Source: Chryseobacterium culicis (lineage in GTDB: Bacteria; Bacteroidota; Bacteroidia; Flavobacteriales; Weeksellaceae). Taken from it: a stretch of 64,000 bases of DNA. The stretch covers positions 1 to 64,000 of the forward strand of contig NZ_PCPP01000004.1 in NCBI RefSeq assembly GCF_002979755.1, given 5' to 3'. Both the position numbers and the translations under genes were made by a program. How positions within the stretch are numbered: the stretch's first letter is position 1; each line of letters begins with the position of its first letter. Shown piece by piece: positions 1 to 64,000 of this stretch. The notes under the pieces were generated by a model. The model searched no databases. It saw only the letters and a list, made by a program, of their open reading frames with translations, and was not told the origin of the DNA.

Positions 1-40
1 GTGGGTGGGGCTGAGCGTGGGAGCGTGCAGGCGCGAGGAG
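1..40. other. GC-rich stretch at left edge
   Basis: The first 40 bases are strikingly G-rich compared with the AT-rich rest of the window. All three forward frames close by about base 50 and nothing recognisable is encoded. It could be the 3' end of an upstream gene, a repeat, or a sequence artefact; the window edge prevents a decision. Confidence 0.3.
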
Positions 41-135
41 TATGAATGAATAGCGGGATACAGCTCCTGAAATATATCGTTGTTATTTACTAAACTATTT
101 CCCTGTATAAACGGGTTTTACTCGAATAAATTCAA

Positions 136-143
136 TAAGTTTG
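136..143 (+). promoter_or_regulatory. Putative -7 promoter element of the sigma-54 regulator gene
   Basis: TAAGTTTG matches the Bacteroidetes housekeeping -7 consensus TAnnTTTG and lies 26 bases before the ATG at 169. No TTG -33 element is visible at the usual distance, so this is a half-supported promoter. Confidence 0.4.
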
Positions 144-168
144 TAGGAGTTTTCCAAAAATAATTATA

Positions 169-1491
169 ATGTCAGGAAATATTCTGATCATCGATGATGA
201 GATCAAGCTCCTTAAACTCCTAGGAATGATCCTTTCCCAAGAAAATTTTAATGTAAAAGAAGCTTCTACGGCACGTTCTGCTATGACGATGCTGGAGCAG
301 TATGACTTTGATGTAGTTCTAAGCGATGTACGTCTTCCTGATGCTTTTGGGGTAGAGCTGGTTAGGTCTATTAAAACCAAATATCCTCAGCTGGAAATTA
401 TCCTGATGACAGCATTCGGTAATATTACTGATGCAGTGCAAGCTATGAAAAATGGAGCTTATGATTATCTTGTTAAGGGTGATGATAATGAGAAAATTAT
501 CCCATTGGTGTATAAGGCTCTTGAGAAAGTAAAAGACAACAAGTCAAGAATAGTTCAGCAAATTGTAACGAAAGGATTTGACCAAATCATTGGTAAGTCA
601 CCTTTAATTTTGCAATCTAAAAAACTGGCAGAAAAAGTGGCTCTAACGGATGCAGCGGTTCTTCTTACAGGAGAAACAGGGACTGGGAAAGAGGTTTTTG
701 CGAGTGCTATTCATGAAGGCAGTGACAGAAAGAAGAATAGTTTTGTAGCTATCAATTGCTCTGCATTCAGTAAGGAAATTCTGGAGAGTGAACTTTTTGG
801 TCATAAACAAGGTGCTTTTACCGGTGCTTTGAAAGATAAAAAAGGGCTGATAGAAGAAGCTAATGGAGGGACTTTATTTTTGGATGAAATTGGTGAAATG
901 CCTATAGAACTTCAGGCGAAACTACTCAGAGTTTTGGAAACCAGGGAATTCATCAAAATGGGGGAAACAAAAGTTTCAAGATCCGATTTTAGATTAATTG
1001 CAGCCACCAACAGGGATCTGGAAGGTGAAATAAAGCAGGGGAATTTCAGAGAAGACCTTTATTTCAGACTTAATGTCTTTGAGATCACTCTTCCGGCTTT
1101 AAGAGACAGAAAAGAAGATCTGAAGGCACTTGCGAAGAATTTTGTTGATATTTTTTCACATAAACTTCACCTGTCTTCTGTGCAGGTTGATCCGGATTAT
1201 TATAAAGCTTTAGAGAAAAATGATTGGAAAGGGAATATCCGTGAGTTGAGAAACGCTGTAGAGCGGAGTTTGATTTTAATGGATAACAATATTCTGGATG
1301 CAGAAAGTCTTCCTCATTATTCTGAAAAAAATGCTAAAGAAAGTGATTCTTTAAGTATCAGATCACTGGAAAAAATACATATACAGAAAGTTCTGCAGTA
1401 TACAAAAGGGAACAAAGCAGAAGCAGCCCGTCTACTTGAGATTGGTATAGCCACATTATACCGTAAACTGGAAGAATACGGATTAAAATAA
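169..1491 (+). CDS. Sigma-54 dependent response regulator (NtrC family), likely Kdp regulator
   Basis: A 440-residue two-component regulator with three parts. The receiver domain (about 3-118) has the acidic pair D9/D10, phospho-acceptor D53, T81 and K103. The AAA+ domain has Walker A GETGTGKE at 168-175, the sigma-54 contact loop GAFTGA at 215-220 and Walker B FLDEIGE near 237. A Fis-type helix-turn-helix ends the protein. Such proteins bind enhancer DNA and drive ATP-dependent melting by RpoN polymerase. The gene stands just upstream of the kdp genes, separated by a terminator, and the cluster has no OmpR-type kdpE. The natural partner is the histidine kinase at 8733-10448, so it probably replaces KdpE. 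The pairing is inferred from context; the family assignment is firm. Confidence 0.92.
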   Translation: MSGNILIIDDEIKLLKLLGMILSQENFNVKEASTARSAMTMLEQYDFDVVLSDVRLPDAFGVELVRSIKTKYPQLEIILMTAFGNITDAVQAMKNGAYDYLVKGDDNEKIIPLVYKALEKVKDNKSRIVQQIVTKGFDQIIGKSPLILQSKKLAEKVALTDAAVLLTGETGTGKEVFASAIHEGSDRKKNSFVAINCSAFSKEILESELFGHKQGAFTGALKDKKGLIEEANGGTLFLDEIGEMPIELQAKLLRVLETREFIKMGETKVSRSDFRLIAATNRDLEGEIKQGNFREDLYFRLNVFEITLPALRDRKEDLKALAKNFVDIFSHKLHLSSVQVDPDYYKALEKNDWKGNIRELRNAVERSLILMDNNILDAESLPHYSEKNAKESDSLSIRSLEKIHIQKVLQYTKGNKAEAARLLEIGIATLYRKLEEYGLK

Positions 1492-1510
1492 ATCTTTTAT
1501 CATTTTAATA

Positions 1511-1539
1511 AAGAGCCTATCATTTTGATAGGCTTTTTT
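1511..1539 (+). terminator. Rho-independent terminator after the regulator gene
   Basis: The 7-bp stem GCCTATC/GATAGGC (1515-1521 and 1527-1533) has a 5-nt loop and is followed by a run of six T. It separates the regulator gene from the kdp operon, which therefore needs its own promoter. Confidence 0.85.
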
Positions 1540-1567
1540 GTTTTAGTAGATGTTGTATTTTTATCGT

Positions 1568-1604
1568 AAGTGTTTTTATTTCAGTTGTTTAAGTGTTTTT
1601 ATTT
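1568..1604 (+). repeat. Two 14-bp direct repeats upstream of the kdp small ORFs
   Basis: AAGTGTTTTTATTT occurs exactly at 1568-1581 and 1591-1604, a 23-bp period that puts both copies on nearly the same DNA face. They lie between the terminator and the sigma-54-like motif at 1610-1626. They could be binding sites for the adjacent activator, although enhancers usually sit further upstream. Confidence 0.5.
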
Positions 1605-1609
1605 GAGAA

Positions 1610-1626
1610 TGGACTTTCTTTTGGCA
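1610..1626 (+). promoter_or_regulatory. Possible sigma-54 promoter of the kdp operon
   Basis: TGG at 1610-1612 and TTG at 1621-1623 sit exactly where the -24 and -12 blocks of TGGCAC-N5-TTGC would fall. The -12 C is replaced by G (TTGGCA), so the match is imperfect. It would start transcription about 20 bases before the first small ORF, and the neighbouring gene encodes a sigma-54 activator. No TAnnTTTG box is seen here. Confidence 0.35.
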
Positions 1627-1653
1627 TATAGTCTCTGAATAAAATATTTAACA

Positions 1654-1761
1654 ATGACAATTTCAAGAAAAACGTTTAAAAAACGGGAGCATTCGACTTT
1701 GAGTCTGCTGATTGTATCGTATGTATTACTGACTCTTTTAACCCTAATGATTAAGATATGA
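1654..1761 (+). CDS. 35-residue membrane microprotein, first of the kdp operon
   Basis: The ORF begins MTISRKTFKKREHST and continues with one hydrophobic helix of about 19 residues ending in MIKI: a basic N-terminus, then a membrane span, so inside-to-outside insertion is expected. Its stop overlaps the next start in an ATGA at 1758-1761, which suggests translational coupling to the following microprotein. I do not recognise the family. The support is position, coupling and membrane character; at this length chance cannot be excluded. Confidence 0.5.
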   Translation: MTISRKTFKKREHSTLSLLIVSYVLLTLLTLMIKI

Positions 1762-1841
1762 TGCTTATAAGTTTAATTCTGCTTTTTGCAGTATTGTTTT
1801 GGCTTTTATATAAATCAGTTGAATTTTTTGATAGAATATAA
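1758..1841 (+). CDS. 27-residue KdpF-like membrane microprotein
   Basis: A single hydrophobic helix is followed by a short polar tail ending KSVEFFDRI. It overlaps the previous ORF by four bases and ends three bases before the kdpF start, so three tiny membrane ORFs are packed end to end ahead of kdpA. Its shape, one helix plus an aromatic/acidic tail, resembles KdpF, but it lacks the PEKF-type ending. It may be a second small accessory subunit of the Kdp complex; that role is inference. Confidence 0.55.
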   Translation: MMLISLILLFAVLFWLLYKSVEFFDRI

Positions 1842-1844
1842 ATT

Positions 1845-1922
1845 ATGTGGAGTTTATTTTTCCTCTCAATACTTGCCTTTGTGTATATCTGTTATGTTTT
1901 AATAAAACCTGAAAAATTTTAA
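1845..1922 (+). CDS. kdpF: KdpF, small subunit of the potassium-transporting ATPase
   Basis: This 25-residue single-helix peptide ends in YVLIKPEKF, closely matching the P-E-K/R-F ending typical of KdpF, which is about 29 residues in E. coli. KdpF sits at the KdpA interface and stabilises the KdpFABC complex in the inner membrane. The stop at 1920-1922 is six bases before the kdpA ATG, the canonical kdpF-kdpA order. Confidence 0.75.
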   Translation: MWSLFFLSILAFVYICYVLIKPEKF

Positions 1923-1928
1923 ACGATC

Positions 1929-3623
1929 ATGAATACAGAAATTTTAGGCATTATAGCAATGTTTGCTGTCACGTTAGTTATAGGAATATTTTTAGGTAAA
2001 TATATAGCTAATGTCTATGGACACAAAAAGACTTTTCTTGATCCGGTTTTTGAACCTATTGAAAAGTTAATTTATAAATTATCGGGTATTAATCCTACCC
2101 GTCAGATGAATTGGAAACAGAATATGTACGCCATGCTGGCCATTAATCTGATCTGGTTCATCATTGGTTTTCTCCTCTTAATGAATCAGGCTTGGCTTCC
2201 TTTAAATCCAGATGGAAACCCGAATATGTCGCCCGATCTGGCTTTTAATACTACCATTTCATTCTTAGTTAACTGTAATTTACAGCACTATTCAGGAGAA
2301 ACAGGAGTAAGCTATCTGAGCCAGCTTTATCTGATGTTTTTACAGTTTGTAACGGCAGCAACAGGAATGGCGGCAATGGCGGTTCTTTTCAAAGCTTTTA
2401 AAGAAAAAACAAGCACAGAATTAGGGAATTTCTATGATTTTTTTACAAAATCAATGATCAGAATCCTGGTTCCGATAAGTGTAATTGTTGCTTTAATTCT
2501 TTCCATCAACGGAAGCCCGATGACTTTCGAAGGGAAAGATCATATCATAACACTGGAAGGTCAGAAGGTTGATGTTTCCAGAGGTCCTGTATCCGCATTT
2601 GTTGCGATCAAGCATTTGGGAACTAATGGAGGTGGATTTTTCGGAGCAAACTCAGCGCATCCACTTGAAAACCCTAATTATATTACCAATATGACAGAGA
2701 TGATCACTCAAATGATCATTCCATTTGCCTTGGTATTTGCACTGGGTTTTTATCTGAATAAAAGAAAACTTTCATGGGTGATCTTTACTGTAATGACCGT
2801 CGGTTTCCTGGCACTTACCATTCCGAATATCGTGAATGAAACCGGAGGAAATCCTTTAATTACCAAAATGGGAGCAGATAACAGTCTGGGAGCAATGGAA
2901 GGCAAGGAAATCCGCTTTGGTAGTGCAGCATCCGGTTATTGGAGTATTGCCACTACGGTGATTTCTACAGGCTCTGTAAATGCCATGCATGACAGTACGA
3001 TGCCGCTTTCCGGAATGAATGAACTGCTTGCGATGATGATCAACTGTTTCTACGGAGGTTGTGGAGTCGGAATTCTGAACTATTTCATCTTTATTATTCT
3101 GGCAGTATTCATCAGTGGTCTGATGGTAGGAAGGACTCCTGAATTTATGGGTAAAAAGATTGAAGCCAAAGAGATGAAGATTGCGATGATTGTGGCTTTA
3201 TTCCATCCTTTCTTAATTCTTGCAGGAACAGCTTTAACAGCCTACTTACCTGAGTTTGGAGCAAAAACATTGAACAATCCTGGCTTCCATGGTTTTAGTG
3301 AAATGCTGTACGAATTCACTTCTTCAGCAGCCAATAACGGATCAGGATTCGAAGGACTTGGAGATAATACACCTTGGTGGAATATTTCAACGGGAATTGT
3401 ACTGTTACTATCCAGATTCATTCCGATTATTGGACCGGTAGCGATTGCAGGACTATTGGCACAGAAGAAATACATCCCTGAAAGTTCCGGAACCCTAAAA
3501 ACAGATACAGCTACTTTCGGATTTATGACACTGGCAGTGATTCTACTGATTGCAGCACTGTCTTTCTTCCCTGCATTGACATTAGGACCTATCGCAGAGC
3601 AGATCCAGTATTTCTCAAAATAA
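1929..3623 (+). CDS. kdpA: KdpA, potassium-binding channel-like subunit of Kdp ATPase
   Basis: This 564-residue polytopic inner-membrane protein belongs to the K+ transporter superfamily. It has the first pore-loop region around 106-124 and the selectivity-filter motif TNGGGFFG at 232-239, with about ten hydrophobic spans. KdpA selects K+ and passes it to the P-type ATPase subunit KdpB for high-affinity uptake under potassium limitation. Length is normal for the family (557 in E. coli). It follows kdpF by six bases; kdpB comes after an unusually long 174-bp gap for this operon. Confidence 0.97.
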   Translation: MNTEILGIIAMFAVTLVIGIFLGKYIANVYGHKKTFLDPVFEPIEKLIYKLSGINPTRQMNWKQNMYAMLAINLIWFIIGFLLLMNQAWLPLNPDGNPNMSPDLAFNTTISFLVNCNLQHYSGETGVSYLSQLYLMFLQFVTAATGMAAMAVLFKAFKEKTSTELGNFYDFFTKSMIRILVPISVIVALILSINGSPMTFEGKDHIITLEGQKVDVSRGPVSAFVAIKHLGTNGGGFFGANSAHPLENPNYITNMTEMITQMIIPFALVFALGFYLNKRKLSWVIFTVMTVGFLALTIPNIVNETGGNPLITKMGADNSLGAMEGKEIRFGSAASGYWSIATTVISTGSVNAMHDSTMPLSGMNELLAMMINCFYGGCGVGILNYFIFIILAVFISGLMVGRTPEFMGKKIEAKEMKIAMIVALFHPFLILAGTALTAYLPEFGAKTLNNPGFHGFSEMLYEFTSSAANNGSGFEGLGDNTPWWNISTGIVLLLSRFIPIIGPVAIAGLLAQKKYIPESSGTLKTDTATFGFMTLAVILLIAALSFFPALTLGPIAEQIQYFSK

Positions 3624-3797
3624 ATGTGAACATTAAAAATTATAATCAATATTCAACCATTAAGGAAGCTAAAGTTTGAGGAAGCTAGTCTGACACTTAC
3701 TGAAACGTTCACTTAATATTATCCATATCTATCCTTATTATTTGGCAGACCTTGATGGTGATTATTGATTTACAATGATATAAACTCTTTCAAAAAA

Positions 3798-5837
3798 ATG
3801 AAAAATCAGTCACAAACATTGTTTCAAAGAGATTTGGTAAACGAAGCGATAAAACAGTCTTTCGTAAAGCTGAATCCGAAAATTATGTTTAAAAATCCAG
3901 TAATGTTCCTGGTGGAAGTCGGAACAGTTGTCATGTTTATCGTGAGCATGTTCAGCCTTACTGGTGATAAAAGCCAGGGAAGCTTTTCCTATAACTTTTT
4001 AGTATTTATTATTTTATTTTTCACGGTTCTTTTTGCCAATTTTGCAGAAGCTATTGCAGAGGCAAGAGGAAAAGCACAGGCTGATACCCTAAGAAAAACA
4101 AGGGAAGAAACTCCAGCCAAACTAGTGGTTGATAACAAACCCGGATTTCAGGTAGAAACAATGCTGAAAATGTCTGCTGAGATGAAATTAGGGGATATTT
4201 TTCTTTGTGAAGCCGGAGATCAGATTCCAATGGATGGCGAGATCATTGAAGGTCTGGCTACCATTGATGAATCTGCAATTACCGGAGAAAGTGCTCCTGT
4301 AATCCGTGAAGCCGGAGGAGACAAAAGCTCTGTAACAGGCGGTACAAAAGTACTTTCAGACAGAATTAAAGTAAAAGTGACAACAAGACCCGGAGAATCC
4401 TTCTTAGATAAAATGATTGCCCTTGTAGAAGGAGCTTCAAGACAGAAAACACCCAACGAAATCGCATTAACTATACTTTTAGCAGGATTTACGCTTACAT
4501 TTATTATTGTTACCCTCACTTTAAAGCCTTTTGCAGACTACGCGCAGACTCCGATTACCATAGCGGCATTTATATCTCTTTTCGTTTGTCTTATTCCGAC
4601 AACAATCGGAGGTCTGCTTTCTGCAATCGGGATTGCAGGGATGGACAGAGCACTGAGAGCGAATGTGATTACCAAAAGTGGGAAAGCCGTAGAAACGGCA
4701 GGAGATATTGATGTTCTGTTGCTGGATAAAACCGGAACAATCACTATTGGAAACCGTAAGGCAACCCAATTCCATCCAGCTAATGGAATTCAGCTTGAAG
4801 ACTTCATTAAAGCCTCGGCATTAAGTTCTGTGGCTGATGAAACACCGGAAGGAAAATCAATTATTGAACTGAGTGCTTTGAAATCTGAAGACTTGTTGGT
4901 TTCCAATCCTACTTATATTGATTTTACAGCGGAGACCAGAACTTCAGGGATCGATTTTGAAGAAACAAGAATCCGTAAAGGAGCTTATGATACCATAAAA
5001 AAACTGACTGAAAAAGCCGGGAATATCTTCCCTCAGGAAACGCAGGATGCGGTAACCAAAATTTCCGAAAATGGTGGAACGCCTCTTGTAGTTGCTGTTA
5101 ATGAAAAAGTATGGGGCGTTATTGAACTTCAGGATATCATCAAAACAGGAATTCAGGAGCGTTTCCAGAGACTGAGAAAAATGGGCGTGAAAACCGTAAT
5201 GGTAACCGGAGATAATCCCCTGACCGCAAAATTTATTGCAGAAAAAGCAGGAGTAGATGATTTTATTGCCGAAGCCAAGCCTGAAGATAAAATGAATTAT
5301 ATCAAAAAAGAACAGCAGGAAGGTAAGCTGGTAGCCATGATGGGAGACGGTACCAATGATGCTCCGGCACTGGCACAGGCCGATGTAGGCGTAGCAATGA
5401 ACAGCGGAACACAGGCAGCGAAAGAAGCCGGTAACATGGTGGATCTTGATAATGACCCGACAAAGCTGATCGAAATTGTAGAAATCGGAAAACAGCTGCT
5501 GATGACAAGAGGAACATTGACCACTTTCAGTATTGCAAACGATGTTGCAAAATATTTTGCCATTATTCCTGCGCTCTTTATCACTTTTATTCCTTCGCTT
5601 CAGAAGCTTAATATTATGAACCTTCACAGTCCGGAAACTGCCATATTATCGGCCGTTATCTTCAATGCGGTGATCATTCCGTTCCTGATTCCGCTGGCCT
5701 TGAAAGGAGTAGCTTACAAGCCAATCGGTGCAAGTGCGTTATTGAGAAGAAACCTTTTGATCTACGGTCTGGGCGGAGTAATTGTTCCGTTCATTGGGAT
5801 CAAAATCATTGATCTGGTAATCAGTTTATTCTATTAA
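3798..5837 (+). CDS. kdpB: KdpB, P-type ATPase catalytic subunit
   Basis: The 679-residue P-type ATPase carries the actuator motif TGES at 162-165, the phosphorylation motif DKTGT with Asp310, and the hinge motif GDGTNDAP in the last third. It hydrolyses ATP to power K+ import through KdpA. An upstream TTG at 3765 would add 11 residues, but ATG 3798 (MKNQSQTLF) gives a length close to E. coli KdpB (682), so I prefer it. The 174-bp spacer before it contains a tandem GGAAGCTA motif near 3665-3685 and no evident terminator, so co-transcription with kdpA is still likely. Confidence 0.96.
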
Positions 5838-5847
5838 AATTTAAAAA

Positions 5848-6405
5848 ATGAAAAATCATATTGTTTCAGCATTCAGATTAACTCTTGTAATGTTGGTGGT
5901 TACAGGTATTTATCTGGCTGTTGTATACGGAGGTTCTAAAATACTTCCCAACAAAGGAAACGGAGAAATTGTGTATGATAAAGGGCAGAAGTTTTATGCC
6001 AATATCGGACAGGAATTTAAATCTGAAAATTACTTTCATGGCCGACCGTCTTCAGTCAATTATAATGCTGCAGGAAGTGGAGGAAGCAACAAAGGTCCAA
6101 GTAACGATGAATATCTGGAAACGGTACAGAAAAGAATTGACACGTTAAAAATGGAGAATCCTGAAATGAGTGGTGTTAAAGTTCCTGTAGAACTGGTGAC
6201 GGCAAGCGGAAGCGGTCTGGATCCGGATATTTCTGAAGAAGGAGCATTATATCAGATAAAGAGAATTGCAAAAGTGAGAAATGTTTCAGAGGAACAGATC
6301 AAAAACTTGATTTATACCCAAATTGAAAAGCCTTTCTTAGGTCTTTTCGGACCATCAAAAGTAAATGTGCTGAAGCTTAATATTGCTTTAGACCAATTAA
6401 AATAG
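5848..6405 (+). CDS. kdpC: KdpC, accessory subunit of Kdp ATPase
   Basis: This 185-residue protein has one N-terminal membrane helix (about 8-28) and a periplasmic-side domain with the family features YFHGRPS and the glycine/serine-rich segment after it. The DPDIS motif and the C-terminal GPSKVNVLKLN segment also match KdpC. KdpC stabilises the KdpFABC complex and raises its K+ affinity. It starts 10 bases after the kdpB stop, so the two are in one operon. Confidence 0.95.
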   Translation: MKNHIVSAFRLTLVMLVVTGIYLAVVYGGSKILPNKGNGEIVYDKGQKFYANIGQEFKSENYFHGRPSSVNYNAAGSGGSNKGPSNDEYLETVQKRIDTLKMENPEMSGVKVPVELVTASGSGLDPDISEEGALYQIKRIAKVRNVSEEQIKNLIYTQIEKPFLGLFGPSKVNVLKLNIALDQLK

Positions 6406-6422
6406 TAATTTAATAATCAATA

Positions 6423-6453
6423 ATCATGTCAATGTTTTAAACCTTGACATGAT
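6423..6453 (+). other. Perfect inverted repeat between kdpC and the porin gene
   Basis: ATCATGTCAA (6423-6432) pairs perfectly with TTGACATGAT (6444-6453) around an 11-nt loop. No T-run follows, so it is not a standard terminator. It could stabilise the upstream kdp mRNA, set a processing point, or be an operator. Confidence 0.45.
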
Positions 6454-6473
6454 TCACATACCTTAAAATAAAA

Positions 6474-7559
6474 GTGAAAAAATATCTAGCTATAAGTGCA
6501 CTATTAGGATTATTTTTAACAAAAGCACAGTCATCAGATTCATTGAAAACAGGGAATAAAGTTACATTTTCCGCTTATGCAGAATTGTTTTATACCTATG
6601 ATTTTAATGAACCGGGAAATCATATCCGTCAGAATTTCTTATACTCCTATAACAGGCATAATGAAATGAACCTCAATCTGGGATTGGTTAAAGCCAATTA
6701 TCAAAGTGAAAATATCCGCGCCAATGTAGCTTTAATGGCCGGAACTTATGCCCAGGATAATATGGCTGCTGAACAAAATGCACTGCGCTATGTAAACGAA
6801 GCCAATGTAGGGATCAAAATATCGAAAAATAAAAATTTATGGATTGATGCAGGGATCATGCCTTCTCATATTGGCTGGGAAAGTGCTATAGGAAAGGATA
6901 ATATCAACCTGACCAGAAGTTTTGCAGCAGAAAATTCTCCTTATTTTGAAACAGGTGCTAAAATTTCTTATACCTCAGATAATGGGAAATGGTTTTTAAG
7001 CGGATTAGTCCTGAATGGCTGGCAACGTATCGCTAAACCGGAAGGAAACCAAAGTATTTCTTTCGGACATCAGGTGACTTATAAACCAAATGAAAAAATC
7101 ACGCTGAACAGCAGCTCATTTATTGGAAATGATAAAGCAAAGGATGATAAAAGAATGCGTTATTTCCATGATTTGTATGGAAGTTTTCAGCTGACAGATC
7201 AGTTTTCCGCGGTCTTGGGATTTGATATCGGAGCAGAGCAGAAATCAAAAGGAAGCGAGCAGTATAACATCTGGTACAGCCCGAATGTTCTTATGAAATA
7301 TCAGTTTGATGGCAAATGGGCGCTGGCTGGAAGATTAGAATATTACAATGATAAAAATGGGGCTATTATCAACACCGGAACTCCAAATGGATTTCAGACC
7401 TTTGGATATTCTCTCAACGTAGATTATGCGATCTTTAAAAATGTGGTTTTCCGTACAGAGGCAAGAGGTTTTACTGCGAAAGATGCCATTTTTGCAAAAA
7501 ATGATGAATTTAAAAAAGGAAACTTCTTCATTACAACAAGCCTTTCAGCCTGGTTTTAG
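6474..7559 (+). CDS. Outer-membrane beta-barrel porin associated with kdp
   Basis: This 361-residue secreted protein starts at a GTG with a clear signal peptide (MKKYLAISALLGLFLTKAQS). The rest alternates aromatic-rich beta strands and polar turns and ends in a terminal Trp-Phe, typical of an outer-membrane barrel (Bacteroidetes porin/BBP2-like). It lies between kdpC and the KdpD-like gene in the same orientation with short gaps. A role in bringing K+ across the outer membrane is plausible from position but unproven. No ATG start would preserve the signal peptide. Confidence 0.8.
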   Translation: MKKYLAISALLGLFLTKAQSSDSLKTGNKVTFSAYAELFYTYDFNEPGNHIRQNFLYSYNRHNEMNLNLGLVKANYQSENIRANVALMAGTYAQDNMAAEQNALRYVNEANVGIKISKNKNLWIDAGIMPSHIGWESAIGKDNINLTRSFAAENSPYFETGAKISYTSDNGKWFLSGLVLNGWQRIAKPEGNQSISFGHQVTYKPNEKITLNSSSFIGNDKAKDDKRMRYFHDLYGSFQLTDQFSAVLGFDIGAEQKSKGSEQYNIWYSPNVLMKYQFDGKWALAGRLEYYNDKNGAIINTGTPNGFQTFGYSLNVDYAIFKNVVFRTEARGFTAKDAIFAKNDEFKKGNFFITTSLSAWF

Positions 7560-7616
7560 GAGTCAGCTTAACCACGATTAAAGGTGTTTAAAGTAAAATT
7601 AAAAAGAATAAAATCA

Positions 7617-8726
7617 ATGTCATCAGCAAAAGATTTTTTAGAACTTATCCAGAAATCCCGCAAAGGAAAATTCAAAATTTATATCGGGATGAGTGCAGGC
7701 GTAGGAAAGAGTTTCCGTATGCTTCAGGAAGCACATTCTCTTTTGCGAAATGGCATTGATGTAAAGATTGGGTATATTGAAACCCATGGCCGTGAAGAAA
7801 CCGAAGCTCTGGTAGAAGGGCTTCCTCAAATTGAAAGAAAATCCGTTTTTTATAAAGGAAAAAACCTTGAAGAAATGGATCTTCAGGCCATTATCAATGA
7901 GCATCCTGAGGTTGTTCTGGTAGATGAGCTGGCTCATACCAATGTGGAAGGTTCTAAAAATAAAAAAAGATGGCAGGATGTACTGGAAATCCTGGATAAC
8001 GGGATCAATGTCATCAGTGCTATGAATATCCAGCACATTGAAAGTCTGAATGAAGAGGTAAAGAAAATTACAGGAGTAGAAGTAGCAGAGAGGGTTCCTG
8101 ATAAAATACTGGCACTTGCCGATGAAGTGGTGAATATTGACCTTACGGCTGATGAACTGCTGACCCGTTTAAAAGAAGGAAAGATTTACAAAAAAGAAAA
8201 AATTCAAACGGCACTCAGTAATTTTTTCCAGGGCGGACATATTCTTCAGCTTCGTGAGCTGGCTTTAAAAGAAGTAGCCACCCATGTAGAAAGAAAGGTA
8301 GAAACAGAGATTAAAACTGAAAATTTTAAACCGATAAAATTCCTGGCCTGTATCAGCAGTAATGAGAAGATTGCCAAAACAATTATTCGTAAGACTGCAA
8401 GATTAGCCAGCTATTATAACAGTCCGTGGACGGTTTTATATGTTCAGAAGCCCTCTGAAAATCCGGAAAAAATAGCGTTGGATAAACAGCGGTATTTAAT
8501 TAATAATTTTAATTTAGCACAGGAATTAGGGGCAAAAGTAGTCCGGATCAAAGAAAGCAGTGTTCATAACGGAATTCTGGAATATGTGATTGCTCATAAT
8601 ATAACAACGGTCTGCATTGGGAAGCCTCATGCCAGTTTCTGGCAGCGGATGTTGGGGTACAGCTGGATCTATACTCTGATGAACAGATTGAATGAGAGAC
8701 AGATAGATATTATTATTTTATCTTAA
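7617..8726 (+). CDS. KdpD N-terminal sensor module (KdpD + USP domains), separate from the kinase
   Basis: The protein has 369 residues from ATG 7617; an in-frame GTG at 7584 would add 11. It holds the KdpD nucleotide-binding domain with Walker A GMSAGVGKS near residue 25 and the Walker-B-like VLVDELAHTN near 100. A universal-stress-protein-like domain fills about 240-369. In E. coli these are fused to the KdpD histidine kinase; here the protein stops after the USP domain and the kinase is the next gene, 6 bases away. It is cytoplasmic and is expected to sense K+ or nucleotide state and work through the neighbouring kinase. Confidence 0.9.
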   Translation: MSSAKDFLELIQKSRKGKFKIYIGMSAGVGKSFRMLQEAHSLLRNGIDVKIGYIETHGREETEALVEGLPQIERKSVFYKGKNLEEMDLQAIINEHPEVVLVDELAHTNVEGSKNKKRWQDVLEILDNGINVISAMNIQHIESLNEEVKKITGVEVAERVPDKILALADEVVNIDLTADELLTRLKEGKIYKKEKIQTALSNFFQGGHILQLRELALKEVATHVERKVETEIKTENFKPIKFLACISSNEKIAKTIIRKTARLASYYNSPWTVLYVQKPSENPEKIALDKQRYLINNFNLAQELGAKVVRIKESSVHNGILEYVIAHNITTVCIGKPHASFWQRMLGYSWIYTLMNRLNERQIDIIILS

Positions 8727-8732
8727 AAAATA

Positions 8733-10448
8733 ATGAAACTTAAAACGAAACTTACCTTAGGCGTTGGCCTTTTATTTCTGCTGATTGTTCTGCTTTCAGT
8801 GATAGGTTCTGTATATATTAATAAATTAAAATCTGATACTGAAAAAATCCTTACTGCCAATTACAACAGTCTGGAGTTTTCCAAAAATATGCTTCTGGCA
8901 CTGGATAATATCAGTACTGACAGTACCGTTGCGGTAGCAGATTTTCAGAAAAATAATAAACTTCAGGAAAAAAATCTTACTGAATTCGGAGAAAAAGAAG
9001 CCACTCAGAATCTGAATCTGCATTTCAACAGCTATCTGAAAGCTCCTGATATTCATAAAGAGAAACTCATCCGTGAAGATCTGTCCAAGATTATGTCTTT
9101 GAATATGAAAGGGATAGAACGAAAGAGTGATATCGCCATCATTACAGCAGAAAATGCCACTTTCTGGATTGTAAGTTTAGGAACGGTGTGCTTTCTGATT
9201 GCTTTTATTCTGCTTTTCAATTTACCACAAACGATTGCAGAACCTATCAATCAGCTTACTTTCAGTATCAAACAAATTGCTGATAAAAATTATAGTGAAA
9301 GAGTTCATTTTAAAGGAAGTGAGGAATTCAACAGCCTGGCAGAATCATTCAACAGTATGGCGGAGAAACTTCAGGAGTACGAAAGCAGTACACTTTCCAA
9401 GCAACTGATGGATAAAAAACGGATCGAAACATTGGTTAACAATATGCACGATGCGGTGATTGGGCTGGATGAAAATCATTTTATCTACATGATCAATGAT
9501 GAAGCTTTGAAGATTACGAACCTTCACAAGGAAGAAATTATTGGAAAAACTGCCCATGAAGTAGCTATCAACAATGATCTGATACGTGAACTGCTGAAAA
9601 ATATAGACCATCCGGTAAAAGATCCGATTAAGATTGTCCGTGATAACAAAGAAAACTATTTTGAACAGGATGTTATCCCCATCAATATAGTAAAGACAGG
9701 CGAAAAAGAGAAAAAATATATCGGAAAGGTAATCTTGTTGAGAAATATTACGCCTTTTAAAGAACTTGATTTTGCTAAAACCAATTTCATTGCAACAATA
9801 TCCCACGAACTGAAAACTCCAATTTCAGCTATAAAAATGGGCGTACAGCTTCTTGGGAACCAAAAATTCGGAGAACTGAACGAACAACAGCAGGAATTAT
9901 TGAAAAGCATTAATGAAGACGGACAGCGTTTACTGGATATCACAGGTGAGCTGCTTAACCTTTCCCAGGTAGAATCCGGAAATATAAGACTAACAGTGGA
10001 AAAATGCTCTCCTAAAGAAATTGTACAGACCGCTGTAAAAAATGTTGAAAAGCTTGCGGAACAGAAAAATATCTCCATCAGTACAGAATATCTGCTAGAA
10101 GATAGTGATGCCGTGACAGCAGATTTTGATAAAACAGTCTGGGTGATGAATAACTTTCTAACGAATGCCGTAAAGCACTCTTTCCAGGATGAAAATATTA
10201 AGATCGTGGTAGAAAAACTGAATTCATTGATTCAGTTCAGCATTATTGATACCGGAAGCGGGATTGATGAAAAATACCACCGCCAGATCTTTGACCGTTA
10301 TTTTCAGGTTCCCGGAGAACATCAGAATGGAACAGGCTTAGGTTTGGCCATTTCAAAAAACTTCATTGAGAAACAACATGGAGAAATAGGAGTGAAGAGT
10401 TCTCTGAATAATGGAAGTACTTTTTACTTCAGACTGCCGGTTTCATAA
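8733..10448 (+). CDS. Sensor histidine kinase of the split KdpD system
   Basis: The domain order in this 571-residue membrane kinase is: TM1 (about 7-29), a roughly 110-residue periplasmic domain, TM2 (about 139-160), HAMP linker, PAS-like domain, HisKA and HATPase_c. HisKA contains FIATISHELKTP with the phospho-accepting His. HATPase_c shows the N box NNFLTNAVKHS, G1 box DTGSGID and G2 box GTGLGLAI. It follows the KdpD-N gene by 6 bases. Together they probably make up the functional KdpD, signalling to the sigma-54 regulator at the other end of the cluster. Confidence 0.92.
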   Translation: MKLKTKLTLGVGLLFLLIVLLSVIGSVYINKLKSDTEKILTANYNSLEFSKNMLLALDNISTDSTVAVADFQKNNKLQEKNLTEFGEKEATQNLNLHFNSYLKAPDIHKEKLIREDLSKIMSLNMKGIERKSDIAIITAENATFWIVSLGTVCFLIAFILLFNLPQTIAEPINQLTFSIKQIADKNYSERVHFKGSEEFNSLAESFNSMAEKLQEYESSTLSKQLMDKKRIETLVNNMHDAVIGLDENHFIYMINDEALKITNLHKEEIIGKTAHEVAINNDLIRELLKNIDHPVKDPIKIVRDNKENYFEQDVIPINIVKTGEKEKKYIGKVILLRNITPFKELDFAKTNFIATISHELKTPISAIKMGVQLLGNQKFGELNEQQQELLKSINEDGQRLLDITGELLNLSQVESGNIRLTVEKCSPKEIVQTAVKNVEKLAEQKNISISTEYLLEDSDAVTADFDKTVWVMNNFLTNAVKHSFQDENIKIVVEKLNSLIQFSIIDTGSGIDEKYHRQIFDRYFQVPGEHQNGTGLGLAISKNFIEKQHGEIGVKSSLNNGSTFYFRLPVS

Positions 10449-10460
10449 GGATTATTGTTA

Positions 10461-10468
10461 TATATTTG
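10461..10468 (+). promoter_or_regulatory. Putative -7 element for the gene at 10526
   Basis: TATATTTG matches TAnnTTTG and lies 57 bases before the ATG. No TTG is seen at -33, so support is partial. Confidence 0.35.
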
Positions 10469-10525
10469 ACTCAGAAAATATCTGATTTTCTTATTAACAA
10501 CGTGTAATTCTATTCTTTTAAATTC

Positions 10526-10990
10526 ATGGATCCTTTTTTCTATTTGCCATTGGCAGGTATAGCATTTTTTATCGTTTCAAGAGTTTTCTTTTATACCCAG
10601 AAAAATAAAATTATTGAAAAATATCAACAGCCGGATGCGGTAATTTTTAAAAATATCCATGGTACAATTGTTTCAGTAAGTAAAGGAGGTCTTAGCTATA
10701 GTAAAAAATTTCAATGGTGTAGTTTTGAAATTTTCATGAATCAGAATTCTATATTTTTGTTTCCTAAAGATTTTTATATTTTTCCTGGTAAGTGTATTAA
10801 TCTGAGATTTGGATCAGATCGCAGAAATACAAGAAAGCCTGAAGTTCTGAGAGAGTTTCATATCCATGATAATTCTGTGGAATTGATTCTTTATCCTGAT
10901 TGGATGCCCAATACAAAACGTACCATTTCTTTGGAAGGATTAAACAAGGACGAAATTTTACTGTTTCGGAAAGCTTTGATTAAAGAATAA
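10526..10990 (+). CDS. Hypothetical membrane-anchored protein, 154 aa
   Basis: An N-terminal hydrophobic helix (about 5-24) is followed by a soluble domain rich in beta-type sequence (FKNIHGTIVSVSKGGLSY and later SVELILYPDWMP). This looks like a small beta domain facing the cytoplasm, but I cannot name a family. It begins 77 bases after the kinase gene behind its own promoter-like motif, so it is probably not part of the kdp operon. Confidence 0.6.
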   Translation: MDPFFYLPLAGIAFFIVSRVFFYTQKNKIIEKYQQPDAVIFKNIHGTIVSVSKGGLSYSKKFQWCSFEIFMNQNSIFLFPKDFYIFPGKCINLRFGSDRRNTRKPEVLREFHIHDNSVELILYPDWMPNTKRTISLEGLNKDEILLFRKALIKE

Positions 10991-11060
10991 TAGTATTTCA
11001 CACTACCGGTTTGGAAGGATTATTATATTTTAGCGCTATTAAATTAAATAACCTATACCT

Positions 11061-11564
11061 GTGAATATTAAAACAATTGCTCTTTTTTTTGGACTAATAA
11101 TTTCGAATTTTTGCTTTAGTCAACAAGAATTTCGTGAAAATTTTACTTTAAAACTTCCGGTTGATTCTGTGAGATACTATCAGCAGGAAGTTAAAAAATC
11201 TCCATATTTTGTTGAGGAAAATACTTTGCAAATTTATCCTGGTGAACACTTATTTATTGAAGCAGATGTTAAAGAGGGAAAACTGGAATTTATGAAGGTG
11301 GTTAAAGAGAATGTAAACCCGTCAAAGACCATAGAAATAGAGTTTTCGCAGGATGTTGAAGACAGAAAACATAAAGGAATGATGCTTCAAGTAAGTAATC
11401 CCTTTGATAAAAATCTCTTATATGATGCGACAATGTATACTGTAGGGGAACCTAAATGGGTTGACACCTCCATTCTTCCGGTAAAACCTAAGTTAATAGG
11501 CTTTGAGTTATGGAACGACGTTATTATTACCCTTGTCCTTCATGACTGGAGATTACAAAACTGA
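11061..11564 (+). CDS. Hypothetical secreted protein, 167 aa
   Basis: It starts at a GTG and has a Sec signal peptide ending around NFCFSQ|QEF. The mature part is a compact domain with acidic and beta-rich character and no motif I recognise. No usable ATG precedes the signal sequence. It lies in the same orientation as another small secreted protein at 11600 and is probably periplasmic or exported. Confidence 0.6.
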   Translation: MNIKTIALFFGLIISNFCFSQQEFRENFTLKLPVDSVRYYQQEVKKSPYFVEENTLQIYPGEHLFIEADVKEGKLEFMKVVKENVNPSKTIEIEFSQDVEDRKHKGMMLQVSNPFDKNLLYDATMYTVGEPKWVDTSILPVKPKLIGFELWNDVIITLVLHDWRLQN

Positions 11565-11577
11565 TAATCCTATTCTT

Positions 11578-11585
11578 TATATTTG
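11578..11585 (+). promoter_or_regulatory. Putative -7 element for the gene at 11600
   Basis: TATATTTG is an exact TAnnTTTG match 14 bases before the ATG, implying a very short leader. The -33 TTG is not evident. Confidence 0.4.
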
Positions 11586-11599
11586 TCATAAAAATAGAA

Positions 11600-12058
11600 A
11601 TGAGAAAGACTTTAGCATTTATATTATTTTCAGTCGTACTGAGTATTCAGATCTCTGCTCAGACCTTCACATTAGAACAGCTTGACGGTTTCAATAAACT
11701 TACAATGGATGAGTTTAAAAAGGAAATGAAACAGCAAAAGTTCAAGTTTTATGACAGAACTGAAGGGCTGCGTTTCGCTTTAACCGAATATGAAGCCCCC
11801 GATTATACCTCAAAAATTGGGAAGTTTGAATATGCTGAAGAAAAATCAGAAGACAGAATTGAATTTGAGTTTAAAACAAAGAAAGAATATGATCAGTACC
11901 TTACACTGATTTTAGCCGACGGATATAAACCAACAGAAAAAGGAAAAATTATCACCAAAGAGCCATATGTAGATTACTACAAGGATAAAGAACATTTCAG
12001 GCTGATTCTGCCAAAGACAGGAGAAAGTTCTCCATATACTATTATTGCTTTTAAGTGA
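11600..12058 (+). CDS. Hypothetical secreted protein, 152 aa
   Basis: A signal peptide (MRKTLAFILFSVVLSIQISAQ) precedes a charged, lysine/glutamate-rich mature domain of about 130 residues with repeated aromatic positions. I know no family for it. It ends just before a strong bidirectional terminator shared with the convergent T9SS gene. Confidence 0.65.
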   Translation: MRKTLAFILFSVVLSIQISAQTFTLEQLDGFNKLTMDEFKKEMKQQKFKFYDRTEGLRFALTEYEAPDYTSKIGKFEYAEEKSEDRIEFEFKTKKEYDQYLTLILADGYKPTEKGKIITKEPYVDYYKDKEHFRLILPKTGESSPYTIIAFK

Positions 12059-12094
12059 AATATGAATTTTGAGACAGATTCGAAAACATAAAAA

Positions 12095-12117
12095 GGCTGC
12101 GAATAATTTTCGCAGCC
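12095..12117. terminator. Bidirectional terminator between convergent genes
   Basis: The 9-bp stem GGCTGCGAA/TTCGCAGCC has a 5-nt loop. It is followed by TTTTTTT on the plus strand and by TTTT on the minus strand, so it can end transcription of both the small secreted gene and the T9SS gene at 12140. Confidence 0.9.
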
Positions 12118-12139
12118 CTTTTTTATAACATTTACAAGT

Positions 12140-14431
12140 CTACTCTTTAATAAACTTCTGTACAATTACATTCTCTTTCGTGAAAGCTTTTAGAATATAG
12201 TTTCCTTTAGTAAGTTCAGAAACAGAAATTGAGTTTCCTGTTACACTTAATGAGCTGATAATTCTTCCAGTCGCATCATAGATTTCAGCTTTGATGATTT
12301 CCTGCTTGGATCTGATATTTAAAACATCTTTTGCAGGATTAGGATAAACAGAAATACTCTGGTTTTCCTTATGGGTTTCTGCTGTTGCCAATACATTTTG
12401 AACACTTGTCGTATAAGTATTGGTAATAATCGGATGGTTGTAATCAAAATAGATTTTTGCAGTATTGCTGAAGCTATCCCCAAGATTTAAGGTAGACTTT
12501 GTTTTGATTTTAAACGAAACATATCCATCATTATTCGCATTATTAAAAGGAAGCTGAATATTTTCAAAGATAAATTCAACGATATTCGGACTGCTGATTT
12601 TAGTCACAAAATTATGGCTTCCACTTAACGCAACAAGCGAAGAAATATCAAATTTATTTATGTCAATTTCATCCTTTACCACAATATTCTGTGCATTGGC
12701 TGTTCCTGTATTTTCAAACCGGATCAGGTAATGAACATAGTCTCCCACCTGAGTTTGGGTGATCGAAGTTCCCTCCAGACAGGTTTTATCATTGGGATCA
12801 AAAGAGTTGACCACAGTTTGGTTTAATGTAAAACTATTGTCAGCAGGCGTTTCATCAGTTGCACCATTGATCTGTGCCGTGTAATGCAGAATATCACCTC
12901 CATTGACTGGCGGAGTTTGTGTTGGAGTATTTAATTTCAGAGTTACGGTAATTTCTTTGGTTTCAAAAGGAAGAAGATTTGTGAAGTTCCAGTTCAACAT
13001 TCCGGTAGATTGAGCGCTTGGAGATGTCGTTGCACTCAGATAGTTCATCAGGTTATTATTGAAATTAAAAACTATATTTCCCGACTGAGGTGCAGTACCT
13101 TTGTTTTTATAGATGATTTTATATTTTGATTCAAAACCAGGTGAAGCTGCTGTCACAGGGATAAGAACCGTTTCTAAATCATTGTGAATCCCGTTGGGAG
13201 TAATGCAGAAATTTTGAGTGAAAGGACTTACCTGTTGAGGGAAATTAACCGTAAAGTTTGCCGGAGAAATATTGAAATAGGTCGGATTTTCCAGAACCGG
13301 AGTTACCGTATGACTACCTGCCTGTACCGGAATACTGTAATTTCCGGAATTATTGGCAATCATGCTTCCTGTTATTCCGCCTCCTGCTATTGTGAATTTC
13401 TGAAAAGCTTTGTTGGGATCATTGGGATCGCATCCGTTATTGTTGATGTCAGCTTTTGTATTCCCTTGAATAGTATAGAATGTGCCTCCCGGGGTGAATG
13501 AGCAATAGGAATTGACCATAGTAGTGGGTAACAAAGAAGTGATATTGGGAATTTCAAAATCATCTGCACAGATATAAACAAGATTGGGAGTCCCTGAAAA
13601 TGTTGAAGTATTATTCTGTGTAAAGTTATTGACCCCATTTTTAATAAATAAATACTTAAGATTCGGATTCATATCACATCCGAAAATTTGAAGTTTTTCA
13701 TTTTGGGAGAGATCAATACTTGTAAATTTATTGTAGGTACAATTTAGGGATTCAATTTTTGGAAAAGCACTGAAATCGAGTGACGTAAACTTATTACCGG
13801 GGATCCCTAGAAATTTCAGATTAGGAGTCTGGTTTAAAGGAAGTGTCTGAAGATTATTGGAAACCAGTGATAAGTTGGTAAGATTCGTGTTGTTATTTAA
13901 AAAGATATTAGCAAGCTGGCACTGGGTCATATTCACATCATATAAATTTGTCAATCCTGATAGATCAATCGAAAGGACTTTAGTAAAGAAAATATCCAGA
14001 TCATGCAACTGGCTGCAACCCTGAAGATTTACTGATGACAAAACATAGCATCTGCTGATATCCAGTTTATATAATACTGTATTGTTACTAAGGTCTATAC
14101 TTTGTAACAGTGGAAAATTGTCAATATTAAAATGTGTCAGATTCGTAAAGCTTTTTATCCCTTCTATTGAAATCACATTATTAGAAAAGGAGGTGTAATT
14201 TTGCAAAGTAGTGGTGTCAAAGTTTAATTTACTGATGTTGGCGGCTTCAGATAACTGGATTTCTCCATCATGGTTGGTATCAATAATTGTACTGTTACCC
14301 ATAATATTTGTAGCCAGATAAGGTATATTGGCTACCAGCAGGCTTTTAAAATTAGCATCAGGAATATTGACAATCTGCGACTGAAGTACAGAAAATAGAG
14401 TCAGCAGAATGGCTGAGTAGAGTTTTTTCAT
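12140..14431 (-). CDS. Type IX secreted LRR protein with C-terminal sorting domain
   Basis: The 763-residue exported protein has four parts. A signal peptide comes first (MKKLYSAILLTLFSVLQSQ). A leucine-rich-repeat-like region follows (about 20-310) with many L-x-x-L-x-L and NN/NL ladder positions. Next come Ig/CARDB-like beta domains with the SFDPNDK motif seen in Bacteroidetes surface proteins. The last 70 residues form a T9SS type A sorting domain starting SVYPNPAKD. The product should be moved across the outer membrane by the type IX system and attached or released. The ligand is unknown; adhesion or protein binding is the usual guess for such LRR modules. Confidence 0.88.
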   Translation of the reverse strand: MKKLYSAILLTLFSVLQSQIVNIPDANFKSLLVANIPYLATNIMGNSTIIDTNHDGEIQLSEAANISKLNFDTTTLQNYTSFSNNVISIEGIKSFTNLTHFNIDNFPLLQSIDLSNNTVLYKLDISRCYVLSSVNLQGCSQLHDLDIFFTKVLSIDLSGLTNLYDVNMTQCQLANIFLNNNTNLTNLSLVSNNLQTLPLNQTPNLKFLGIPGNKFTSLDFSAFPKIESLNCTYNKFTSIDLSQNEKLQIFGCDMNPNLKYLFIKNGVNNFTQNNTSTFSGTPNLVYICADDFEIPNITSLLPTTMVNSYCSFTPGGTFYTIQGNTKADINNNGCDPNDPNKAFQKFTIAGGGITGSMIANNSGNYSIPVQAGSHTVTPVLENPTYFNISPANFTVNFPQQVSPFTQNFCITPNGIHNDLETVLIPVTAASPGFESKYKIIYKNKGTAPQSGNIVFNFNNNLMNYLSATTSPSAQSTGMLNWNFTNLLPFETKEITVTLKLNTPTQTPPVNGGDILHYTAQINGATDETPADNSFTLNQTVVNSFDPNDKTCLEGTSITQTQVGDYVHYLIRFENTGTANAQNIVVKDEIDINKFDISSLVALSGSHNFVTKISSPNIVEFIFENIQLPFNNANNDGYVSFKIKTKSTLNLGDSFSNTAKIYFDYNHPIITNTYTTSVQNVLATAETHKENQSISVYPNPAKDVLNIRSKQEIIKAEIYDATGRIISSLSVTGNSISVSELTKGNYILKAFTKENVIVQKFIKE

Positions 14432-14482
14432 GGTTGAGTTGGTTACGTTTTAGTTTTTTACTATTTGATTACAAATCAAAAG

Positions 14483-14490
14483 CAAATGTA
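14483..14490 (-). promoter_or_regulatory. Putative -7 element of the T9SS LRR gene
   Basis: On the minus strand TACATTTG matches TAnnTTTG, about 52 bases upstream of the ATG. No -33 TTG was found. Confidence 0.4.
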
Positions 14491-14562
14491 AACTTTTAAG
14501 TGAATACTTTATTGTTTTTTTATCTCTGAATTCAAAGCACTTATGTCAAAATGAAAATAAAA

Positions 14563-14588
14563 AAGACTGTGATAGATTTCACAGTCTT
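14563..14588 (-). terminator. Terminator downstream of ligA
   Basis: The 10-bp perfect stem AAGACTGTGA/TCACAGTCTT has a 6-nt loop and is followed on the minus strand by TTTTATTTT. It lies 25 bases after the ligA stop codon. Confidence 0.85.
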
Positions 14589-14613
14589 ATATAAATGATT
14601 AAATCATTATTCT

Positions 14614-16758
<2,145 letters not shown>

Positions 16759-16834
16759 TTAATTTAACATAACGTTCTGATTTAATTAAAAAAATGTTAA
16801 AACTTTCTTAAACACTGCGCTCTTAAAGTCAAAA

Positions 16835-16842
16835 TACCTTTG
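16835..16842 (+). promoter_or_regulatory. Putative -7 element of the TonB receptor gene
   Basis: TACCTTTG is an exact TAnnTTTG match. It predicts a leader of roughly 95 bases before the ATG at 16945. No clear -33 TTG. Confidence 0.45.
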
Positions 16843-16944
16843 CACATCTAATGGAAAAACACCTCATCATGATCTATCATCATGAAAATCAAAGAGGTTT
16901 CCTGGCGAAAATCAAAAAATTAATAATATAGATCTTCGGAAGAA

Positions 16945-19900
16945 ATGAAAAAAGTAAAGATTGTACTGGGATTATTGTTTTTAGGGCTTGGGACAATGGC
17001 ATATGCACAGACCACGCAGGCTTCTATTGTAGGGAAAGTTACCGGGCCGGGAACTGTGGCTCAGGAAAAAGTGAAAGTAACGATCGTGAATGAATCTACC
17101 GGATTCAGAACAGAAACGGAAACGAACTCGAAAGGGGAGTATATTTTTAAAGAAATTCCTCTTGGTGGGCCTTACACTGTCATTGTAAATGATGATAAAA
17201 AAGAAGGTTACAATGTCAACTTCGGGGATCAGGTTACCGTAAATATGGATCTTGGAAGTGAGAAACAAATTGAAGAAGTAAAGATTACGGGAAATCTTAA
17301 AAACAAGATCGGAAACCTTGGAGCTGCTACAGCAATTTCTGCTAAAAATATCAGTATACTTCCGGTAAACGGACGAAACTTTGCGAATCTAGCCGAATTA
17401 TCACCATTAAGCGGAAAAGGTGGAAACCTTTCCGGACAGCTTGGATCTTCCACAAACTTTACTATTGATGGAATGACAGCCAAAAACCCTACTTCTGCAG
17501 GAGCCACTACCAGCCGAAGTGGTGCCCCTTTCTCCATTTCTATTGAAGCAGTACGTGAATTCAAAATTACAACCAACCAATATGATGTGACATTGGGAAG
17601 AAGCGGAGGTGGAACGGTAAGTGCCGTTACCAAATCAGGAACCAATAAATTTTCAGGAAGTGCCTGGGAATATTTAAGAACCAACTGGCTTTCCAGTCCA
17701 TATGATATCAGAGGGAACAAAAGAGATAATGATTTCTCTACTTCTCAGTTCGGATTTTCATTGGGAGGTCCCATCATTAAAAATAAATTACATTTCTTCG
17801 TAGCATGGGATCACCAGCTGGATTCAAGACCTTTGATCATTGCTGATATCAAATCTCCGGATGATGAGAAGAGGTTTAATACCACAACACAGACTCTTAA
17901 TCAGTTTGTGGATATTGCAAGAGCAAAATATGGCGTGGGAAGCAGTCCTCAGTTTGGAAGTTTTGACAAAGTAAGAAACTCAGATGCAGGATTTTTACGT
18001 TTAGACTGGCAGATTAATGAGAAGCACTTATTAACATTAAGAAATAACTTCACCTATGACCTGAATAAAAACGGGTTGGGGGATAATACCAATATCAATT
18101 TCTTTGAATCTTACGGAAACGACAAAAATCTTGATAACAGCTTATTGTTAACCTTAAGGTCAAATCTGAAACCTAATTTAACCAATGAATTAAAGGCTCA
18201 GTATCTTTATACTTTCCAGGACAGTTACCAGAACAATCAGCTGGGAAAACCTGTGCCAAGAGCGATTGTTGAAGGAGTAGCATCAAGTGCCGGATCTACT
18301 AATATTCAGATTGGAGGACACCGTTTTGCCCAGGAAAGCTTTAGAAATAATGTATTCCAGATTGTAGACAACTTGTACTACAATACAGATAAAGTAAAAT
18401 ATACTTTCGGAGCTGATTTGATGTATACAACTTCAAAATCGGTCTACGGAAGTGAAGTAAACGGAAGATTCCATTTCCAGGGAATAAGTAATTTTGATGC
18501 GATGACTCCTTACAGATTCTATAGAGAAGTTCCTTTGATGGAAGATCCGTCTGTAAGGTCAAATATCTGGAATCTCGGTGTCTATGGACAGTTTCAGACG
18601 AAAGTGGCAAAAGGTCTTGACTTAATGGCTGGTTTGAGGTTAGACTACGGAGGGTATCCTAAAGCAGAATTCAACCAGAAACTGTTTGATGAAATGGGAA
18701 TCAGAACTGATAATCAGATCAAATCATTTGTGATCCAGCCGAGATTCCAGTTTGACTGGAATATCAATGAAGGAAATAAAGACTTCCTTAAGTTCGGTGC
18801 CGGAATTTTCTCTTCCGATATCAACAATTATATGATCATCAACAACCTTGTATTCGATGGAAAACATTTGGCTACAGTGGATGTCACGGCTAAAGATGTC
18901 CCTTTCCCGGATTTCAACAAATATAGAAATGATTATAATTCGGTGCCTTCACTTTCCCAGTTTCAGATTCCAACCATCAATTATACGGGTAAAGATGCAA
19001 AGATTCCAATCGTTTATAAAGCGAATATCTCTTATACCCATTTCTTCAATGAAAGATTCAGAGCAGGTATTGCAGGATACATGGCATTAGGTAGAAATAA
19101 TTACTATTACTACGACAGAAACATGGTGGCAAATCCTTTCTTTACATTGGCTAATGAAGGCGGAAGAGGTGTATTCATTCCTACAGGTGCCATTACCAAT
19201 AATGCCAATAACAGTGTAAGTTTCGACTGGAAACAGGGAAGAATCAATAATAATTTCGGAAGAGTACTGGAATTGGTGAGTGATGGTAAAGTAAACCAGT
19301 TCTCATTCGTCATAGATACAAGCTACCGTTACTGGAAAGACGGAGAAATCACAGCGAGTTATACATGGTCTGATATCAAAGACAATACCTCTTATAACGG
19401 AAACGTAGCGAACTCAGCAACCTTGTCCACCATGATTCAAAGTGATCCGAGAGATTTAAGAATGACGTATTCTGATAACCAATTTAGAAATAAAGTAGTG
19501 ATCTATGGGAATTCTCCTACCATTGCAGGATTTACCCTAGGAATCAGATATTCAGGAATTGGAGGAACCCGTTTCTCAGCAACAACCGGAGGAAATATCA
19601 ATGGTGATTTCGTAGATTCCAATGACCTTGCCTTTATCTTCCCAAATCTTACCAAATCCATTCTGGATGATCCACAGGTAGGGCAGGCTCTGAAAGATTA
19701 TATCAACGAGTATAATGGTAAAATTGCAGAACGTAATGGAGGTAAAAATGGCTTCTATGGCGTTTGGGATGTACGTGTAGCGAAGAAAATTAAATTTGAT
19801 AAAGTAGGAGCTTTTGAACTTTCTGTTGATATCTTCAATGTGGCAAACCTGCTTAATAAAGAATGGGGTGTAAACAACTCATATGGAAATACCTCTCTGT

Positions 19901-20028
19901 ATAAAGTAACCAAATTTAATAAGGAGACCATGCAGTATGAATATACTAAAAACGTAAGTGGAGGAGGTTTGGTTCCAATGTCTGGAAATCCATACCAGAT
20001 TCAGATTGGGGCGAAGTATTCCTTCTAA
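16945..20028 (+). CDS. TonB-dependent outer-membrane receptor, Oar-like
   Basis: The 1027-residue protein has a signal peptide (ending TMAYAQ), a carboxypeptidase-regulatory-like beta domain (about 25-105), a plug domain (about 115-230) and a long beta barrel ending in a terminal Phe (KYSF). The plug region with AVREFKI, the TLGRSGGGTV motif and the SGTNKFSG segment are typical of Oar-type TonB receptors. It imports or senses a ligand at the outer membrane with TonB energy. The next gene downstream is a secreted glycerophosphodiesterase, which hints at a phosphodiester or lipid-derived ligand, but a repeat element lies between them and the substrate is not shown by sequence. Confidence 0.9.
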   Translation: MKKVKIVLGLLFLGLGTMAYAQTTQASIVGKVTGPGTVAQEKVKVTIVNESTGFRTETETNSKGEYIFKEIPLGGPYTVIVNDDKKEGYNVNFGDQVTVNMDLGSEKQIEEVKITGNLKNKIGNLGAATAISAKNISILPVNGRNFANLAELSPLSGKGGNLSGQLGSSTNFTIDGMTAKNPTSAGATTSRSGAPFSISIEAVREFKITTNQYDVTLGRSGGGTVSAVTKSGTNKFSGSAWEYLRTNWLSSPYDIRGNKRDNDFSTSQFGFSLGGPIIKNKLHFFVAWDHQLDSRPLIIADIKSPDDEKRFNTTTQTLNQFVDIARAKYGVGSSPQFGSFDKVRNSDAGFLRLDWQINEKHLLTLRNNFTYDLNKNGLGDNTNINFFESYGNDKNLDNSLLLTLRSNLKPNLTNELKAQYLYTFQDSYQNNQLGKPVPRAIVEGVASSAGSTNIQIGGHRFAQESFRNNVFQIVDNLYYNTDKVKYTFGADLMYTTSKSVYGSEVNGRFHFQGISNFDAMTPYRFYREVPLMEDPSVRSNIWNLGVYGQFQTKVAKGLDLMAGLRLDYGGYPKAEFNQKLFDEMGIRTDNQIKSFVIQPRFQFDWNINEGNKDFLKFGAGIFSSDINNYMIINNLVFDGKHLATVDVTAKDVPFPDFNKYRNDYNSVPSLSQFQIPTINYTGKDAKIPIVYKANISYTHFFNERFRAGIAGYMALGRNNYYYYDRNMVANPFFTLANEGGRGVFIPTGAITNNANNSVSFDWKQGRINNNFGRVLELVSDGKVNQFSFVIDTSYRYWKDGEITASYTWSDIKDNTSYNGNVANSATLSTMIQSDPRDLRMTYSDNQFRNKVVIYGNSPTIAGFTLGIRYSGIGGTRFSATTGGNINGDFVDSNDLAFIFPNLTKSILDDPQVGQALKDYINEYNGKIAERNGGKNGFYGVWDVRVAKKIKFDKVGAFELSVDIFNVANLLNKEWGVNNSYGNTSLYKVTKFNKETMQYEYTKNVSGGGLVPMSGNPYQIQIGAKYSF

Positions 20029-20042
20029 CAATTATCTTGTGT

Positions 20043-20128
20043 AACCACTGAAGGCATAAAAGAAAATGAGGCAGCTGCTGTAAATCTTACTTAGCTGTAG
20101 TCTGTAAATCTTTTATGTCTTTGTGGTT
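20043..20128. repeat. Intergenic repeat with AACCAC...GTGGTT ends
   Basis: AACCAC plus CATAAAAGA near the left end pairs with TCTTTTATG plus GTGGTT at the right end, giving a long hairpin with a loop of about 45 bases. The terminal motif is shared with 27571-27735. It may double as a transcription terminator after the TonB receptor gene. Confidence 0.55.
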
Positions 20129-20196
20129 TTTATTTATTAATAACTACCTTTATCAGGAAGTTTCACAACTTTATTTTTAATAATTTAAATTATATT

Positions 20197-20943
20197 ATGA
20201 AAAATTTTATCTTAGGGTTAGCAGTTTTAAGTACAGTTATGATGAAAGCACAAACCCAGATTATTGCCCATAGAGGATATTTCCAGGCTCAACCTCCTAC
20301 AACGGAGAACTCACTTCAATCATTGGAGAATGCTCAGAAATTGAAAGTATATGGGTCTGAATTTGATGTAAGAATGACAAAAGATGGTGTATTGGTTATC
20401 AACCATGATGAACACCACGGTAAAATGGAAATTTCAGAAATGAACTTCAAAGAATTGGAAGCATTGAAATTATCCAACGGAGAAAACTTTCCTACTTTAA
20501 AAGATTATTTAAAACAAGGAAAAAAAGACAAATCTCTGAAGCTTATCGTTGAAATCAAACCAGCTAAGACTCCTGAAATTGAAAATGAGATTACGCAGAA
20601 AACAATCAAAATGATCAAAGATATGAAGCTGGAATCTCAGAGTGAGTTTATTTCATTCAGCCTTAATATCTGTAAAGAGATCAAAAAATTAGCTCCATCA
20701 TTTAAAGTTCAGTACCTCAACGGGGAACTGTCTCCTGAGCAGATCAAAAAAGAAGGATTGGATGGGATGGATTATCACTACAGCGTTTTCCAGAAAAACC
20801 CTACATGGATTGCTGAAGCAAAAGGATTAGGATTAATCACGAATGCCTGGACAGTGAACGATGTGGCTGTGTATGATGAATTAAAAAAACAGGGAATCGG
20901 ATTTGTAACCACCAATATTCCTGATCAGTTAAAGAATAAATAA
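20197..20943 (+). CDS. Secreted glycerophosphodiester phosphodiesterase
   Basis: This 248-residue GDPD family enzyme has a signal peptide (MKNFILGLAVLSTVMMKAQ). The TIM-barrel active site shows IAHRGY with the catalytic His, TENS, EFDVRMTKDG (metal ligand Glu/Asp) and INHDEHHGK with the second catalytic His. It hydrolyses glycerophosphodiesters to glycerol-3-phosphate and an alcohol, here in the periplasm. Its neighbours are outer-membrane receptors and a secreted phosphoesterase, which points to phosphate or headgroup scavenging. Confidence 0.92.
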   Translation: MKNFILGLAVLSTVMMKAQTQIIAHRGYFQAQPPTTENSLQSLENAQKLKVYGSEFDVRMTKDGVLVINHDEHHGKMEISEMNFKELEALKLSNGENFPTLKDYLKQGKKDKSLKLIVEIKPAKTPEIENEITQKTIKMIKDMKLESQSEFISFSLNICKEIKKLAPSFKVQYLNGELSPEQIKKEGLDGMDYHYSVFQKNPTWIAEAKGLGLITNAWTVNDVAVYDELKKQGIGFVTTNIPDQLKNK

Positions 20944-20989
20944 CCGTTGGAAATTTCTCACAAAGAGTACAACCGAAGGAAGAAACATT

Positions 20990-21029
20990 CCCCTCCTCCG
21001 GAGGGGTGGCAAAAATTCAAAGAATTTTT
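20990..21029. repeat. Paired-palindrome intergenic repeat (CCCCTCC type)
   Basis: Two adjacent perfect hairpins: CCCCTCC/GGAGGGG with a 3-nt loop (20990-21006) and AAAAATTC/GAATTTTT with a 3-nt loop (21011-21029), followed by GACGGGGTGGTTT. This two-hairpin form is common between genes in Flavobacteriia. Confidence 0.6.
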
Positions 21030-21085
21030 GACGGGGTGGTTTAACGAAATTTTTTAATCATCTCAACAGATAACCAATAATTTAC

Positions 21086-21115
21086 ACAGTCTGCCTCTTT
21101 TAAGGGGCAGACTGT
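21086..21115 (+). terminator. Terminator hairpin after the GDPD gene
   Basis: ACAGTCTGCC pairs with GGCAGACTGT (10 bp, extended inward) and is followed by TTCTTTTTA. It is probably a rho-independent terminator isolating the SusC/SusD operon. Confidence 0.7.
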
Positions 21116-21409
21116 TTCTTTTTACGGGCTAAGCTCTTCTTTTTAGGGATCGTAAAATAAAGAGTATCACTAAGGTGATATTTATTTTATTGTAAATCAG
21201 TTGATTATGTTTATTTTGTGGTATTATCTCAAGTAAAGACAATAAAGATACATAAATACCACTGGAGACAGGTATTAAAAATGATTAATTGATTAATTTA
21301 TTGATAATTAGTTATTTGTGTAATGTTATTAAGGCTGGATTAATATATGGTTTAATTATTTTTTAAGAAACGTTAAAATTGTGTTAAGGCTATCCTTGTA
21401 ATGTCGTTT

Positions 21410-21417
21410 TAATTTTG
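21410..21417 (+). promoter_or_regulatory. Putative -7 element of the SusC-like gene
   Basis: TAATTTTG matches TAnnTTTG and overlaps the alternative TTG start at 21415. Transcription would begin near 21424, so the ATG at 21433 is the true start, with a leader of about ten bases. Confidence 0.5.
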
Positions 21418-21432
21418 CGCAAACAAAAAGAA

Positions 21433-24393
21433 ATGCGTAAAGAGACACAAAAACTGCTGGTTTTGTCGCTGTTAGGATGTATCAGTGTCAACCTGGCAGC
21501 TCAGCAGAAAGTAAAAAAAGATACCGTTAAAGGTCTTGATGAGATAGTGGTTACTGCTTTGGGGATTAAAAGGCATGACAGAGCTTTAGGATATGTTGCG
21601 GAAAAAGTAGATGCCAAAACATTTGAAGAAACCCAGAACAACAACTGGGCACAATCCATGGAAGGAAAAGTGGCAGGTCTTAAAATTCAGACTGCAGGTG
21701 CAGGACCGCTGGGGACTTCCAGAATTACGTTGAGAGGTGAAAAATCCATTATGATGGATCATAACTACGCGCTAATCGTGGTGGATGGTGTTCCATTGGG
21801 AAATTCTACTACAGGTTCCGGTACGGCAGCATATGGAGCGGGTTCCGGAGGTGATGTTCCGATTGATCTTGGAAATGGACTGAACAGCATCAATCCGGAT
21901 GATATTGAATCTGTAACAGTTTTAAAAGGTGCTTCTGCTGCCGCATTATACGGATCACGTGCTGCCAACGGAGCATTAATGATTACCACAAAATCCGGAA
22001 AAACAAAGAACGGAAAACTGAGAGTAGCCTTCAATTCTTCCTCCAGCTTTGATTCCGTATTAAAGTGGCCGGACTGGCAGTATGAATATGGACAGGGAAC
22101 TCTGGCAACCAATAATGGTAATTTTTACTACTCTTATGGTCTTTCTCCTGATGGACCAAGTACAGGAGGAACCAGTAGTGCTTTCGGACCTAAATTTGCC
22201 GGACAGTATTACTTCCAATATGATCCTAATGTACTGGGACAAAGCAAAGAAAGACAATTGTGGAGACCTTATGAAAACAACATCAAAGGTTTCTGGAGAA
22301 CAGGTTCTACCTATTCCAACAGCATTTCCGTAGAAAGCTCTAACGAGAAAACAAGTTTCAGATCTTCACTTACCTACCTTAATAACGAGTGGATGATGCC
22401 GAATACAGGCTTTGACAGATTCAATTTTGCTCTGTCATTTGCCCATCAGCTTACCCAAAAATTAAAAATTTCTACAAAATTTGCCTATAACACTACTTCC
22501 AGTGACAATCTTCCTGCGACGGGATACAACAACCAGTCGATCTCGTATTTCATGATTTTCCAAAATCCCAATGTAGATCTTGAATGGTATAAACCGATCT
22601 GGAAACCCGGACAGGAGCAGGTTGATCAAATCCACCCGTTCAGTTCATATATTGATAATCCTTACATGATTGCTTACGAAATGCTGAATGGCGTAAGAAA
22701 GAAAACCATCACAGGTAATATCACCGCAGATTATCAGTTTAATAAAAATTTCAGTTTGATGCTGAGGTCAGGGATTGAAATTCTGAATGAAAAAAGAACC
22801 ACCAAAAGACCGTGGAGTTCTGCCAATTACCTGAAAGGTTTTTACAGAGAACAGTTTATCAAAAATCAGGAATATAATAATGACCTTTTATTCTCTTACA
22901 AAGCAGATTGGAATAAATTAAGCATTTCAGCATCAGCAGGAGGAAGTATCCGTTATAATGAATACCTGATGACCGATTTTCAGGCAATAGGATTGAAAAC
23001 TGCTGGAGAATACAGCCTTACCAACGCGCTTTCCATTCCTGTTAAATATCCCGCTCCAAGAGATAAACATGTAGACAGTGTTTACGGATTGCTGACATTG
23101 GGATATGATAATAAAGTATTTGTAGATGTCACTGGAAGAAATGATTGGAGTTCCACTCTTCCAAAGCAGAACAGATCTTTCTTTTATCCTTCAGTGAGTA
23201 CCAGTTTCATTCTTTCAGATATTTTTAATCTGAAAAGTAATAACCTGAACTTATGGAAACTGAGAGCTTCATGGGCGAAAGTAGGAATAGACAGTGATCC
23301 TTATCTTTTGGATAACTACTATACAGCAAGTAATATCACCGGAAGTGTGATAGCACCAACTACGTTCAACAATCCTTCCCTTAAACCTGAAAAAAATACC
23401 AATATAGAAACCGGTATGGATTTCAGCCTTTTCAAAAACAGATTGAATCTTAACCTTACCGCTTACCAGAATGTTAGTGAAAACCAGATTGTCCCGGTAT
23501 CGCTGCCTAGCGAAAGTGGATATTCCAAAAGGATAATCAATGCAGGGAAAATCCGAAACAGAGGTCTTGAACTTTCAGCCGATATCTTAGCGGTAAAAGG
23601 CAAAGACTTTTCCTGGAAAGTAGGGGGAAACTGGTCTACCAACGAAAACAGAGTAATGACCTTACCTGAAGGATTCGATGGAATTGTTTCCAACGTTGGA
23701 GATGTGGTATTCTATAAAATGGAAGTAGGAGGTTCTTTGGGTGACATGTATGGATTTAAATTATTAAGAACTCCGGACGGAAAAGTAATTTATGGAGATA
23801 ACGGACTTCCCGCCAGACCTGCAGATATTGAAAAAGTAGGAAATGCCTTCCCGAAATGGAGAGCTGGTCTTCAGAATGATTTCAGAATTAAAAACTTTAC
23901 CATCAGTTTTTCATTTGATGGACAATATGGTGGTATTGCTTATTCACAATCACATCACAAAATGTCTGAGCAAGGTAAGCTGAAATCCACACTTCCGGGA
24001 AGAGACAATCCTGGTGGAATGATTGTGGGAGACGGTGTTGTTCAGAATGCTGATGGATCTTTCAGCCCCAATATAAAAGGAGTATTGGTATCCTCTTATT
24101 ACGGAGATTATTATAGAAGAGCCAATGTGGAAACCAACAGTTTCAGTACAGATTTTATTAAGCTGAGAGATGCAAGAATTGCCTATTCTTTCCCGAAAGA
24201 AACCATAAAATCCATAGGTCTGGATGATCTTACGATTGCCATTTTTGGAAAGAACCTGTGGATGTGGACAAAGTTCCCGCTTTTTGATCCTGAAGTCGCT
24301 ACGCTGGATAATGCAACCATTACTCCGGGAGTGGAAATGGGGCAGCTTCCAACAGCAAGAACAGTCGGTTTTCAGTTAAATCTTAAATTCTAA
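21433..24393 (+). CDS. SusC/RagA family TonB-linked outer-membrane transporter
   Basis: The protein has 986 residues from ATG 21433 (MRKETQKLL). A signal peptide is followed directly by the TonB box/plug region (GLDEIVVTALGIKR, then LRGEKSI, ALIVVDGVPLGN, INPDDIESVTVLKGASAAALYGSRAANGA) and a long beta barrel. The N-terminal carboxypeptidase-like domain common in SusC proteins is missing or very short. It works with the SusD lipoprotein encoded 10 bases downstream to import a ligand across the outer membrane. The third gene of the operon is a secreted phosphoesterase rather than a glycosidase, so the substrate is probably phosphorylated and not a plain glycan. Confidence 0.93.
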   Translation: MRKETQKLLVLSLLGCISVNLAAQQKVKKDTVKGLDEIVVTALGIKRHDRALGYVAEKVDAKTFEETQNNNWAQSMEGKVAGLKIQTAGAGPLGTSRITLRGEKSIMMDHNYALIVVDGVPLGNSTTGSGTAAYGAGSGGDVPIDLGNGLNSINPDDIESVTVLKGASAAALYGSRAANGALMITTKSGKTKNGKLRVAFNSSSSFDSVLKWPDWQYEYGQGTLATNNGNFYYSYGLSPDGPSTGGTSSAFGPKFAGQYYFQYDPNVLGQSKERQLWRPYENNIKGFWRTGSTYSNSISVESSNEKTSFRSSLTYLNNEWMMPNTGFDRFNFALSFAHQLTQKLKISTKFAYNTTSSDNLPATGYNNQSISYFMIFQNPNVDLEWYKPIWKPGQEQVDQIHPFSSYIDNPYMIAYEMLNGVRKKTITGNITADYQFNKNFSLMLRSGIEILNEKRTTKRPWSSANYLKGFYREQFIKNQEYNNDLLFSYKADWNKLSISASAGGSIRYNEYLMTDFQAIGLKTAGEYSLTNALSIPVKYPAPRDKHVDSVYGLLTLGYDNKVFVDVTGRNDWSSTLPKQNRSFFYPSVSTSFILSDIFNLKSNNLNLWKLRASWAKVGIDSDPYLLDNYYTASNITGSVIAPTTFNNPSLKPEKNTNIETGMDFSLFKNRLNLNLTAYQNVSENQIVPVSLPSESGYSKRIINAGKIRNRGLELSADILAVKGKDFSWKVGGNWSTNENRVMTLPEGFDGIVSNVGDVVFYKMEVGGSLGDMYGFKLLRTPDGKVIYGDNGLPARPADIEKVGNAFPKWRAGLQNDFRIKNFTISFSFDGQYGGIAYSQSHHKMSEQGKLKSTLPGRDNPGGMIVGDGVVQNADGSFSPNIKGVLVSSYYGDYYRRANVETNSFSTDFIKLRDARIAYSFPKETIKSIGLDDLTIAIFGKNLWMWTKFPLFDPEVATLDNATITPGVEMGQLPTARTVGFQLNLKF

Positions 24394-24403
24394 AATTTTA
24401 AAA

Positions 24404-25852
24404 ATGAAAAAAATAATCATACATCTGACATTGGCAGCTTCTGTTTTCATGCTTCAGTCCTGCGACAGAACTTTCGAGGAAATGAATACAGATACCAGCA
24501 AGATCAAAGATCCGTCAGTAGGAAGTCTTCTTGCTCCTATCCAGTATGAAATGGGAAGTTATGGCTATAACAGAGCCGACGATTTCACTTTTGATATGAT
24601 GCAGATCGCTTTAGATTTTCCCAATGAAGGAAATTCCTACAGCAGATATTATATGGACGAAAAAAGTGGTAACGGCTACTGGAATACTTCTTACAGATGG
24701 CTTAAGCAGGTAAGTGACCTGAAAAAATATGCGGCCAAAGAACAGAATAATAATTACCTGGCTATTTCAATGGTTTTAAATGCATGGATTGCCTCCAATC
24801 TTACTGATGCTTTCGGTGATATACCTTTATCTGAAGCCGTGAGAGTTGAAGAAAATATTTTAAAACCAAAATATGATAAGCAGAAAGAGGTCTACATCCA
24901 GCTGTTAAACGATCTGAAAACAGCCAATTCTCTATTCAATACCAACCAGGCATTAACGGAAACAGATTTGTTTTATAATACCAATACCAACAGCCAGACC
25001 GGTATCTTAGGATGGAAGAAATTCTGTAACTCCCTTTCATTAAGATTACTGACCAGAATTCTAAGCAGAAACGGAGAAGTAAATGTATATGAAAGAATCC
25101 AGGAAATTGTGAATAATCCTACTCAATATCCTGTTTTCCAAAATAATACAGACAGTGCAGTACTGCCACTTTCCGGAATATCTCCATACTTACCTCCAAT
25201 AGCTCGTCCACAGGATTTTACCGCTTACAGGGCAGCAGGCGAGTTTTTTGTAAATGCGATGAAAGATAATAATGATCCCAGGATGAGTCTGTTTTTTACG
25301 AAAGCAAAGGCCACATCGGGAGAAGATCTTGGCTATAAAGGAGCTCCATCAGGATATGCTCTGGGAACATCTTTCAACTATCAGCCTTCTAACCTTAACC
25401 AAAACCTTGCAAAAGCACCTTTAAAAATATTAATTATGACCTATTCTGAAGTTCAGTTTATTCTGGCAGAATTGGTTAACAAAGGAATCATCGCAGGAAA
25501 CCAGCAGACCTACTACGAAACCGGGGTAAAATCAATTATTGAACAATGGGGAGCAACAGTTCCTGCCAATTATTTCAGTAATACCAAAGTGGCTTATGAC
25601 GGCTCTCTGGAAAAAATTATGCTTCAGAAATACATTTCCCTGTTTTTTGTAGACCATCAGCAATGGTATGAATTCAGACGTACAAAACTGCCTGTACTGC
25701 CTAATAACGGAGGTCTTCAGAACGGAGGGCAGATGCCTGTGAGATTCATGTATCCTACCGCTACAAAAGTGATGAATACGGATAATTATAATGCCGCCGT
25801 ACAATCCATGGGAGGAGACAATATCAACGTAAAAATGTGGTGGAATAAATAA
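24404..25852 (+). CDS. SusD/RagB family surface lipoprotein
   Basis: The 482-residue lipoprotein has a lipobox at FMLQSC (Cys about residue 20) and a helix-rich body of the SusD-like type with the usual RAAGEFF and C-terminal QWYEFRRTKLP segments. It caps the SusC barrel and captures substrate. It lies 10 bases after the SusC gene and about 46 bases before the phosphoesterase gene, forming one operon. Confidence 0.93.
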   Translation: MKKIIIHLTLAASVFMLQSCDRTFEEMNTDTSKIKDPSVGSLLAPIQYEMGSYGYNRADDFTFDMMQIALDFPNEGNSYSRYYMDEKSGNGYWNTSYRWLKQVSDLKKYAAKEQNNNYLAISMVLNAWIASNLTDAFGDIPLSEAVRVEENILKPKYDKQKEVYIQLLNDLKTANSLFNTNQALTETDLFYNTNTNSQTGILGWKKFCNSLSLRLLTRILSRNGEVNVYERIQEIVNNPTQYPVFQNNTDSAVLPLSGISPYLPPIARPQDFTAYRAAGEFFVNAMKDNNDPRMSLFFTKAKATSGEDLGYKGAPSGYALGTSFNYQPSNLNQNLAKAPLKILIMTYSEVQFILAELVNKGIIAGNQQTYYETGVKSIIEQWGATVPANYFSNTKVAYDGSLEKIMLQKYISLFFVDHQQWYEFRRTKLPVLPNNGGLQNGGQMPVRFMYPTATKVMNTDNYNAAVQSMGGDNINVKMWWNK

Positions 25853-25898
25853 TATCCTTAATTGAAAAATTAAAAAATAATTTAAAGATTTAAAAATT

Positions 25899-27485
25899 AT
25901 GAGTATCAATATAAAATTTTTAATGCCTTGTGTATTGGTTTCAGCAATGGCATTCTCACAAGCTTCTGTTTCCGGATATGTATACGAAGACAGTAATAAA
26001 AATCAAAAAAAAGAAAACCGCGAAAAAGGAATTGAAGGAGTAGCTGTTTCCAATGGTGTTCAGGTAGTTCTTACTGATAGAAACGGACGATACAGCCTGC
26101 CGGTTCAGGAAGATCAGACTATTTTTGTGATCAAGCCTTCAGGATATCAAACCGCTTTGAATGCAAATAACTTACCTCAGTTTTATTACCATCATAAACC
26201 CAAAGGTTCTCCGGCGGATTTTAAATACAAAGGCGTTGCTCCTACAGGAGATCTTCCCAAAGAATTGAACTTTCCACTTTATAAACAAAATGAAAACAAA
26301 AATTTTGATATCCTTGTTTTCGGTGATCCACAGCCTTACACAGAGAAAGAACTGGATTACTTCAAAAGAGGAATTGTAAATGAAGTGAAGAACACCAAGA
26401 AAAATGCTGTGTTGGGAATCAGTCTGGGAGATTTGGTAGGAGACAATCTAAGCCTTCAGAAGCCTTATGCAGAAGTGATGAAAGAAGTGGGACTGCCTTG
26501 GTACAATGTGATGGGAAATCATGACATGAACTATGATGCGAAGGAAGATAACCTTTCCGATGAAACCTTCGAGTCTAATTTTGGTCCTGCCAATTATTCC
26601 TTCAATTACGGCAATGTACACTTCATCATTCTGGATGATATTCTTTATCCGGATCCGAGAGATGGTAAAGGATATTGGGGAGGTTTCCGTGAAGATCAGC
26701 TCCAGTTTATAGAAAACGACCTGAAGCTGGTTGATAAAAATAAACTGATCGTTATATCTTTCCATATTCCATTGGAACATAAAAATGAGGATAGCTTCAG
26801 AAATGTGGACCGTCAGAAATTATTTGATTTCCTGAACCCTTTCCAGAATGTATTGCTTTTGTCCGCACATACTCATATCCAACAACAGATTTTCTATGGT
26901 AAAAAAGCAGGCTGGAACGGTATTAAAGAATTACACGAATATAACGTAGGAACCACTTGTGGCGACTGGTATTCAGGAACACCGGATGATGCCGGACTTC
27001 CTACTTCAACGATGAGAGACGGAACGGCCAAAGGATATTCATTCATCAGCTTTACAGACAATCAATATAAAGTAAAATACAAAACAGCCGGAAAACCGGA
27101 AGACTATCAAATTAAATTATATATCCCAAAAGTGATTCCTTCTTCAAGAACGTCAGCAAAAGTATTGGCTAATTTCTTCATGGGAAGCAAAAAAGACAAA
27201 GTAGAATACAGAATCGATGGTGGTAAATGGGAAGAAATGGAGTATGATGAAACCATAGACCCGAATTTTGCCCTTTCTGTTTTCAAATGGGATTCTACAG
27301 AGAATATTCTTCCGGGAAGAAGACCTTCCAATCCTGAAATGTCAAAACATATCTGGGAAGCAGACTTTCCTAAAAAATTATCATTAGGAAAACATAAAGT
27401 TGAGGTAAGGGCTGTTGACATGTACGGAAATGAATTCTCATCTTCAGAAGAGTTTGAAGTGCAGAATTCAATTCAGATTCCTTAA
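25899..27485 (+). CDS. Secreted calcineurin-like phosphoesterase (three-domain)
   Basis: This 528-residue secreted metallophosphoesterase has a signal peptide and then an N-terminal beta domain (about 22-115, SVSGYVYEDSNKN...). The calcineurin core shows FGDPQP, SLGDLVGDN, NVMGNHDMNYD and SAHTHIQQQ, which supply the two-metal site. A C-terminal beta domain (about 400-525) completes the family layout. It should cleave phosphomonoesters or diesters in the periplasm or at the surface. Its place behind SusC/SusD suggests it trims the imported ligand; the true substrate is unknown. Confidence 0.9.
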   Translation: MSINIKFLMPCVLVSAMAFSQASVSGYVYEDSNKNQKKENREKGIEGVAVSNGVQVVLTDRNGRYSLPVQEDQTIFVIKPSGYQTALNANNLPQFYYHHKPKGSPADFKYKGVAPTGDLPKELNFPLYKQNENKNFDILVFGDPQPYTEKELDYFKRGIVNEVKNTKKNAVLGISLGDLVGDNLSLQKPYAEVMKEVGLPWYNVMGNHDMNYDAKEDNLSDETFESNFGPANYSFNYGNVHFIILDDILYPDPRDGKGYWGGFREDQLQFIENDLKLVDKNKLIVISFHIPLEHKNEDSFRNVDRQKLFDFLNPFQNVLLLSAHTHIQQQIFYGKKAGWNGIKELHEYNVGTTCGDWYSGTPDDAGLPTSTMRDGTAKGYSFISFTDNQYKVKYKTAGKPEDYQIKLYIPKVIPSSRTSAKVLANFFMGSKKDKVEYRIDGGKWEEMEYDETIDPNFALSVFKWDSTENILPGRRPSNPEMSKHIWEADFPKKLSLGKHKVEVRAVDMYGNEFSSSEEFEVQNSIQIP

Positions 27486-27523
27486 GCTTTTTATTTTTTT
27501 TACTATACTTTTTTTAGATTTTG

Positions 27524-27547
27524 AAACCGGTTCTTATGAGCCGGTTT
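27524..27547 (+). terminator. Terminator after the phosphoesterase operon
   Basis: AAACCGGTTC pairs with GAGCCGGTTT (one G-T wobble) around a TTAT tetraloop and is followed by TAATTTTATT. Confidence 0.8.
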
Positions 27548-27570
27548 TAATTTTATTAGAGGCTTAGATT

Positions 27571-27735
27571 AACCACAAAAGTCACAAAAGTTTTTTTACC
27601 TATAATTTGGGGGATAAGAAGTACATTTAAGTTGTATAAAAAATCTACGTTTTCATCTTATGTGAACTTTTATACAGGAGGATTATAACTTTTAAATATT
27701 CTCAATGTTAATCATCTTTTGTGACTTTTTTGGTT
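27571..27735. repeat. Long intergenic inverted repeat, AACCACAAAAGTC family
   Basis: The 20-mer at 27571-27590 (AACCACAAAAGTCACAAAAG) recurs inverted at 27716-27735 with one mismatch, enclosing about 125 bases without an ORF. It shares end motifs with 20043-20128, so both are copies of a dispersed element. It fills most of the 335-base gap before the SDR gene. Confidence 0.6.
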
Positions 27736-27790
27736 GAATAAAATATAAGTTAAATCTGTATTTTCACCGCTTCGTAAAAATGTTCTTTCG

Positions 27791-27798
27791 TAACTTTG
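27791..27798 (+). promoter_or_regulatory. Putative -7 element of the SDR gene
   Basis: TAACTTTG is an exact TAnnTTTG match 23 bases before the ATG at 27821. No -33 TTG is obvious. Confidence 0.45.
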
Positions 27799-27820
27799 TA
27801 TAAAGAAAAGTATTACTACT

Positions 27821-28534
27821 ATGAATATAAACGGAAAAAATGCCATCGTAACAGGTGGTGGAAGAGGATTAGGGAAAGCTGTAGCATTAGCTTTGGCCAA
27901 TGAAGGAGTAAACGTTGCCATTACAGGAAGAAATGAGGAAAACCTTAAAATGACAGTTGAAGAAATCAAAAGACTGGGCGTAAACTCGGCCTATGCAGTT
28001 TTTTCTGTAGACAATGAAATTCAGGTAAAAGCGGGAATAGAATCTTTGGCAGAACAATTGGGAGGTATTGATATTCTGATCAATAATGCTGGAATCGGAG
28101 ACTTCGGAAGTATCGAAGAAATGCCTTCTGAAACATGGGAGCAGGTGATTAAAACCAATCTGTTTGGGGTATACTATGCAGCCAAAGCAGCGCATCCATT
28201 TATGAAAGCTAAAGGGGAAGGTGATATTGTAAACGTAGCTTCCACAGCAGGACTTAAAGGTGGTCCAAATATGTCAGCCTATGCAGCTTCAAAAGCAGCC
28301 GTAGTATCTCTTTCTCAATCTATGATGGCAGAATGGAGAAAACAAAATATCCGTGTGATTACGCTTACTCCAAGTACCATTGCTTCGGATATGAGCATCC
28401 AGGGTGGACTTACCGATGGAAATCCTGATAAAGTATTACAACCGGAAGACTTTGCAGAATGGGTAAGAGATATCCTGAAAATGAACAGAAGAGCGCTGAT
28501 CGCAAACGGTTCAATCTTCTCTACCAATCCATAA
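27821..28534 (+). CDS. Short-chain dehydrogenase/reductase, 3-ketoacyl-ACP reductase-like
   Basis: The 237-residue SDR has the NAD(P)-binding motif TGGGRGLGK (about residues 11-19), the structural NNAG motif, catalytic Ser in VASTAG and the YAASK motif with catalytic Tyr/Lys. The sequence is near FabG/ketoacyl reductases, but SDR substrate calls are weak without synteny and no fatty-acid genes are adjacent. It is a single-gene unit with its own promoter; the palindrome at 28625-28640 followed by a T-rich run can serve as its terminator. Confidence 0.88.
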   Translation: MNINGKNAIVTGGGRGLGKAVALALANEGVNVAITGRNEENLKMTVEEIKRLGVNSAYAVFSVDNEIQVKAGIESLAEQLGGIDILINNAGIGDFGSIEEMPSETWEQVIKTNLFGVYYAAKAAHPFMKAKGEGDIVNVASTAGLKGGPNMSAYAASKAAVVSLSQSMMAEWRKQNIRVITLTPSTIASDMSIQGGLTDGNPDKVLQPEDFAEWVRDILKMNRRALIANGSIFSTNP

Positions 28535-28613
28535 TAAGGTTTAAAATTTAAAGTTCAAGATTTAAAGTTTACAGTTGTCAGCAAAGAACTGTTAATCTTC
28601 CATGAACAATGAA

Positions 28614-28954
28614 ATTCAATAGGAGCGGGCTTTAGCCCGCTTTTTCTTTTCATAAGCTCTAATGACTTTAGTCAAAACTTATAATTTTTTAGCATTTCAA
28701 AAATCTGTGTCATCTGTGCAATCCGTGGGATAAAAAATCATAACTTAAACTTTCCGTATCATATTCATTAATAGAAGCGGGCTTTAGCCCGCTTTCTTTT
28801 TTACGTTTCCATTTAGGCTTTAGCCAAAAACTGGAATTTCTTGCATTTCAAAAAATCTGGGAATTTATTTCCATGTCTTTTATAATAAGTTTTGGCTAAA
28901 GCCAATGGAATTTGTCTTGATTTTGAAGACGGGCTAAAGCCCGTCCCTATTGAA
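28614..28954. repeat. Cluster of three two-hairpin palindromic elements (REP-like)
   Basis: Each copy joins a long palindrome to a short one. Copy A: GCGGGCTTTAGCCCGC at 28625-28640 with TGACTTTAGTCA at 28663-28674. Copy B: the same long palindrome at 28777-28792 with GGCTTTAGCC at 28816-28825. Copy C, inverted: TGGCTAAAGCCA at 28893-28904 and the 18-mer GACGGGCTAAAGCCCGTC at 28928-28945. A shared CAATAG-type edge precedes the long palindrome. A fourth copy lies at 55592-55670. Base changes in one arm are matched in the other, so the hairpin is conserved. Confidence 0.8.
28702..28735. repeat. ATCTGTG dispersed repeat, copy 1
   Basis: Three roughly 11-base subrepeats (AATCTGTGT, CATCTGTGC, AATCCGTGG) are followed by GATAAAA. 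The same block occurs at 28969-29003, 31617-31661 and 59262-59300, always between genes. Confidence 0.65.
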
Positions 28955-28968
28955 TATATGATGGTAAT

Positions 28969-29003
28969 AATCTGCGTAATCCGTGCAATCTGTGGGATAA
29001 AAA
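28969..29003. repeat. ATCTGTG dispersed repeat, copy 2
   Basis: AATCTGCGT, AATCCGTGC and AATCTGTGG are followed by GATAAAAA. Orientation is the same as copy 1, 260 bases away. Confidence 0.65.
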
Positions 29004-29130
29004 TTCCACAAATAAAACTTTCCTATCTTATTCATTCAATAAAACTGGCTTTCATCCCTTTAAAAAAAATAAAAATCCCCGGTTTCAGCCAAAAATCACA
29101 ACTTCATTTTTTTAACCGTAATAACATTAG

Positions 29131-29138
29131 TATTTTTG
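29131..29138 (+). promoter_or_regulatory. Putative -7 element of prmA
   Basis: TATTTTTG matches TAnnTTTG and overlaps the alternative TTG start at 29136. The ATG at 29154 is therefore the sensible start. Confidence 0.5.
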
Positions 29139-29153
29139 CAGCAAATTAGTCAC

Positions 29154-29981
29154 ATGCAAAATTATTTAGAATTCAATTTCAAAATTTCTCCATTACAACC
29201 TTGGAATGAGATATTAATGGCGGAACTTATAGAAATAGGTTTCGACAGCTTTACAGAAGAAATTGACGGAATTTTAGGATATATTCAGACAGAATTGTTT
29301 CAGGAAGAGCAGTTGAAAGCACTTCCGATCTTTGAAAACGAAAATGTAAAAATTGAATATTCTTTCGAAGAAATGCCGAATATCAACTGGAATGAAGAAT
29401 GGGAAAAGAATTTTTCTCCCATCAATATTGATGATAAGGTATTGATCAGAGCTGAGTTCCATGAATCTGTACCAGGAATGCATGAAATTATCATTCAGCC
29501 TAAAATGTCTTTTGGAACAGGGCATCATCCTACCACCCATTTGATGATCCAGCAAATGATGGATATTGATTTCAATGGTAAAAAAGTATTGGATATGGGA
29601 TGCGGAACTTCTGTATTGGCTATTTATGCAAAACAGCAGGGAGCAGGCGATACAAAAGCCATCGATATTGATGAATGGTCCGTGGAAAATTCAAAAGAAA
29701 ATTCTGTAAGAAACAATGTAGAATTGGATATTGAACAGGGAACGGCTGAAAACTTAGGAAAAGAGAACTATGATATTATTCTGGCCAATATCAACAGAAA
29801 TATCCTTATTTCAGATATTCCAACTTATGTTTCAGTATTGAATAACGGAGGAAAACTATTGCTTTCAGGGTTATGTTTCTTTGATGTGGATGATATTCTG
29901 GAAGTATGCAAAGAAAGCGGCCTTGAACTTAAAAAGAAGCTACAGCGTGAAGAATGGGTAAGTCTTCTGCTTGAAAAATAA
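29154..29981 (+). CDS. prmA: Ribosomal protein L11 methyltransferase
   Basis: This 275-residue SAM-dependent methyltransferase has an N-terminal substrate-recognition domain (about 1-110). The catalytic domain shows FGTGHHPTT, the SAM motif VLDMGCGTSVLAIYA and the NILANINRNI motif typical of PrmA. It trimethylates ribosomal protein L11. The TTG at 29136 lies in the promoter, so ATG 29154 (MQNYLEFNF) is chosen. An SH3-type secreted protein gene follows 23 bases later. Confidence 0.93.
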   Translation: MQNYLEFNFKISPLQPWNEILMAELIEIGFDSFTEEIDGILGYIQTELFQEEQLKALPIFENENVKIEYSFEEMPNINWNEEWEKNFSPINIDDKVLIRAEFHESVPGMHEIIIQPKMSFGTGHHPTTHLMIQQMMDIDFNGKKVLDMGCGTSVLAIYAKQQGAGDTKAIDIDEWSVENSKENSVRNNVELDIEQGTAENLGKENYDIILANINRNILISDIPTYVSVLNNGGKLLLSGLCFFDVDDILEVCKESGLELKKKLQREEWVSLLLEK

Positions 29982-30004
29982 CACACAAAAAACAAAATAC
30001 GAAT

Positions 30005-30844
30005 ATGAAAACTTTATGGACAGCTTTATTCTTACTGATGCTGCAGTTTTTTACTGCTCAGGAAAATGAAGTATATGCAGATGGTGTCTTTGGTTTTGAA
30101 GAAAATAAAACCCAGAAGATCTTTACAGACCGTACCCGTGTGAGATTGGATCCTGGAGTGAATGCTCAGATAATAGACTCATTGTATACTAATCAGCAGA
30201 TCATGATTCTTAAAAAAGAAGATGGCGTTTTAAAACTGGGCGAAAGAGCCGCTAATTGGTATAAAATCTCTTATCAGAAGGGAGAAAATACATTGGAAGG
30301 ATATATCTGGGGAGGTAATCTTTCTGTAGGATATCGTAACAAAAACGGCTATGATTTCCTTTTTGGGCTTTCCAAAACGATAGACAGAAAGAATAAAGAA
30401 TACAATGAGATCCAAAAACAGAATATTGCCGGAATAAAAGTAATGGAAGGAAATACACTTATTGATGAGGTGTATTTTGATACAGGAAGAGGAGAAGAAT
30501 TGAGTTCAGCATCTTTCAATGTTGAAAGCAGTCACAAGCTTCAAAATGTAGAATTCACTCTTAAGGCAATGGTTTCCGGAGAAGCCTGCGGAATTGCAAG
30601 CTATGATCAGTATGTTCTTTTTAAAGATAAAAAACTGATTACACTTCCACAATTAATGAACGTAGGGGATGCAGGAGCTTTTTATCACAGCGAAGAATAT
30701 GTTTTTCCGAATGATAAAGGAGGAATTTCCAACGCATTTATCCTAAAAGTGGAAGATATGGAAGTGGATGAAAAAGACAGAGAGAAAAAGAAAAGCTCTT
30801 CCAAAACTTATCTTTGGAACGGAAGTTCCTATAAACTGAAATAA
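30005..30844 (+). CDS. Secreted SH3-domain protein
   Basis: The 279-residue protein has a signal peptide (MKTLWTALFLLMLQFFTAQ). A bacterial SH3-like domain follows (about 35-110: RTRVRLDPGVNAQIIDSL, then WYKISY and GYIWGG). The C-terminal region is unassigned and its lysine-rich tail contains EKKKSSSKT. Bacterial SH3 domains often bind cell wall or peptides. It lies 23 bases after prmA and may be co-transcribed, but a functional link is not apparent. Confidence 0.75.
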   Translation: MKTLWTALFLLMLQFFTAQENEVYADGVFGFEENKTQKIFTDRTRVRLDPGVNAQIIDSLYTNQQIMILKKEDGVLKLGERAANWYKISYQKGENTLEGYIWGGNLSVGYRNKNGYDFLFGLSKTIDRKNKEYNEIQKQNIAGIKVMEGNTLIDEVYFDTGRGEELSSASFNVESSHKLQNVEFTLKAMVSGEACGIASYDQYVLFKDKKLITLPQLMNVGDAGAFYHSEEYVFPNDKGGISNAFILKVEDMEVDEKDREKKKSSSKTYLWNGSSYKLK

Positions 30845-30866
30845 TAGTATGTATTTCCAATAAATT

Positions 30867-30897
30867 AAACCGTTGTATCCACAGCGGTTTTTTTTAT
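30867..30897 (+). terminator. Terminator after the SH3 protein gene
   Basis: AAACCGTTG pairs with CAGCGGTTT (one wobble) around a short loop and is followed by seven T. Confidence 0.85.
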
Positions 30898-30960
30898 AAA
30901 GATGAGAAGACTCTTTTACAGTTGAAAAAAATCGAATACATTTAGAAGATAAAAAAGCAA

Positions 30961-31593
30961 ATGGACATACTTGAAGATTTACTTCCCATTCTATTTTCAG
31001 TTTTTGTAGGCGGTATCATTGGAATTGAAAGAGAATACCAGTTAAAGTCAGCCGGATTAAGAACCATGATTCTGGTGACACTGGGAGCCTGTATTTTTAC
31101 CATGCTATCCATGAGTTTGGGCGGCCCTGGAAGTCCTGACCGTATTGCCGCCAATATTATCACAGGAATAGGATTCGTTGGAGCTGGAGTTATTTTTAAA
31201 GAAGAAAACAGGGTTTCTGGTCTTACAACTGCGGTTACCATATGGATTTGTGCTTCTCTGGGTATGACAATAGGAGCCGGATATTATCAGGAAGCAATTA
31301 TAGGTTCTGTAGTTGTTTTTCTGTTGCTTATTATGTTCAAATATGTTCAGGATATTATTGACAGAATAAGTGTGCGTTATACCTATCAGATTACAATTCC
31401 CTATGAAGATGGAGTGGTGGAGAAATATGAGTCTATCTTCAATGAACATGGACTGAAATCGATCAGAGGAAAACAGGTAAAAAGCGGAGAAAAATACACC
31501 ATTATCTGGCGTGTTCAGGGAGCAGCAAGAAAACACGAAGTTTGTACAAAAATCTTACTTAACGATTTATCCATTGAAGAATTCCGATTTTAA
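30961..31593 (+). CDS. MgtC/SapB family membrane protein
   Basis: The 210-residue protein has four or five hydrophobic helices in the first 125 residues carrying the family signatures GGIIGIEREYQLKSAGLRT and DRIAANIITGIGFVGAGVI. A cytoplasmic ACT-like domain makes up the last 80 residues. MgtC-type proteins act in Mg2+ limitation and in restraining the F-type ATPase in some pathogens. It stands alone here, so its local role is open. No promoter or magnesium leader was recognised. Confidence 0.9.
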   Translation: MDILEDLLPILFSVFVGGIIGIEREYQLKSAGLRTMILVTLGACIFTMLSMSLGGPGSPDRIAANIITGIGFVGAGVIFKEENRVSGLTTAVTIWICASLGMTIGAGYYQEAIIGSVVVFLLLIMFKYVQDIIDRISVRYTYQITIPYEDGVVEKYESIFNEHGLKSIRGKQVKSGEKYTIIWRVQGAARKHEVCTKILLNDLSIEEFRF

Positions 31594-31982
31594 ATAAAAA
31601 TCAAAATAAATCCATATTATCCGCAAACATCTGTGAAAATCCGTGCAATATGTGGGAAAAAACAGATTCAAAAAATCATTTAAACATAAAAAAATAGGAC
31701 TGGAAAAACCAATCCTACCCAAACATGATTAAGTGTATAGTTTAGCCATCAATGGCTATAAGGAATTAAAGCACAAAAAGATTTTTATTGATCCTTAATC
31801 AATGTTCCTTACTACTAATTAAACTAACTAAGTGACCTTTCGGCAGCGTTTACCATGTAAAAGTAGGGCGTCTTCTCATCCATTGACGTAAAAGATAAAC
31901 TGATTCAGCGAAATAGATCAGTGAAACGGAATTTTCATCCAATGAAACGGATAGGGAAGAGGGAAATTGTTTTCTGCTTTTG
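31594..31982. other. Intergenic region with an ATCTGTG repeat
   Basis: The 389-base gap between convergent genes has no convincing ORF. It holds copy 3 of the ATCTGTG repeat (31617-31661) and an imperfect hairpin TAGGACTGG/CCAATCCTA at about 31696-31718. The rest, AT-rich then mixed sequence, I cannot assign. Confidence 0.5.
31617..31661. repeat. ATCTGTG dispersed repeat, copy 3
   Basis: ATCCGCAAAC, ATCTGTGAAA, ATCCGTGC and AATATGTGG are followed by GAAAAAA. Same family as 28702-28735. Confidence 0.6.
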
Positions 31983-32552
31983 TTAATTTTTGTTTTGCTG
32001 TACGATCCAGTCGTTGACCTTAATAACCTCTGCCTGCCTAGGAAAAACCTTTCTCATCAATACGTCATATACTTCTTCATCTCCGTCTTTACAACAGTCT
32101 TCAATCACGGTAAGGTCGTAATCTTTATCAGCAGCCTCTCTTAGCGTAGATAAAACAACCCCGCTGGTAGAAACTCCTGTCAGTAACAAATGTCTAACAT
32201 CCAGTCCGCGGAGAACGACTTCAAGATCACTTCCTGTAAAAGCACTGAATCTTCTTTTGGTAATAACGACATCCTCCTCTTCAGGACTAAGTTCAGGATG
32301 AATGGCCATCCATTCTTTCATATTGACATTCGCCATATGTTGTTGAAGACCTGAAAATACTTTGTTATGAGCGCTTATTTCCGGCATTCCTTGTCTGAAC
32401 CCGATGACAACATAAATAACCGGAATTTGGCGGTGTTTTGCAGCTTTAATAACCTTTTTAACGTTGGAGACCACCTGTTCAGGATCACTTAAACTGCTTA
32501 CTATTGACGATTGCATGTCCATCACCAACAATGCTGTTTTTGTTTTTTCCAT
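31983..32552 (-). CDS. Isochorismatase-fold hydrolase lacking the usual cysteine
   Basis: The 189-residue isochorismatase-like protein keeps Asp12 (VMDMQ) and Lys99 (ITKRRFSAF). The normal nucleophile segment G-V-x-T-D-x-C-V reads GVSTSGVV (126-133), so the cysteine position is Val132. True isochorismatases also lack it, but their flanking motif differs. The substrate cannot be told. It starts 5 bases after the MFS transporter gene on the same strand, so the pair likely forms one transcript under the TetR regulator upstream. Confidence 0.85.
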   Translation of the reverse strand: MEKTKTALLVMDMQSSIVSSLSDPEQVVSNVKKVIKAAKHRQIPVIYVVIGFRQGMPEISAHNKVFSGLQQHMANVNMKEWMAIHPELSPEEEDVVITKRRFSAFTGSDLEVVLRGLDVRHLLLTGVSTSGVVLSTLREAADKDYDLTVIEDCCKDGDEEVYDVLMRKVFPRQAEVIKVNDWIVQQNKN

Positions 32553-32557
32553 TTTAA

Positions 32558-33838
32558 TTATACTTTATTGATAAATTGTTCCTCTGATTCTTCCAATAGC
32601 TGGGGATTGACAGCTTCAGTCTTATTTTTCTTAAATAATAAACGTCTAAAGACAATCACAATTAAAATTCCTGAAATCCCTTCCAGTAATAAAGTTTTGG
32701 GAGCTCCTATTTTCTCGGAGATAAATCCAATAAGTACACTTCCCAAAGGCAGCATCCCAAATATAGCAGTCAATAAGATGCTTATTGCTCTTGACCGCAT
32801 TTCAGGAATCACTTCAGACTGCACAATAATGTTGCATGTGGTAAATTGTGCCACACCTCCCAATCCCGTTAATGCTGCAAAGAACATGGACCAGTAGAAA
32901 TTGGTGGCATAAGAAAAACATATCAGCCCAATACTCAGAATAGCTGTACTCAGAATCAGAATGTTTCTCATAGAGGCTCCTTTCTTCAGTGAAGCCAGAA
33001 ATACAGTTCCGAGTACCGCCCCAATCCCAATGAAGCTTGAAATATAACCGAATGTTTTAGCATCCCCTTTAAAAATTTCCTTTGCATAAACAGGAATCAA
33101 AGTATCGTAGGGTAAGATCAACAGGCCTGTAATACTCAGCATAATGATGACCAGACTGATAGAAGGTTCTTTTTTCAGGTATCTGAAACCCTCTGCCAGT
33201 TCTGTGAAAGTTCCTTTTTTAGTCGTTTTTTTAGGAATGATCTTTATTTTCATCAGCGAAATGGAAAGCATTACTGCGGCAAAGCTGGCTGCATTAATGA
33301 GAAAACAGGTTCCGGCTCCAAACTTTTGAAGGATAATTCCGGATAGGGCAGGACCTGCCAGTTTTGCAATACTTGCCATGGCTGCACTTAGAGAAAGGGC
33401 ACTGGGAAGATCTTCATCATCTGTTACCACTTCATTGATCATAGCCTGCCGTGCCGGAATATCATAGGCGTTGATAATTCCGAGGAAAACACTAAGTACA
33501 ATGAAGCTCCAAATATTCTGATGTCCGGTCATTACCAGGAATGCCAGTAAAGATGCCTGAATTAATGATAAAATTTGAGTGATCTGTATAATTTTATAGC
33601 GATTGTACCGGTCTGCAGCCACACCACCAAAAGCTGAAAATAAAAATGAAGGGAATTGTTCTGCAAAAATGGTGAGCCCCAGCATAAAAGCAGACTGCGT
33701 CATGCTGTATACCACCCATACCACGGCTGTACGCTGCATCCATGTCCCAAATTGTGAGACAGAACGCCCGAAAAAATACAAAGTATAATTGGTGCTTTTG
33801 AAAGCCCGGAATGTACTGATATTACTTAGTTTGTTCAT
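32558..33838 (-). CDS. MFS efflux transporter (EntS/MFS_3-like)
   Basis: The 426-residue transporter has about twelve hydrophobic helices and belongs to the major facilitator group that includes the enterobactin exporter EntS and macrolide pumps. It shows the conserved FGGVAADRYNRYKI loop and the INEVVTDDEDLPSALSL segment typical of this branch. It is divided from the TetR gene by 61 bases containing a palindromic operator, and is followed by the isochorismatase-fold hydrolase. A TetR-controlled pump for small aromatic or toxic compounds is the likely role. Confidence 0.88.
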   Translation of the reverse strand: MNKLSNISTFRAFKSTNYTLYFFGRSVSQFGTWMQRTAVVWVVYSMTQSAFMLGLTIFAEQFPSFLFSAFGGVAADRYNRYKIIQITQILSLIQASLLAFLVMTGHQNIWSFIVLSVFLGIINAYDIPARQAMINEVVTDDEDLPSALSLSAAMASIAKLAGPALSGIILQKFGAGTCFLINAASFAAVMLSISLMKIKIIPKKTTKKGTFTELAEGFRYLKKEPSISLVIIMLSITGLLILPYDTLIPVYAKEIFKGDAKTFGYISSFIGIGAVLGTVFLASLKKGASMRNILILSTAILSIGLICFSYATNFYWSMFFAALTGLGGVAQFTTCNIIVQSEVIPEMRSRAISILLTAIFGMLPLGSVLIGFISEKIGAPKTLLLEGISGILIVIVFRRLLFKKNKTEAVNPQLLEESEEQFINKV

Positions 33839-33856
33839 TTTTTTTGAAATAGACTA

Positions 33857-33883
33857 TTTGACAAATAATGTAAAAGTGTCAAA
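33857..33883. promoter_or_regulatory. Candidate TetR operator upstream of the MFS gene
   Basis: TTTGACA-N13-TGTCAAA is a perfect 7-bp inverted repeat with a 13-bp spacer, lying 19 bases upstream of the MFS start. The operator at 34543-34569 has the same arms and spacing. Confidence 0.75.
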
Positions 33884-33899
33884 ATTTGGATAAAAAATT

Positions 33900-34499
33900 T
33901 TAACTGATGTGCTTAATAACCATAGAAGTCAATGTGTTCACGGTATTGTTTAAGCTTTCAAAATTGTTTTTTAAGCTCATTTCACGCCTTATTCCTCTGA
34001 TACTGCTCTGTAGAATGAAGATTATGGTTTCCTGCTCTTCAATGGCCACTTCCGGAATTGAACCTTTGGTAATGCCTGTTGAAAATAAATTGAGCAGAAG
34101 ATTTCTTTCCGCTTCCATCATTCGGTTGTGGGCATCGGTAATATGTTTTGATTTCTCTTCATGATCCATTCCTGCTTCAATAGCTCTGAAAAATGAAGAT
34201 CTTTCTTCTGAGGTCTTCACTTTAGCAAGACAAAACTCCTGAATCTTTCCTTCGAAAGTTCTTTTCTTCTTCATCTTGGAATCAATCTCAGAAATCACTT
34301 CTTTGATCAGGTTTTCCAGAACTGCCTGGAACACTTCCTCGCGATTTTTATAATAGTAATAAATTGAGGTTCTGCTTTTACCCACTGCTTTTGAAATGTC
34401 ATCCATTGTCACCTTCTTTAAACCATACTTCAAATACAGCCCTGAAGCGGTATCCAGGATTTGTTGGGAAAGCTGATCTTGTTCTGTGTGAGATGACAT
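33900..34499 (-). CDS. TetR/AcrR family repressor
   Basis: The protein has 199 residues from ATG 34499 (MSSHTEQDQL); an upstream start would add 23 residues that overlap the promoter. The N-terminal helix-turn-helix (about 12-60) includes VTMDDISKAVGKSRTSIYYYYKNREE, with the usual Y-Y-F-like ending of the recognition helix region. The helical ligand domain fills the rest. It probably represses itself and the MFS/isochorismatase genes, as matched operators lie before both. Confidence 0.92.
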   Translation of the reverse strand: MSSHTEQDQLSQQILDTASGLYLKYGLKKVTMDDISKAVGKSRTSIYYYYKNREEVFQAVLENLIKEVISEIDSKMKKKRTFEGKIQEFCLAKVKTSEERSSFFRAIEAGMDHEEKSKHITDAHNRMMEAERNLLLNLFSTGITKGSIPEVAIEEQETIIFILQSSIRGIRREMSLKNNFESLNNTVNTLTSMVIKHIS

Positions 34500-34527
34500 T
34501 GTCTGAAAATTGTCTGAAATATGAGTA

Positions 34528-34558
34528 CAAAAATAAAATATTTTTGACAAAAAAACAA
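34528..34558 (-). promoter_or_regulatory. Promoter of the TetR gene
   Basis: On the minus strand TTG (34558-34556), a 20-base spacer and TATTTTTG (34535-34528) give both parts of the Bacteroidetes promoter. The -33 element lies inside the palindromic operator, so a bound repressor would block polymerase. Confidence 0.7.
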
Positions 34559-34569
34559 ATTTTGTCAAA
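34543..34569. promoter_or_regulatory. Candidate TetR operator upstream of its own gene
   Basis: TTTGACA-N13-TGTCAAA, with complementarity extending to 10 bp per arm. It covers the -33 promoter element of the tetR gene and is identical in layout to 33857-33883, pointing to autoregulation. Confidence 0.75.
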
Positions 34570-34685
34570 TTGTTGGTAGGTTTTTATTTTTTAATGCCGC
34601 TTAGAAAAATCTTAAAATAAGGTAATGTAAAAAATAAACTTTGCGTTTAATAAAAAAGACTCACTGTTTCCAGTAAGTCTTTAAG

Positions 34686-34751
34686 TGAGTGCGAAAGGAT
34701 TCGAACCTTTGCCGTCCCGATTTAAATCGGGATGCTCTATTTCGTGAGCTA
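34686..34751 (-). pseudogene. tRNA-Arg-like degenerate copy 1
   Basis: It keeps the tRNA-Arg 3' half (T arm GGTTCGAATCC and 3' acceptor strand, with one change GCGC to GCAC) and a D-arm stem GCTC/GAGC. The 5' acceptor strand is absent. The anticodon arm is replaced by the palindrome CCCGATTTAAATCGGG. Confidence 0.7.
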
Positions 34752-34814
34752 TAATCATATTTTTGAATAAGGGTAAAAACAAAAAAGACTCACTGTTTCC
34801 AGTAAGTCTTTAAG

Positions 34815-34880
34815 TGAGCGCGAAAGGATTCGAACCTTTGCCGTCCCGATTTAAATCGGGATGCTCTATTTCGTGAGCTA
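34815..34880 (-). pseudogene. tRNA-Arg-like degenerate copy 2
   Basis: Same as copy 1 but with the unchanged CGCGCTC acceptor strand. The anticodon arm is one base too long for a normal 5-bp stem and 7-nt loop, so it should not decode. Confidence 0.7.
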
Positions 34881-34943
34881 TAATAATATTTTTGAATAAG
34901 GGTAAAAACAAAAAAGACTCACTGTTTCCAGTAAGTCTTTAAG

Positions 34944-35009
34944 TGAGCGCGAAAGGATTCGAACCTTTGCCGTCCCGATTTAAATCGGGATGCTCTATTT
35001 CGTGAGCTA
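34944..35009 (-). pseudogene. tRNA-Arg-like degenerate copy 3
   Basis: Identical to copy 2 within the tRNA-like part; its flank carries the C variant shared with copy 1. Confidence 0.7.
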
Positions 35010-35072
35010 TAATCATATTTTTGAATAAGGGTAAAAACAAAAAAGACTCACTGTTTCCAGTAAGTCTTTAAG

Positions 35073-35138
35073 TGAGCGCGAAAGGATTCGAACCTTTGCC
35101 GTCCCGATTTAAATCGGGATGCTCTATTTCGTGAGCTA
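35073..35138 (-). pseudogene. tRNA-Arg-like degenerate copy 4
   Basis: Identical to copies 2 and 3 within the tRNA-like part; its flank carries the A variant shared with copy 2. It directly follows the tRNA-Arg terminator on the minus strand. Confidence 0.7.
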
Positions 35139-35171
35139 TAATAATATTTTTGAATAAGGGTAAAAACAAAA

Positions 35172-35197
35172 AAGACTCACTGTTTCCAGTAAGTCTT
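35172..35197 (-). terminator. Terminator of tRNA-Arg, repeated in every array unit
   Basis: On the minus strand AAGACTTACTG, a GAAA tetraloop and CAGTGAGTCTT (one wobble) are followed by six T. The same hairpin follows each of the four tRNA-like units, at 129-bp steps. Confidence 0.85.
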
Positions 35198-35201
35198 TAA
35201 G

Positions 35202-35275
35202 TGAGCGCGAAAGGATTCGAACCTTTGACCGTCTGCTTAGAAGGCAGATGCTCTATCCAGCTGAGCTACGCACCC
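35202..35275 (-). tRNA. tRNA-Arg (anticodon TCT)
   Basis: A 74-nt cloverleaf: acceptor GGGTGCG/CGCGCTC, D arm GCTC...GAGC, anticodon arm TCTGC-CTTCTAA-GCAGA with TCT at 34-36, T arm AAAGG-TTCGAAT-CCTTT. CCA is not encoded. It is identical to the copy at 51702-51775. Confidence 0.95.
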
Positions 35276-35307
35276 ATTAAGTAATTTTGAGAAAACTACT
35301 AAAACAG

Positions 35308-35382
35308 TCGGGGCGGCAGGATTCGAACCTGCGACCTCCTGGTCCCAAACCAGGCGCGATGACCGGACTACGCTACGCCCCG
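35308..35382 (-). tRNA. tRNA-Pro (anticodon TGG)
   Basis: A 75-nt cloverleaf with a perfect acceptor stem CGGGGCG/CGCCCCG, anticodon loop TTTGGGA carrying TGG, and T arm GCAGG-TTCGAAT-CCTGC. CCA is not encoded. It lies upstream of tRNA-Arg in the same transcript and is identical to 51808-51882. Confidence 0.95.
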
Positions 35383-35424
35383 AGGGTGTCATCAGTAACG
35401 ATATTTACTTCGTTTTTGCGGTTG

Positions 35425-35432
35425 CAAAGGTA
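35425..35432 (-). promoter_or_regulatory. Putative -7 element for the tRNA-Pro/tRNA-Arg unit
   Basis: TACCTTTG on the minus strand matches TAnnTTTG, about 43 bases upstream of tRNA-Pro. A TTG at the standard -33 distance is not seen. Confidence 0.45.
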
Positions 35433-35640
35433 CAATACTTTTTCAAATAAAAAAATAAAATGAAGAATAATTTTAAATTAATTTTTCGTGAAAACTTTTT
35501 TGTTACCTTTACCCGGCTAATAACCATTGACTTATCTTGTTTTAAAAATGATGAAAAAATTTTCATTTTTTTTCTCCTTTATTTCATTTTTAAGACCTGA
35601 ACCGTTTGTTTATGGGAGTTCGTTTTTAAGATAACTGGAA

Positions 35641-35937
35641 ATGAAAAAAGAAGAATTTTATCAAATTTATATCCCCGTATTGGAAAAGGCTTTTCAAAAT
35701 GATTCCATTAATTTGGGGTTTTATGTCAAATCTCCGGAAAATTATATGGATGATGAACTTGCTGGTAAAGTTGAACAATACTTAGAAGAACATGAAGATA
35801 CATTTCTTGAAAAAGTTGCTTATTATTTTGATGCAAAATCTCACAACTTTCCCTCAGTTCAAAATGTTCTTATCGACTTATATAAAGCAGATCTAATGAA
35901 TGAAATGGAACTGATAAAAAAGGAATTTATACAATGA
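35641..35937 (+). CDS. Small hypothetical protein, possible immunity-like
   Basis: This 98-residue acidic protein is mostly helical in character, with no signal peptide and no family I recognise. It overlaps the next ORF by four bases (ATGA at 35934-35937), so they are translationally coupled. The AT-rich composition, small size and position beside a tRNA array fit orphan immunity genes of contact-dependent toxin systems, but no toxin gene is present. Confidence 0.6.
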   Translation: MKKEEFYQIYIPVLEKAFQNDSINLGFYVKSPENYMDDELAGKVEQYLEEHEDTFLEKVAYYFDAKSHNFPSVQNVLIDLYKADLMNEMELIKKEFIQ

Positions 35938-36512
35938 AATCTAAAAATGTAAATCTAAAAACCGGATATGTTTTTATTCTACTCAATTGTTTTTTGATCA
36001 TGTTATCATCTTGTTGTAAGAATGAAAAATTTGTAACCCATAGAATTTCCAATATATCCTTAAGTTTACCCCAATCATTTGTTGTGAAAAAAGAACTTGC
36101 TGAAGATTCTCAGGTATTTAGTATCAACGCCCGGAATAAGCGTGTCGGATATATTTATTATGGTGATTATAAGCCCTTTGAGGAAGATTCTTTTTTCATT
36201 ACTGATGATAAAGAATTATATGAAAAATATAAAAACAGAGAGTTAAAAGCTTATTTCTCAAAAAATACTGAAAGAGATAGTAAAAATGGTATTTTTAATG
36301 TTAATTATTATTACTACGATACAATCAATAAATGCAGAGCACAAATTATGATGCCGAAAAAAGCAAATAAAGGACTTATCGGAATCCATTTTGACAGCGT
36401 AGATATTTACAAAAATAAAATGGCAATTATTGTGAATGATTTGAGTGAAGAAAATAAAGAACTGTTTTTAAAAATCTTTAAAACCATTAAAATCAATTCT
36501 GCTCAACATTAA
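35934..36512 (+). CDS. Hypothetical lipoprotein, 192 aa
   Basis: A hydrophobic N-terminal segment ends in the lipobox MLSSC, so it is probably a lipoprotein. The mature part begins with a beta-type ISNISLSLPQSF segment and continues as a mixed charged domain. It is coupled to the preceding gene by an ATGA overlap. Lipoprotein plus small cytoplasmic partner is a layout seen for immunity pairs, but this is inference. Confidence 0.65.
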   Translation: MKSKNVNLKTGYVFILLNCFLIMLSSCCKNEKFVTHRISNISLSLPQSFVVKKELAEDSQVFSINARNKRVGYIYYGDYKPFEEDSFFITDDKELYEKYKNRELKAYFSKNTERDSKNGIFNVNYYYYDTINKCRAQIMMPKKANKGLIGIHFDSVDIYKNKMAIIVNDLSEENKELFLKIFKTIKINSAQH

Positions 36513-36536
36513 TGTTAGTAAAAAATAAAATACAAA

Positions 36537-36920
36537 GTGATCATTACTCAATTACATATACTAGACTGGTACGATGATATTATAACTTCAGTTACTTTAT
36601 TTGAAAATGATGTATATGTTTTTAATTGCATTCAAAAAGATGTTAATAATGGAGAGAAAACATATTACTGTGTAAAAATAGATGAAATATCATCTCAGCA
36701 AATTCGGGATGTAATAGAGAAAAAGAAACTTACTACAAGTGATTGGAATGTTATCAATTTGATTTTTGAAAAGAATAATAAAAATGATCATGTTTTTTTA
36801 TTGAAGGCAGAATCATTATTCATTGGCTCTGATATTATTTTTAAGAAAATAAAAAAAACGGATATCAGATCTATTAAGCTTCCTTTTGATATTTCAACTT
36901 TACATACTACAGCAAAATAA
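36537..36920 (+). CDS. Small hypothetical protein, 127 aa
   Basis: It starts at a GTG (MIITQLHILDWYDDIITSV). Sequence is acidic and beta-rich, without signal peptide or known motif. It lies 24 bases after the lipoprotein gene and 2 bases before the next ORF, in the same AT-rich run of genes. No better start was found. Confidence 0.5.
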   Translation: MIITQLHILDWYDDIITSVTLFENDVYVFNCIQKDVNNGEKTYYCVKIDEISSQQIRDVIEKKKLTTSDWNVINLIFEKNNKNDHVFLLKAESLFIGSDIIFKKIKKTDIRSIKLPFDISTLHTTAK

Positions 36921-36922
36921 TA

Positions 36923-37276
36923 ATGAAGGATATATTTCAGTTTAAAATTCTGATTCATGAAAATCTGTCGGATACTTTTATTATCGAAAAATTTATTGTT
37001 TTTCTTGAAGAGCGTTTGGTGTATTGGGGTGGAGGCGGTTCTGATAATCAAATAAACGGAAGTCTATATACTGATGAGAATGTGATGATTACTATTAATG
37101 ATTTTATAAAAGAGTTTGTTACATTTTTCATCAATCTTAAAATTGAGATCAGTAAAATTGAGATTAATATTGAATATGGTTATTCTCACTCTTTTGTATG
37201 ATGATTTTATGAAGACCCATTTATCATTGCCTATACACATGAGCCGTTGGAAGATATAAAAAACCAAAGTATATAA
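36923..37276 (+). pseudogene. Interrupted small gene with two in-frame TGA codons
   Basis: A 92-codon ORF (36923-37201) ends YGYSHSFV at TGA, immediately followed by a second in-frame TGA (37202-37204). The same frame then stays open for 23 more codons of protein-like sequence (FYEDPFIIAYTHEPLEDIK) to TAA at 37276. This looks like a gene of about 116 codons broken near its 3' end. The WGGGGSDNQINGSL segment faintly recalls YggL-type proteins; that link is weak. Confidence 0.55.
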
Positions 37277-37305
37277 GCATTTATCGAAAATTCCACTAAA
37301 TTTTT

Positions 37306-37947
37306 ATGAAAAAATATACAGATACCAATACCTATTACCTGTCAAATTTTTTAAGCAGCGATGAGATGCATTATGAGAATCTTTGGTTGTTTTATAATCG
37401 TGGAGATAGGTTTCAGCTGGGTGATTTTTTTCATGATCAAAAAAAAGTTTATTCTTTTTTATGGGAATATGGAGATACGGATATTTTAATGAAAATTGAT
37501 GAATGGAAAAGAGCTTTCAGGAGAAATAATATTGAAATTTTACAGGAATCTAAGTTTCATAGCCGGAACTACTTATCATCTGGACAAAAGGTATATCTGG
37601 ACTGCCTGGAAACCGATTTTATCACTGCTGATGAAAAATTTAATGACATTACAGCCTATGATATCGGACAACGCTTTGTTCAAATTGTGACCGATGAACA
37701 TATTTCTTTTGAAGATTTCGACTTAAGTTTTCTGGAATGGTCTGATAAAGTGGATAAGTTTAAAGCTTTAATCAGGATTTTAGATATAAATGGTATCTGT
37801 GCATTAATCTTAAATGGCTATCATCACCGTGGAGAATTGCTTAAAGTCTGTATTGTTAAAAATGATGAAGTAAGTTTGGAAACAGCAGAGATTTTACCTT
37901 TACCTATTTTTGAAAATACTTATGTTGCGATGCCATTTAACTGGTGA
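37306..37947 (+). CDS. Hypothetical protein, 213 aa
   Basis: A soluble acidic protein rich in Tyr, Trp and Phe (NLWLFYNRGDRFQLGDFFHD). No signal peptide, membrane span or familiar motif. It is last in the AT-rich run of small genes and may belong to the same immunity-like group. Coding likelihood is good from length and codon use; function unknown. Confidence 0.65.
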   Translation: MKKYTDTNTYYLSNFLSSDEMHYENLWLFYNRGDRFQLGDFFHDQKKVYSFLWEYGDTDILMKIDEWKRAFRRNNIEILQESKFHSRNYLSSGQKVYLDCLETDFITADEKFNDITAYDIGQRFVQIVTDEHISFEDFDLSFLEWSDKVDKFKALIRILDINGICALILNGYHHRGELLKVCIVKNDEVSLETAEILPLPIFENTYVAMPFNW

Positions 37948-38055
37948 AAATTGAAATTCTGAATACTATAAATTTTATCTCTGATGATGAGCGATTTATC
38001 TTATAGATAGAATGATTGAGATAATTTTGTCCTTAATAACCATTATCTTTGCCGC

Positions 38056-38580
38056 ATGAAAAGATTAATGTTGATGTATGTACTTTTCCCTGTATTTCTA
38101 TTCTCACAGACTACCGGAAAAGTAATCAAAATTTCAGACGGAGATACCATTACTTTATTATTAAAAGGAAACCAGCAAAAAAAGCTCAGACTGGCCGAAG
38201 TTGATTGTCCGGAAAGTGGGCAGGCCTTCGGAAAAAATGCGAAACAATTCACTTCAGCTCAGGTATTTGGGAAAACGGTAAGTTTTGTGGAAACGAATAC
38301 GGACCGCTATGGAAGATCCATTGCAAAAGTGTATTATGATGACGGAAAATACCTTTCCAAAGAGCTTATCAAAGCAGGGATGGGATGGTGGTATTTTTCC
38401 TATTCAAAAGATGCTTCATTGGGGAAAATTCAGGAAAACGCCAAAAGTAAAAAGATGGGCCTTTGGCAGGATATTAATGCCGTTGCTCCTTGGGATTACC
38501 GTAAAATGAAACGTGATCTTAGGAATAATAAGAAAATTGAGGCTGCTAAAACCGGAACAAAGGCAAAAGCTGTGGCGTAA
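38056..38580 (+). CDS. Secreted thermonuclease-family nuclease
   Basis: The 174-residue protein has a signal peptide (MKRLMLMYVLFPVFLFSQ) and a staphylococcal-nuclease fold. It shows ISDGDTITL with the metal-binding Asp, RLAEVDCPES (Arg and Glu positions of the active site) and TDRYGRSIAKVY with the second Arg. It should cut DNA or RNA outside the cytoplasm in a Ca2+-dependent way. The gene stands alone with a gap on both sides. Confidence 0.92.
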   Translation: MKRLMLMYVLFPVFLFSQTTGKVIKISDGDTITLLLKGNQQKKLRLAEVDCPESGQAFGKNAKQFTSAQVFGKTVSFVETNTDRYGRSIAKVYYDDGKYLSKELIKAGMGWWYFSYSKDASLGKIQENAKSKKMGLWQDINAVAPWDYRKMKRDLRNNKKIEAAKTGTKAKAVA

Positions 38581-38943
38581 ACATTTGGTCATGAAGCTAG
38601 AAGATAAGGATGATTTATGAAAACTTATCGTGTTGAATATGCTTTGTTTTTTTTAAAAGACAACACAAAAGTAAAGTAACCGTTCTTGAAATTTGATATG
38701 AAAAGGATTTTAATTCAAAATATTTCTTCCATTCAGCTTTAAAAAAATATTGAGAAAAAACCTTGGTCGGGTGTTGTAATTGGTTGTTTTATAGTGTTTT
38801 GTAATTACTCGTACTTCTTTTAAGAATAATCCGTACTCATTTTTTAAGACCAATAAGACAGAATACGTTTATTCGGTCGCACAGGATTTTTTACTTTTTC
38901 AAATTTGTATCAAGATAATTGTTAAACATTAAACAACGATACA
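38581..38943. other. Intergenic region upstream of the serine hydrolase gene
   Basis: 363 bases without a credible ORF. It contains the direct repeat at 38810-38849 and near its start a GAAGCTAGAAGATAAGG low-complexity tract of the type common between Flavobacteriia genes. Confidence 0.5.
38810..38849 (+). repeat. 22-bp-period direct repeat upstream of the serine hydrolase
   Basis: CGTACT-TCTTTTAAGA (from 38810) recurs as CGTACTCATTTTTTAAGA (from 38832). Two-helical-turn spacing, about 95 bases before the ATG, suggests a regulator binding pair. No regulator gene is adjacent. Confidence 0.4.
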
Positions 38944-40002
38944 ATGAAAAACTCATTCACACTTTTAGCGGTTCTATTATTCATCAGTACCTTTTCTTTC
39001 GGACAGAATTTTTCACAAAAGATAGATTCTATTATAAAAGATAATTATCAGAAAAATCCGGATGTGGGAATCAGTGTTGGTTTCATCAGTAATAATAAAG
39101 AATATTACACAGCGTATGGTAAGCTGAGCAAAGAAAGCGCAATGAATATTGATAAGAATTCCTTATTCGAAATTGCTTCTATTACAAAGATTCTGACTTC
39201 AAATTTAATAGCACAAGCTGTTATTGATAAGAAATTAAAACTGGAGGATTATATTGATGGTTACCTGCCAAAAGGGTATCATCTCCATGAAAATCTTAAG
39301 AATAAAATAAAAATTTCGGATCTTGCTTCCCATCAATCGGGCTTACCTGATATAGATTTTGGGAAGTTGATCGAACTAAACCCTCAGCAGCCGGTAAGTA
39401 GTGTTACCGAAGAATCATTAATCTCCATCATCAATAATTGTAATGAGCTTATTGACTATGGCAAGTACCGTTATTCTACCATGGGCTATACATTACTAGG
39501 GCAGATATTGGAAAAGGTTTATGGCAAGAGCTATGATGAAATCATTCATAAAAAAATAATCAGTCCTTTGAAAATGACGAATACCTTCACAAAAGAATTT
39601 GATGTAAAAAATAAAACAACAGGTTACAATCCCAATGGTGGCGCTCAGGAGTTTTTCAAATGGAATATTACTGCATCCGCCGGATTGGTTAAATCCAATG
39701 CTTCTGATATGGTTACGTATCTGAGAGCGATTCTTGCAAAAGGAAATCCAGTTTCAAATGCCGCATTAATCACAGAAAACATCTATTATAAAGATGAAAA
39801 AAGAGAAATGGGCTTAGGACTTAACATCAGTACGGATGACCAGAATACAATCTATTTAAAGTCTGGTGATTCCATGGGAGAATCTTCAATCATCTGCTAT
39901 AACAGGGCTAAAAATTGGGGATTTATCATCCTTCTGAATAAAAGAGACTCTAAAATGAGACAAAACCTGTTGAATGAAATCTACGAGAAAGTTTTGAAGT
40001 AA
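38944..40002 (+). CDS. Secreted serine hydrolase, class C beta-lactamase-like family
   Basis: The 352-residue protein has a signal peptide (ending STFSFGQ) and the penicillin-binding fold. The SxxK motif is SITK (about 79-82), the Tyr motif is YST in the RYSTMGYTLLG segment, and the third motif is KSG near residue 303. These proteins are beta-lactamases, D-aminopeptidases or esterases. The surroundings do not say which, and the family is large and mostly untested. A strong terminator follows. Confidence 0.88.
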   Translation: MKNSFTLLAVLLFISTFSFGQNFSQKIDSIIKDNYQKNPDVGISVGFISNNKEYYTAYGKLSKESAMNIDKNSLFEIASITKILTSNLIAQAVIDKKLKLEDYIDGYLPKGYHLHENLKNKIKISDLASHQSGLPDIDFGKLIELNPQQPVSSVTEESLISIINNCNELIDYGKYRYSTMGYTLLGQILEKVYGKSYDEIIHKKIISPLKMTNTFTKEFDVKNKTTGYNPNGGAQEFFKWNITASAGLVKSNASDMVTYLRAILAKGNPVSNAALITENIYYKDEKREMGLGLNISTDDQNTIYLKSGDSMGESSIICYNRAKNWGFIILLNKRDSKMRQNLLNEIYEKVLK

Positions 40003-40030
40003 ACAGGAAAAGATCATAACACATGAAACT

Positions 40031-40061
40031 AAAAACCTCACAATTTTGTTGTGAGGTTTTT
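40031..40061. terminator. Bidirectional terminator
   Basis: AAAAACCTCACAA pairs perfectly (13 bp) with TTGTGAGGTTTTT around a 5-nt loop. It serves the serine hydrolase gene and, on the other strand, the acid phosphatase gene. Confidence 0.9.
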
Positions 40062-40089
40062 AAATTTATATCTAAGGTTTAGATTTTAT

Positions 40090-40914
40090 TTAGGGATTAG
40101 ATTTCACTGCATCATACATCATAGAGTTTTTCTGCTGCTCAGTATAATCGTATTTGTAATGGTAGAATGAGGATTCCCAGTCTCCATACCCCACATTGGG
40201 AATAATAATGAATTTTTTACCAAAATCATCCGCTGAATTTTTCACGGCAGCAGAACGATCTATTTCTGATTTTTTATCAAATATATCTGAGAAATCGGCA
40301 AGGTTATCACCTAGCAGCAAAACAATATTGTAATTTTTAGCAATGTCTTTTCGTCGGTTTTCTTTACTGCTTTCTTTTGATCTTAAAATAAGGCTGGCAT
40401 CACTTTGAAGCGGGAAATTGTATTTTTTTAAATTCTTCAAAGTTCCTTCGCGCTCCACTTCGGCACGGTTGGTCACATAAAAAACCTGAATTCCCTTACT
40501 GGCAGCATACTGATAAAATTTTTGAGAACCTGTAAGTGGAGTGGCAATACCTTTTGCAGTCCATTCTTCCCATGTTTTCTGGTCATAATTCTTTCCCATT
40601 TTTGAGCGCTCCACAGCGTAATAAGAATTGTCTAAAAAGGTCTCATCAATATCGGAAACGATGGCTAAAGGTTTGTCGGATTTCTGCGCTAACGCTTCAT
40701 CCAAACGGAGGGTCGCAATATTATAAGCCTGAAGACATAAGGCTTCGTATTCAGCAGCTCTTTGCTGGTAAAAAGCAGCATATATTTTTCCGTCACGTCC
40801 AAGGTTTTGATAAGGTGTATCCTGGATGGAATTCTTTGAAACCGGTGCTGCCGTTGTACACGATATAACTGAAGCCAACAAACAGCTTGCGATAATGAGA
40901 TTTAAATTTTTCAT
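40090..40914 (-). CDS. 5'-nucleotidase/acid phosphatase lipoprotein, e(P4) family
   Basis: The 274-residue class C acid phosphatase of the HAD fold has a lipobox around SVISC (Cys19). Its HAD motif I is VSDIDETFLDNS, with the nucleophile Asp and the general acid Asp. Motif II lies at FYVTNRAE and the last motif at LLGDNLADF. Lipoprotein e(P4) enzymes dephosphorylate nucleotides such as NMN and 5'-AMP at the outer membrane or periplasm for uptake of the nucleoside. It is a single-gene unit on the minus strand. Confidence 0.92.
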   Translation of the reverse strand: MKNLNLIIASCLLASVISCTTAAPVSKNSIQDTPYQNLGRDGKIYAAFYQQRAAEYEALCLQAYNIATLRLDEALAQKSDKPLAIVSDIDETFLDNSYYAVERSKMGKNYDQKTWEEWTAKGIATPLTGSQKFYQYAASKGIQVFYVTNRAEVEREGTLKNLKKYNFPLQSDASLILRSKESSKENRRKDIAKNYNIVLLLGDNLADFSDIFDKKSEIDRSAAVKNSADDFGKKFIIIPNVGYGDWESSFYHYKYDYTEQQKNSMMYDAVKSNP

Positions 40915-41053
40915 TGAATTTGAATAGGAAGAACAAAATTATGACAATTTGATTGTATGACAAGTATTTTTGGGAAGTAAAAAAAGGAGACCGGTAACAA
41001 AAACAGACCAGCCTCCTAAAAATCAAATATATCTTTTAAAATTATTTTCTCTT

Positions 41054-41836
41054 TTATTCTCCTTTAAAATCAGGGTTTCTTTTTTCTATAAATGCGCCAA
41101 TACCTTCGTGATGATCCTTCGTATCGAATAATTCCCCGAATAAAGCTGCTTCCTGTTGCAAACCTTCTGTAATAGGTAATTCGACACCTGTGTTCAACGA
41201 TTGTTTTGCTTTCGCTATGGCTACCGGACCTCTTGAGGCTATTGTTGCCGCTAATTTCCGGGCTTCATTCCATAATTCTGCAGGAGCAATCACACGGTTT
41301 ACAAAACCTAATTCTTTACAGGCTTCTGCTGAGTAAAATTCACCGGAAAATACCATTTCTCTTGCTTTGTACAATCCAATTGCTCTCGGTAAGCGTTGTG
41401 TTCCTCCAAAACAGGGTAATAATCCAAGTGTTACTTCCGGTAATCCGAATTTCGCTTTTTCACTTGCCAGAATGAGGTCACAGGACAAAGCCAGTTCACA
41501 TCCGCCACCTAGCGCAAAACCGTTGACTGCTGCGATCACTGCAAATGGTAATGCTTCAATGGAATCGAAAGCGGTTTGAGCCATGGTAGAAAAATCTGTA
41601 GCTTCTTGGGGCGTCATCCCCTGCATTGCTTTGATGTCGGCACCTGCAACAAAAGCTTTTTCCCCGGATCCGGTAATGATTAAAACACGAATGTCTTTGT
41701 GGGATCGGATCTGTTCTGCAAATGATTTCAGTTCTTTTAAAACAGTTTCATTCAAAGCATTTAAAGCTTCAGGGCGGTTAATGGTTAAGGTGCCAATATA
41801 TCCTTCCTGTTGGTATAATAATGTTTCAAAATTCAT
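41054..41836 (-). CDS. Enoyl-CoA hydratase (crotonase family)
   Basis: The 260-residue crotonase has the oxyanion-hole segments AFVAGADIKAM and ALGGGCELALSCD and both catalytic glutamates (GGCE and PEVTLGLLP). It hydrates short enoyl-CoA; in valine degradation methacrylyl-CoA becomes 3-hydroxyisobutyryl-CoA. Its start lies 2 bases from the stop of the 3-hydroxyisobutyrate dehydrogenase gene, so it is the last gene of the valine operon, and this supports the methacrylyl-CoA assignment. Confidence 0.92.
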   Translation of the reverse strand: MNFETLLYQQEGYIGTLTINRPEALNALNETVLKELKSFAEQIRSHKDIRVLIITGSGEKAFVAGADIKAMQGMTPQEATDFSTMAQTAFDSIEALPFAVIAAVNGFALGGGCELALSCDLILASEKAKFGLPEVTLGLLPCFGGTQRLPRAIGLYKAREMVFSGEFYSAEACKELGFVNRVIAPAELWNEARKLAATIASRGPVAIAKAKQSLNTGVELPITEGLQQEAALFGELFDTKDHHEGIGAFIEKRNPDFKGE

Positions 41837-41838
41837 GA

Positions 41839-42723
41839 TTACTGATGTTTGTTTAAGAATTGAATAATACTTGAAAAATCGCTGGTACCATTTCCGGCTT
41901 CACTCCAGATTCTATAAAGATTTAAAGCGGCGTTTCCCAATGGAGTTGAGGTTCTGGTTTCCAGTCCTGCTTCTGCAGCCAATCCCAAATCTTTTGTCAT
42001 TAAATCTACGGCAAAACCTCCCGAATAGGCTCTTGATGAAGGGGCATTTTCCATCACTCCCGGATAGGGATTATATACTTCCAGCGACCAGTTTCTACCG
42101 GAGCTTTTCTGCATGATCTCACTTAATATTTTAGGTTCTAAACCGTGACGGACTCCTAAATTGATGGCTTCAGAAGTACCGATCATATGGATGGCTAAAA
42201 GCATATTGTTACAAATCTTTGCGACCTGTCCCGCACCGGAGTCTCCTGCATGAAAAATATTCTGTCCCATACATTTTAGAATAGGCCTTGCCTTTTCATA
42301 GTCTTTGGTTGGGCCGCCTACAATAAAGGTTAATGTTCCTGCCTGTGCTCCTGCAGTTCCACCTGATACGGGTGCATCAATCATTTTGCATCCTTTCGAA
42401 GCAGCCATTTGAGCCACAGAACGGGCGGTTACCGCATCAATCGTACTGCTGTCAATGATTAATGTATCAGGTTTCAGCTGGCTGATGAATTCTTCAGAAT
42501 AAAGTTCTGCAACATGTTTACCTGATGGAAGCATTGAGATGACCACATCAGCATCCTTAGCAGCTGTTATAGCTGAGTCTGAGGTTTGTCCGCCTGCAGC
42601 AATCAGTGCTTCTGAAGCGGAATGGGAAAGATCAAATCCGATAACGTGATGACCTTTCTTTACAAGGTTGATGGCCATAGGTCCACCCATATTTCCTAAT
42701 CCTATAAATGCTATATTTGACAT
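41839..42723 (-). CDS. mmsB: 3-hydroxyisobutyrate dehydrogenase
   Basis: The 294-residue beta-hydroxyacid dehydrogenase has the NAD-binding motif FIGLGNMGGPMAINL, the substrate motif DAPVSGGTAGAQAGTL and the catalytic Lys in GAGQVAKICNNML. It oxidises 3-hydroxyisobutyrate to methylmalonate semialdehyde, the substrate of MmsA in the same operon. Neighbouring genes are 2 bases away on both sides. Confidence 0.94.
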   Translation of the reverse strand: MSNIAFIGLGNMGGPMAINLVKKGHHVIGFDLSHSASEALIAAGGQTSDSAITAAKDADVVISMLPSGKHVAELYSEEFISQLKPDTLIIDSSTIDAVTARSVAQMAASKGCKMIDAPVSGGTAGAQAGTLTFIVGGPTKDYEKARPILKCMGQNIFHAGDSGAGQVAKICNNMLLAIHMIGTSEAINLGVRHGLEPKILSEIMQKSSGRNWSLEVYNPYPGVMENAPSSRAYSGGFAVDLMTKDLGLAAEAGLETRTSTPLGNAALNLYRIWSEAGNGTSDFSSIIQFLNKHQ

Positions 42724-42725
42724 AT

Positions 42726-43835
42726 TTAATCTTTTTTTCCTAAGTTTTTTAATGGATGTTCTTCATGAGCCCAAAGCGGAGTAAAATAGCTGTCTACCCA
42801 TTCTTTGGTAATATCAGGTAAGGTAGCAGGCTGCCATTTTGGGGAAAGGTCTTTATCTACCAGCAATGCTCTTACACCTTCTGCGAAATCAGGATGAATG
42901 CAGCATTGGCAGGAAAGATTTAATTCAGATTGAAAAACTTCTTCAAGGCTTACATTTTCACCTTCTTTCAATTGTCTGAAAATGATGTGTGCTGAACTTG
43001 GAGAGCCTGTTTCAAAGCTTTTTATTCCTGTATTGATCCATTCGTCCTTATCCGGATGCTGCATCAAAATTTCTCTGAACGCTTCTAAAGAATTTGCCCC
43101 TTCAAACTGTGCGATGAATGAATGATGTATCTGTGCCTGTGATTCGGGTGTGGTGGTTTCTTTAGAAATATTTTCCAGAATTGCAGAAACTGTCTGATGG
43201 TTATTTCCATTCCATTGGGCATGATCGAGAGCATCTAATAGAGCCACTTTTGAACTGGAGGAAATATAGTAATCTGCCAGCCCTAAAAACTTACAGTCGG
43301 CACCATCTAATCTTGCCCCCGTTAATCCTAAATAAATTCCATAAGCGGAAGGCATTTTATTTAAAAACCAGGTACCGCCAACATCGGGATATAAACCGAT
43401 AGTAATTTCCGGCATTGCCAGTTTGCTTCTTTCAGTAACAATACGATGAGATGCTCCCACCATAATTCCGATTCCGCCACCCATCACAATTCCGTGTCCC
43501 CAGACAATGACAGGCTTGGGATAGGTATGAATGAGGTAATCTACCTGATATTCCTTTGAAAAGAAATCGAAACACTGCTGAGGGACTTTTGTACCATCAA
43601 TGCTTTGCTGCTCTATAATGGCATCATGTAGTTTTCTTACGTCTCCTCCGGCACAGAGCGCTTTTTCACCTGCTCCCTGAAGAAATATACAGGCGACTTC
43701 ACCAGAGGTCTTCCAGTCTTCCAGAACAGCTTTCAGTTCTTCAATCATTTCTAATGAAAGCGAATTGAGTGTTTTTTCGGAATTCAGGGTGATGATCCCG
43801 ACTTTATTTTTTATTTCTGTTAGTACTAAACTCAT
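42726..43835 (-). CDS. 3-hydroxyisobutyryl-CoA hydrolase (crotonase family)
   Basis: The 369-residue HIBYL-CoA hydrolase-type crotonase is longer than hydratases. It has the family segments CAGGDVRKLHD, WGHGIVMGGGIGIM and MPEITIGLYPDVGGTWFL, with the catalytic Glu of MPE and Asp of PDVGG. It releases free 3-hydroxyisobutyrate from its CoA ester, the step before the MmsB reaction. It sits between MmsB and the acyl-CoA dehydrogenase genes. Confidence 0.92.
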   Translation of the reverse strand: MSLVLTEIKNKVGIITLNSEKTLNSLSLEMIEELKAVLEDWKTSGEVACIFLQGAGEKALCAGGDVRKLHDAIIEQQSIDGTKVPQQCFDFFSKEYQVDYLIHTYPKPVIVWGHGIVMGGGIGIMVGASHRIVTERSKLAMPEITIGLYPDVGGTWFLNKMPSAYGIYLGLTGARLDGADCKFLGLADYYISSSSKVALLDALDHAQWNGNNHQTVSAILENISKETTTPESQAQIHHSFIAQFEGANSLEAFREILMQHPDKDEWINTGIKSFETGSPSSAHIIFRQLKEGENVSLEEVFQSELNLSCQCCIHPDFAEGVRALLVDKDLSPKWQPATLPDITKEWVDSYFTPLWAHEEHPLKNLGKKD

Positions 43836-43850
43836 TTTTACTCTTTTGAA

Positions 43851-45011
43851 TTAACGGATTTGTATCATAGCTCCTTCTTCTAAAATCTTTCTTGAAATTA
43901 CCAGTTTCATAATTTCATTGGTTCCTTCTACCACCTGATGTACTCTGGCATCACGCATAAGACGTTCCACAGGAAAGTCTTGCGTACATCCATAACCGCC
44001 CAGTATTTGTAATGCTTCATTGCATATATTAAAACACATGTCGGTTGCCAGACGTTTTGCCATGGCACAGTACGTTGTAGCATTTATATCATTTGAATCC
44101 AACTTGAAAGCTGCTAAATGTACCATCTGGCGGGCTGCCACCAGTTCTGTTGCCATATCAGCAATTTTAAACTGAAGCGATTGAAACTGTGCTAATGATT
44201 TCCCAAACTGGAGTCTTTCATGCATATATTTTTGGGCCTGGCTGATAGCTCCCTGTGCAGCTCCTACAGAACAGGTGCCAATATTAATACGTCCGCCATC
44301 CAGTCCTTTTAATGCTATTTTAAATCCTTGTCCCAAATCACCTAAAAGATATTTTTCATCTACTTCTACATGATCAAAGAAAACAAATCGTGTAGGCTGG
44401 GTATTCCAACCGAGTTTTTTTTCTTTTTCTCCAAAACTGATCCCCTCAGAATTAGCCGGTACTATAAAAGCACTGATTCCTTTTGGGCTAGAATCTCCGG
44501 TACGCGCCATTACGATGAGTATATCACTTTCACCTGCTCCGGAGATGAACGCTTTTGTGCCGTTAATGATGTATTTATTGTCTTTTTTCACTGCCGTTGT
44601 TTTTAAGGCTGCTGCATCTGACCCGGAACCAGGTTCTGTAAGACAATAGGACCCTAATAATATTCCTGATGACAAATCTGGGCATAATTGTTTTCTGATT
44701 TCATCATTCCCAAATTCATCAATCATCCAGGAGACCATGTTGTGTATGGTAATGTAGGCGGTAGTGGAAGGGCAGGCTGTAGCCAGTTCTTCAAATATAA
44801 TGGTAGCGTCCAGCCTTGATAATCCCAGACCTCCGGCATCTTCACTGGTGTAAACGCCACAAAAACCAAGTTCTCCGGCTTTTACGATAGCTTCTCTCGG
44901 AAATATCTTCTGAGCATCCCATTCCGAAGCATAAGGAGCCAGTTCTTTTTCGGCAAATCTTCTTGCGGCATCCTGAAATGCCCGTTGATCTTCATTTAGG
45001 TTGAATTCCAT
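43851..45011 (-). CDS. Isobutyryl-CoA dehydrogenase-type acyl-CoA dehydrogenase
   Basis: The 386-residue flavoprotein dehydrogenase has the acyl-CoA dehydrogenase signatures GSYCLTEPGSGSDAAALKT and QILGGYGCTQDFPVER. The catalytic Glu lies in the C-terminal VEGTNEIMKLVISRKIL segment, a form resembling isobutyryl-CoA dehydrogenases. It converts isobutyryl-CoA to methacrylyl-CoA. Operon context with MmsA, MmsB, the hydrolase and the hydratase makes the valine route the best reading. Confidence 0.93.
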   Translation of the reverse strand: MEFNLNEDQRAFQDAARRFAEKELAPYASEWDAQKIFPREAIVKAGELGFCGVYTSEDAGGLGLSRLDATIIFEELATACPSTTAYITIHNMVSWMIDEFGNDEIRKQLCPDLSSGILLGSYCLTEPGSGSDAAALKTTAVKKDNKYIINGTKAFISGAGESDILIVMARTGDSSPKGISAFIVPANSEGISFGEKEKKLGWNTQPTRFVFFDHVEVDEKYLLGDLGQGFKIALKGLDGGRINIGTCSVGAAQGAISQAQKYMHERLQFGKSLAQFQSLQFKIADMATELVAARQMVHLAAFKLDSNDINATTYCAMAKRLATDMCFNICNEALQILGGYGCTQDFPVERLMRDARVHQVVEGTNEIMKLVISRKILEEGAMIQIR

Positions 45012-45018
45012 AGAAAGG

Positions 45019-46515
45019 TTATTTTAAACTGATCGTCATATTCAGATCGCCTGCAGGAATATCTTCTTCAAACCAACGTGCTGTAATCGTTTTGGTTTCT
45101 GTGTAAAAACGAATACCTTGTTTTCCGTAAGAATGCAGGTCGCCAAAGAATGATTTTCTCCATCCTGTAAAAGAGAAAAACGGTAATGGAACAGGAATCG
45201 GAATGTTTACCCCGATTTGTCCCACTTCAATTTCATGCTGGAATTTTCTTGCCGCTGCTCCTGAATTGGTAAAGATGGAGGTTCCGTTTCCATAAGGATT
45301 GGCATTAATGATTTTAATGGCTTCATCCAGTGTTTCCGCCTTTAATAATAATAAAGCAGGGCCGAAAATTTCTTCTTTGTAAATGTCCATATCTGTTGAT
45401 ACGTTATTGAATAACGTTGCTCCTACAAAGTATCCGTTTTCATAGCCTTCCACTTTACAGTCGCTGCCATTCAGTAATACCTCGGCTCCCTGATCATAGG
45501 CACTTTTAATCAATCTTAAAACCTTGTCTTTTGATTGTTGGTTTATCAGAGGCCCAAAGGCAGCAGATTCATCAGACCATACTCCGGGTTTAATGGTACT
45601 TAGAGCTTTTTTGATATCATCCACCCAGTTTTGAGCTTCACCTACCAAAACAGCTACGCTGATTGCCATACAACGCTGGCCGGCTGCTCCGCAGGAAGCT
45701 CCTACAAGATTGTTAACAACCTGTTCTTTATTGGCATCCGGCATGACTACCATATGATTTTTTGCTCCGCCAAAAGCCTGAACTCTTTTCAGATTATCGG
45801 TTCCTGTGCGGTAAACATGCTCTGCTACGGGAACAGAACCTACAAATGAAATGGCTTTGATCTCTGGATGGTTCAGAATATGATTCACCTGATCTTTGGA
45901 GCCGTGAACAATGTTCAGAACTCCTTTAGGGAAACCTGCTTCTAAAAATAGCTCAGCCATTTTCATAGAGGTCATGGGAGTTTGTTCTGAAGGTTTTAAA
46001 ATAAAGGTATTTCCACAGGCAATGGCCATAGGGAACATCCATAAAGGGATCATTGCAGGAAAATTGAAGGGTGTAATTCCTGCGCATACTCCAAGTGGCT
46101 GGATATAGCTGTAGGTATCCACACCTCTTGCTACATTTTCTACTGTTTCTCCCATCATAAGGGTAGGAATGTTGCAGGCATGTTCTACCACTTCAATTCC
46201 GCGCCATACATCTCCCATGGCATCAGGGAATGTTTTTCCGTTTTCTCTGGAAAGGATTTCAGCAATTTCTTTTTGGTTTTCTTTTAAAAGCTGCTGGTAT
46301 TTTAAGAACAATCTGGCTCTTTCCGGAGTAGCTACTTCTTTCCATGTTTTGAAAGCTTCCTGAGCAGCTTCTATGGCTTGATCTATTTCAGACAATTCCG
46401 TTAAAGGAACTTCTGCAAGAATTTCCTGAGTAGCAGGATTTTCTACGGGAAGATACTCTGTAGTTTTACTTTCTATAAAATTTCCGTTGATTAATATTTT
46501 TACTTTTTGTGACAT
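45019..46515 (-). CDS. mmsA: CoA-acylating methylmalonate-semialdehyde dehydrogenase
   Basis: The 498-residue aldehyde dehydrogenase family enzyme starts from ATG 46515 ([13 protein letters not shown]); an upstream ATG at 46557 would add 14 residues. The catalytic Cys lies in the [11 protein letters not shown] segment, with the NAD-binding [14 protein letters not shown] motif and the [14 protein letters not shown] segment typical of MmsA. It makes propionyl-CoA plus CO2 and NADH from methylmalonate semialdehyde. The product feeds PrpC, whose gene lies upstream on the same strand. A 65-bp gap with a hairpin separates it from prpD. Confidence 0.95.
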
Positions 46516-46534
46516 GATTTTTAGATTGAGAGTG

Positions 46535-46573
46535 AAAAGTTGAGAGTAAATATTCATTTCACTCTCAACTTTT
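46535..46573. other. Inverted repeat between prpD and mmsA
   Basis: AAAAGTTGAGAGT pairs perfectly (13 bp) with ACTCTCAACTTTT around a 13-nt loop. A third partial copy GAGAGTGAAA lies next to it. No T-run follows on the minus strand, so it may tune transcript levels or mRNA stability between the propionate and valine genes instead of ending transcription. Confidence 0.55.
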
Positions 46574-46580
46574 TATTACA

Positions 46581-48032
46581 TTATATTACCAGCAGATCAA
46601 CAAATTCGTTGACATCTAAGTTGACAAGAGTATCATATTCTAAGGAGTTTTCTAATACAATTCTCTGTTGTTTTTCCGGGAATATTCTGGCCAGGTTTAC
46701 TTTATATTTCTTGATCAGTTCAGGAATTCCTTCGTCTCTTCTGCGTTTGTGGCCGATTGGATATTCTACAACAATTTCGTCTAAAATAGTTCCATCGTTT
46801 AATTCTACCGTTAAAGCATTGGCAATTGAACGTTTTTCAGGATCATGGTAATCTGTAGTGAACTGTACGTCTTCTACACATTCAATTTTATCACGAAGAA
46901 TGTCGATTCTTGGGTCTGTTGCTACATTATCTTCATAATCAGCGGCTGTTAATCTTCCGAAGATCAATGGAACTGCTACCATGTACTGAATAGCATGGTC
47001 GCGGTCAGCAGGGTTGTTCAGCGGTCCTTTTTTATCAATAATACGAATACATGCTTCGTGGGTACGGATTGTTATTTTTTTGATGTCTTCAGCAGATTTT
47101 CCTGATTTTTTTAACTGATGGTGTAAGGTCATAGCTGCTTCTACAGCCGTTTGAGAGTGGAATTCTGCAGGGAATGAAATTTTGAACAATACATTTTCCA
47201 TCACATAAGAACCATACTCTCTTTGGAATTTGAATTCATTTCCTTTGAAAGACACATCATAGAATCCCCAGGTTTTTGCTGTTAATACGGATGGATAACC
47301 CATTTCACCTGTTTTAGCAATAAGGGCTAAACGTACAGCTCTTGAAGTGGCATCTCCGGCAGCCCAGGATTTACGGCTTCCGGTATTGGGAGCATGGCGG
47401 TATGTTCTTAAAGACTGTCCGTCTACAAATGCTAATGAAACGGCATTGATCAGTTCATCACGGGTTAAGCCGATCAGTTTTCCGACAACGGCTGTAGAGG
47501 CTAATTTTACCAATAATACATGGTCTAAACCTACTTTATTGAATGAATTTTCCAATGCGATAACTCCTTGAATTTCATGGGCGATGATCATCGCTTCCAG
47601 AACCTGTTTCATTTTAAGCGGAGCTTTTCCTTCAGCAATATTTGTTCTTGAAAGCCAGTCTGCTGTTGCTAAAATTCCTCCCAGGTTATCTGAAGGATGT
47701 CCCCATTCAGCGGCCAGCCAGGTATCATTGAAATCTAACCAACGGATAATTGCTCCGATGTTGAAAGCAGCCTGTACAGGATCCAGCTGAAATTGTGTAC
47801 CCGGAACTTTAGCTCCATTCGGAACTATGGTACCTTTTACAATAGGTCCTAAAAGTTTGGTACATGCAGGATAGGTAAGTGCTTCCAATCCACAACCGAT
47901 TGTGTCTAATAAACAGTAGTGGGCTGTTTTCCATGCTAAATCGTTTTTGATTTCATAGTGTAATACATAATCTGCAATATCTGTTAATACCTGATCCGGC
48001 TGTGGTCTTTCGTTTGAAATGTGTGATGACAT
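46581..48032 (-). CDS. prpD: 2-methylcitrate dehydratase
   Basis: The 483-residue MmgE/PrpD family enzyme shows the conserved [52 protein letters not shown] and [15 protein letters not shown] segments. It converts 2-methylcitrate to 2-methylaconitate/methylisocitrate within the methylcitrate cycle. It lies 34 bases after prpC. No acnD or prpF is present, so the classic PrpD route is used. Confidence 0.95.
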
Positions 48033-48066
48033 CTTTATTTTTTAATTTAATTATGAATTGATTTTT

Positions 48067-49221
48067 TTATTTTCTGTTTTCGATGGATACAAAGTCTTTA
48101 TTTTCAGGACCTGTATAATTGGCACTTGGACGGATAATTTTCCCATCTTGTCTTTGTTCAATAATGTGTGCACTCCATCCTGTGACTCTTGAAATCACGA
48201 ATAGTGGAGTGAACATCAGGGTAGGAACTCCCATCAGGTGATAAGATACTGCGGAGAACCAGTCCAGATTAGGGAACATTTTCTTTTCTTCCCACATCAC
48301 AGTTTCCAGTCTTTCAGCAATATTGTACAACAGCATATCTCCGGCTTCCTCGGAAAGTTCTTTGGCTACTTTTTTGATGACTACATTTCTTGGGTCTGAA
48401 AGGGTATAAACAGGATGTCCGAATCCTATAATTACTTCTTTGTTGGCGATACGTTTTCTGATATCTTCTTCTGCCTCATCAGGAGAGTTGTATCGGCTTT
48501 GGATTTCAAAAGCTACTTCATTGGCTCCGCCATGTTTAGGGCCTCTCAATGCACCGATAGCCCCTGTGATGCAGGAATAAAAGTCTGATGAGGTTCCGGC
48601 AATGACACGTGCGGTGAAAGTAGAAGCATTAAACTCATGTTCGGCATACAGGTTAAGGGAAATTTCCATTGCTTTCACCCATGAATCAGGAGCTTTTTTA
48701 CCATGTAAAAGGTGAAGGAAATGTCCGCCGATAGTATCATCATCAGTCTCTACATTGATTTCTTTGCCATTATGGGTATAGTGATACCAGTATAAAAGCC
48801 CTGAACTGAATGATGCTAATAATTTATCTGCAATATCTCTTGCTCCGGCTACATTGTGATCATCTTTTTCCGGCTGAATACTTCCAATTGCTGAAACCAT
48901 TGAACGCATGACATCCATTGGGTGTGCAGCTGCCGGAATACTTTTTAAAATATTTCTTACAGAGTGAGGAAGACCTCTCAATGATTTTAATTTTGCTTTA
49001 TAGTTTTTGAGTTGAGCTTCAGTGGGCAGCTGACCATAAATAAGCAGGTAAGCAACTTCTTCAAATTGTGCTCTCTCTGCAAGGTCCAATATATCATAAC
49101 CTCTGTAATGGAGATCATTTCCACTTTTTCCTACACTGCAAAGAGCGGTATTACCTGCTGTCACTCCGGAAAGTGCTACGCTTTTTTTAGGTTTAAATGT
49201 TGGTTCGCTATTCGTTGACAT
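48067..49221 (-). CDS. prpC: 2-methylcitrate synthase
   Basis: The 384-residue short citrate-synthase-family enzyme has the catalytic His in [13 protein letters not shown], the upstream His segment [13 protein letters not shown], and the Asp/Arg ligand region near the C-terminus. It condenses propionyl-CoA with oxaloacetate. A citrate synthase is excluded by context and by the methylcitrate-type sequence. Its start overlaps the prpB stop by 14 bases. Confidence 0.93.
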
Positions 49222-50116
49222 GAGTATTTTGTTTAAAAAGGTTATCTAATTTTTGTTCATAATCATAGTAGCCGATACTTTGGTAGAGCTCTTCTCTTGT
49301 TTGCATCGTGTCCAGTACATGAGTCTGTGTTCCGTCTTTACGGATGTGATGGTATACGTTCTGTGCCGCTTTATTGGCGGCTCTGAAAGCGGAAAGAGGG
49401 TAGAGGATGAGTCCTACACCAGCGTTTTTCAGTTCTTCTACAGTGTACATTTTAATCATTCCAAACTCAGTGATATTGGCAAGGACCGGTATTCCGGAAG
49501 CATCAACAAATTTTTGATAAAAGCTTAAGTCAGGAACTGCTTCAGCAAAAATGAAATCTGCACCGGCTTCTTTATAAGCGATGGCTCTTTCTAGCGTTTT
49601 TTCCAGTCCTTCACTAGCAAAAGCATCTGTTCTGGCTCCGATCACAAAATTTTCATCGGTGCGGGCATCTGTTGCGGCCTTAAGTCTGTCTACCATTTCC
49701 TCTTTGCTTACGATTTCTTTTCCGGGGCGGTGTCCGCAACGTTTTGCGCCCACCTGATCTTCAATATGAATGGCAGCAGCTCCGGCTTTGATTAATGATT
49801 TTATCGTTCGGGCAACATTAAAAGCAGAAGGCCCAAATCCTGTATCAATATCTACCAAAAGTGGTAAATCGCAAATATTAGTAATACGCTGAACATCTAT
49901 GAGTACATCATCCAGAGTCGTAATTCCTAAATCAGGAATACCTAAAGACCCTGCAGCAACACCTCCTCCTGAAAGATAGATGGCATTAAAACCAGCCTGC
50001 TGTGCCAATAATGCATGGTTTGCATTGATGGCTCCAACAATCTGAAGGGGATTTTCTTTTTCCATAGCCTCCCGGAATTTTAAGCCGGGCGACTTCCAAT
50101 TTTCATTTTTGATCAT
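49208..50116 (-). CDS. prpB: 2-methylisocitrate lyase
   Basis: The 302-residue isocitrate-lyase superfamily enzyme has the metal-binding DIDTGFG motif and the catalytic loop [10 protein letters not shown] with its Cys. It cleaves methylisocitrate to pyruvate and succinate. It is the first gene of the minus-strand operon. Upstream, 462 bases without a gene lead to a cobalamin riboswitch, suggesting B12 control of the operon. Confidence 0.95.
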
Positions 50117-50578
50117 TATAATATTTATTGTTGAGTTGAAATTTGTTTGTCATTAAAGAAGCAGAAGAGCTGTAAAGACATCGCTTTTGAGTAAAGAGTA
50201 AAAAGTAGGAAAGGAGTCGAGGAATCTTCCCATTGTGCTGATGTTGGGAATTTTGAGAAACCCTGATTGTACAGGTTTGTAAAATAAACCTGTTGGAACT
50301 CCACGAATAATTAAAATTGCTTTGGTACACCTTATCCCTTTTTACATTGATTAAATCCTATAAAAAGTTCTCTGTAAACTTCGCGGTGCTTTATTAAGAA
50401 AGAAAAATTACGGAAAGGGGATACGAATGAGCTACAGAATCATGAGGAGTACGCAACGTACGCTCATATTCATCTCAAAAAATAACACAGTTTGATAAAA
50501 AAGTTATCGTACTATATCCATATCGCATCATACCTGACTGTAAGCTTCAAATCGCGAAAGCATCGTCAATACGAAATA
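50117..50578 (-). other. Long leader between the riboswitch and prpB
   Basis: 462 bases without a substantial gene. They contain a 13-codon ORF (50432-50473), a hairpin ACAGGTTT/AAACCTGT (50271-50293) not followed by T, and GAGTACG/CGTAC repeats near 50447-50465. No TAnnTTTG element on the minus strand was found here, which favours read-through from the riboswitch into prpB. A weak 5-bp stem followed by T6 at about 50477-50507 could be an expression platform. The 75-codon minus ORF here lacks protein-like character. Confidence 0.5.
50432..50473 (-). CDS. Possible 13-residue leader peptide
   Basis: The reading frame encodes MNMSVRCVLLMIL. It lies about 105 bases after the B12 box, inside the leader of prpB. 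Its palindromic GAGCGTACG-TTG-CGTACTC segment can fold into a hairpin within the coding region. Short Cys- or Met-bearing leader peptides are known ahead of sulfur genes in other bacteria. Translation is unproven. Confidence 0.25.
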   Translation of the reverse strand: MNMSVRCVLLMIL

Positions 50579-50760
50579 GGCAGGTCTCCTGACTTGTAAC
50601 TGTTTTTATCATCCTTCCCATATAAAAAATATACAGTGGATATCAATGGATAAAAACTTTTTGTATGTTACTTACAGTTGCGCGACAGTTCGTGATTTAC
50701 ACACGATTCCCTTTTAATACACAGCTAAGTGTAACCAGTTTCGGTTGATAAAGAAGGTTT
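50579..50760 (-). promoter_or_regulatory. Cobalamin (B12) riboswitch
   Basis: On the minus strand the conserved pieces come in order. First is the AAAGGGAA core start (about 50707-50714), then a hairpin with GTG...CAC arms and CTGTCGCGCAACTGTAA (about 50673-50689). GGGAAGGATG follows, and finally the B12 box AGTCAGGAGACCTGCC at 50579-50594, an exact classical match. This RNA binds adenosyl- or another cobalamin and usually shuts off the gene downstream. The first gene downstream is prpB, 462 bases on. The 5' limit is approximate. Confidence 0.93.
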
Positions 50761-51001
50761 TAAGAACTCCTTGGTGGTAAATATAAGTATTTTATAATAA
50801 CGAAAAAGATATTTTATGTAATCAATAGTTTTTTTAATTTAATGTATTGAAAATGTTGTTGTTGTAATCTGTGTTTTGGGAGTAAAACAGCTTGTTTGCG
50901 TTGTTAAATTAATATAAAAGATGACCATAAATTAAAGATAGTTAATAAATTTGCTGTTCTGTTTTCATTTTACAAATCTTATTAACCGAATATAATTGAC
51001 C

Positions 51002-51565
51002 ATGATAGAAATTACAGAATTTAAACAAAACTTGAATCTACAGGAAATTCCGGTAGAACTGGAAAAACTGATCTACTTTCAGAATACTATTTCTTCGTAT
51101 GAAAATTATTCACAAGGTTTTGGTGTTTTAATTGATGATAAATCCGGATTGAAAAGCTGGAGTGAGGACGAAGGTTTTCTGAATAGTTTACTGCCTTTTG
51201 CACAGGCGAATGGTTCCGGTTCCTTCTATGCCATTTGGAACAACGGAGCAGAGCAGCCTTTAAATAAAATGCCTGTGGCGGTTTTTGGGGATGAAGGCGG
51301 TGTTCACATTGTGGCTGAAAATATACTGCAGTTTTTGCATCTGCTCACTTTTGACAATGAAATTTCAGTAGGGTTTGATGAAGCTTATTTTTATAAAGAG
51401 GAAGATGATTATGAAGAGAGTGAAGGATTAAGTGAATATTTAGCCTGGATGAAAGGAGATTATGGGCTAAGCCAGATTGAAGAACCTGACTTATTGATTA
51501 AAGCTGCTCAGGATAAGCATAAAGAACATTTTGATGAATGGTTGGGGCAGTATTTCGAATTATAA
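51002..51565 (+). CDS. SMI1/KNR4-like (SUKH) protein, probable
   Basis: The protein has 187 residues from ATG 51002; a TTG at 50996 would add two. It is soluble and acidic, with the pattern GSGSFYAIWNNG, then PVAVFGDEGGVHIVAENILQFLHLL, which recalls the SUKH fold used by many toxin-immunity proteins. It lies divergent from the riboswitch and next to the second tRNA cluster. No toxin gene is nearby, so immunity is only a possibility. Confidence 0.6.
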   Translation: MIEITEFKQNLNLQEIPVELEKLIYFQNTISSYENYSQGFGVLIDDKSGLKSWSEDEGFLNSLLPFAQANGSGSFYAIWNNGAEQPLNKMPVAVFGDEGGVHIVAENILQFLHLLTFDNEISVGFDEAYFYKEEDDYEESEGLSEYLAWMKGDYGLSQIEEPDLLIKAAQDKHKEHFDEWLGQYFEL

Positions 51566-51576
51566 TTTTTTTGTTG

Positions 51577-51659
51577 TGAGCGCGAAAGGATTCGAACCTT
51601 TGCCGTCCCGATTATAAATCGGGATGCTCTATCTGGTCTTATCTTGTTGCATGGAGCTA
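51577..51659 (-). pseudogene. tRNA-Arg-like degenerate copy, second locus
   Basis: It shares the 3' part of the units at 34.7-35.1 kb (T arm, acceptor 3' strand). The anticodon arm CCCGATTTATAATCGGG is 2 bases longer than normal and the D-loop is expanded to about 24 nt. The 5' acceptor strand is missing. It follows tRNA-Arg and its terminator on the minus strand, as in the first locus. Confidence 0.7.
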
Positions 51660-51670
51660 ATAAAAACAAA

Positions 51671-51698
51671 AAAACTCACAATAAAAATTGTGAGTTTT
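51671..51698 (-). terminator. Terminator of the Ser-Pro-Arg tRNA operon
   Basis: AAAACTCACAAT pairs perfectly with ATTGTGAGTTTT (12 bp) around a 4-nt loop, followed by a T-run on the minus strand. Confidence 0.85.
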
Positions 51699-51701
51699 AA
51701 G

Positions 51702-51775
51702 TGAGCGCGAAAGGATTCGAACCTTTGACCGTCTGCTTAGAAGGCAGATGCTCTATCCAGCTGAGCTACGCACCC
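51702..51775 (-). tRNA. tRNA-Arg (anticodon TCT), second copy
   Basis: Base-for-base the same 74-nt sequence as 35202-35275, exactly 16,500 bases away. Last in a Ser-Pro-Arg transcript. Confidence 0.95.
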
Positions 51776-51807
51776 ATTGAGTAGTTTTGAGAAAACTACT
51801 AAAACAG

Positions 51808-51882
51808 TCGGGGCGGCAGGATTCGAACCTGCGACCTCCTGGTCCCAAACCAGGCGCGATGACCGGACTACGCTACGCCCCG
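51808..51882 (-). tRNA. tRNA-Pro (anticodon TGG), second copy
   Basis: Same 75-nt sequence as 35308-35382. The 32-bp spacer to tRNA-Arg differs from the first locus at only two bases. Confidence 0.95.
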
Positions 51883-51896
51883 AATATATAAATGAG

Positions 51897-51981
51897 CGGA
51901 GGGTAAGGGATTCGAACCCTTGCGACACTTTCGCGTCGACAGTTTAGCAAACTGCTCCATTAACCACTCTGGCAACCCTCC
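51897..51981 (-). tRNA. tRNA-Ser (anticodon GCT)
   Basis: An 85-nt tRNA with acceptor GGAGGGT/ACCCTCC, anticodon loop TTGCTAA carrying GCT, a long variable arm (GTCGACGCGAAAGTGTCGC region) as expected for serine, and T arm AAGGG-TTCGAAT-CCCTT. CCA is not encoded. Confidence 0.95.
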
Positions 51982-52025
51982 TTTTTGTTTATTTTTTAAT
52001 GATCGTTGTTCCGTTATTGCGAGTG

Positions 52026-52056
52026 CAAATATAGAACAGATTTCTTTATTTACCAA
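52026..52056 (-). promoter_or_regulatory. Promoter of the tRNA Ser-Pro-Arg operon
   Basis: On the minus strand TTG (52056-52054), a 20-base spacer and TATATTTG (52033-52026) make a complete Bacteroidetes promoter about 45 bases upstream of tRNA-Ser. Confidence 0.75.
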
Positions 52057-52079
52057 ATAAAATTCAAGAAAATTTTGTG

Positions 52080-52087
52080 TATTTTTG
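52080..52087 (+). promoter_or_regulatory. Putative -7 element of the amidase gene
   Basis: TATTTTTG matches TAnnTTTG 30 bases before the ATG at 52117. It supports this start over an upstream in-frame one at 52006, which would lie before the promoter. Confidence 0.5.
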
Positions 52088-52116
52088 AGGTAATAAATCA
52101 TTCAAAAACCAAACTG

Positions 52117-53142
52117 ATGCGTAAGACATTATATATCATCGGATTAAGCACATTCGTTTTTTCCTGTACTTCCCAACAAAATGTAAAAAAAAATACATAC
52201 AAACCAAAAACCCCAATAACACAGGCGAAACCAACGGTTAAGACAACACCGCCGATAGCTCCAAAACCAAAAGTAGTTTCTGATCATGGAGTAGATTTTT
52301 TTACTACGAATATCGCAGACCCAACAAAAAATGATAATACGGTAAGTTATGGTTCTATTGTATCTGCAAAACCAGGTGGATATAAAGTGGTAAAGACTTA
52401 TTTCCCTGCGGTTGCTCAAAATTTCAGACAACGTTACCTGATATTACATTATACTGCAATTCCGGATGATAAATCTATTACTGTTCTTACCCAGCAGGCG
52501 GTGAGTGCTCATTATTTGGTAAATAATACAGGAGATAACGAAATCTATCAGTTGGTAGACGAAAATAAGCGTGCATACCATGCGGGAGTTAGTGCATGGA
52601 GAAATGACAAGAATCTCAATGATACTTCTATCGGGATTGAAATTGTAAATGCAGGTTATACTACAGATAGTACAGGTAAAAGAACCTTTGCTCCTTTTAG
52701 CGATGAACAGGTAAGAAAAGTGGCAGCACTGGTTAAGGATATTGTGACAAGATATCAGATTCAGGCTACGAATGTATTAGCCCATTCAGATATTGCTCCT
52801 ACAAGAAAACAGGATCCGGGGCCTATGTTCCCATGGAAAAAGCTATATGACGAATACCAGATTGGGATGTGGTATGATGAAGCAGCTAAACAGACCTATT
52901 TTGAAGCGGCTCAGGCAGACATTACAGCGAGATATAATGATACCAGCTTTATATTCCTTATTCAGACTGCCTTGCAGAAATTCGGATATGCGCTTGATCT
53001 TAGCGGAAAATGGGATGATGCGACCAAGAAAACCATTGAAGCATTTCAGTACCACTTCCGTCCACAGAATTACGATGGAATCATGGATGGCGAAACATGG
53101 GCAATACTGCAAGCTTTAAATCAAAAATATCCCGTAAAATAA
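52117..53142 (+). CDS. N-acetylmuramoyl-L-alanine amidase lipoprotein with PG-binding domain
   Basis: The protein has 341 residues from ATG 52117. A lipobox at FVFSC (Cys near 17) is followed by a Pro/Lys-rich linker. The amidase_2 catalytic domain (about 95-260) shows zinc-ligand His positions in LILHYTAI, YHAGVSAW and LAHSDIAPTRKQDPG. A C-terminal peptidoglycan_binding_1 domain contains LQKFGYALDLSGKWDDAT. It cleaves the amide between MurNAc and L-Ala in the wall. An upstream start at 52006 would add 37 residues and hide the lipobox, so it is rejected. Confidence 0.92.
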   Translation: MRKTLYIIGLSTFVFSCTSQQNVKKNTYKPKTPITQAKPTVKTTPPIAPKPKVVSDHGVDFFTTNIADPTKNDNTVSYGSIVSAKPGGYKVVKTYFPAVAQNFRQRYLILHYTAIPDDKSITVLTQQAVSAHYLVNNTGDNEIYQLVDENKRAYHAGVSAWRNDKNLNDTSIGIEIVNAGYTTDSTGKRTFAPFSDEQVRKVAALVKDIVTRYQIQATNVLAHSDIAPTRKQDPGPMFPWKKLYDEYQIGMWYDEAAKQTYFEAAQADITARYNDTSFIFLIQTALQKFGYALDLSGKWDDATKKTIEAFQYHFRPQNYDGIMDGETWAILQALNQKYPVK

Positions 53143-53154
53143 TTCAAATTAAAG

Positions 53155-53176
53155 CGCATCGGTTAGATGCGTTTTT
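53155..53176 (+). terminator. Terminator after the amidase gene
   Basis: CGCATC pairs with GATGCG around a GGTTA loop, extended by weak pairs, then five T. Confidence 0.8.
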
Positions 53177-53214
53177 GTTATCTTTAAACGATCAAAAACA
53201 GTAAAATATCTGTA

Positions 53215-54615
53215 ATGGAAAATTTCAGAAAAGAAAGTGATCTATTAGGCGAACTGAATGTGCCTTTAGATGCTTATTATGGGGTTCAGACACAAAGAGC
53301 TATCAACAATTTTAAAATTTCAGGACAGCTTTTGTCTTCATATCCGGATTTCATAAAAGGATTGGCGTTTGTAAAAAAAGCAGCTGCTAAAACCAATTAT
53401 GAATTAGGACTTCTAGACGAAAACCTGTATTTTAAAATAGCAGAAGCGTGTGATGAAATTGTAGAAGGGAAATATCATGAGCAGTTTCCGGTAGATATGA
53501 TTCAGGGTGGAGCAGGAACTTCTATCAACATGAATGCCAATGAAGTGATTGCCAATATCGTATTGGAAAAATTAGGAAAAAATAAAGGAGAATACGAATT
53601 CTGTTCACCTAATGATCATATCAATCTTTCTCAGTCTACCAATGATGCTTACCCTACAGCAATCAAAATGGGATTGCTTCAGATGAATATAGGACTGGTA
53701 GAAAAACTAGAAAGGATTATTACCGCTTTCCGTGCCAAAGGACAGGAGTTTCATGATGTTATCAAAATGGGTCGTACGCAGCTTCAGGATGCTGTTCCAA
53801 TGACTTTGGGACAGGAGTTTGAAGCCTATGCTGCTACTTTGGAAGAGGATATTTCCAAGCTCAATAATAATGCAAACCTTTTCGTAGAAGTGAATATGGG
53901 AGCAACGGCTATCGGAACAGGATTAAACGCTCCGGTAGGATATGCCACTCTTTGTGCTAAAAACTTAGCTCAGATTACAGGATTCCCGATTGTTTCAGCT
54001 CCGGATTTAGTAGAAGCTACTCCTGATACAGGATCTTACGTAATCTACTCTTCAGCAACAAAACGTCTTGCCGTGAAATTATCAAAAATCTGCAACGATT
54101 TAAGATTACTTTCATCAGGTCCAAGAGCAGGTCTTTTTGAAATCAATCTTCCACCAATGCAGCCTGGATCTTCTATTATGCCAGGTAAAGTAAATCCGGT
54201 AATTCCGGAAGTGGTAAACCAGGTTTGTTTCAAAGTATTCGGAAATGATCTTACTGTAACTTTTGCTGCAGAAGCAGGACAATTACAGCTGAATGTAATG
54301 GAGCCGGTACTTTCTCATGCCATCATGGAAAATATCAACTTCCTTTGCAATGCCTTAGATACCCTTCGTGACAAGTGTGTAGTAGGAATTACTGCCAATA
54401 AAGAAATTTGCCTGAATATGGTGAAACACAGCATCGGTATTGTAACAGCATTGAACCCTTATATCGGGTACAAACAGTCTACACAGATTGCAAAAGAAGC
54501 ATTGGAAACCGGAAAAAGCGTTTACAACCTTGTTCTTGAAAAAGGAATTCTTTCTCAGGAAAAACTGGACGAAATCCTTGATCCGAAAAACATGCTGAAA
54601 CCGCATAACAAATAA
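53215..54615 (+). CDS. aspA: Aspartate ammonia-lyase
   Basis: The 466-residue enzyme of the fumarase/aspartase superfamily has the signatures GAGTSINMNANEVIAN, SPNDHINLSQSTNDAYPTA and the mobile loop PGSSIMPGKVNPVIPE with the catalytic Ser. The form GRTQLQDAVPMTLGQEF and the VIPE ending after the signature favour aspartase over class II fumarase. It converts aspartate to fumarate and ammonia. The gene stands alone with a hairpin downstream. Confidence 0.9.
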   Translation: MENFRKESDLLGELNVPLDAYYGVQTQRAINNFKISGQLLSSYPDFIKGLAFVKKAAAKTNYELGLLDENLYFKIAEACDEIVEGKYHEQFPVDMIQGGAGTSINMNANEVIANIVLEKLGKNKGEYEFCSPNDHINLSQSTNDAYPTAIKMGLLQMNIGLVEKLERIITAFRAKGQEFHDVIKMGRTQLQDAVPMTLGQEFEAYAATLEEDISKLNNNANLFVEVNMGATAIGTGLNAPVGYATLCAKNLAQITGFPIVSAPDLVEATPDTGSYVIYSSATKRLAVKLSKICNDLRLLSSGPRAGLFEINLPPMQPGSSIMPGKVNPVIPEVVNQVCFKVFGNDLTVTFAAEAGQLQLNVMEPVLSHAIMENINFLCNALDTLRDKCVVGITANKEICLNMVKHSIGIVTALNPYIGYKQSTQIAKEALETGKSVYNLVLEKGILSQEKLDEILDPKNMLKPHNK

Positions 54616-54626
54616 ATCCTATAAAC

Positions 54627-54684
54627 GATGAATGATCAATGATAACTGATATCCTAAAAAACTTCTTATCATTGATCACTCATC
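54627..54684. other. Long hairpin between aspA and a glycosyltransferase gene
   Basis: A 19-base arm at 54627-54645 pairs with 54666-54684 with one mismatch, built of ATGAT/ATCAT words. No T-run follows, so it may be an mRNA-end or REP-like structure. Confidence 0.55.
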
Positions 54685-54703
54685 ATTAATCATTTATAAT
54701 TCC

Positions 54704-55558
54704 GTGAGGTTTTTAATTATAATTCCTGCCCATAACGAAGAAGACAACCTCTCGTTTACTCTTGATTCTTTACAACAGCAAAGCTGTAAAGATTTTAAAG
54801 TAGTGGTGGTAAACGATGGTTCTACAGACAAAACCCCTGAAATCATCCGGAAATATACCGAAACTGATTCCCGTTTTGAAACCGTTAACCTTCAGAAATC
54901 TGAACATCAGCCGGGATCTAAAGTGGTTCATGCTTTTAAAAACGGACTTCAGACCCAATCTATGGCTGAGTTTGATATCATCTGTAAGTTTGATGCCGAT
55001 ATCATTCTTCCGGAAAATTATCTGACAGCAGTAGAAACCGCTTTCGCCAATAACCCTGAATATGGGCTGGTAGGAGGACTTCTGTATATTGAAAAAGAGG
55101 GGAGCTGGGTGTATGAAGGGAATTCAAATAAAAATCACGTAAGAGGTCCTATGAAAGCTTACCGTAAAGAATGTTTTGTTCAGATCGGAGGTTTAAGGGA
55201 AACATTGGGCTGGGATAATATTGATTCTATATTACTTGATAATCTGGGATGGAAAGAAGTGGTGCTTCCGGAGCTTCATGTGAAACTGATTAAAGTAAAA
55301 GGAGCTGATTACACTATACGTCCGGCAGATTATTATGGAAGGTATTTTTATTTCCTGGGACTGAACAGGTTTCTGGCTTATATTGCCTCTTCCAAAGAAG
55401 CTATGAAAAGCAAATCTGCTTCATTTTTCTTTGATATTATCAAATCTTACGAGAGTTGCAGATCAAAGAAACTGGAGCTTAAAATTACTAAAGAAGAACA
55501 AAAAGCGGTTAATGATCAACGTTGGAGAATGTTGAAAAAGAAATGGCTGAAGATGTAG
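54704..55558 (+). CDS. Family 2 glycosyltransferase
   Basis: The 284-residue GT-A fold enzyme starts at GTG. It shows IIPAHNEEDNL at the N-terminus, VVVNDGSTDKTPEI, and the metal-binding DxD in CKFDADIILP. It adds a sugar from a nucleotide-sugar donor, probably to a lipid-linked or surface glycan. It is followed by a repeat element and a second glycosyltransferase gene on the same strand. Confidence 0.9.
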   Translation: MRFLIIIPAHNEEDNLSFTLDSLQQQSCKDFKVVVVNDGSTDKTPEIIRKYTETDSRFETVNLQKSEHQPGSKVVHAFKNGLQTQSMAEFDIICKFDADIILPENYLTAVETAFANNPEYGLVGGLLYIEKEGSWVYEGNSNKNHVRGPMKAYRKECFVQIGGLRETLGWDNIDSILLDNLGWKEVVLPELHVKLIKVKGADYTIRPADYYGRYFYFLGLNRFLAYIASSKEAMKSKSASFFFDIIKSYESCRSKKLELKITKEEQKAVNDQRWRMLKKKWLKM

Positions 55559-55591
55559 AAGGTGATTTTTTATACGTTGTAAATGTTCATC

Positions 55592-55670
55592 AATAGAAAC
55601 GGGTTTTAACCCGTTTAATAAAAAAATAAAAGATTCCATTGGCTTTAGCCAAAACTTAAGATATAACTCT
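55592..55670. repeat. Two-hairpin palindromic element, fourth copy
   Basis: AAACGGGTTTTAACCCGTTT (55597-55616) and TGGCTTTAGCCA (55640-55651) repeat the layout of 28614-28954, including the AATAG leader and CCATTGG junction. Here the long palindrome reads GGGT/ACCC in place of GGGC/GCCC: both arms changed together. Confidence 0.75.
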
Positions 55671-55679
55671 CGCAAGCCT

Positions 55680-56720
55680 GTGAAAAAAATAGCTTACATA
55701 GAAATAGACACGCACGCAGAAATTGCTCAGGCTTTCATGGATATTATGAAAGGGTCTCAGGATTTTGCAGTAGACTATTATTTTTCAAAAAGAATCAAAG
55801 ATCAGATCAGTCATGGTGATGAAGCGGTGTTTTTATCAGACAGTTCTATGATTCTTGATCAGCTGAAAGGGAAGGGGTATGATCTGGTGGTAATAGGTAC
55901 GGTTCATCGCTATTTCAATACGTTTTTAGCCATAACCAGAAAGTACAACACGGCAGTCATTGCTCATAATCTTAATTTTATAAAAGCTTCAAAGCTGGAT
56001 CTGATGAAAAGTGTTTTCAAAGGAGATGTTATTTTCAGACTGAAATTATGGCTGAAAGAAGGACTATTCTACAAAACCAAAGTTTATCAGACATCAAGAT
56101 CTCTTTTCGTACTTGATGATGCTTTGATTTCAGAGAGATATCAGCTTTTACCTCTGTTCTATACCAGAGATTTTGACAAGACAAAAAATGAAAATCTTGT
56201 CGTGGTAATCCCGGGTGGCGTTTCACAGAAAAGAAGAGATTATGCTTATATTTTTGAAACGATTCAGAATCTAAATACAGATCAATCTTGTAAATTTATA
56301 TTCCTGGGAAAAGCCAGCGGACATGAATTAAAACAACTTGAAAATCTGTCTAAAAAATGCCCTGAAAATATTGATATTACCTATTTTTCTGAAAGAGTTT
56401 CTTCTGAAGACTTTGAGAAATGGATGCAGAAAGCAGATGTTTTGTGGTGCCCGATTCAGCAGGATACAGAGTTTTTCAGCATGAAAGAAGCTTATGGGCA
56501 GACTAAAATGACGGGAAACCTTGGTGATGCCATAGCGTATGGAAAACTGGCTGTTTTCCCCAAAAATTACCCTTCAAAAACTGACTTTATTATTCCTGAA
56601 AAAGAAAATATTCTTGAGCAGTTGAAGGCACTTTCAGACACTCCGTTTGATTTTTATACAACCTATAGCAAGAAAGAAGTTCAACAAAAAATGGAACAAT
56701 TCTTACAGGGTCTAATCTGA
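55680..56720 (+). CDS. Probable glycosyltransferase, 346 aa
   Basis: It starts at GTG (MKKIAYIEIDTHAEI). It looks like a GT-B type enzyme: an N-terminal Rossmann-like half with DLVVIGTVHRYFNTFL, a central VVVIPGGVSQKRRDYAYIFE segment and a C-terminal half with the FIFLGKASG and ADVLWCPIQQDTEFF motifs. No family was assigned with certainty. It ends 20 bases from the convergent flippase gene. Confidence 0.75.
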   Translation: MKKIAYIEIDTHAEIAQAFMDIMKGSQDFAVDYYFSKRIKDQISHGDEAVFLSDSSMILDQLKGKGYDLVVIGTVHRYFNTFLAITRKYNTAVIAHNLNFIKASKLDLMKSVFKGDVIFRLKLWLKEGLFYKTKVYQTSRSLFVLDDALISERYQLLPLFYTRDFDKTKNENLVVVIPGGVSQKRRDYAYIFETIQNLNTDQSCKFIFLGKASGHELKQLENLSKKCPENIDITYFSERVSSEDFEKWMQKADVLWCPIQQDTEFFSMKEAYGQTKMTGNLGDAIAYGKLAVFPKNYPSKTDFIIPEKENILEQLKALSDTPFDFYTTYSKKEVQQKMEQFLQGLI

Positions 56721-56740
56721 TTTTCTTTGCCTTAAATAGT

Positions 56741-58240
56741 CTATTTAATCTTAAATACACTCTTAATAAACCTCATATTCAGATAGTCTTCAATCGGGAA
56801 TATTTTTGTGAAATAATTTCCTACATAAATGAGTATCAGAACAACTGCTGGTTTGTAAACGAGATTCAGCAGGTTACTGTCGAAGTTCGGAAGGACAATG
56901 GCTACTGTAATGGCCAGCGTACAGATGATAGAGACAAAAATCATTTCAATACTTAAAGGAGAAACTTTAAATACAATATAATTGAAAATGATTTTTACAA
57001 CATTGTAAATGGTAAGGGAAATCGCTGTAGATAAGGCAATTCCAATCAATTTAAGATCCGTATTCTTAATGAAGTAATAGTTCAGTCCGATAGTAAGTCC
57101 GGCCAGTAAAAGCATGACCAGAATATTGAATCTGTAATATTTTGAAAGCGAAATAATATTCCCGTTAAATCCTGTTGCAAGGTCTATCAATACTGCAGAA
57201 CCCCAGATCCAGACTACAGGCTCATATTCTCTTAGCATGATTCCGTTCTTTGGCATGAATTGCGTCAGGTAAGGGAATCCCACCATGATACACGAGAATA
57301 AAACGGCTCCAAGGAAATACAGGGTTAAAGATGTCTTTTTGTGGAATCTGTCCAGCTCTACCATATCTCCATCTGCCAGAGTTTTGTTGATGATAGGTGC
57401 AGAAATATTAAATAATCCAAGTTGTGGAATAGAAATCAATGAGATCAAAGCATACAGAACAGAATAAATCCCTACTTCTTCCATTCCCATAAATTCTCCA
57501 ATCATAAAGCTGTTGATCGCCAGATAATTTCCAAAAGTACCCAGAAATCCGAAGAAACTGTAATTGAAAAATTCTTTCCAGAAGTTATTTTTTTTGAAGT
57601 AATCTGTACTGAAATCCAGCTGAATCTTTTCCAGTTTGTTCGTGTAATAGATATACCCCAAAAGCATTAAAAAGAAGATTCCAAAAAAGAAAACATATGC
57701 AATGGTTTGTGATGTAGAAGCAGTGATATTCTGCGATAAAGCAAAGAAAAAGAGACAAAATGCTCCCAGATTGGCTATTTTCGGAAACAGATTATCGAAA
57801 ATATTGGAAACCACAATTCTTTTATAATTGGATGTATATTTATTGAAAATAGCACAAAATGAAAGAATTAAAATCAGTGGAAGAATCATTTCTTTGATTT
57901 TCCATGCCTCAGAATGCCTGAACTTTGGATAAAAATAAGGAAGTATAAAAAATACAACGGTGAAAATAAGAAAGTTGATAAAAACCGTCAGCAGAGACAA
58001 TGACAGCATATTCTGTTTTTTACCATCCTTTTCCACGGTGTGAAAAAACTTTACATTCGAATAGGAAATACCCAATACAACAAAGGGAACCAGCATCTCA
58101 GCCGTCGGAAGAATGTAGCGCAGCTTTCCGTAAAATTCAAAATCATTCGGAAATATGAATATTGCGGAAACGGTGCCCAGCAAAAAACCAATATAACCGA
58201 TAATGGAATATTTGAAGCCTTGTCTCGCTACTACACTCAT
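56741..58240 (-). CDS. Polysaccharide flippase (Wzx/MATE-like)
   Basis: The 499-residue polytopic membrane protein has about 12 to 14 helices and the N-terminal ARQGFKYSIIGYIGFLLGTV segment typical of O-antigen/teichoic flippases. It should flip lipid-linked glycans to the periplasmic face. It forms an operon with the FkbM methyltransferase gene 9 bases upstream on the minus strand. Confidence 0.87.
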   Translation of the reverse strand: MSVVARQGFKYSIIGYIGFLLGTVSAIFIFPNDFEFYGKLRYILPTAEMLVPFVVLGISYSNVKFFHTVEKDGKKQNMLSLSLLTVFINFLIFTVVFFILPYFYPKFRHSEAWKIKEMILPLILILSFCAIFNKYTSNYKRIVVSNIFDNLFPKIANLGAFCLFFFALSQNITASTSQTIAYVFFFGIFFLMLLGYIYYTNKLEKIQLDFSTDYFKKNNFWKEFFNYSFFGFLGTFGNYLAINSFMIGEFMGMEEVGIYSVLYALISLISIPQLGLFNISAPIINKTLADGDMVELDRFHKKTSLTLYFLGAVLFSCIMVGFPYLTQFMPKNGIMLREYEPVVWIWGSAVLIDLATGFNGNIISLSKYYRFNILVMLLLAGLTIGLNYYFIKNTDLKLIGIALSTAISLTIYNVVKIIFNYIVFKVSPLSIEMIFVSIICTLAITVAIVLPNFDSNLLNLVYKPAVVLILIYVGNYFTKIFPIEDYLNMRFIKSVFKIK

Positions 58241-58249
58241 AAAGTCGTT

Positions 58250-59044
58250 TTAATTGTTTTTAGGTATAAAAATAATATTGTTGATGTACTGAGTTTTATT
58301 TTTTTCGTCGTTTGTATTTTGTGTAATGATATCTTCTGTAAGATTTTCCAGGGTAAAGCTGTTTCTGTTCAGATATTTGGCGTCATATCCCCAGCTCATC
58401 ACTTCAGAAATCTCATTCCATATAGGAGTTTGGTGGTGTCTTTGTTCCATTTCGACCATTAAAGTAGGCTTAAATTGTCTGATGGTTTCTCTCGCCCCCA
58501 CAAGGGTTTTTATTTCGTTTCCTTCAACGTCTATTTTGATAAAGTCTAATCTGTTGAAGTGTTCCAGGGCAGCCCATTCATCCAGTTTTATCACTTTTAC
58601 TTTCTCTGTATAACTTTTCTCTTCTCCTTTTTCTTTGTAAGAAGTGTTTAATGTACCGCGGGAAGCAATTGTTTTTCCATTAATAATCGGTACTTTGAAT
58701 TCTGCTATTCTGTTTTCATCAGAAAGAGCCAGAGGAAAGATGTGCATTGCCGGAAACAGCCTTTTCAATCGTCGGTAAAGCTTTTTATTAGGTTCAAAAC
58801 CATAAATATGATCATGGTTCAATGTATTTTCCAGCTGATAAAGGAAAGTTCCTACATTCGCACCAATATCCAGAATTACAGCATTTTTAGAAAGGTATTG
58901 TTTAATCCATACCAGTTCCGGTTCTACATTACGTTCCGAAAAATTATTTTTATTAAGATTATTTAAAGTTTTAAAATATCTTTTTTTGTAGAAATTCGGG
59001 CTTATGTATTGTAGTTTCTCTGCAATTTTTTGGTATAAAGACAT
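58250..59044 (-). CDS. FkbM family methyltransferase
   Basis: The protein has 264 residues from ATG 59044 (MSLYQKIAEKL); a TTG at 59068 lies inside the promoter and is rejected. The SAM-binding motif is VILDIGANVGTFLYQLE and the FkbM signature is DFIKIDVEGNEIKTLVGA. It O-methylates sugars of surface glycans in many bacteria. The flippase gene follows 9 bases later. Confidence 0.9.
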   Translation of the reverse strand: MSLYQKIAEKLQYISPNFYKKRYFKTLNNLNKNNFSERNVEPELVWIKQYLSKNAVILDIGANVGTFLYQLENTLNHDHIYGFEPNKKLYRRLKRLFPAMHIFPLALSDENRIAEFKVPIINGKTIASRGTLNTSYKEKGEEKSYTEKVKVIKLDEWAALEHFNRLDFIKIDVEGNEIKTLVGARETIRQFKPTLMVEMEQRHHQTPIWNEISEVMSWGYDAKYLNRNSFTLENLTEDIITQNTNDEKNKTQYINNIIFIPKNN

Positions 59045-59065
59045 TGTAAGCTTTTTGGCGAACAG

Positions 59066-59073
59066 CAAAGATA
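59066..59073 (-). promoter_or_regulatory. Putative -7 element of the FkbM/flippase operon
   Basis: TATCTTTG on the minus strand matches TAnnTTTG about 22 bases before the ATG at 59044. Confidence 0.5.
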
Positions 59074-59261
59074 CGTAAAAATGTAAAACTTTTCTTAAAA
59101 AAATGTTAATTATAATGCGTTGATTTTCAACAATTATCCTTCGTTTCTGTTTTTGTAACCGGTTGGTTTTTAATTATTTTAAATTTGTCATATAGACATC
59201 TGTATCCTCTGAATGCCATGTTAAAACATCCAATAAAGATGGTGAGCAGTAAGAATATTAC

Positions 59262-59300
59262 AGATTATCTGTGAAAATCTGTGTTATCTGTGGGAAAAAT
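59262..59300. repeat. ATCTGTG dispersed repeat, copy 4
   Basis: TTATCTGTGA, AAATCTGTGT and TATCTGTGGG are followed by AAAAAT, the same family as the copies near 28.7, 29.0 and 31.6 kb. Confidence 0.65.
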
Positions 59301-59312
59301 TGATCCTGTGCG

Positions 59313-59978
59313 TTAAAGAAAAGGAGTATTCAGGAAGTCATTTAAAGGTTTCATGAGTTTGAAAACTTTGCTCATATTTTTCACTGCATTTTTGTCCAGT
59401 ATTTCCTCATCTTTCAATGAATATACAACAATGAAGTTTTTAAGTTTAAGATATTCTCCCATAGGATCTTCCTTTTCAAAACCTTGAGGGATTTTCTTCA
59501 GTTTGTCGTCCTGATCAAGCTCAGGAAAATGTTTTTTAAAATCTTTATGGTTGAGAATTGTAAGAAAATCATCTCCGTATAACGAAATCTCTTTACGCAC
59601 TTCTTTCAGAACAGAAGATTCGGGCATGTAAATTCCTCCTGCTAAAAAAGATTTTCCGGGTTCCATGTGAAGATAATAGCCTCCTTTCTGATTGCCTTTT
59701 CCCATTCCCAGAGAAGCTCCGAAATTGGTTTTATAAGGAGATTTATCTTTTGAAAAACGGGTGTCTCTATAAATTCTGAACAGGGCTTTTTTACTGTCTA
59801 TTTTCGCAAGTTCTTCATCAAAACCGGACATCTCTTTAATCAGTTCATCTAAAAATGAAACCACATTTTGCTGAGATTCTGTGTACAGGTTTTTGTTTTC
59901 AGTAAACCATTCGCGGTTATTGTTTTCAGTTAATTTTTTTAAAAAATCAAATGTTTTTGAAGAAATGCTTGCAGACAT
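59313..59978 (-). CDS. DUF2461 domain protein (TIGR02453 family)
   Basis: The protein has 221 residues from ATG 59978 (MSASISSKTFDFLKKL); the longer ORF would add 31 unlikely residues. It matches the DUF2461 layout: FLKKLTENNNREWFTENK near the start, FRIYRDTRFSKDKSPYKTNFG in the middle, and GGYYLHMEPGKSFLAGGIY. Function is unknown for the family. It is cytoplasmic by sequence and lies downstream of the efflux operon, about 105 bases away. Confidence 0.88.
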   Translation of the reverse strand: MSASISSKTFDFLKKLTENNNREWFTENKNLYTESQQNVVSFLDELIKEMSGFDEELAKIDSKKALFRIYRDTRFSKDKSPYKTNFGASLGMGKGNQKGGYYLHMEPGKSFLAGGIYMPESSVLKEVRKEISLYGDDFLTILNHKDFKKHFPELDQDDKLKKIPQGFEKEDPMGEYLKLKNFIVVYSLKDEEILDKNAVKNMSKVFKLMKPLNDFLNTPFL

Positions 59979-60082
59979 ATTGTGTGAGGTGTTTTTGGTT
60001 GTTAAGTGAGATTTATAAAGGCTTTTCAACCCCGAATCCCGAAACTTCGCAACCCGTATCTCACAAGTCAAATGTACAAAAA

Positions 60083-61312
60083 CTATTCATATCTCAATGC
60101 TTCAATAGGATCAAGTTTTGATGCTTTCAACGCTGGATAATATCCGAAAAATACTCCGGTTACCGCACAGACAATGAAGGAAACTATAATTGAAGATTCT
60201 GTAATAAAAGTTGGCCATGAGAGGAAAAAAGTGACCAGTTCTGAAGACAATATTCCTAAAAGTACTCCAAGGATTCCCCCTGTGATACTGATGAGCACGG
60301 CTTCAATAAGAAACTGGTGTAAAATATCTTTTCCTCTTGCGCCAATAGACATTCTCAGCCCTATTTCTTTGGTTCGTTCCGTTACTGAGACATACATGAT
60401 ATTCATGATTCCGATGCCTCCTACAATAAGGGAAATACCTGCGATTGCCGATAAAAGGACGGTCAGTAGCTGACTGGTAGAGCTCATGGTAGAGATAAGT
60501 TCAGCCTGGGTTCTCACACTGAAATCATCATTGCTTCCGTCCGCAGGAAGTTTATGCTGTTTTCTTAAAATCTCAGAAACCTGATCTGTAGCCTGTTGTG
60601 ACGTGTTTTCATTCGAAGAAGCAGCATAAATAGTTTGAACATACGTGATTCCTAAAAATCTTCTCTGAACGGTATTGAACGGAGCGATGATCACATCATC
60701 CTGATCCTGCCCGAATGCATTGGACCCTTTTGAAGCCAGAATTCCAATCACTTTCATAGGGACTTTATTAAATCTGATGATACTTCCTACGGCATCTTCC
60801 CCGTTGGGAAATAAATTATTATAAACGGTTTGCCCTAAAAGACAGACTTTATTGGAAGATGTTACATCTTTTTTGGTGAAAAGATTACCTTCTGCAATGC
60901 TCCAGTCTCTGATGCTGAAATATTCTTCGTTCACTCCCTGTAACTGAGTTGGCCAGTTATTGGCTCCGTTGATAGACTGTCCGTTGGTTTGTACTGCAGG
61001 GGAGACGTAGGAAACATCAGTAGCTCCTTTTGAAATGGCATCCGCATCCTGAGGTCTCAGGGTTTGTAATCCCGATGCACCAATTCTTGCTCCACCGGAA
61101 ACATTTATATTACTGGACGGACGTATGGTGATCATATTCGAGCCCATAGAAGAAAGCTGGTCACTGATACTTTTTTTTGAACCTTCTCCAATAGCGGTCA
61201 TTGCAATCACTGAAGCCACCCCGATAATAATACCAAGCATGGTTAAAAATGCACGAAGCTTATTCCGTAAAAGAGCTTTCCAGGCAATTCTGAAGAGATT
61301 GGAGAGGTTCAT
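60083..61312 (-). CDS. MacB-type ABC transporter permease
   Basis: The 409-residue protein has an N-terminal membrane helix (about 20-42) and a large periplasmic domain (MacB_PCD). A C-terminal FtsX domain with three helices (about 285-400) carries VGGIGIMNIMYVSVTERTKEIGLRMSIGARG. Unlike E. coli MacB, the ATPase is a separate gene 25 bases upstream. It works with the ATPase, the adaptor and the TolC-like channel to export peptides, lipids or toxic compounds. Confidence 0.93.
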   Translation of the reverse strand: MNLSNLFRIAWKALLRNKLRAFLTMLGIIIGVASVIAMTAIGEGSKKSISDQLSSMGSNMITIRPSSNINVSGGARIGASGLQTLRPQDADAISKGATDVSYVSPAVQTNGQSINGANNWPTQLQGVNEEYFSIRDWSIAEGNLFTKKDVTSSNKVCLLGQTVYNNLFPNGEDAVGSIIRFNKVPMKVIGILASKGSNAFGQDQDDVIIAPFNTVQRRFLGITYVQTIYAASSNENTSQQATDQVSEILRKQHKLPADGSNDDFSVRTQAELISTMSSTSQLLTVLLSAIAGISLIVGGIGIMNIMYVSVTERTKEIGLRMSIGARGKDILHQFLIEAVLISITGGILGVLLGILSSELVTFFLSWPTFITESSIIVSFIVCAVTGVFFGYYPALKASKLDPIEALRYE

Positions 61313-61337
61313 TGCAGTAAGTTTTTAGTTTATATTA

Positions 61338-62084
61338 TCAGTAATCATCATTTACCGGAAGGTTTTCCAAAGCTTCTTTAGCTGACTTTATGTGATCGTT
61401 TTTTATGTCTTTAATGACTTTTCCATCCTGCAGCGTTACTGTTCTGCTGCTGAAAGTAGCAATATCAGGTTCGTGGGTTACAAAAACGATCGTTCGTCCC
61501 TGATGGTGCAGATCCTGCATCAGAGCCATAATTTCATAAGAAGTTCTGGTATCCAAATTTCCTGTAGCTTCATCAGCCAGAATCATTACAGGTTCATTCA
61601 CCAACGCTCTGGCAATAGCGACTCTTTGCTGCTGCCCTCCGGACATCTGATTGGGAAGATGATCAATTCTGCTCTCAAGTTTTACAGATGTCAAGGCCTG
61701 TATGGCTCTTTTGTGGCGCTCTTCTGTGGATATTTTTGAATTGTAGAGAAGTGGCAGTTCTACATTTTCTTTGGCTGTAGTTCTGGGAAGAAGATTATAG
61801 GCCTGAAACACAAAACCTATTTTTTGATTTCTGAGAACAGCAAGTTCATCACGGTCAAGATTTTTAATATTAACCCCATCCAGAATATAATCTCCGCCAG
61901 AAGGTTTATCCAGGCAGCCAATGATATTAAGTAACGTAGATTTTCCGGAGCCGCTGCTTCCCATAATCGTCACAAATTCTCCTCTCTCTACCGTAAATGT
62001 TACACCTTTCAGAGCATGAACAATTTCTTCGCCCATCCTGAATTCTCTTTTCAGATCTGTAATCTCCAGAATTTTCTCCGTCAT
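61338..62084 (-). CDS. ABC transporter ATP-binding protein (MacB/LolD-like)
   Basis: The 248-residue ATPase has Walker A GSSGSGKST, the signature MSGGQQQRVAIARAL, Walker B VMILADEATGNLD and the H-loop HEPD. It powers the MacB-type permease encoded next, and belongs to the MacB/LolD group. It is third in the four-gene efflux operon. Confidence 0.95.
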   Translation of the reverse strand: MTEKILEITDLKREFRMGEEIVHALKGVTFTVERGEFVTIMGSSGSGKSTLLNIIGCLDKPSGGDYILDGVNIKNLDRDELAVLRNQKIGFVFQAYNLLPRTTAKENVELPLLYNSKISTEERHKRAIQALTSVKLESRIDHLPNQMSGGQQQRVAIARALVNEPVMILADEATGNLDTRTSYEIMALMQDLHHQGRTIVFVTHEPDIATFSSRTVTLQDGKVIKDIKNDHIKSAKEALENLPVNDDY

Positions 62085-62128
62085 GACTTTTGTTTTTAGG
62101 TTTGCTAGTTGTTTAGGCTTGATTTGAA

Positions 62129-63394
62129 TTATCTCGGTCCGCCACCGCCGCCGCTGTTTCTGTTGTTTCCACTACCTCTTCTTTGAGGCATGAATGGGCT
62201 TTTGGTTTGTCCTCCGGAAGATTTTTTGGATAAAACTTTGTAGCCGGTAATGATATTGTCATTTTTATTTAACCCTGAAACAACCTGTATTTCGGTGTCA
62301 TTATCCATTCCGGTTTTTATCTTTTTACGGGAGATCGTGCTATCTTTCGCAATGATCCAAACTGCCGCTTCGTTCTTGTCCTCACTTCCTTTATTTTGTT
62401 TCTTCCCTTGTCCTTTTTCATGTTTTTTACCATTGGCAAACGGAGAATTTACTTTATACTTTTTAATCACCAGGCTGTCTGGTCTGAAACTGGTAGCAGC
62501 TACCGGAATCTTCATGGCATTATTTAAAACCTCAGTGTAAATTGTAATATTGGCGGTCATTCCCGGCTTTAGCTTTAAACTGGAGTTGTCAGCGTTGATA
62601 ATGGTGGTGTAATTCACAACATTCGATGAAACGGTAGGATGAAGACGAACTTCCGAAACTTCACCGTCAAAAGTTTCATCAGGAAAAGCATCTACTGTAA
62701 ATGTGGCTTTTTGACCTACTTTTACATTTCCGATATCAGCCTCATCTACTGAGGCGCGTACCCTCATCTTGGTAAGATCCTTGGCAATACTGAAGAGGGT
62801 AGGAGTACTGAAGCTTGAAGCTACCGTTTGTCCTTCACTTACATTTCTGTTGAGTACCGTTCCGTCAATGGGAGAATAAATATTAGTTAACGACAGATTT
62901 TTATTGGCGGTGGAAAGCTGAGCATTCACTGAACCTACCTGCGCCTTTGCAGCATTGTACTGATTGGTGGCAATATCATAATCCGCTTTACTAATCGCAC
63001 CCACTTTGTACAGCTGTGACTGTCTGTTGATATTGATTTCGTTATAAGCCAGATTACTTTTTGCGTTTTGCAGATTGGCTTTGATCTGCTGTGACTGGAA
63101 CTGAAGCAAATCCGGATCTAAAGTAGCCAGTAATTCCCCTTTTTTCACAGTAGAATTGAAATCCACATAAATATTTTTAATGATTCCCGATACCTGAGTA
63201 CCCACTGCCACTGTATCTACAGGCTGAATGGTTCCTGTAGCCGTAATGGAGTTTGAGATTTCTCCCATTTCAGGCTTTACTGTTTCCAGCTGAATTTTCA
63301 CTTCTTTTTCTCTGATGAAGAAAAACCAGGCTGCACCAAGGGTAATAATACCACCCACAACCCAGTACAACCATTTTTTATTCTTTGTTTTCAT
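62129..63394 (-). CDS. Periplasmic adaptor (MacA/HlyD-type membrane fusion protein)
   Basis: The 421-residue protein has an N-terminal anchor helix (about 8-27), a lipoyl-like half (ATGTIQPVDTVAVGTQVSG), a coiled-coil hairpin (about 95-160), a second lipoyl half (SPIDGTVLNRNVSEGQTV) and beta-barrel domains. The last 30 residues are rich in Gly, Arg and Asn, ending RNSGGGGGPR, an unusual tail. It bridges the inner-membrane pump and the outer-membrane channel, and lies between the TolC-like and ATPase genes. Confidence 0.93.
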   Translation of the reverse strand: MKTKNKKWLYWVVGGIITLGAAWFFFIREKEVKIQLETVKPEMGEISNSITATGTIQPVDTVAVGTQVSGIIKNIYVDFNSTVKKGELLATLDPDLLQFQSQQIKANLQNAKSNLAYNEININRQSQLYKVGAISKADYDIATNQYNAAKAQVGSVNAQLSTANKNLSLTNIYSPIDGTVLNRNVSEGQTVASSFSTPTLFSIAKDLTKMRVRASVDEADIGNVKVGQKATFTVDAFPDETFDGEVSEVRLHPTVSSNVVNYTTIINADNSSLKLKPGMTANITIYTEVLNNAMKIPVAATSFRPDSLVIKKYKVNSPFANGKKHEKGQGKKQNKGSEDKNEAAVWIIAKDSTISRKKIKTGMDNDTEIQVVSGLNKNDNIITGYKVLSKKSSGGQTKSPFMPQRRGSGNNRNSGGGGGPR

Positions 63395-63397
63395 AGC

Positions 63398-64000
63398 TTA
63401 CTTTAGATTTATAGGGTTATCTGCGTAAAATTCGTAGATCTGTTTATTGAGAACTGCGGTGTATTTCGCCTGAAGAAAATTCTGAACAGACTGAATATAA
63501 AGCAGTCGTTGTTGCTGAAGCTGTACATAATCAATGCTTCCGATTTTCATCTGGGCATTTACAATATCATAACTCTGTTGGCTGATGTCCATTTGTGTTT
63601 TAGCAGAGTCATACTGTGAAAGGGCATTCTGAAGATTGATATAAGACTGCTCTATCTGTTGATTAAGAATTGTTTTGGTATTTTGTAAATCAAGATTGGC
63701 CTGTTCTATAGCAATTTTTGATTTCTCAATCTGTGTTTTATAGATTCTGTTATTGTAAATCGGAATTCCAAGGCTTAAACCAATGGGCATGTAAAAATTG
63801 TTTCCCAGCTGGTTAAAATAATTTCCTTTTCCGTTGGAATAATTGGTGGAAATATTTCCTGACAGGCTTAAAGTAGGCTGGATGGATGCCTTGGCCATTT
63901 TCAGATTGGTATTGGAATTTTCAACATTCAGTTCGCTGTATTTTATTTCCGGACGCTGATTTTGTGCCAGATTCTGGACATCTTCAAGGGTTTTCAATTG
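63398..64000 (-). CDS. TolC family outer-membrane channel, C-terminal part
   Basis: The reading frame enters from the right edge, so the 5' part is outside the window; only about 200 C-terminal residues are seen. They show the TolC-family coiled pattern with NLAQNQRPEIKYSEL, LSGNISTNYSNGKG, GIPIYNNR and a long helix rich in Gln and Asn. It is the outer-membrane channel of the MacAB-type system and ends 3 bases before the adaptor gene. Confidence 0.88.
   Translation of the reverse strand, partial: QLKTLEDVQNLAQNQRPEIKYSELNVENSNTNLKMAKASIQPTLSLSGNISTNYSNGKGNYFNQLGNNFYMPIGLSLGIPIYNNRIYKTQIEKSKIAIEQANLDLQNTKTILNQQIEQSYINLQNALSQYDSAKTQMDISQQSYDIVNAQMKIGSIDYVQLQQQRLLYIQSVQNFLQAKYTAVLNKQIYEFYADNPINLK

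Follow-up and report, generated by a model that had tools for sequence, protein, structure and literature searches.

KdpFABC is a model P-type ATPase and channel hybrid, with a subunit list that was fixed from Escherichia coli. Small partners with a single transmembrane (TM) helix that bind and tune a large membrane complex are exemplified by AcrZ on AcrB and CydX on cytochrome bd, and single-TM regulatory peptides encoded together with their target system are equally known, as with MgrB and PhoQ. KdpF, encoded directly before kdpA, is a stabilising subunit of the E. coli Kdp pump (Gassel et al., 1999, cited in PMC12629597). The mycobacterial KdpF has other reported partners and binds KdpD in a two-hybrid test, and KdpF was found to be without regulatory effect on kdp expression (PMC3618439).

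In the window, by which the whole stretch of 64,000 nucleotides of Chryseobacterium culicis DNA that was analysed is meant, kdpA is preceded by three abutting open reading frames (ORFs) of 35, 27 and 25 codons at positions 1654–1922 (Table 1). This end-to-end arrangement had been described in an original prediction made from the letters of the DNA, and the ORF coordinates agree with it, including the ATGA overlap of ORF1 and ORF2 at 1758–1761 and the three bases, ATT, which separate ORF2 from ORF3. Equally, the identity of ORF3, located directly before kdpA, as KdpF holds, by a PF09604 score of 21.8 bits that exceeds the gathering cut-off of 21.2 bits by a narrow margin; against TIGR02115 the score is 21.3 bits, under the cut-off of 26.85. 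That only KdpF of the three is known was likewise correct with respect to the family libraries, as no Pfam or NCBIfam model is reached above threshold by the ORF1 or the ORF2 family: ORF1 matched none of the families of Pfam and NCBIfam, PF09604 included, and none of 44 ORF2 family members matched PF09604 or the NCBIfam models. A literature search, in which subscription journals were thinly covered, returned no paper describing ORF1 or ORF2, and the PLSDB table for a Parabacteroides kdp plasmid, itself incomplete, lists neither ORF2 nor kdpF. Homology of ORF2 with solved structures was rejected, the single match to an ExbB TM segment at E 1.1 being meaningless. The locus illustrates how a gene shorter than 30 codons can be missed by annotation, even where the operon is a textbook case.

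Table 1. Features of the kdp locus in the window.
Feature	Position	Strand	Description and basis
NtrC-type sigma-54-dependent response regulator	169..1491	+	Pfam Response_reg, Sigma54_activat, HTH_8
Intrinsic terminator of response-regulator gene	1510..1538	+	13-pair stem with T-run; RNA fold z = -4.8
Putative sigma-54 (-24/-12) promoter of kdp unit	1621..1637	+	TTGGCATATAGTCTCTG; alignment of 92 upstream regions
ORF1	1654..1761	+	35-aa single-TM microprotein, MTISRKTFKKREHSTLSLLIVSYVLLTLLTLMIKI; basic N-terminus; first cistron
ORF2	1758..1841	+	27-aa single-TM microprotein, MMLISLILLFAVLFWLLYKSVEFFDRI; start overlaps ORF1 stop (ATGA)
kdpF (ORF3)	1845..1922	+	25 aa, MWSLFFLSILAFVYICYVLIKPEKF; PF09604
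kdpA	1929..3623	+	PF03814 762 bits, TIGR00680 618 bits
kdpB	3798..5837	+	ORF translation; TGES and DKTGT motifs spotted by eye
kdpC	5848..6405	+	ORF position and sequence
BBP2 outer-membrane porin	6474..7559		PF07642, 350 bits
Soluble KdpD-N and Usp-like protein	7584..8726		PF02702
HAMP-PAS histidine kinase	8733..10448		

Upstream of the kdp unit, the NtrC-type regulator replaces the OmpR-type KdpE. The start of kdpB is the ATG at 3798, the mechanical ORF opening earlier at a TTG at 3765. On the 3' side of kdpC follow, in this order, the genes for the BBP2 porin, the soluble KdpD-N/Usp protein and the HAMP-PAS histidine kinase, such that KdpD is split into two separate proteins and the porin gene, flanked by kdpC and the KdpD-N gene, lies inside the kdp cluster. 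In many loci the contig ends about 2–3 kb 5' of kdpA, as it does at position 1 of the window (further examples are L032–L034 and L036–L057), which suggests a repeated element at this place, perhaps an rRNA operon.

The position of the small ORFs and a predicted promoter support that ORF1 and ORF2 lie within the kdp transcription unit. The terminator that follows the regulator gene places the small ORFs probably off the regulator's transcript. The block TTTTGGCA is nearly invariant across 92 loci, usually 32–36 nt 5' of the ORF1 ATG, with a -12 half that is weak in the window; if this element is a promoter, the transcript would start some 6 nt 5' of ORF1. In the wider Bacteroidota, 24 of 68 loci have a sigma-54-like site (GG plus a match to no fewer than 9 of 11 consensus positions) within 100 nt 5' of ORF2, and none has one on the opposite strand; at 10 of 11 positions the numbers for the same interval are 10 and none. 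Such sites fit the sigma-54 activator encoded next door and, as predicted promoters just 5' of ORF2, point to ORF2 as a cistron of the kdp operon.

Retention and selection were assessed in a sample of 110 kdp loci, with few exceptions from Chryseobacterium and Elizabethkingia, of which 94 have a distinct upstream sequence and 92 could be scored. The reading frame is intact in 92/92 of these for ORF1 and in 91/92 for ORF2, and the ATGA junction is kept in 91/92. Loss of frame with kdpF kept, named in the original prediction as an argument against the genes, was thus seen once in 92 loci and never in ORF1: in a metagenome-assembled genome (G034, L017/L060), ORF2 has a 1-nt frameshift close to its beginning. 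In a neutral simulation that allowed substitutions only, without indels, along a tree built on the third codon positions of kdpA, the frame of ORF1 or ORF2 remained intact in a mean of 3–4% of leaves, in 22–27% at 0.3x rate and in 58% in the best single run. The dN/dS ratio amounts to 0.273 for ORF1 and 0.148 for ORF2; KdpF has 0.053 and KdpA, over its first 100 codons, 0.059. Shifted frames give 0.6–1.8, with 0.61 and 1.57 for the two alternative frames of ORF1. By retention and dN/dS, both extra ORFs are genes under purifying selection and not chance occurrences.

Conservation of all three peptides upstream of kdpA had been proposed as a check, with the two additional ORFs treated alike. Both are indeed conserved, but they are not equivalent: ORF2 extends over the phylum, whereas ORF1 is bound to one lineage. 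In kdpA upstream regions gathered across the class Bacteroidia and the phylum Bacteroidota, the ORF2 profile recognises the peptide ahead of kdpF at 147 of the 153 distinct kdp loci in a first set, which spans dozens of families, in most at a spacing to kdpF between -4 and +25 nt, with a conserved C-terminal half of the form (C/L)F(W/A)LFYKS(I/V)xxF(E/D)KI. Nearly every kdpA-bearing Chryseobacterium genome has it. Weaker forms occur in further Bacteroidota with a KdpA about 51–61% identical to that of the window (L172–L180), and profile search of the upstream regions found none where KdpA is only 40–50% identical; a few kdp loci of the same clade (L170, L171, L191, L192, L196) are equally without a recognisable ORF2. 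In 396 Bacteroidia genomes, all matches of the ORF2 profile with E of 1.1e-5 or lower, after which a gap follows to the next match at 1.6e-3, are located at kdp loci, with the exception of two genomes without kdpA. In one of these (L197), ORF2 adjoins a response regulator and a truncated kdpF, in the other (L198) a DUF7674 gene, a porin and a histidine kinase, the porin neighbourhood resembling that of the window. These two copies look like relics of kdpFABC loss, and their retention also fits a role outside the pump. Judged from this distribution, ORF2 is ancient, reaching across the class Bacteroidia and beyond it within the phylum. The DUF7674 protein lies just 5' of ORF2 in L198, the one locus in which it was scored (PF24722; 3818–4144, minus strand), and DUF7674-like ORFs are found at this place in many other Bacteroidia (L116, L119, L128, L135, L153); in L116 the overlap with ORF2 is 4 nt, in the slot taken by ORF1 in Chryseobacterium.

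ORF1, on the other hand, is recognisable by profile search of the wider loci only in Chryseobacterium and Elizabethkingia, the single extra locus being that of a more distant Chryseobacterium (L111). Its basic N-terminus suggests that it is probably oriented with the N-terminus inside. As the start of the predicted transcript, it would probably pass its ribosomes on to ORF2 at the overlapping ATGA. It is a genuine, selected and lineage-specific first cistron with an uncertain role, for which the case for function is weaker than for ORF2. Other lineages have different one-TM ORFs of 35–46 aa with basic N-termini at varying positions around kdpF (L118, L124, L133, L158, L193, L194, and between kdpF and kdpA in L112 and L114), several of which end K-rich, for example with YIVxxKxKxLFK.

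The linkage of ORF2 to kdp, its position beside kdpF, its one-helix anatomy and its conserved, presumably cytoplasmic-side end are best explained by an accessory subunit. We therefore consider it rather probable that ORF2 is an extra KdpF-like single-helix subunit of the Bacteroidota KdpFABC. ORF1 is a second, lineage-restricted microprotein; for ORF2, genomic linkage and analogy with KdpF make the subunit role the most likely one. ORF2 would be translated from the mRNA of the kdp operon in coupling with kdpF, would insert as a single membrane helix with its N-terminus outside and its C-terminus inside, and the end FYKSIxxFEKI may pack against membrane helices of the pump, which binding might stabilise or tune. 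In favour of such a subunit, the frame of ORF2 is kept under selection, tied to kdp, next to kdpF and often right after a predicted sigma-54-type promoter; by analogy, the neighbouring KdpF of the same size and type stabilises the E. coli pump, and ORFs in the same slot occur in other phyla. Against it, ORF2 is under weaker constraint than KdpF (dN/dS 0.15 versus 0.05), is missing in recognisable form from the same-clade loci mentioned above and persists in two genomes after kdpFABC loss. Equally, a helical-face periodicity of its conservation, which would have favoured a packed interface, is not significant (p 0.73), the E. coli pump works without ORF2, and further partners of KdpF have been reported in mycobacteria (PMC3618439). 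As ORF2 has been kept next to the pump across almost all Bacteroidota, it probably represents a component of the pump that has been overlooked and that E. coli does not have. It would fit a kind already known, the single-helix transporter companion; AcrZ and CydX resemble it in this respect, although no sequence relation is claimed.

The main rival to the accessory subunit is a regulatory membrane peptide, whereby ORF2, and also ORF1, would be produced along with the pump and exert feedback by binding to the sensor kinase or to a protease, as MgrB does on PhoQ. Like MgrB, ORF2 is a single-TM peptide encoded within a regulon on which it possibly acts; the two-hybrid binding of mycobacterial KdpF to KdpD (PMC3618439) and the two genomes that keep ORF2 after kdpFABC loss, one of them with porin and histidine kinase alongside, point in the same direction. 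However, the position of ORF2 is fixed by kdpF and not by the kinase, linking it to the pump genes, and KdpF had no regulatory effect on kdp expression (PMC3618439); a regulator seems unlikely.

Alternatively, the two ORFs might encode leader peptides that bring ribosomes to kdpF and kdpA or serve attenuation, their own sequences being irrelevant. The very short predicted 5' untranslated region before ORF1 as the first cistron and the preserved ATGA and near-abutting junctions would suit such leaders. Yet the amino acids of ORF2 are conserved phylum-wide while its synonymous sites are free (pN 0.12 versus pS 0.52), and at the RNA level neither a conserved structure (alifold z -0.36) nor an above-threshold Rfam match was found, which together argue that selection acts on the peptides. 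A leader or attenuator RNA was thus rejected and leader peptides as a whole are improbable; for ORF1 alone, with its dN/dS of 0.27, they are harder to exclude.

As a sub-case of the accessory subunit, ORF2 could have originated as a paralogue by tandem duplication of kdpF and now occupy another, similar site of the complex. Both peptides have about 25–30 aa, one TM helix and a short charged C-terminal end (FEKI in ORF2, PEKF in KdpF), and ORF2 abuts kdpF. On the other hand, the motif FYKSIxxFEKI differs from YVLxKPEKF of KdpF, ORF2 matches neither PF09604 nor TIGR02115, the former without exception in its family, and it occurs in addition to kdpF and is absent from E. coli. Profile–profile comparison gives a probability of 39% over 18 hydrophobic columns, about that of a comparison with an unrelated group (30%); a duplication of kdpF is improbable. 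That ORF1 and ORF2 are chance ORFs, for which the AT-rich 5' region with its common random ORFs of 20–40 codons would allow, has a negligible probability and is refuted by frames that stay intact in 92/92 and 91/92 loci where neutrality predicts 3–4%, by dN/dS and by the phylum-wide matches of the ORF2 profile.

The accessory subunit might have counterparts beyond the Bacteroidota. Plasmid-borne kdp operons of Rhizobium, Sinorhizobium, Shinella, Acetobacter, Paracoccus, Phenylobacterium, Novosphingobium, Caballeronia, Mycetohabitans, Deinococcus and Listeria, alpha- and betaproteobacteria among them, have a single-TM ORF of 26–35 aa directly before kdpF, often overlapping it; the examined E. 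coli and Halobacterium records have no such ORF. ORF2 is itself of this description, directly before kdpF at coupled spacing, with 26–35 aa and one TM helix, and shares the charged C-terminal end. The peptides of the other phyla have the consensus MxDxxYL...CDxL, with an Asp at core position 2 that is invariant there but not in ORF2. An hhalign comparison gives 30% probability, and a profile of the foreign peptides scores ORF2s far higher than other fragments, its 7 best of 4678 all being ORF2s, yet KdpF scores similarly on average. The 34-aa look-alike of Mycetohabitans (WP_212667346.1), annotated as 'potassium ABC transporter ATPase', retrieved by tblastn pieces from Rhizobium and Sinorhizobium with insignificant E of 3–9, several of which lie at kdpF or just 5' of kdpA. 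Homology between ORF2 and these peptides is suggestive only. It is a tentative and somewhat doubtful extension that ORF2 and the proteobacterial, Deinococcus and Listeria look-alikes form one ancient family, a fifth subunit of most bacterial Kdp pumps lost in the enterobacterial lineage; if so, the solved KdpFABC structures, being of the E. coli pump, would be without that subunit. The presence of ORF2 throughout its phylum and its apparent match in others suggest an unstudied Kdp part in many bacteria.

A 'kdpZ' before kdpF of Alicyclobacillus found no confirmation in the literature search. In Caulobacter, a 'structured 5' UTR' of about 100 nt has been reported before kdpF (PMC8552747), at about the position of a 27-aa ORF, MLDIIYILTGILIFGLFAGYAAALRRL, in its relative Phenylobacterium (L205, -169 to -85 relative to kdpA). 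Rhizobium ruizarguesonis (L211, 2696–2851) has an annotated hypothetical protein of 51 aa between kdpA and kdpB.
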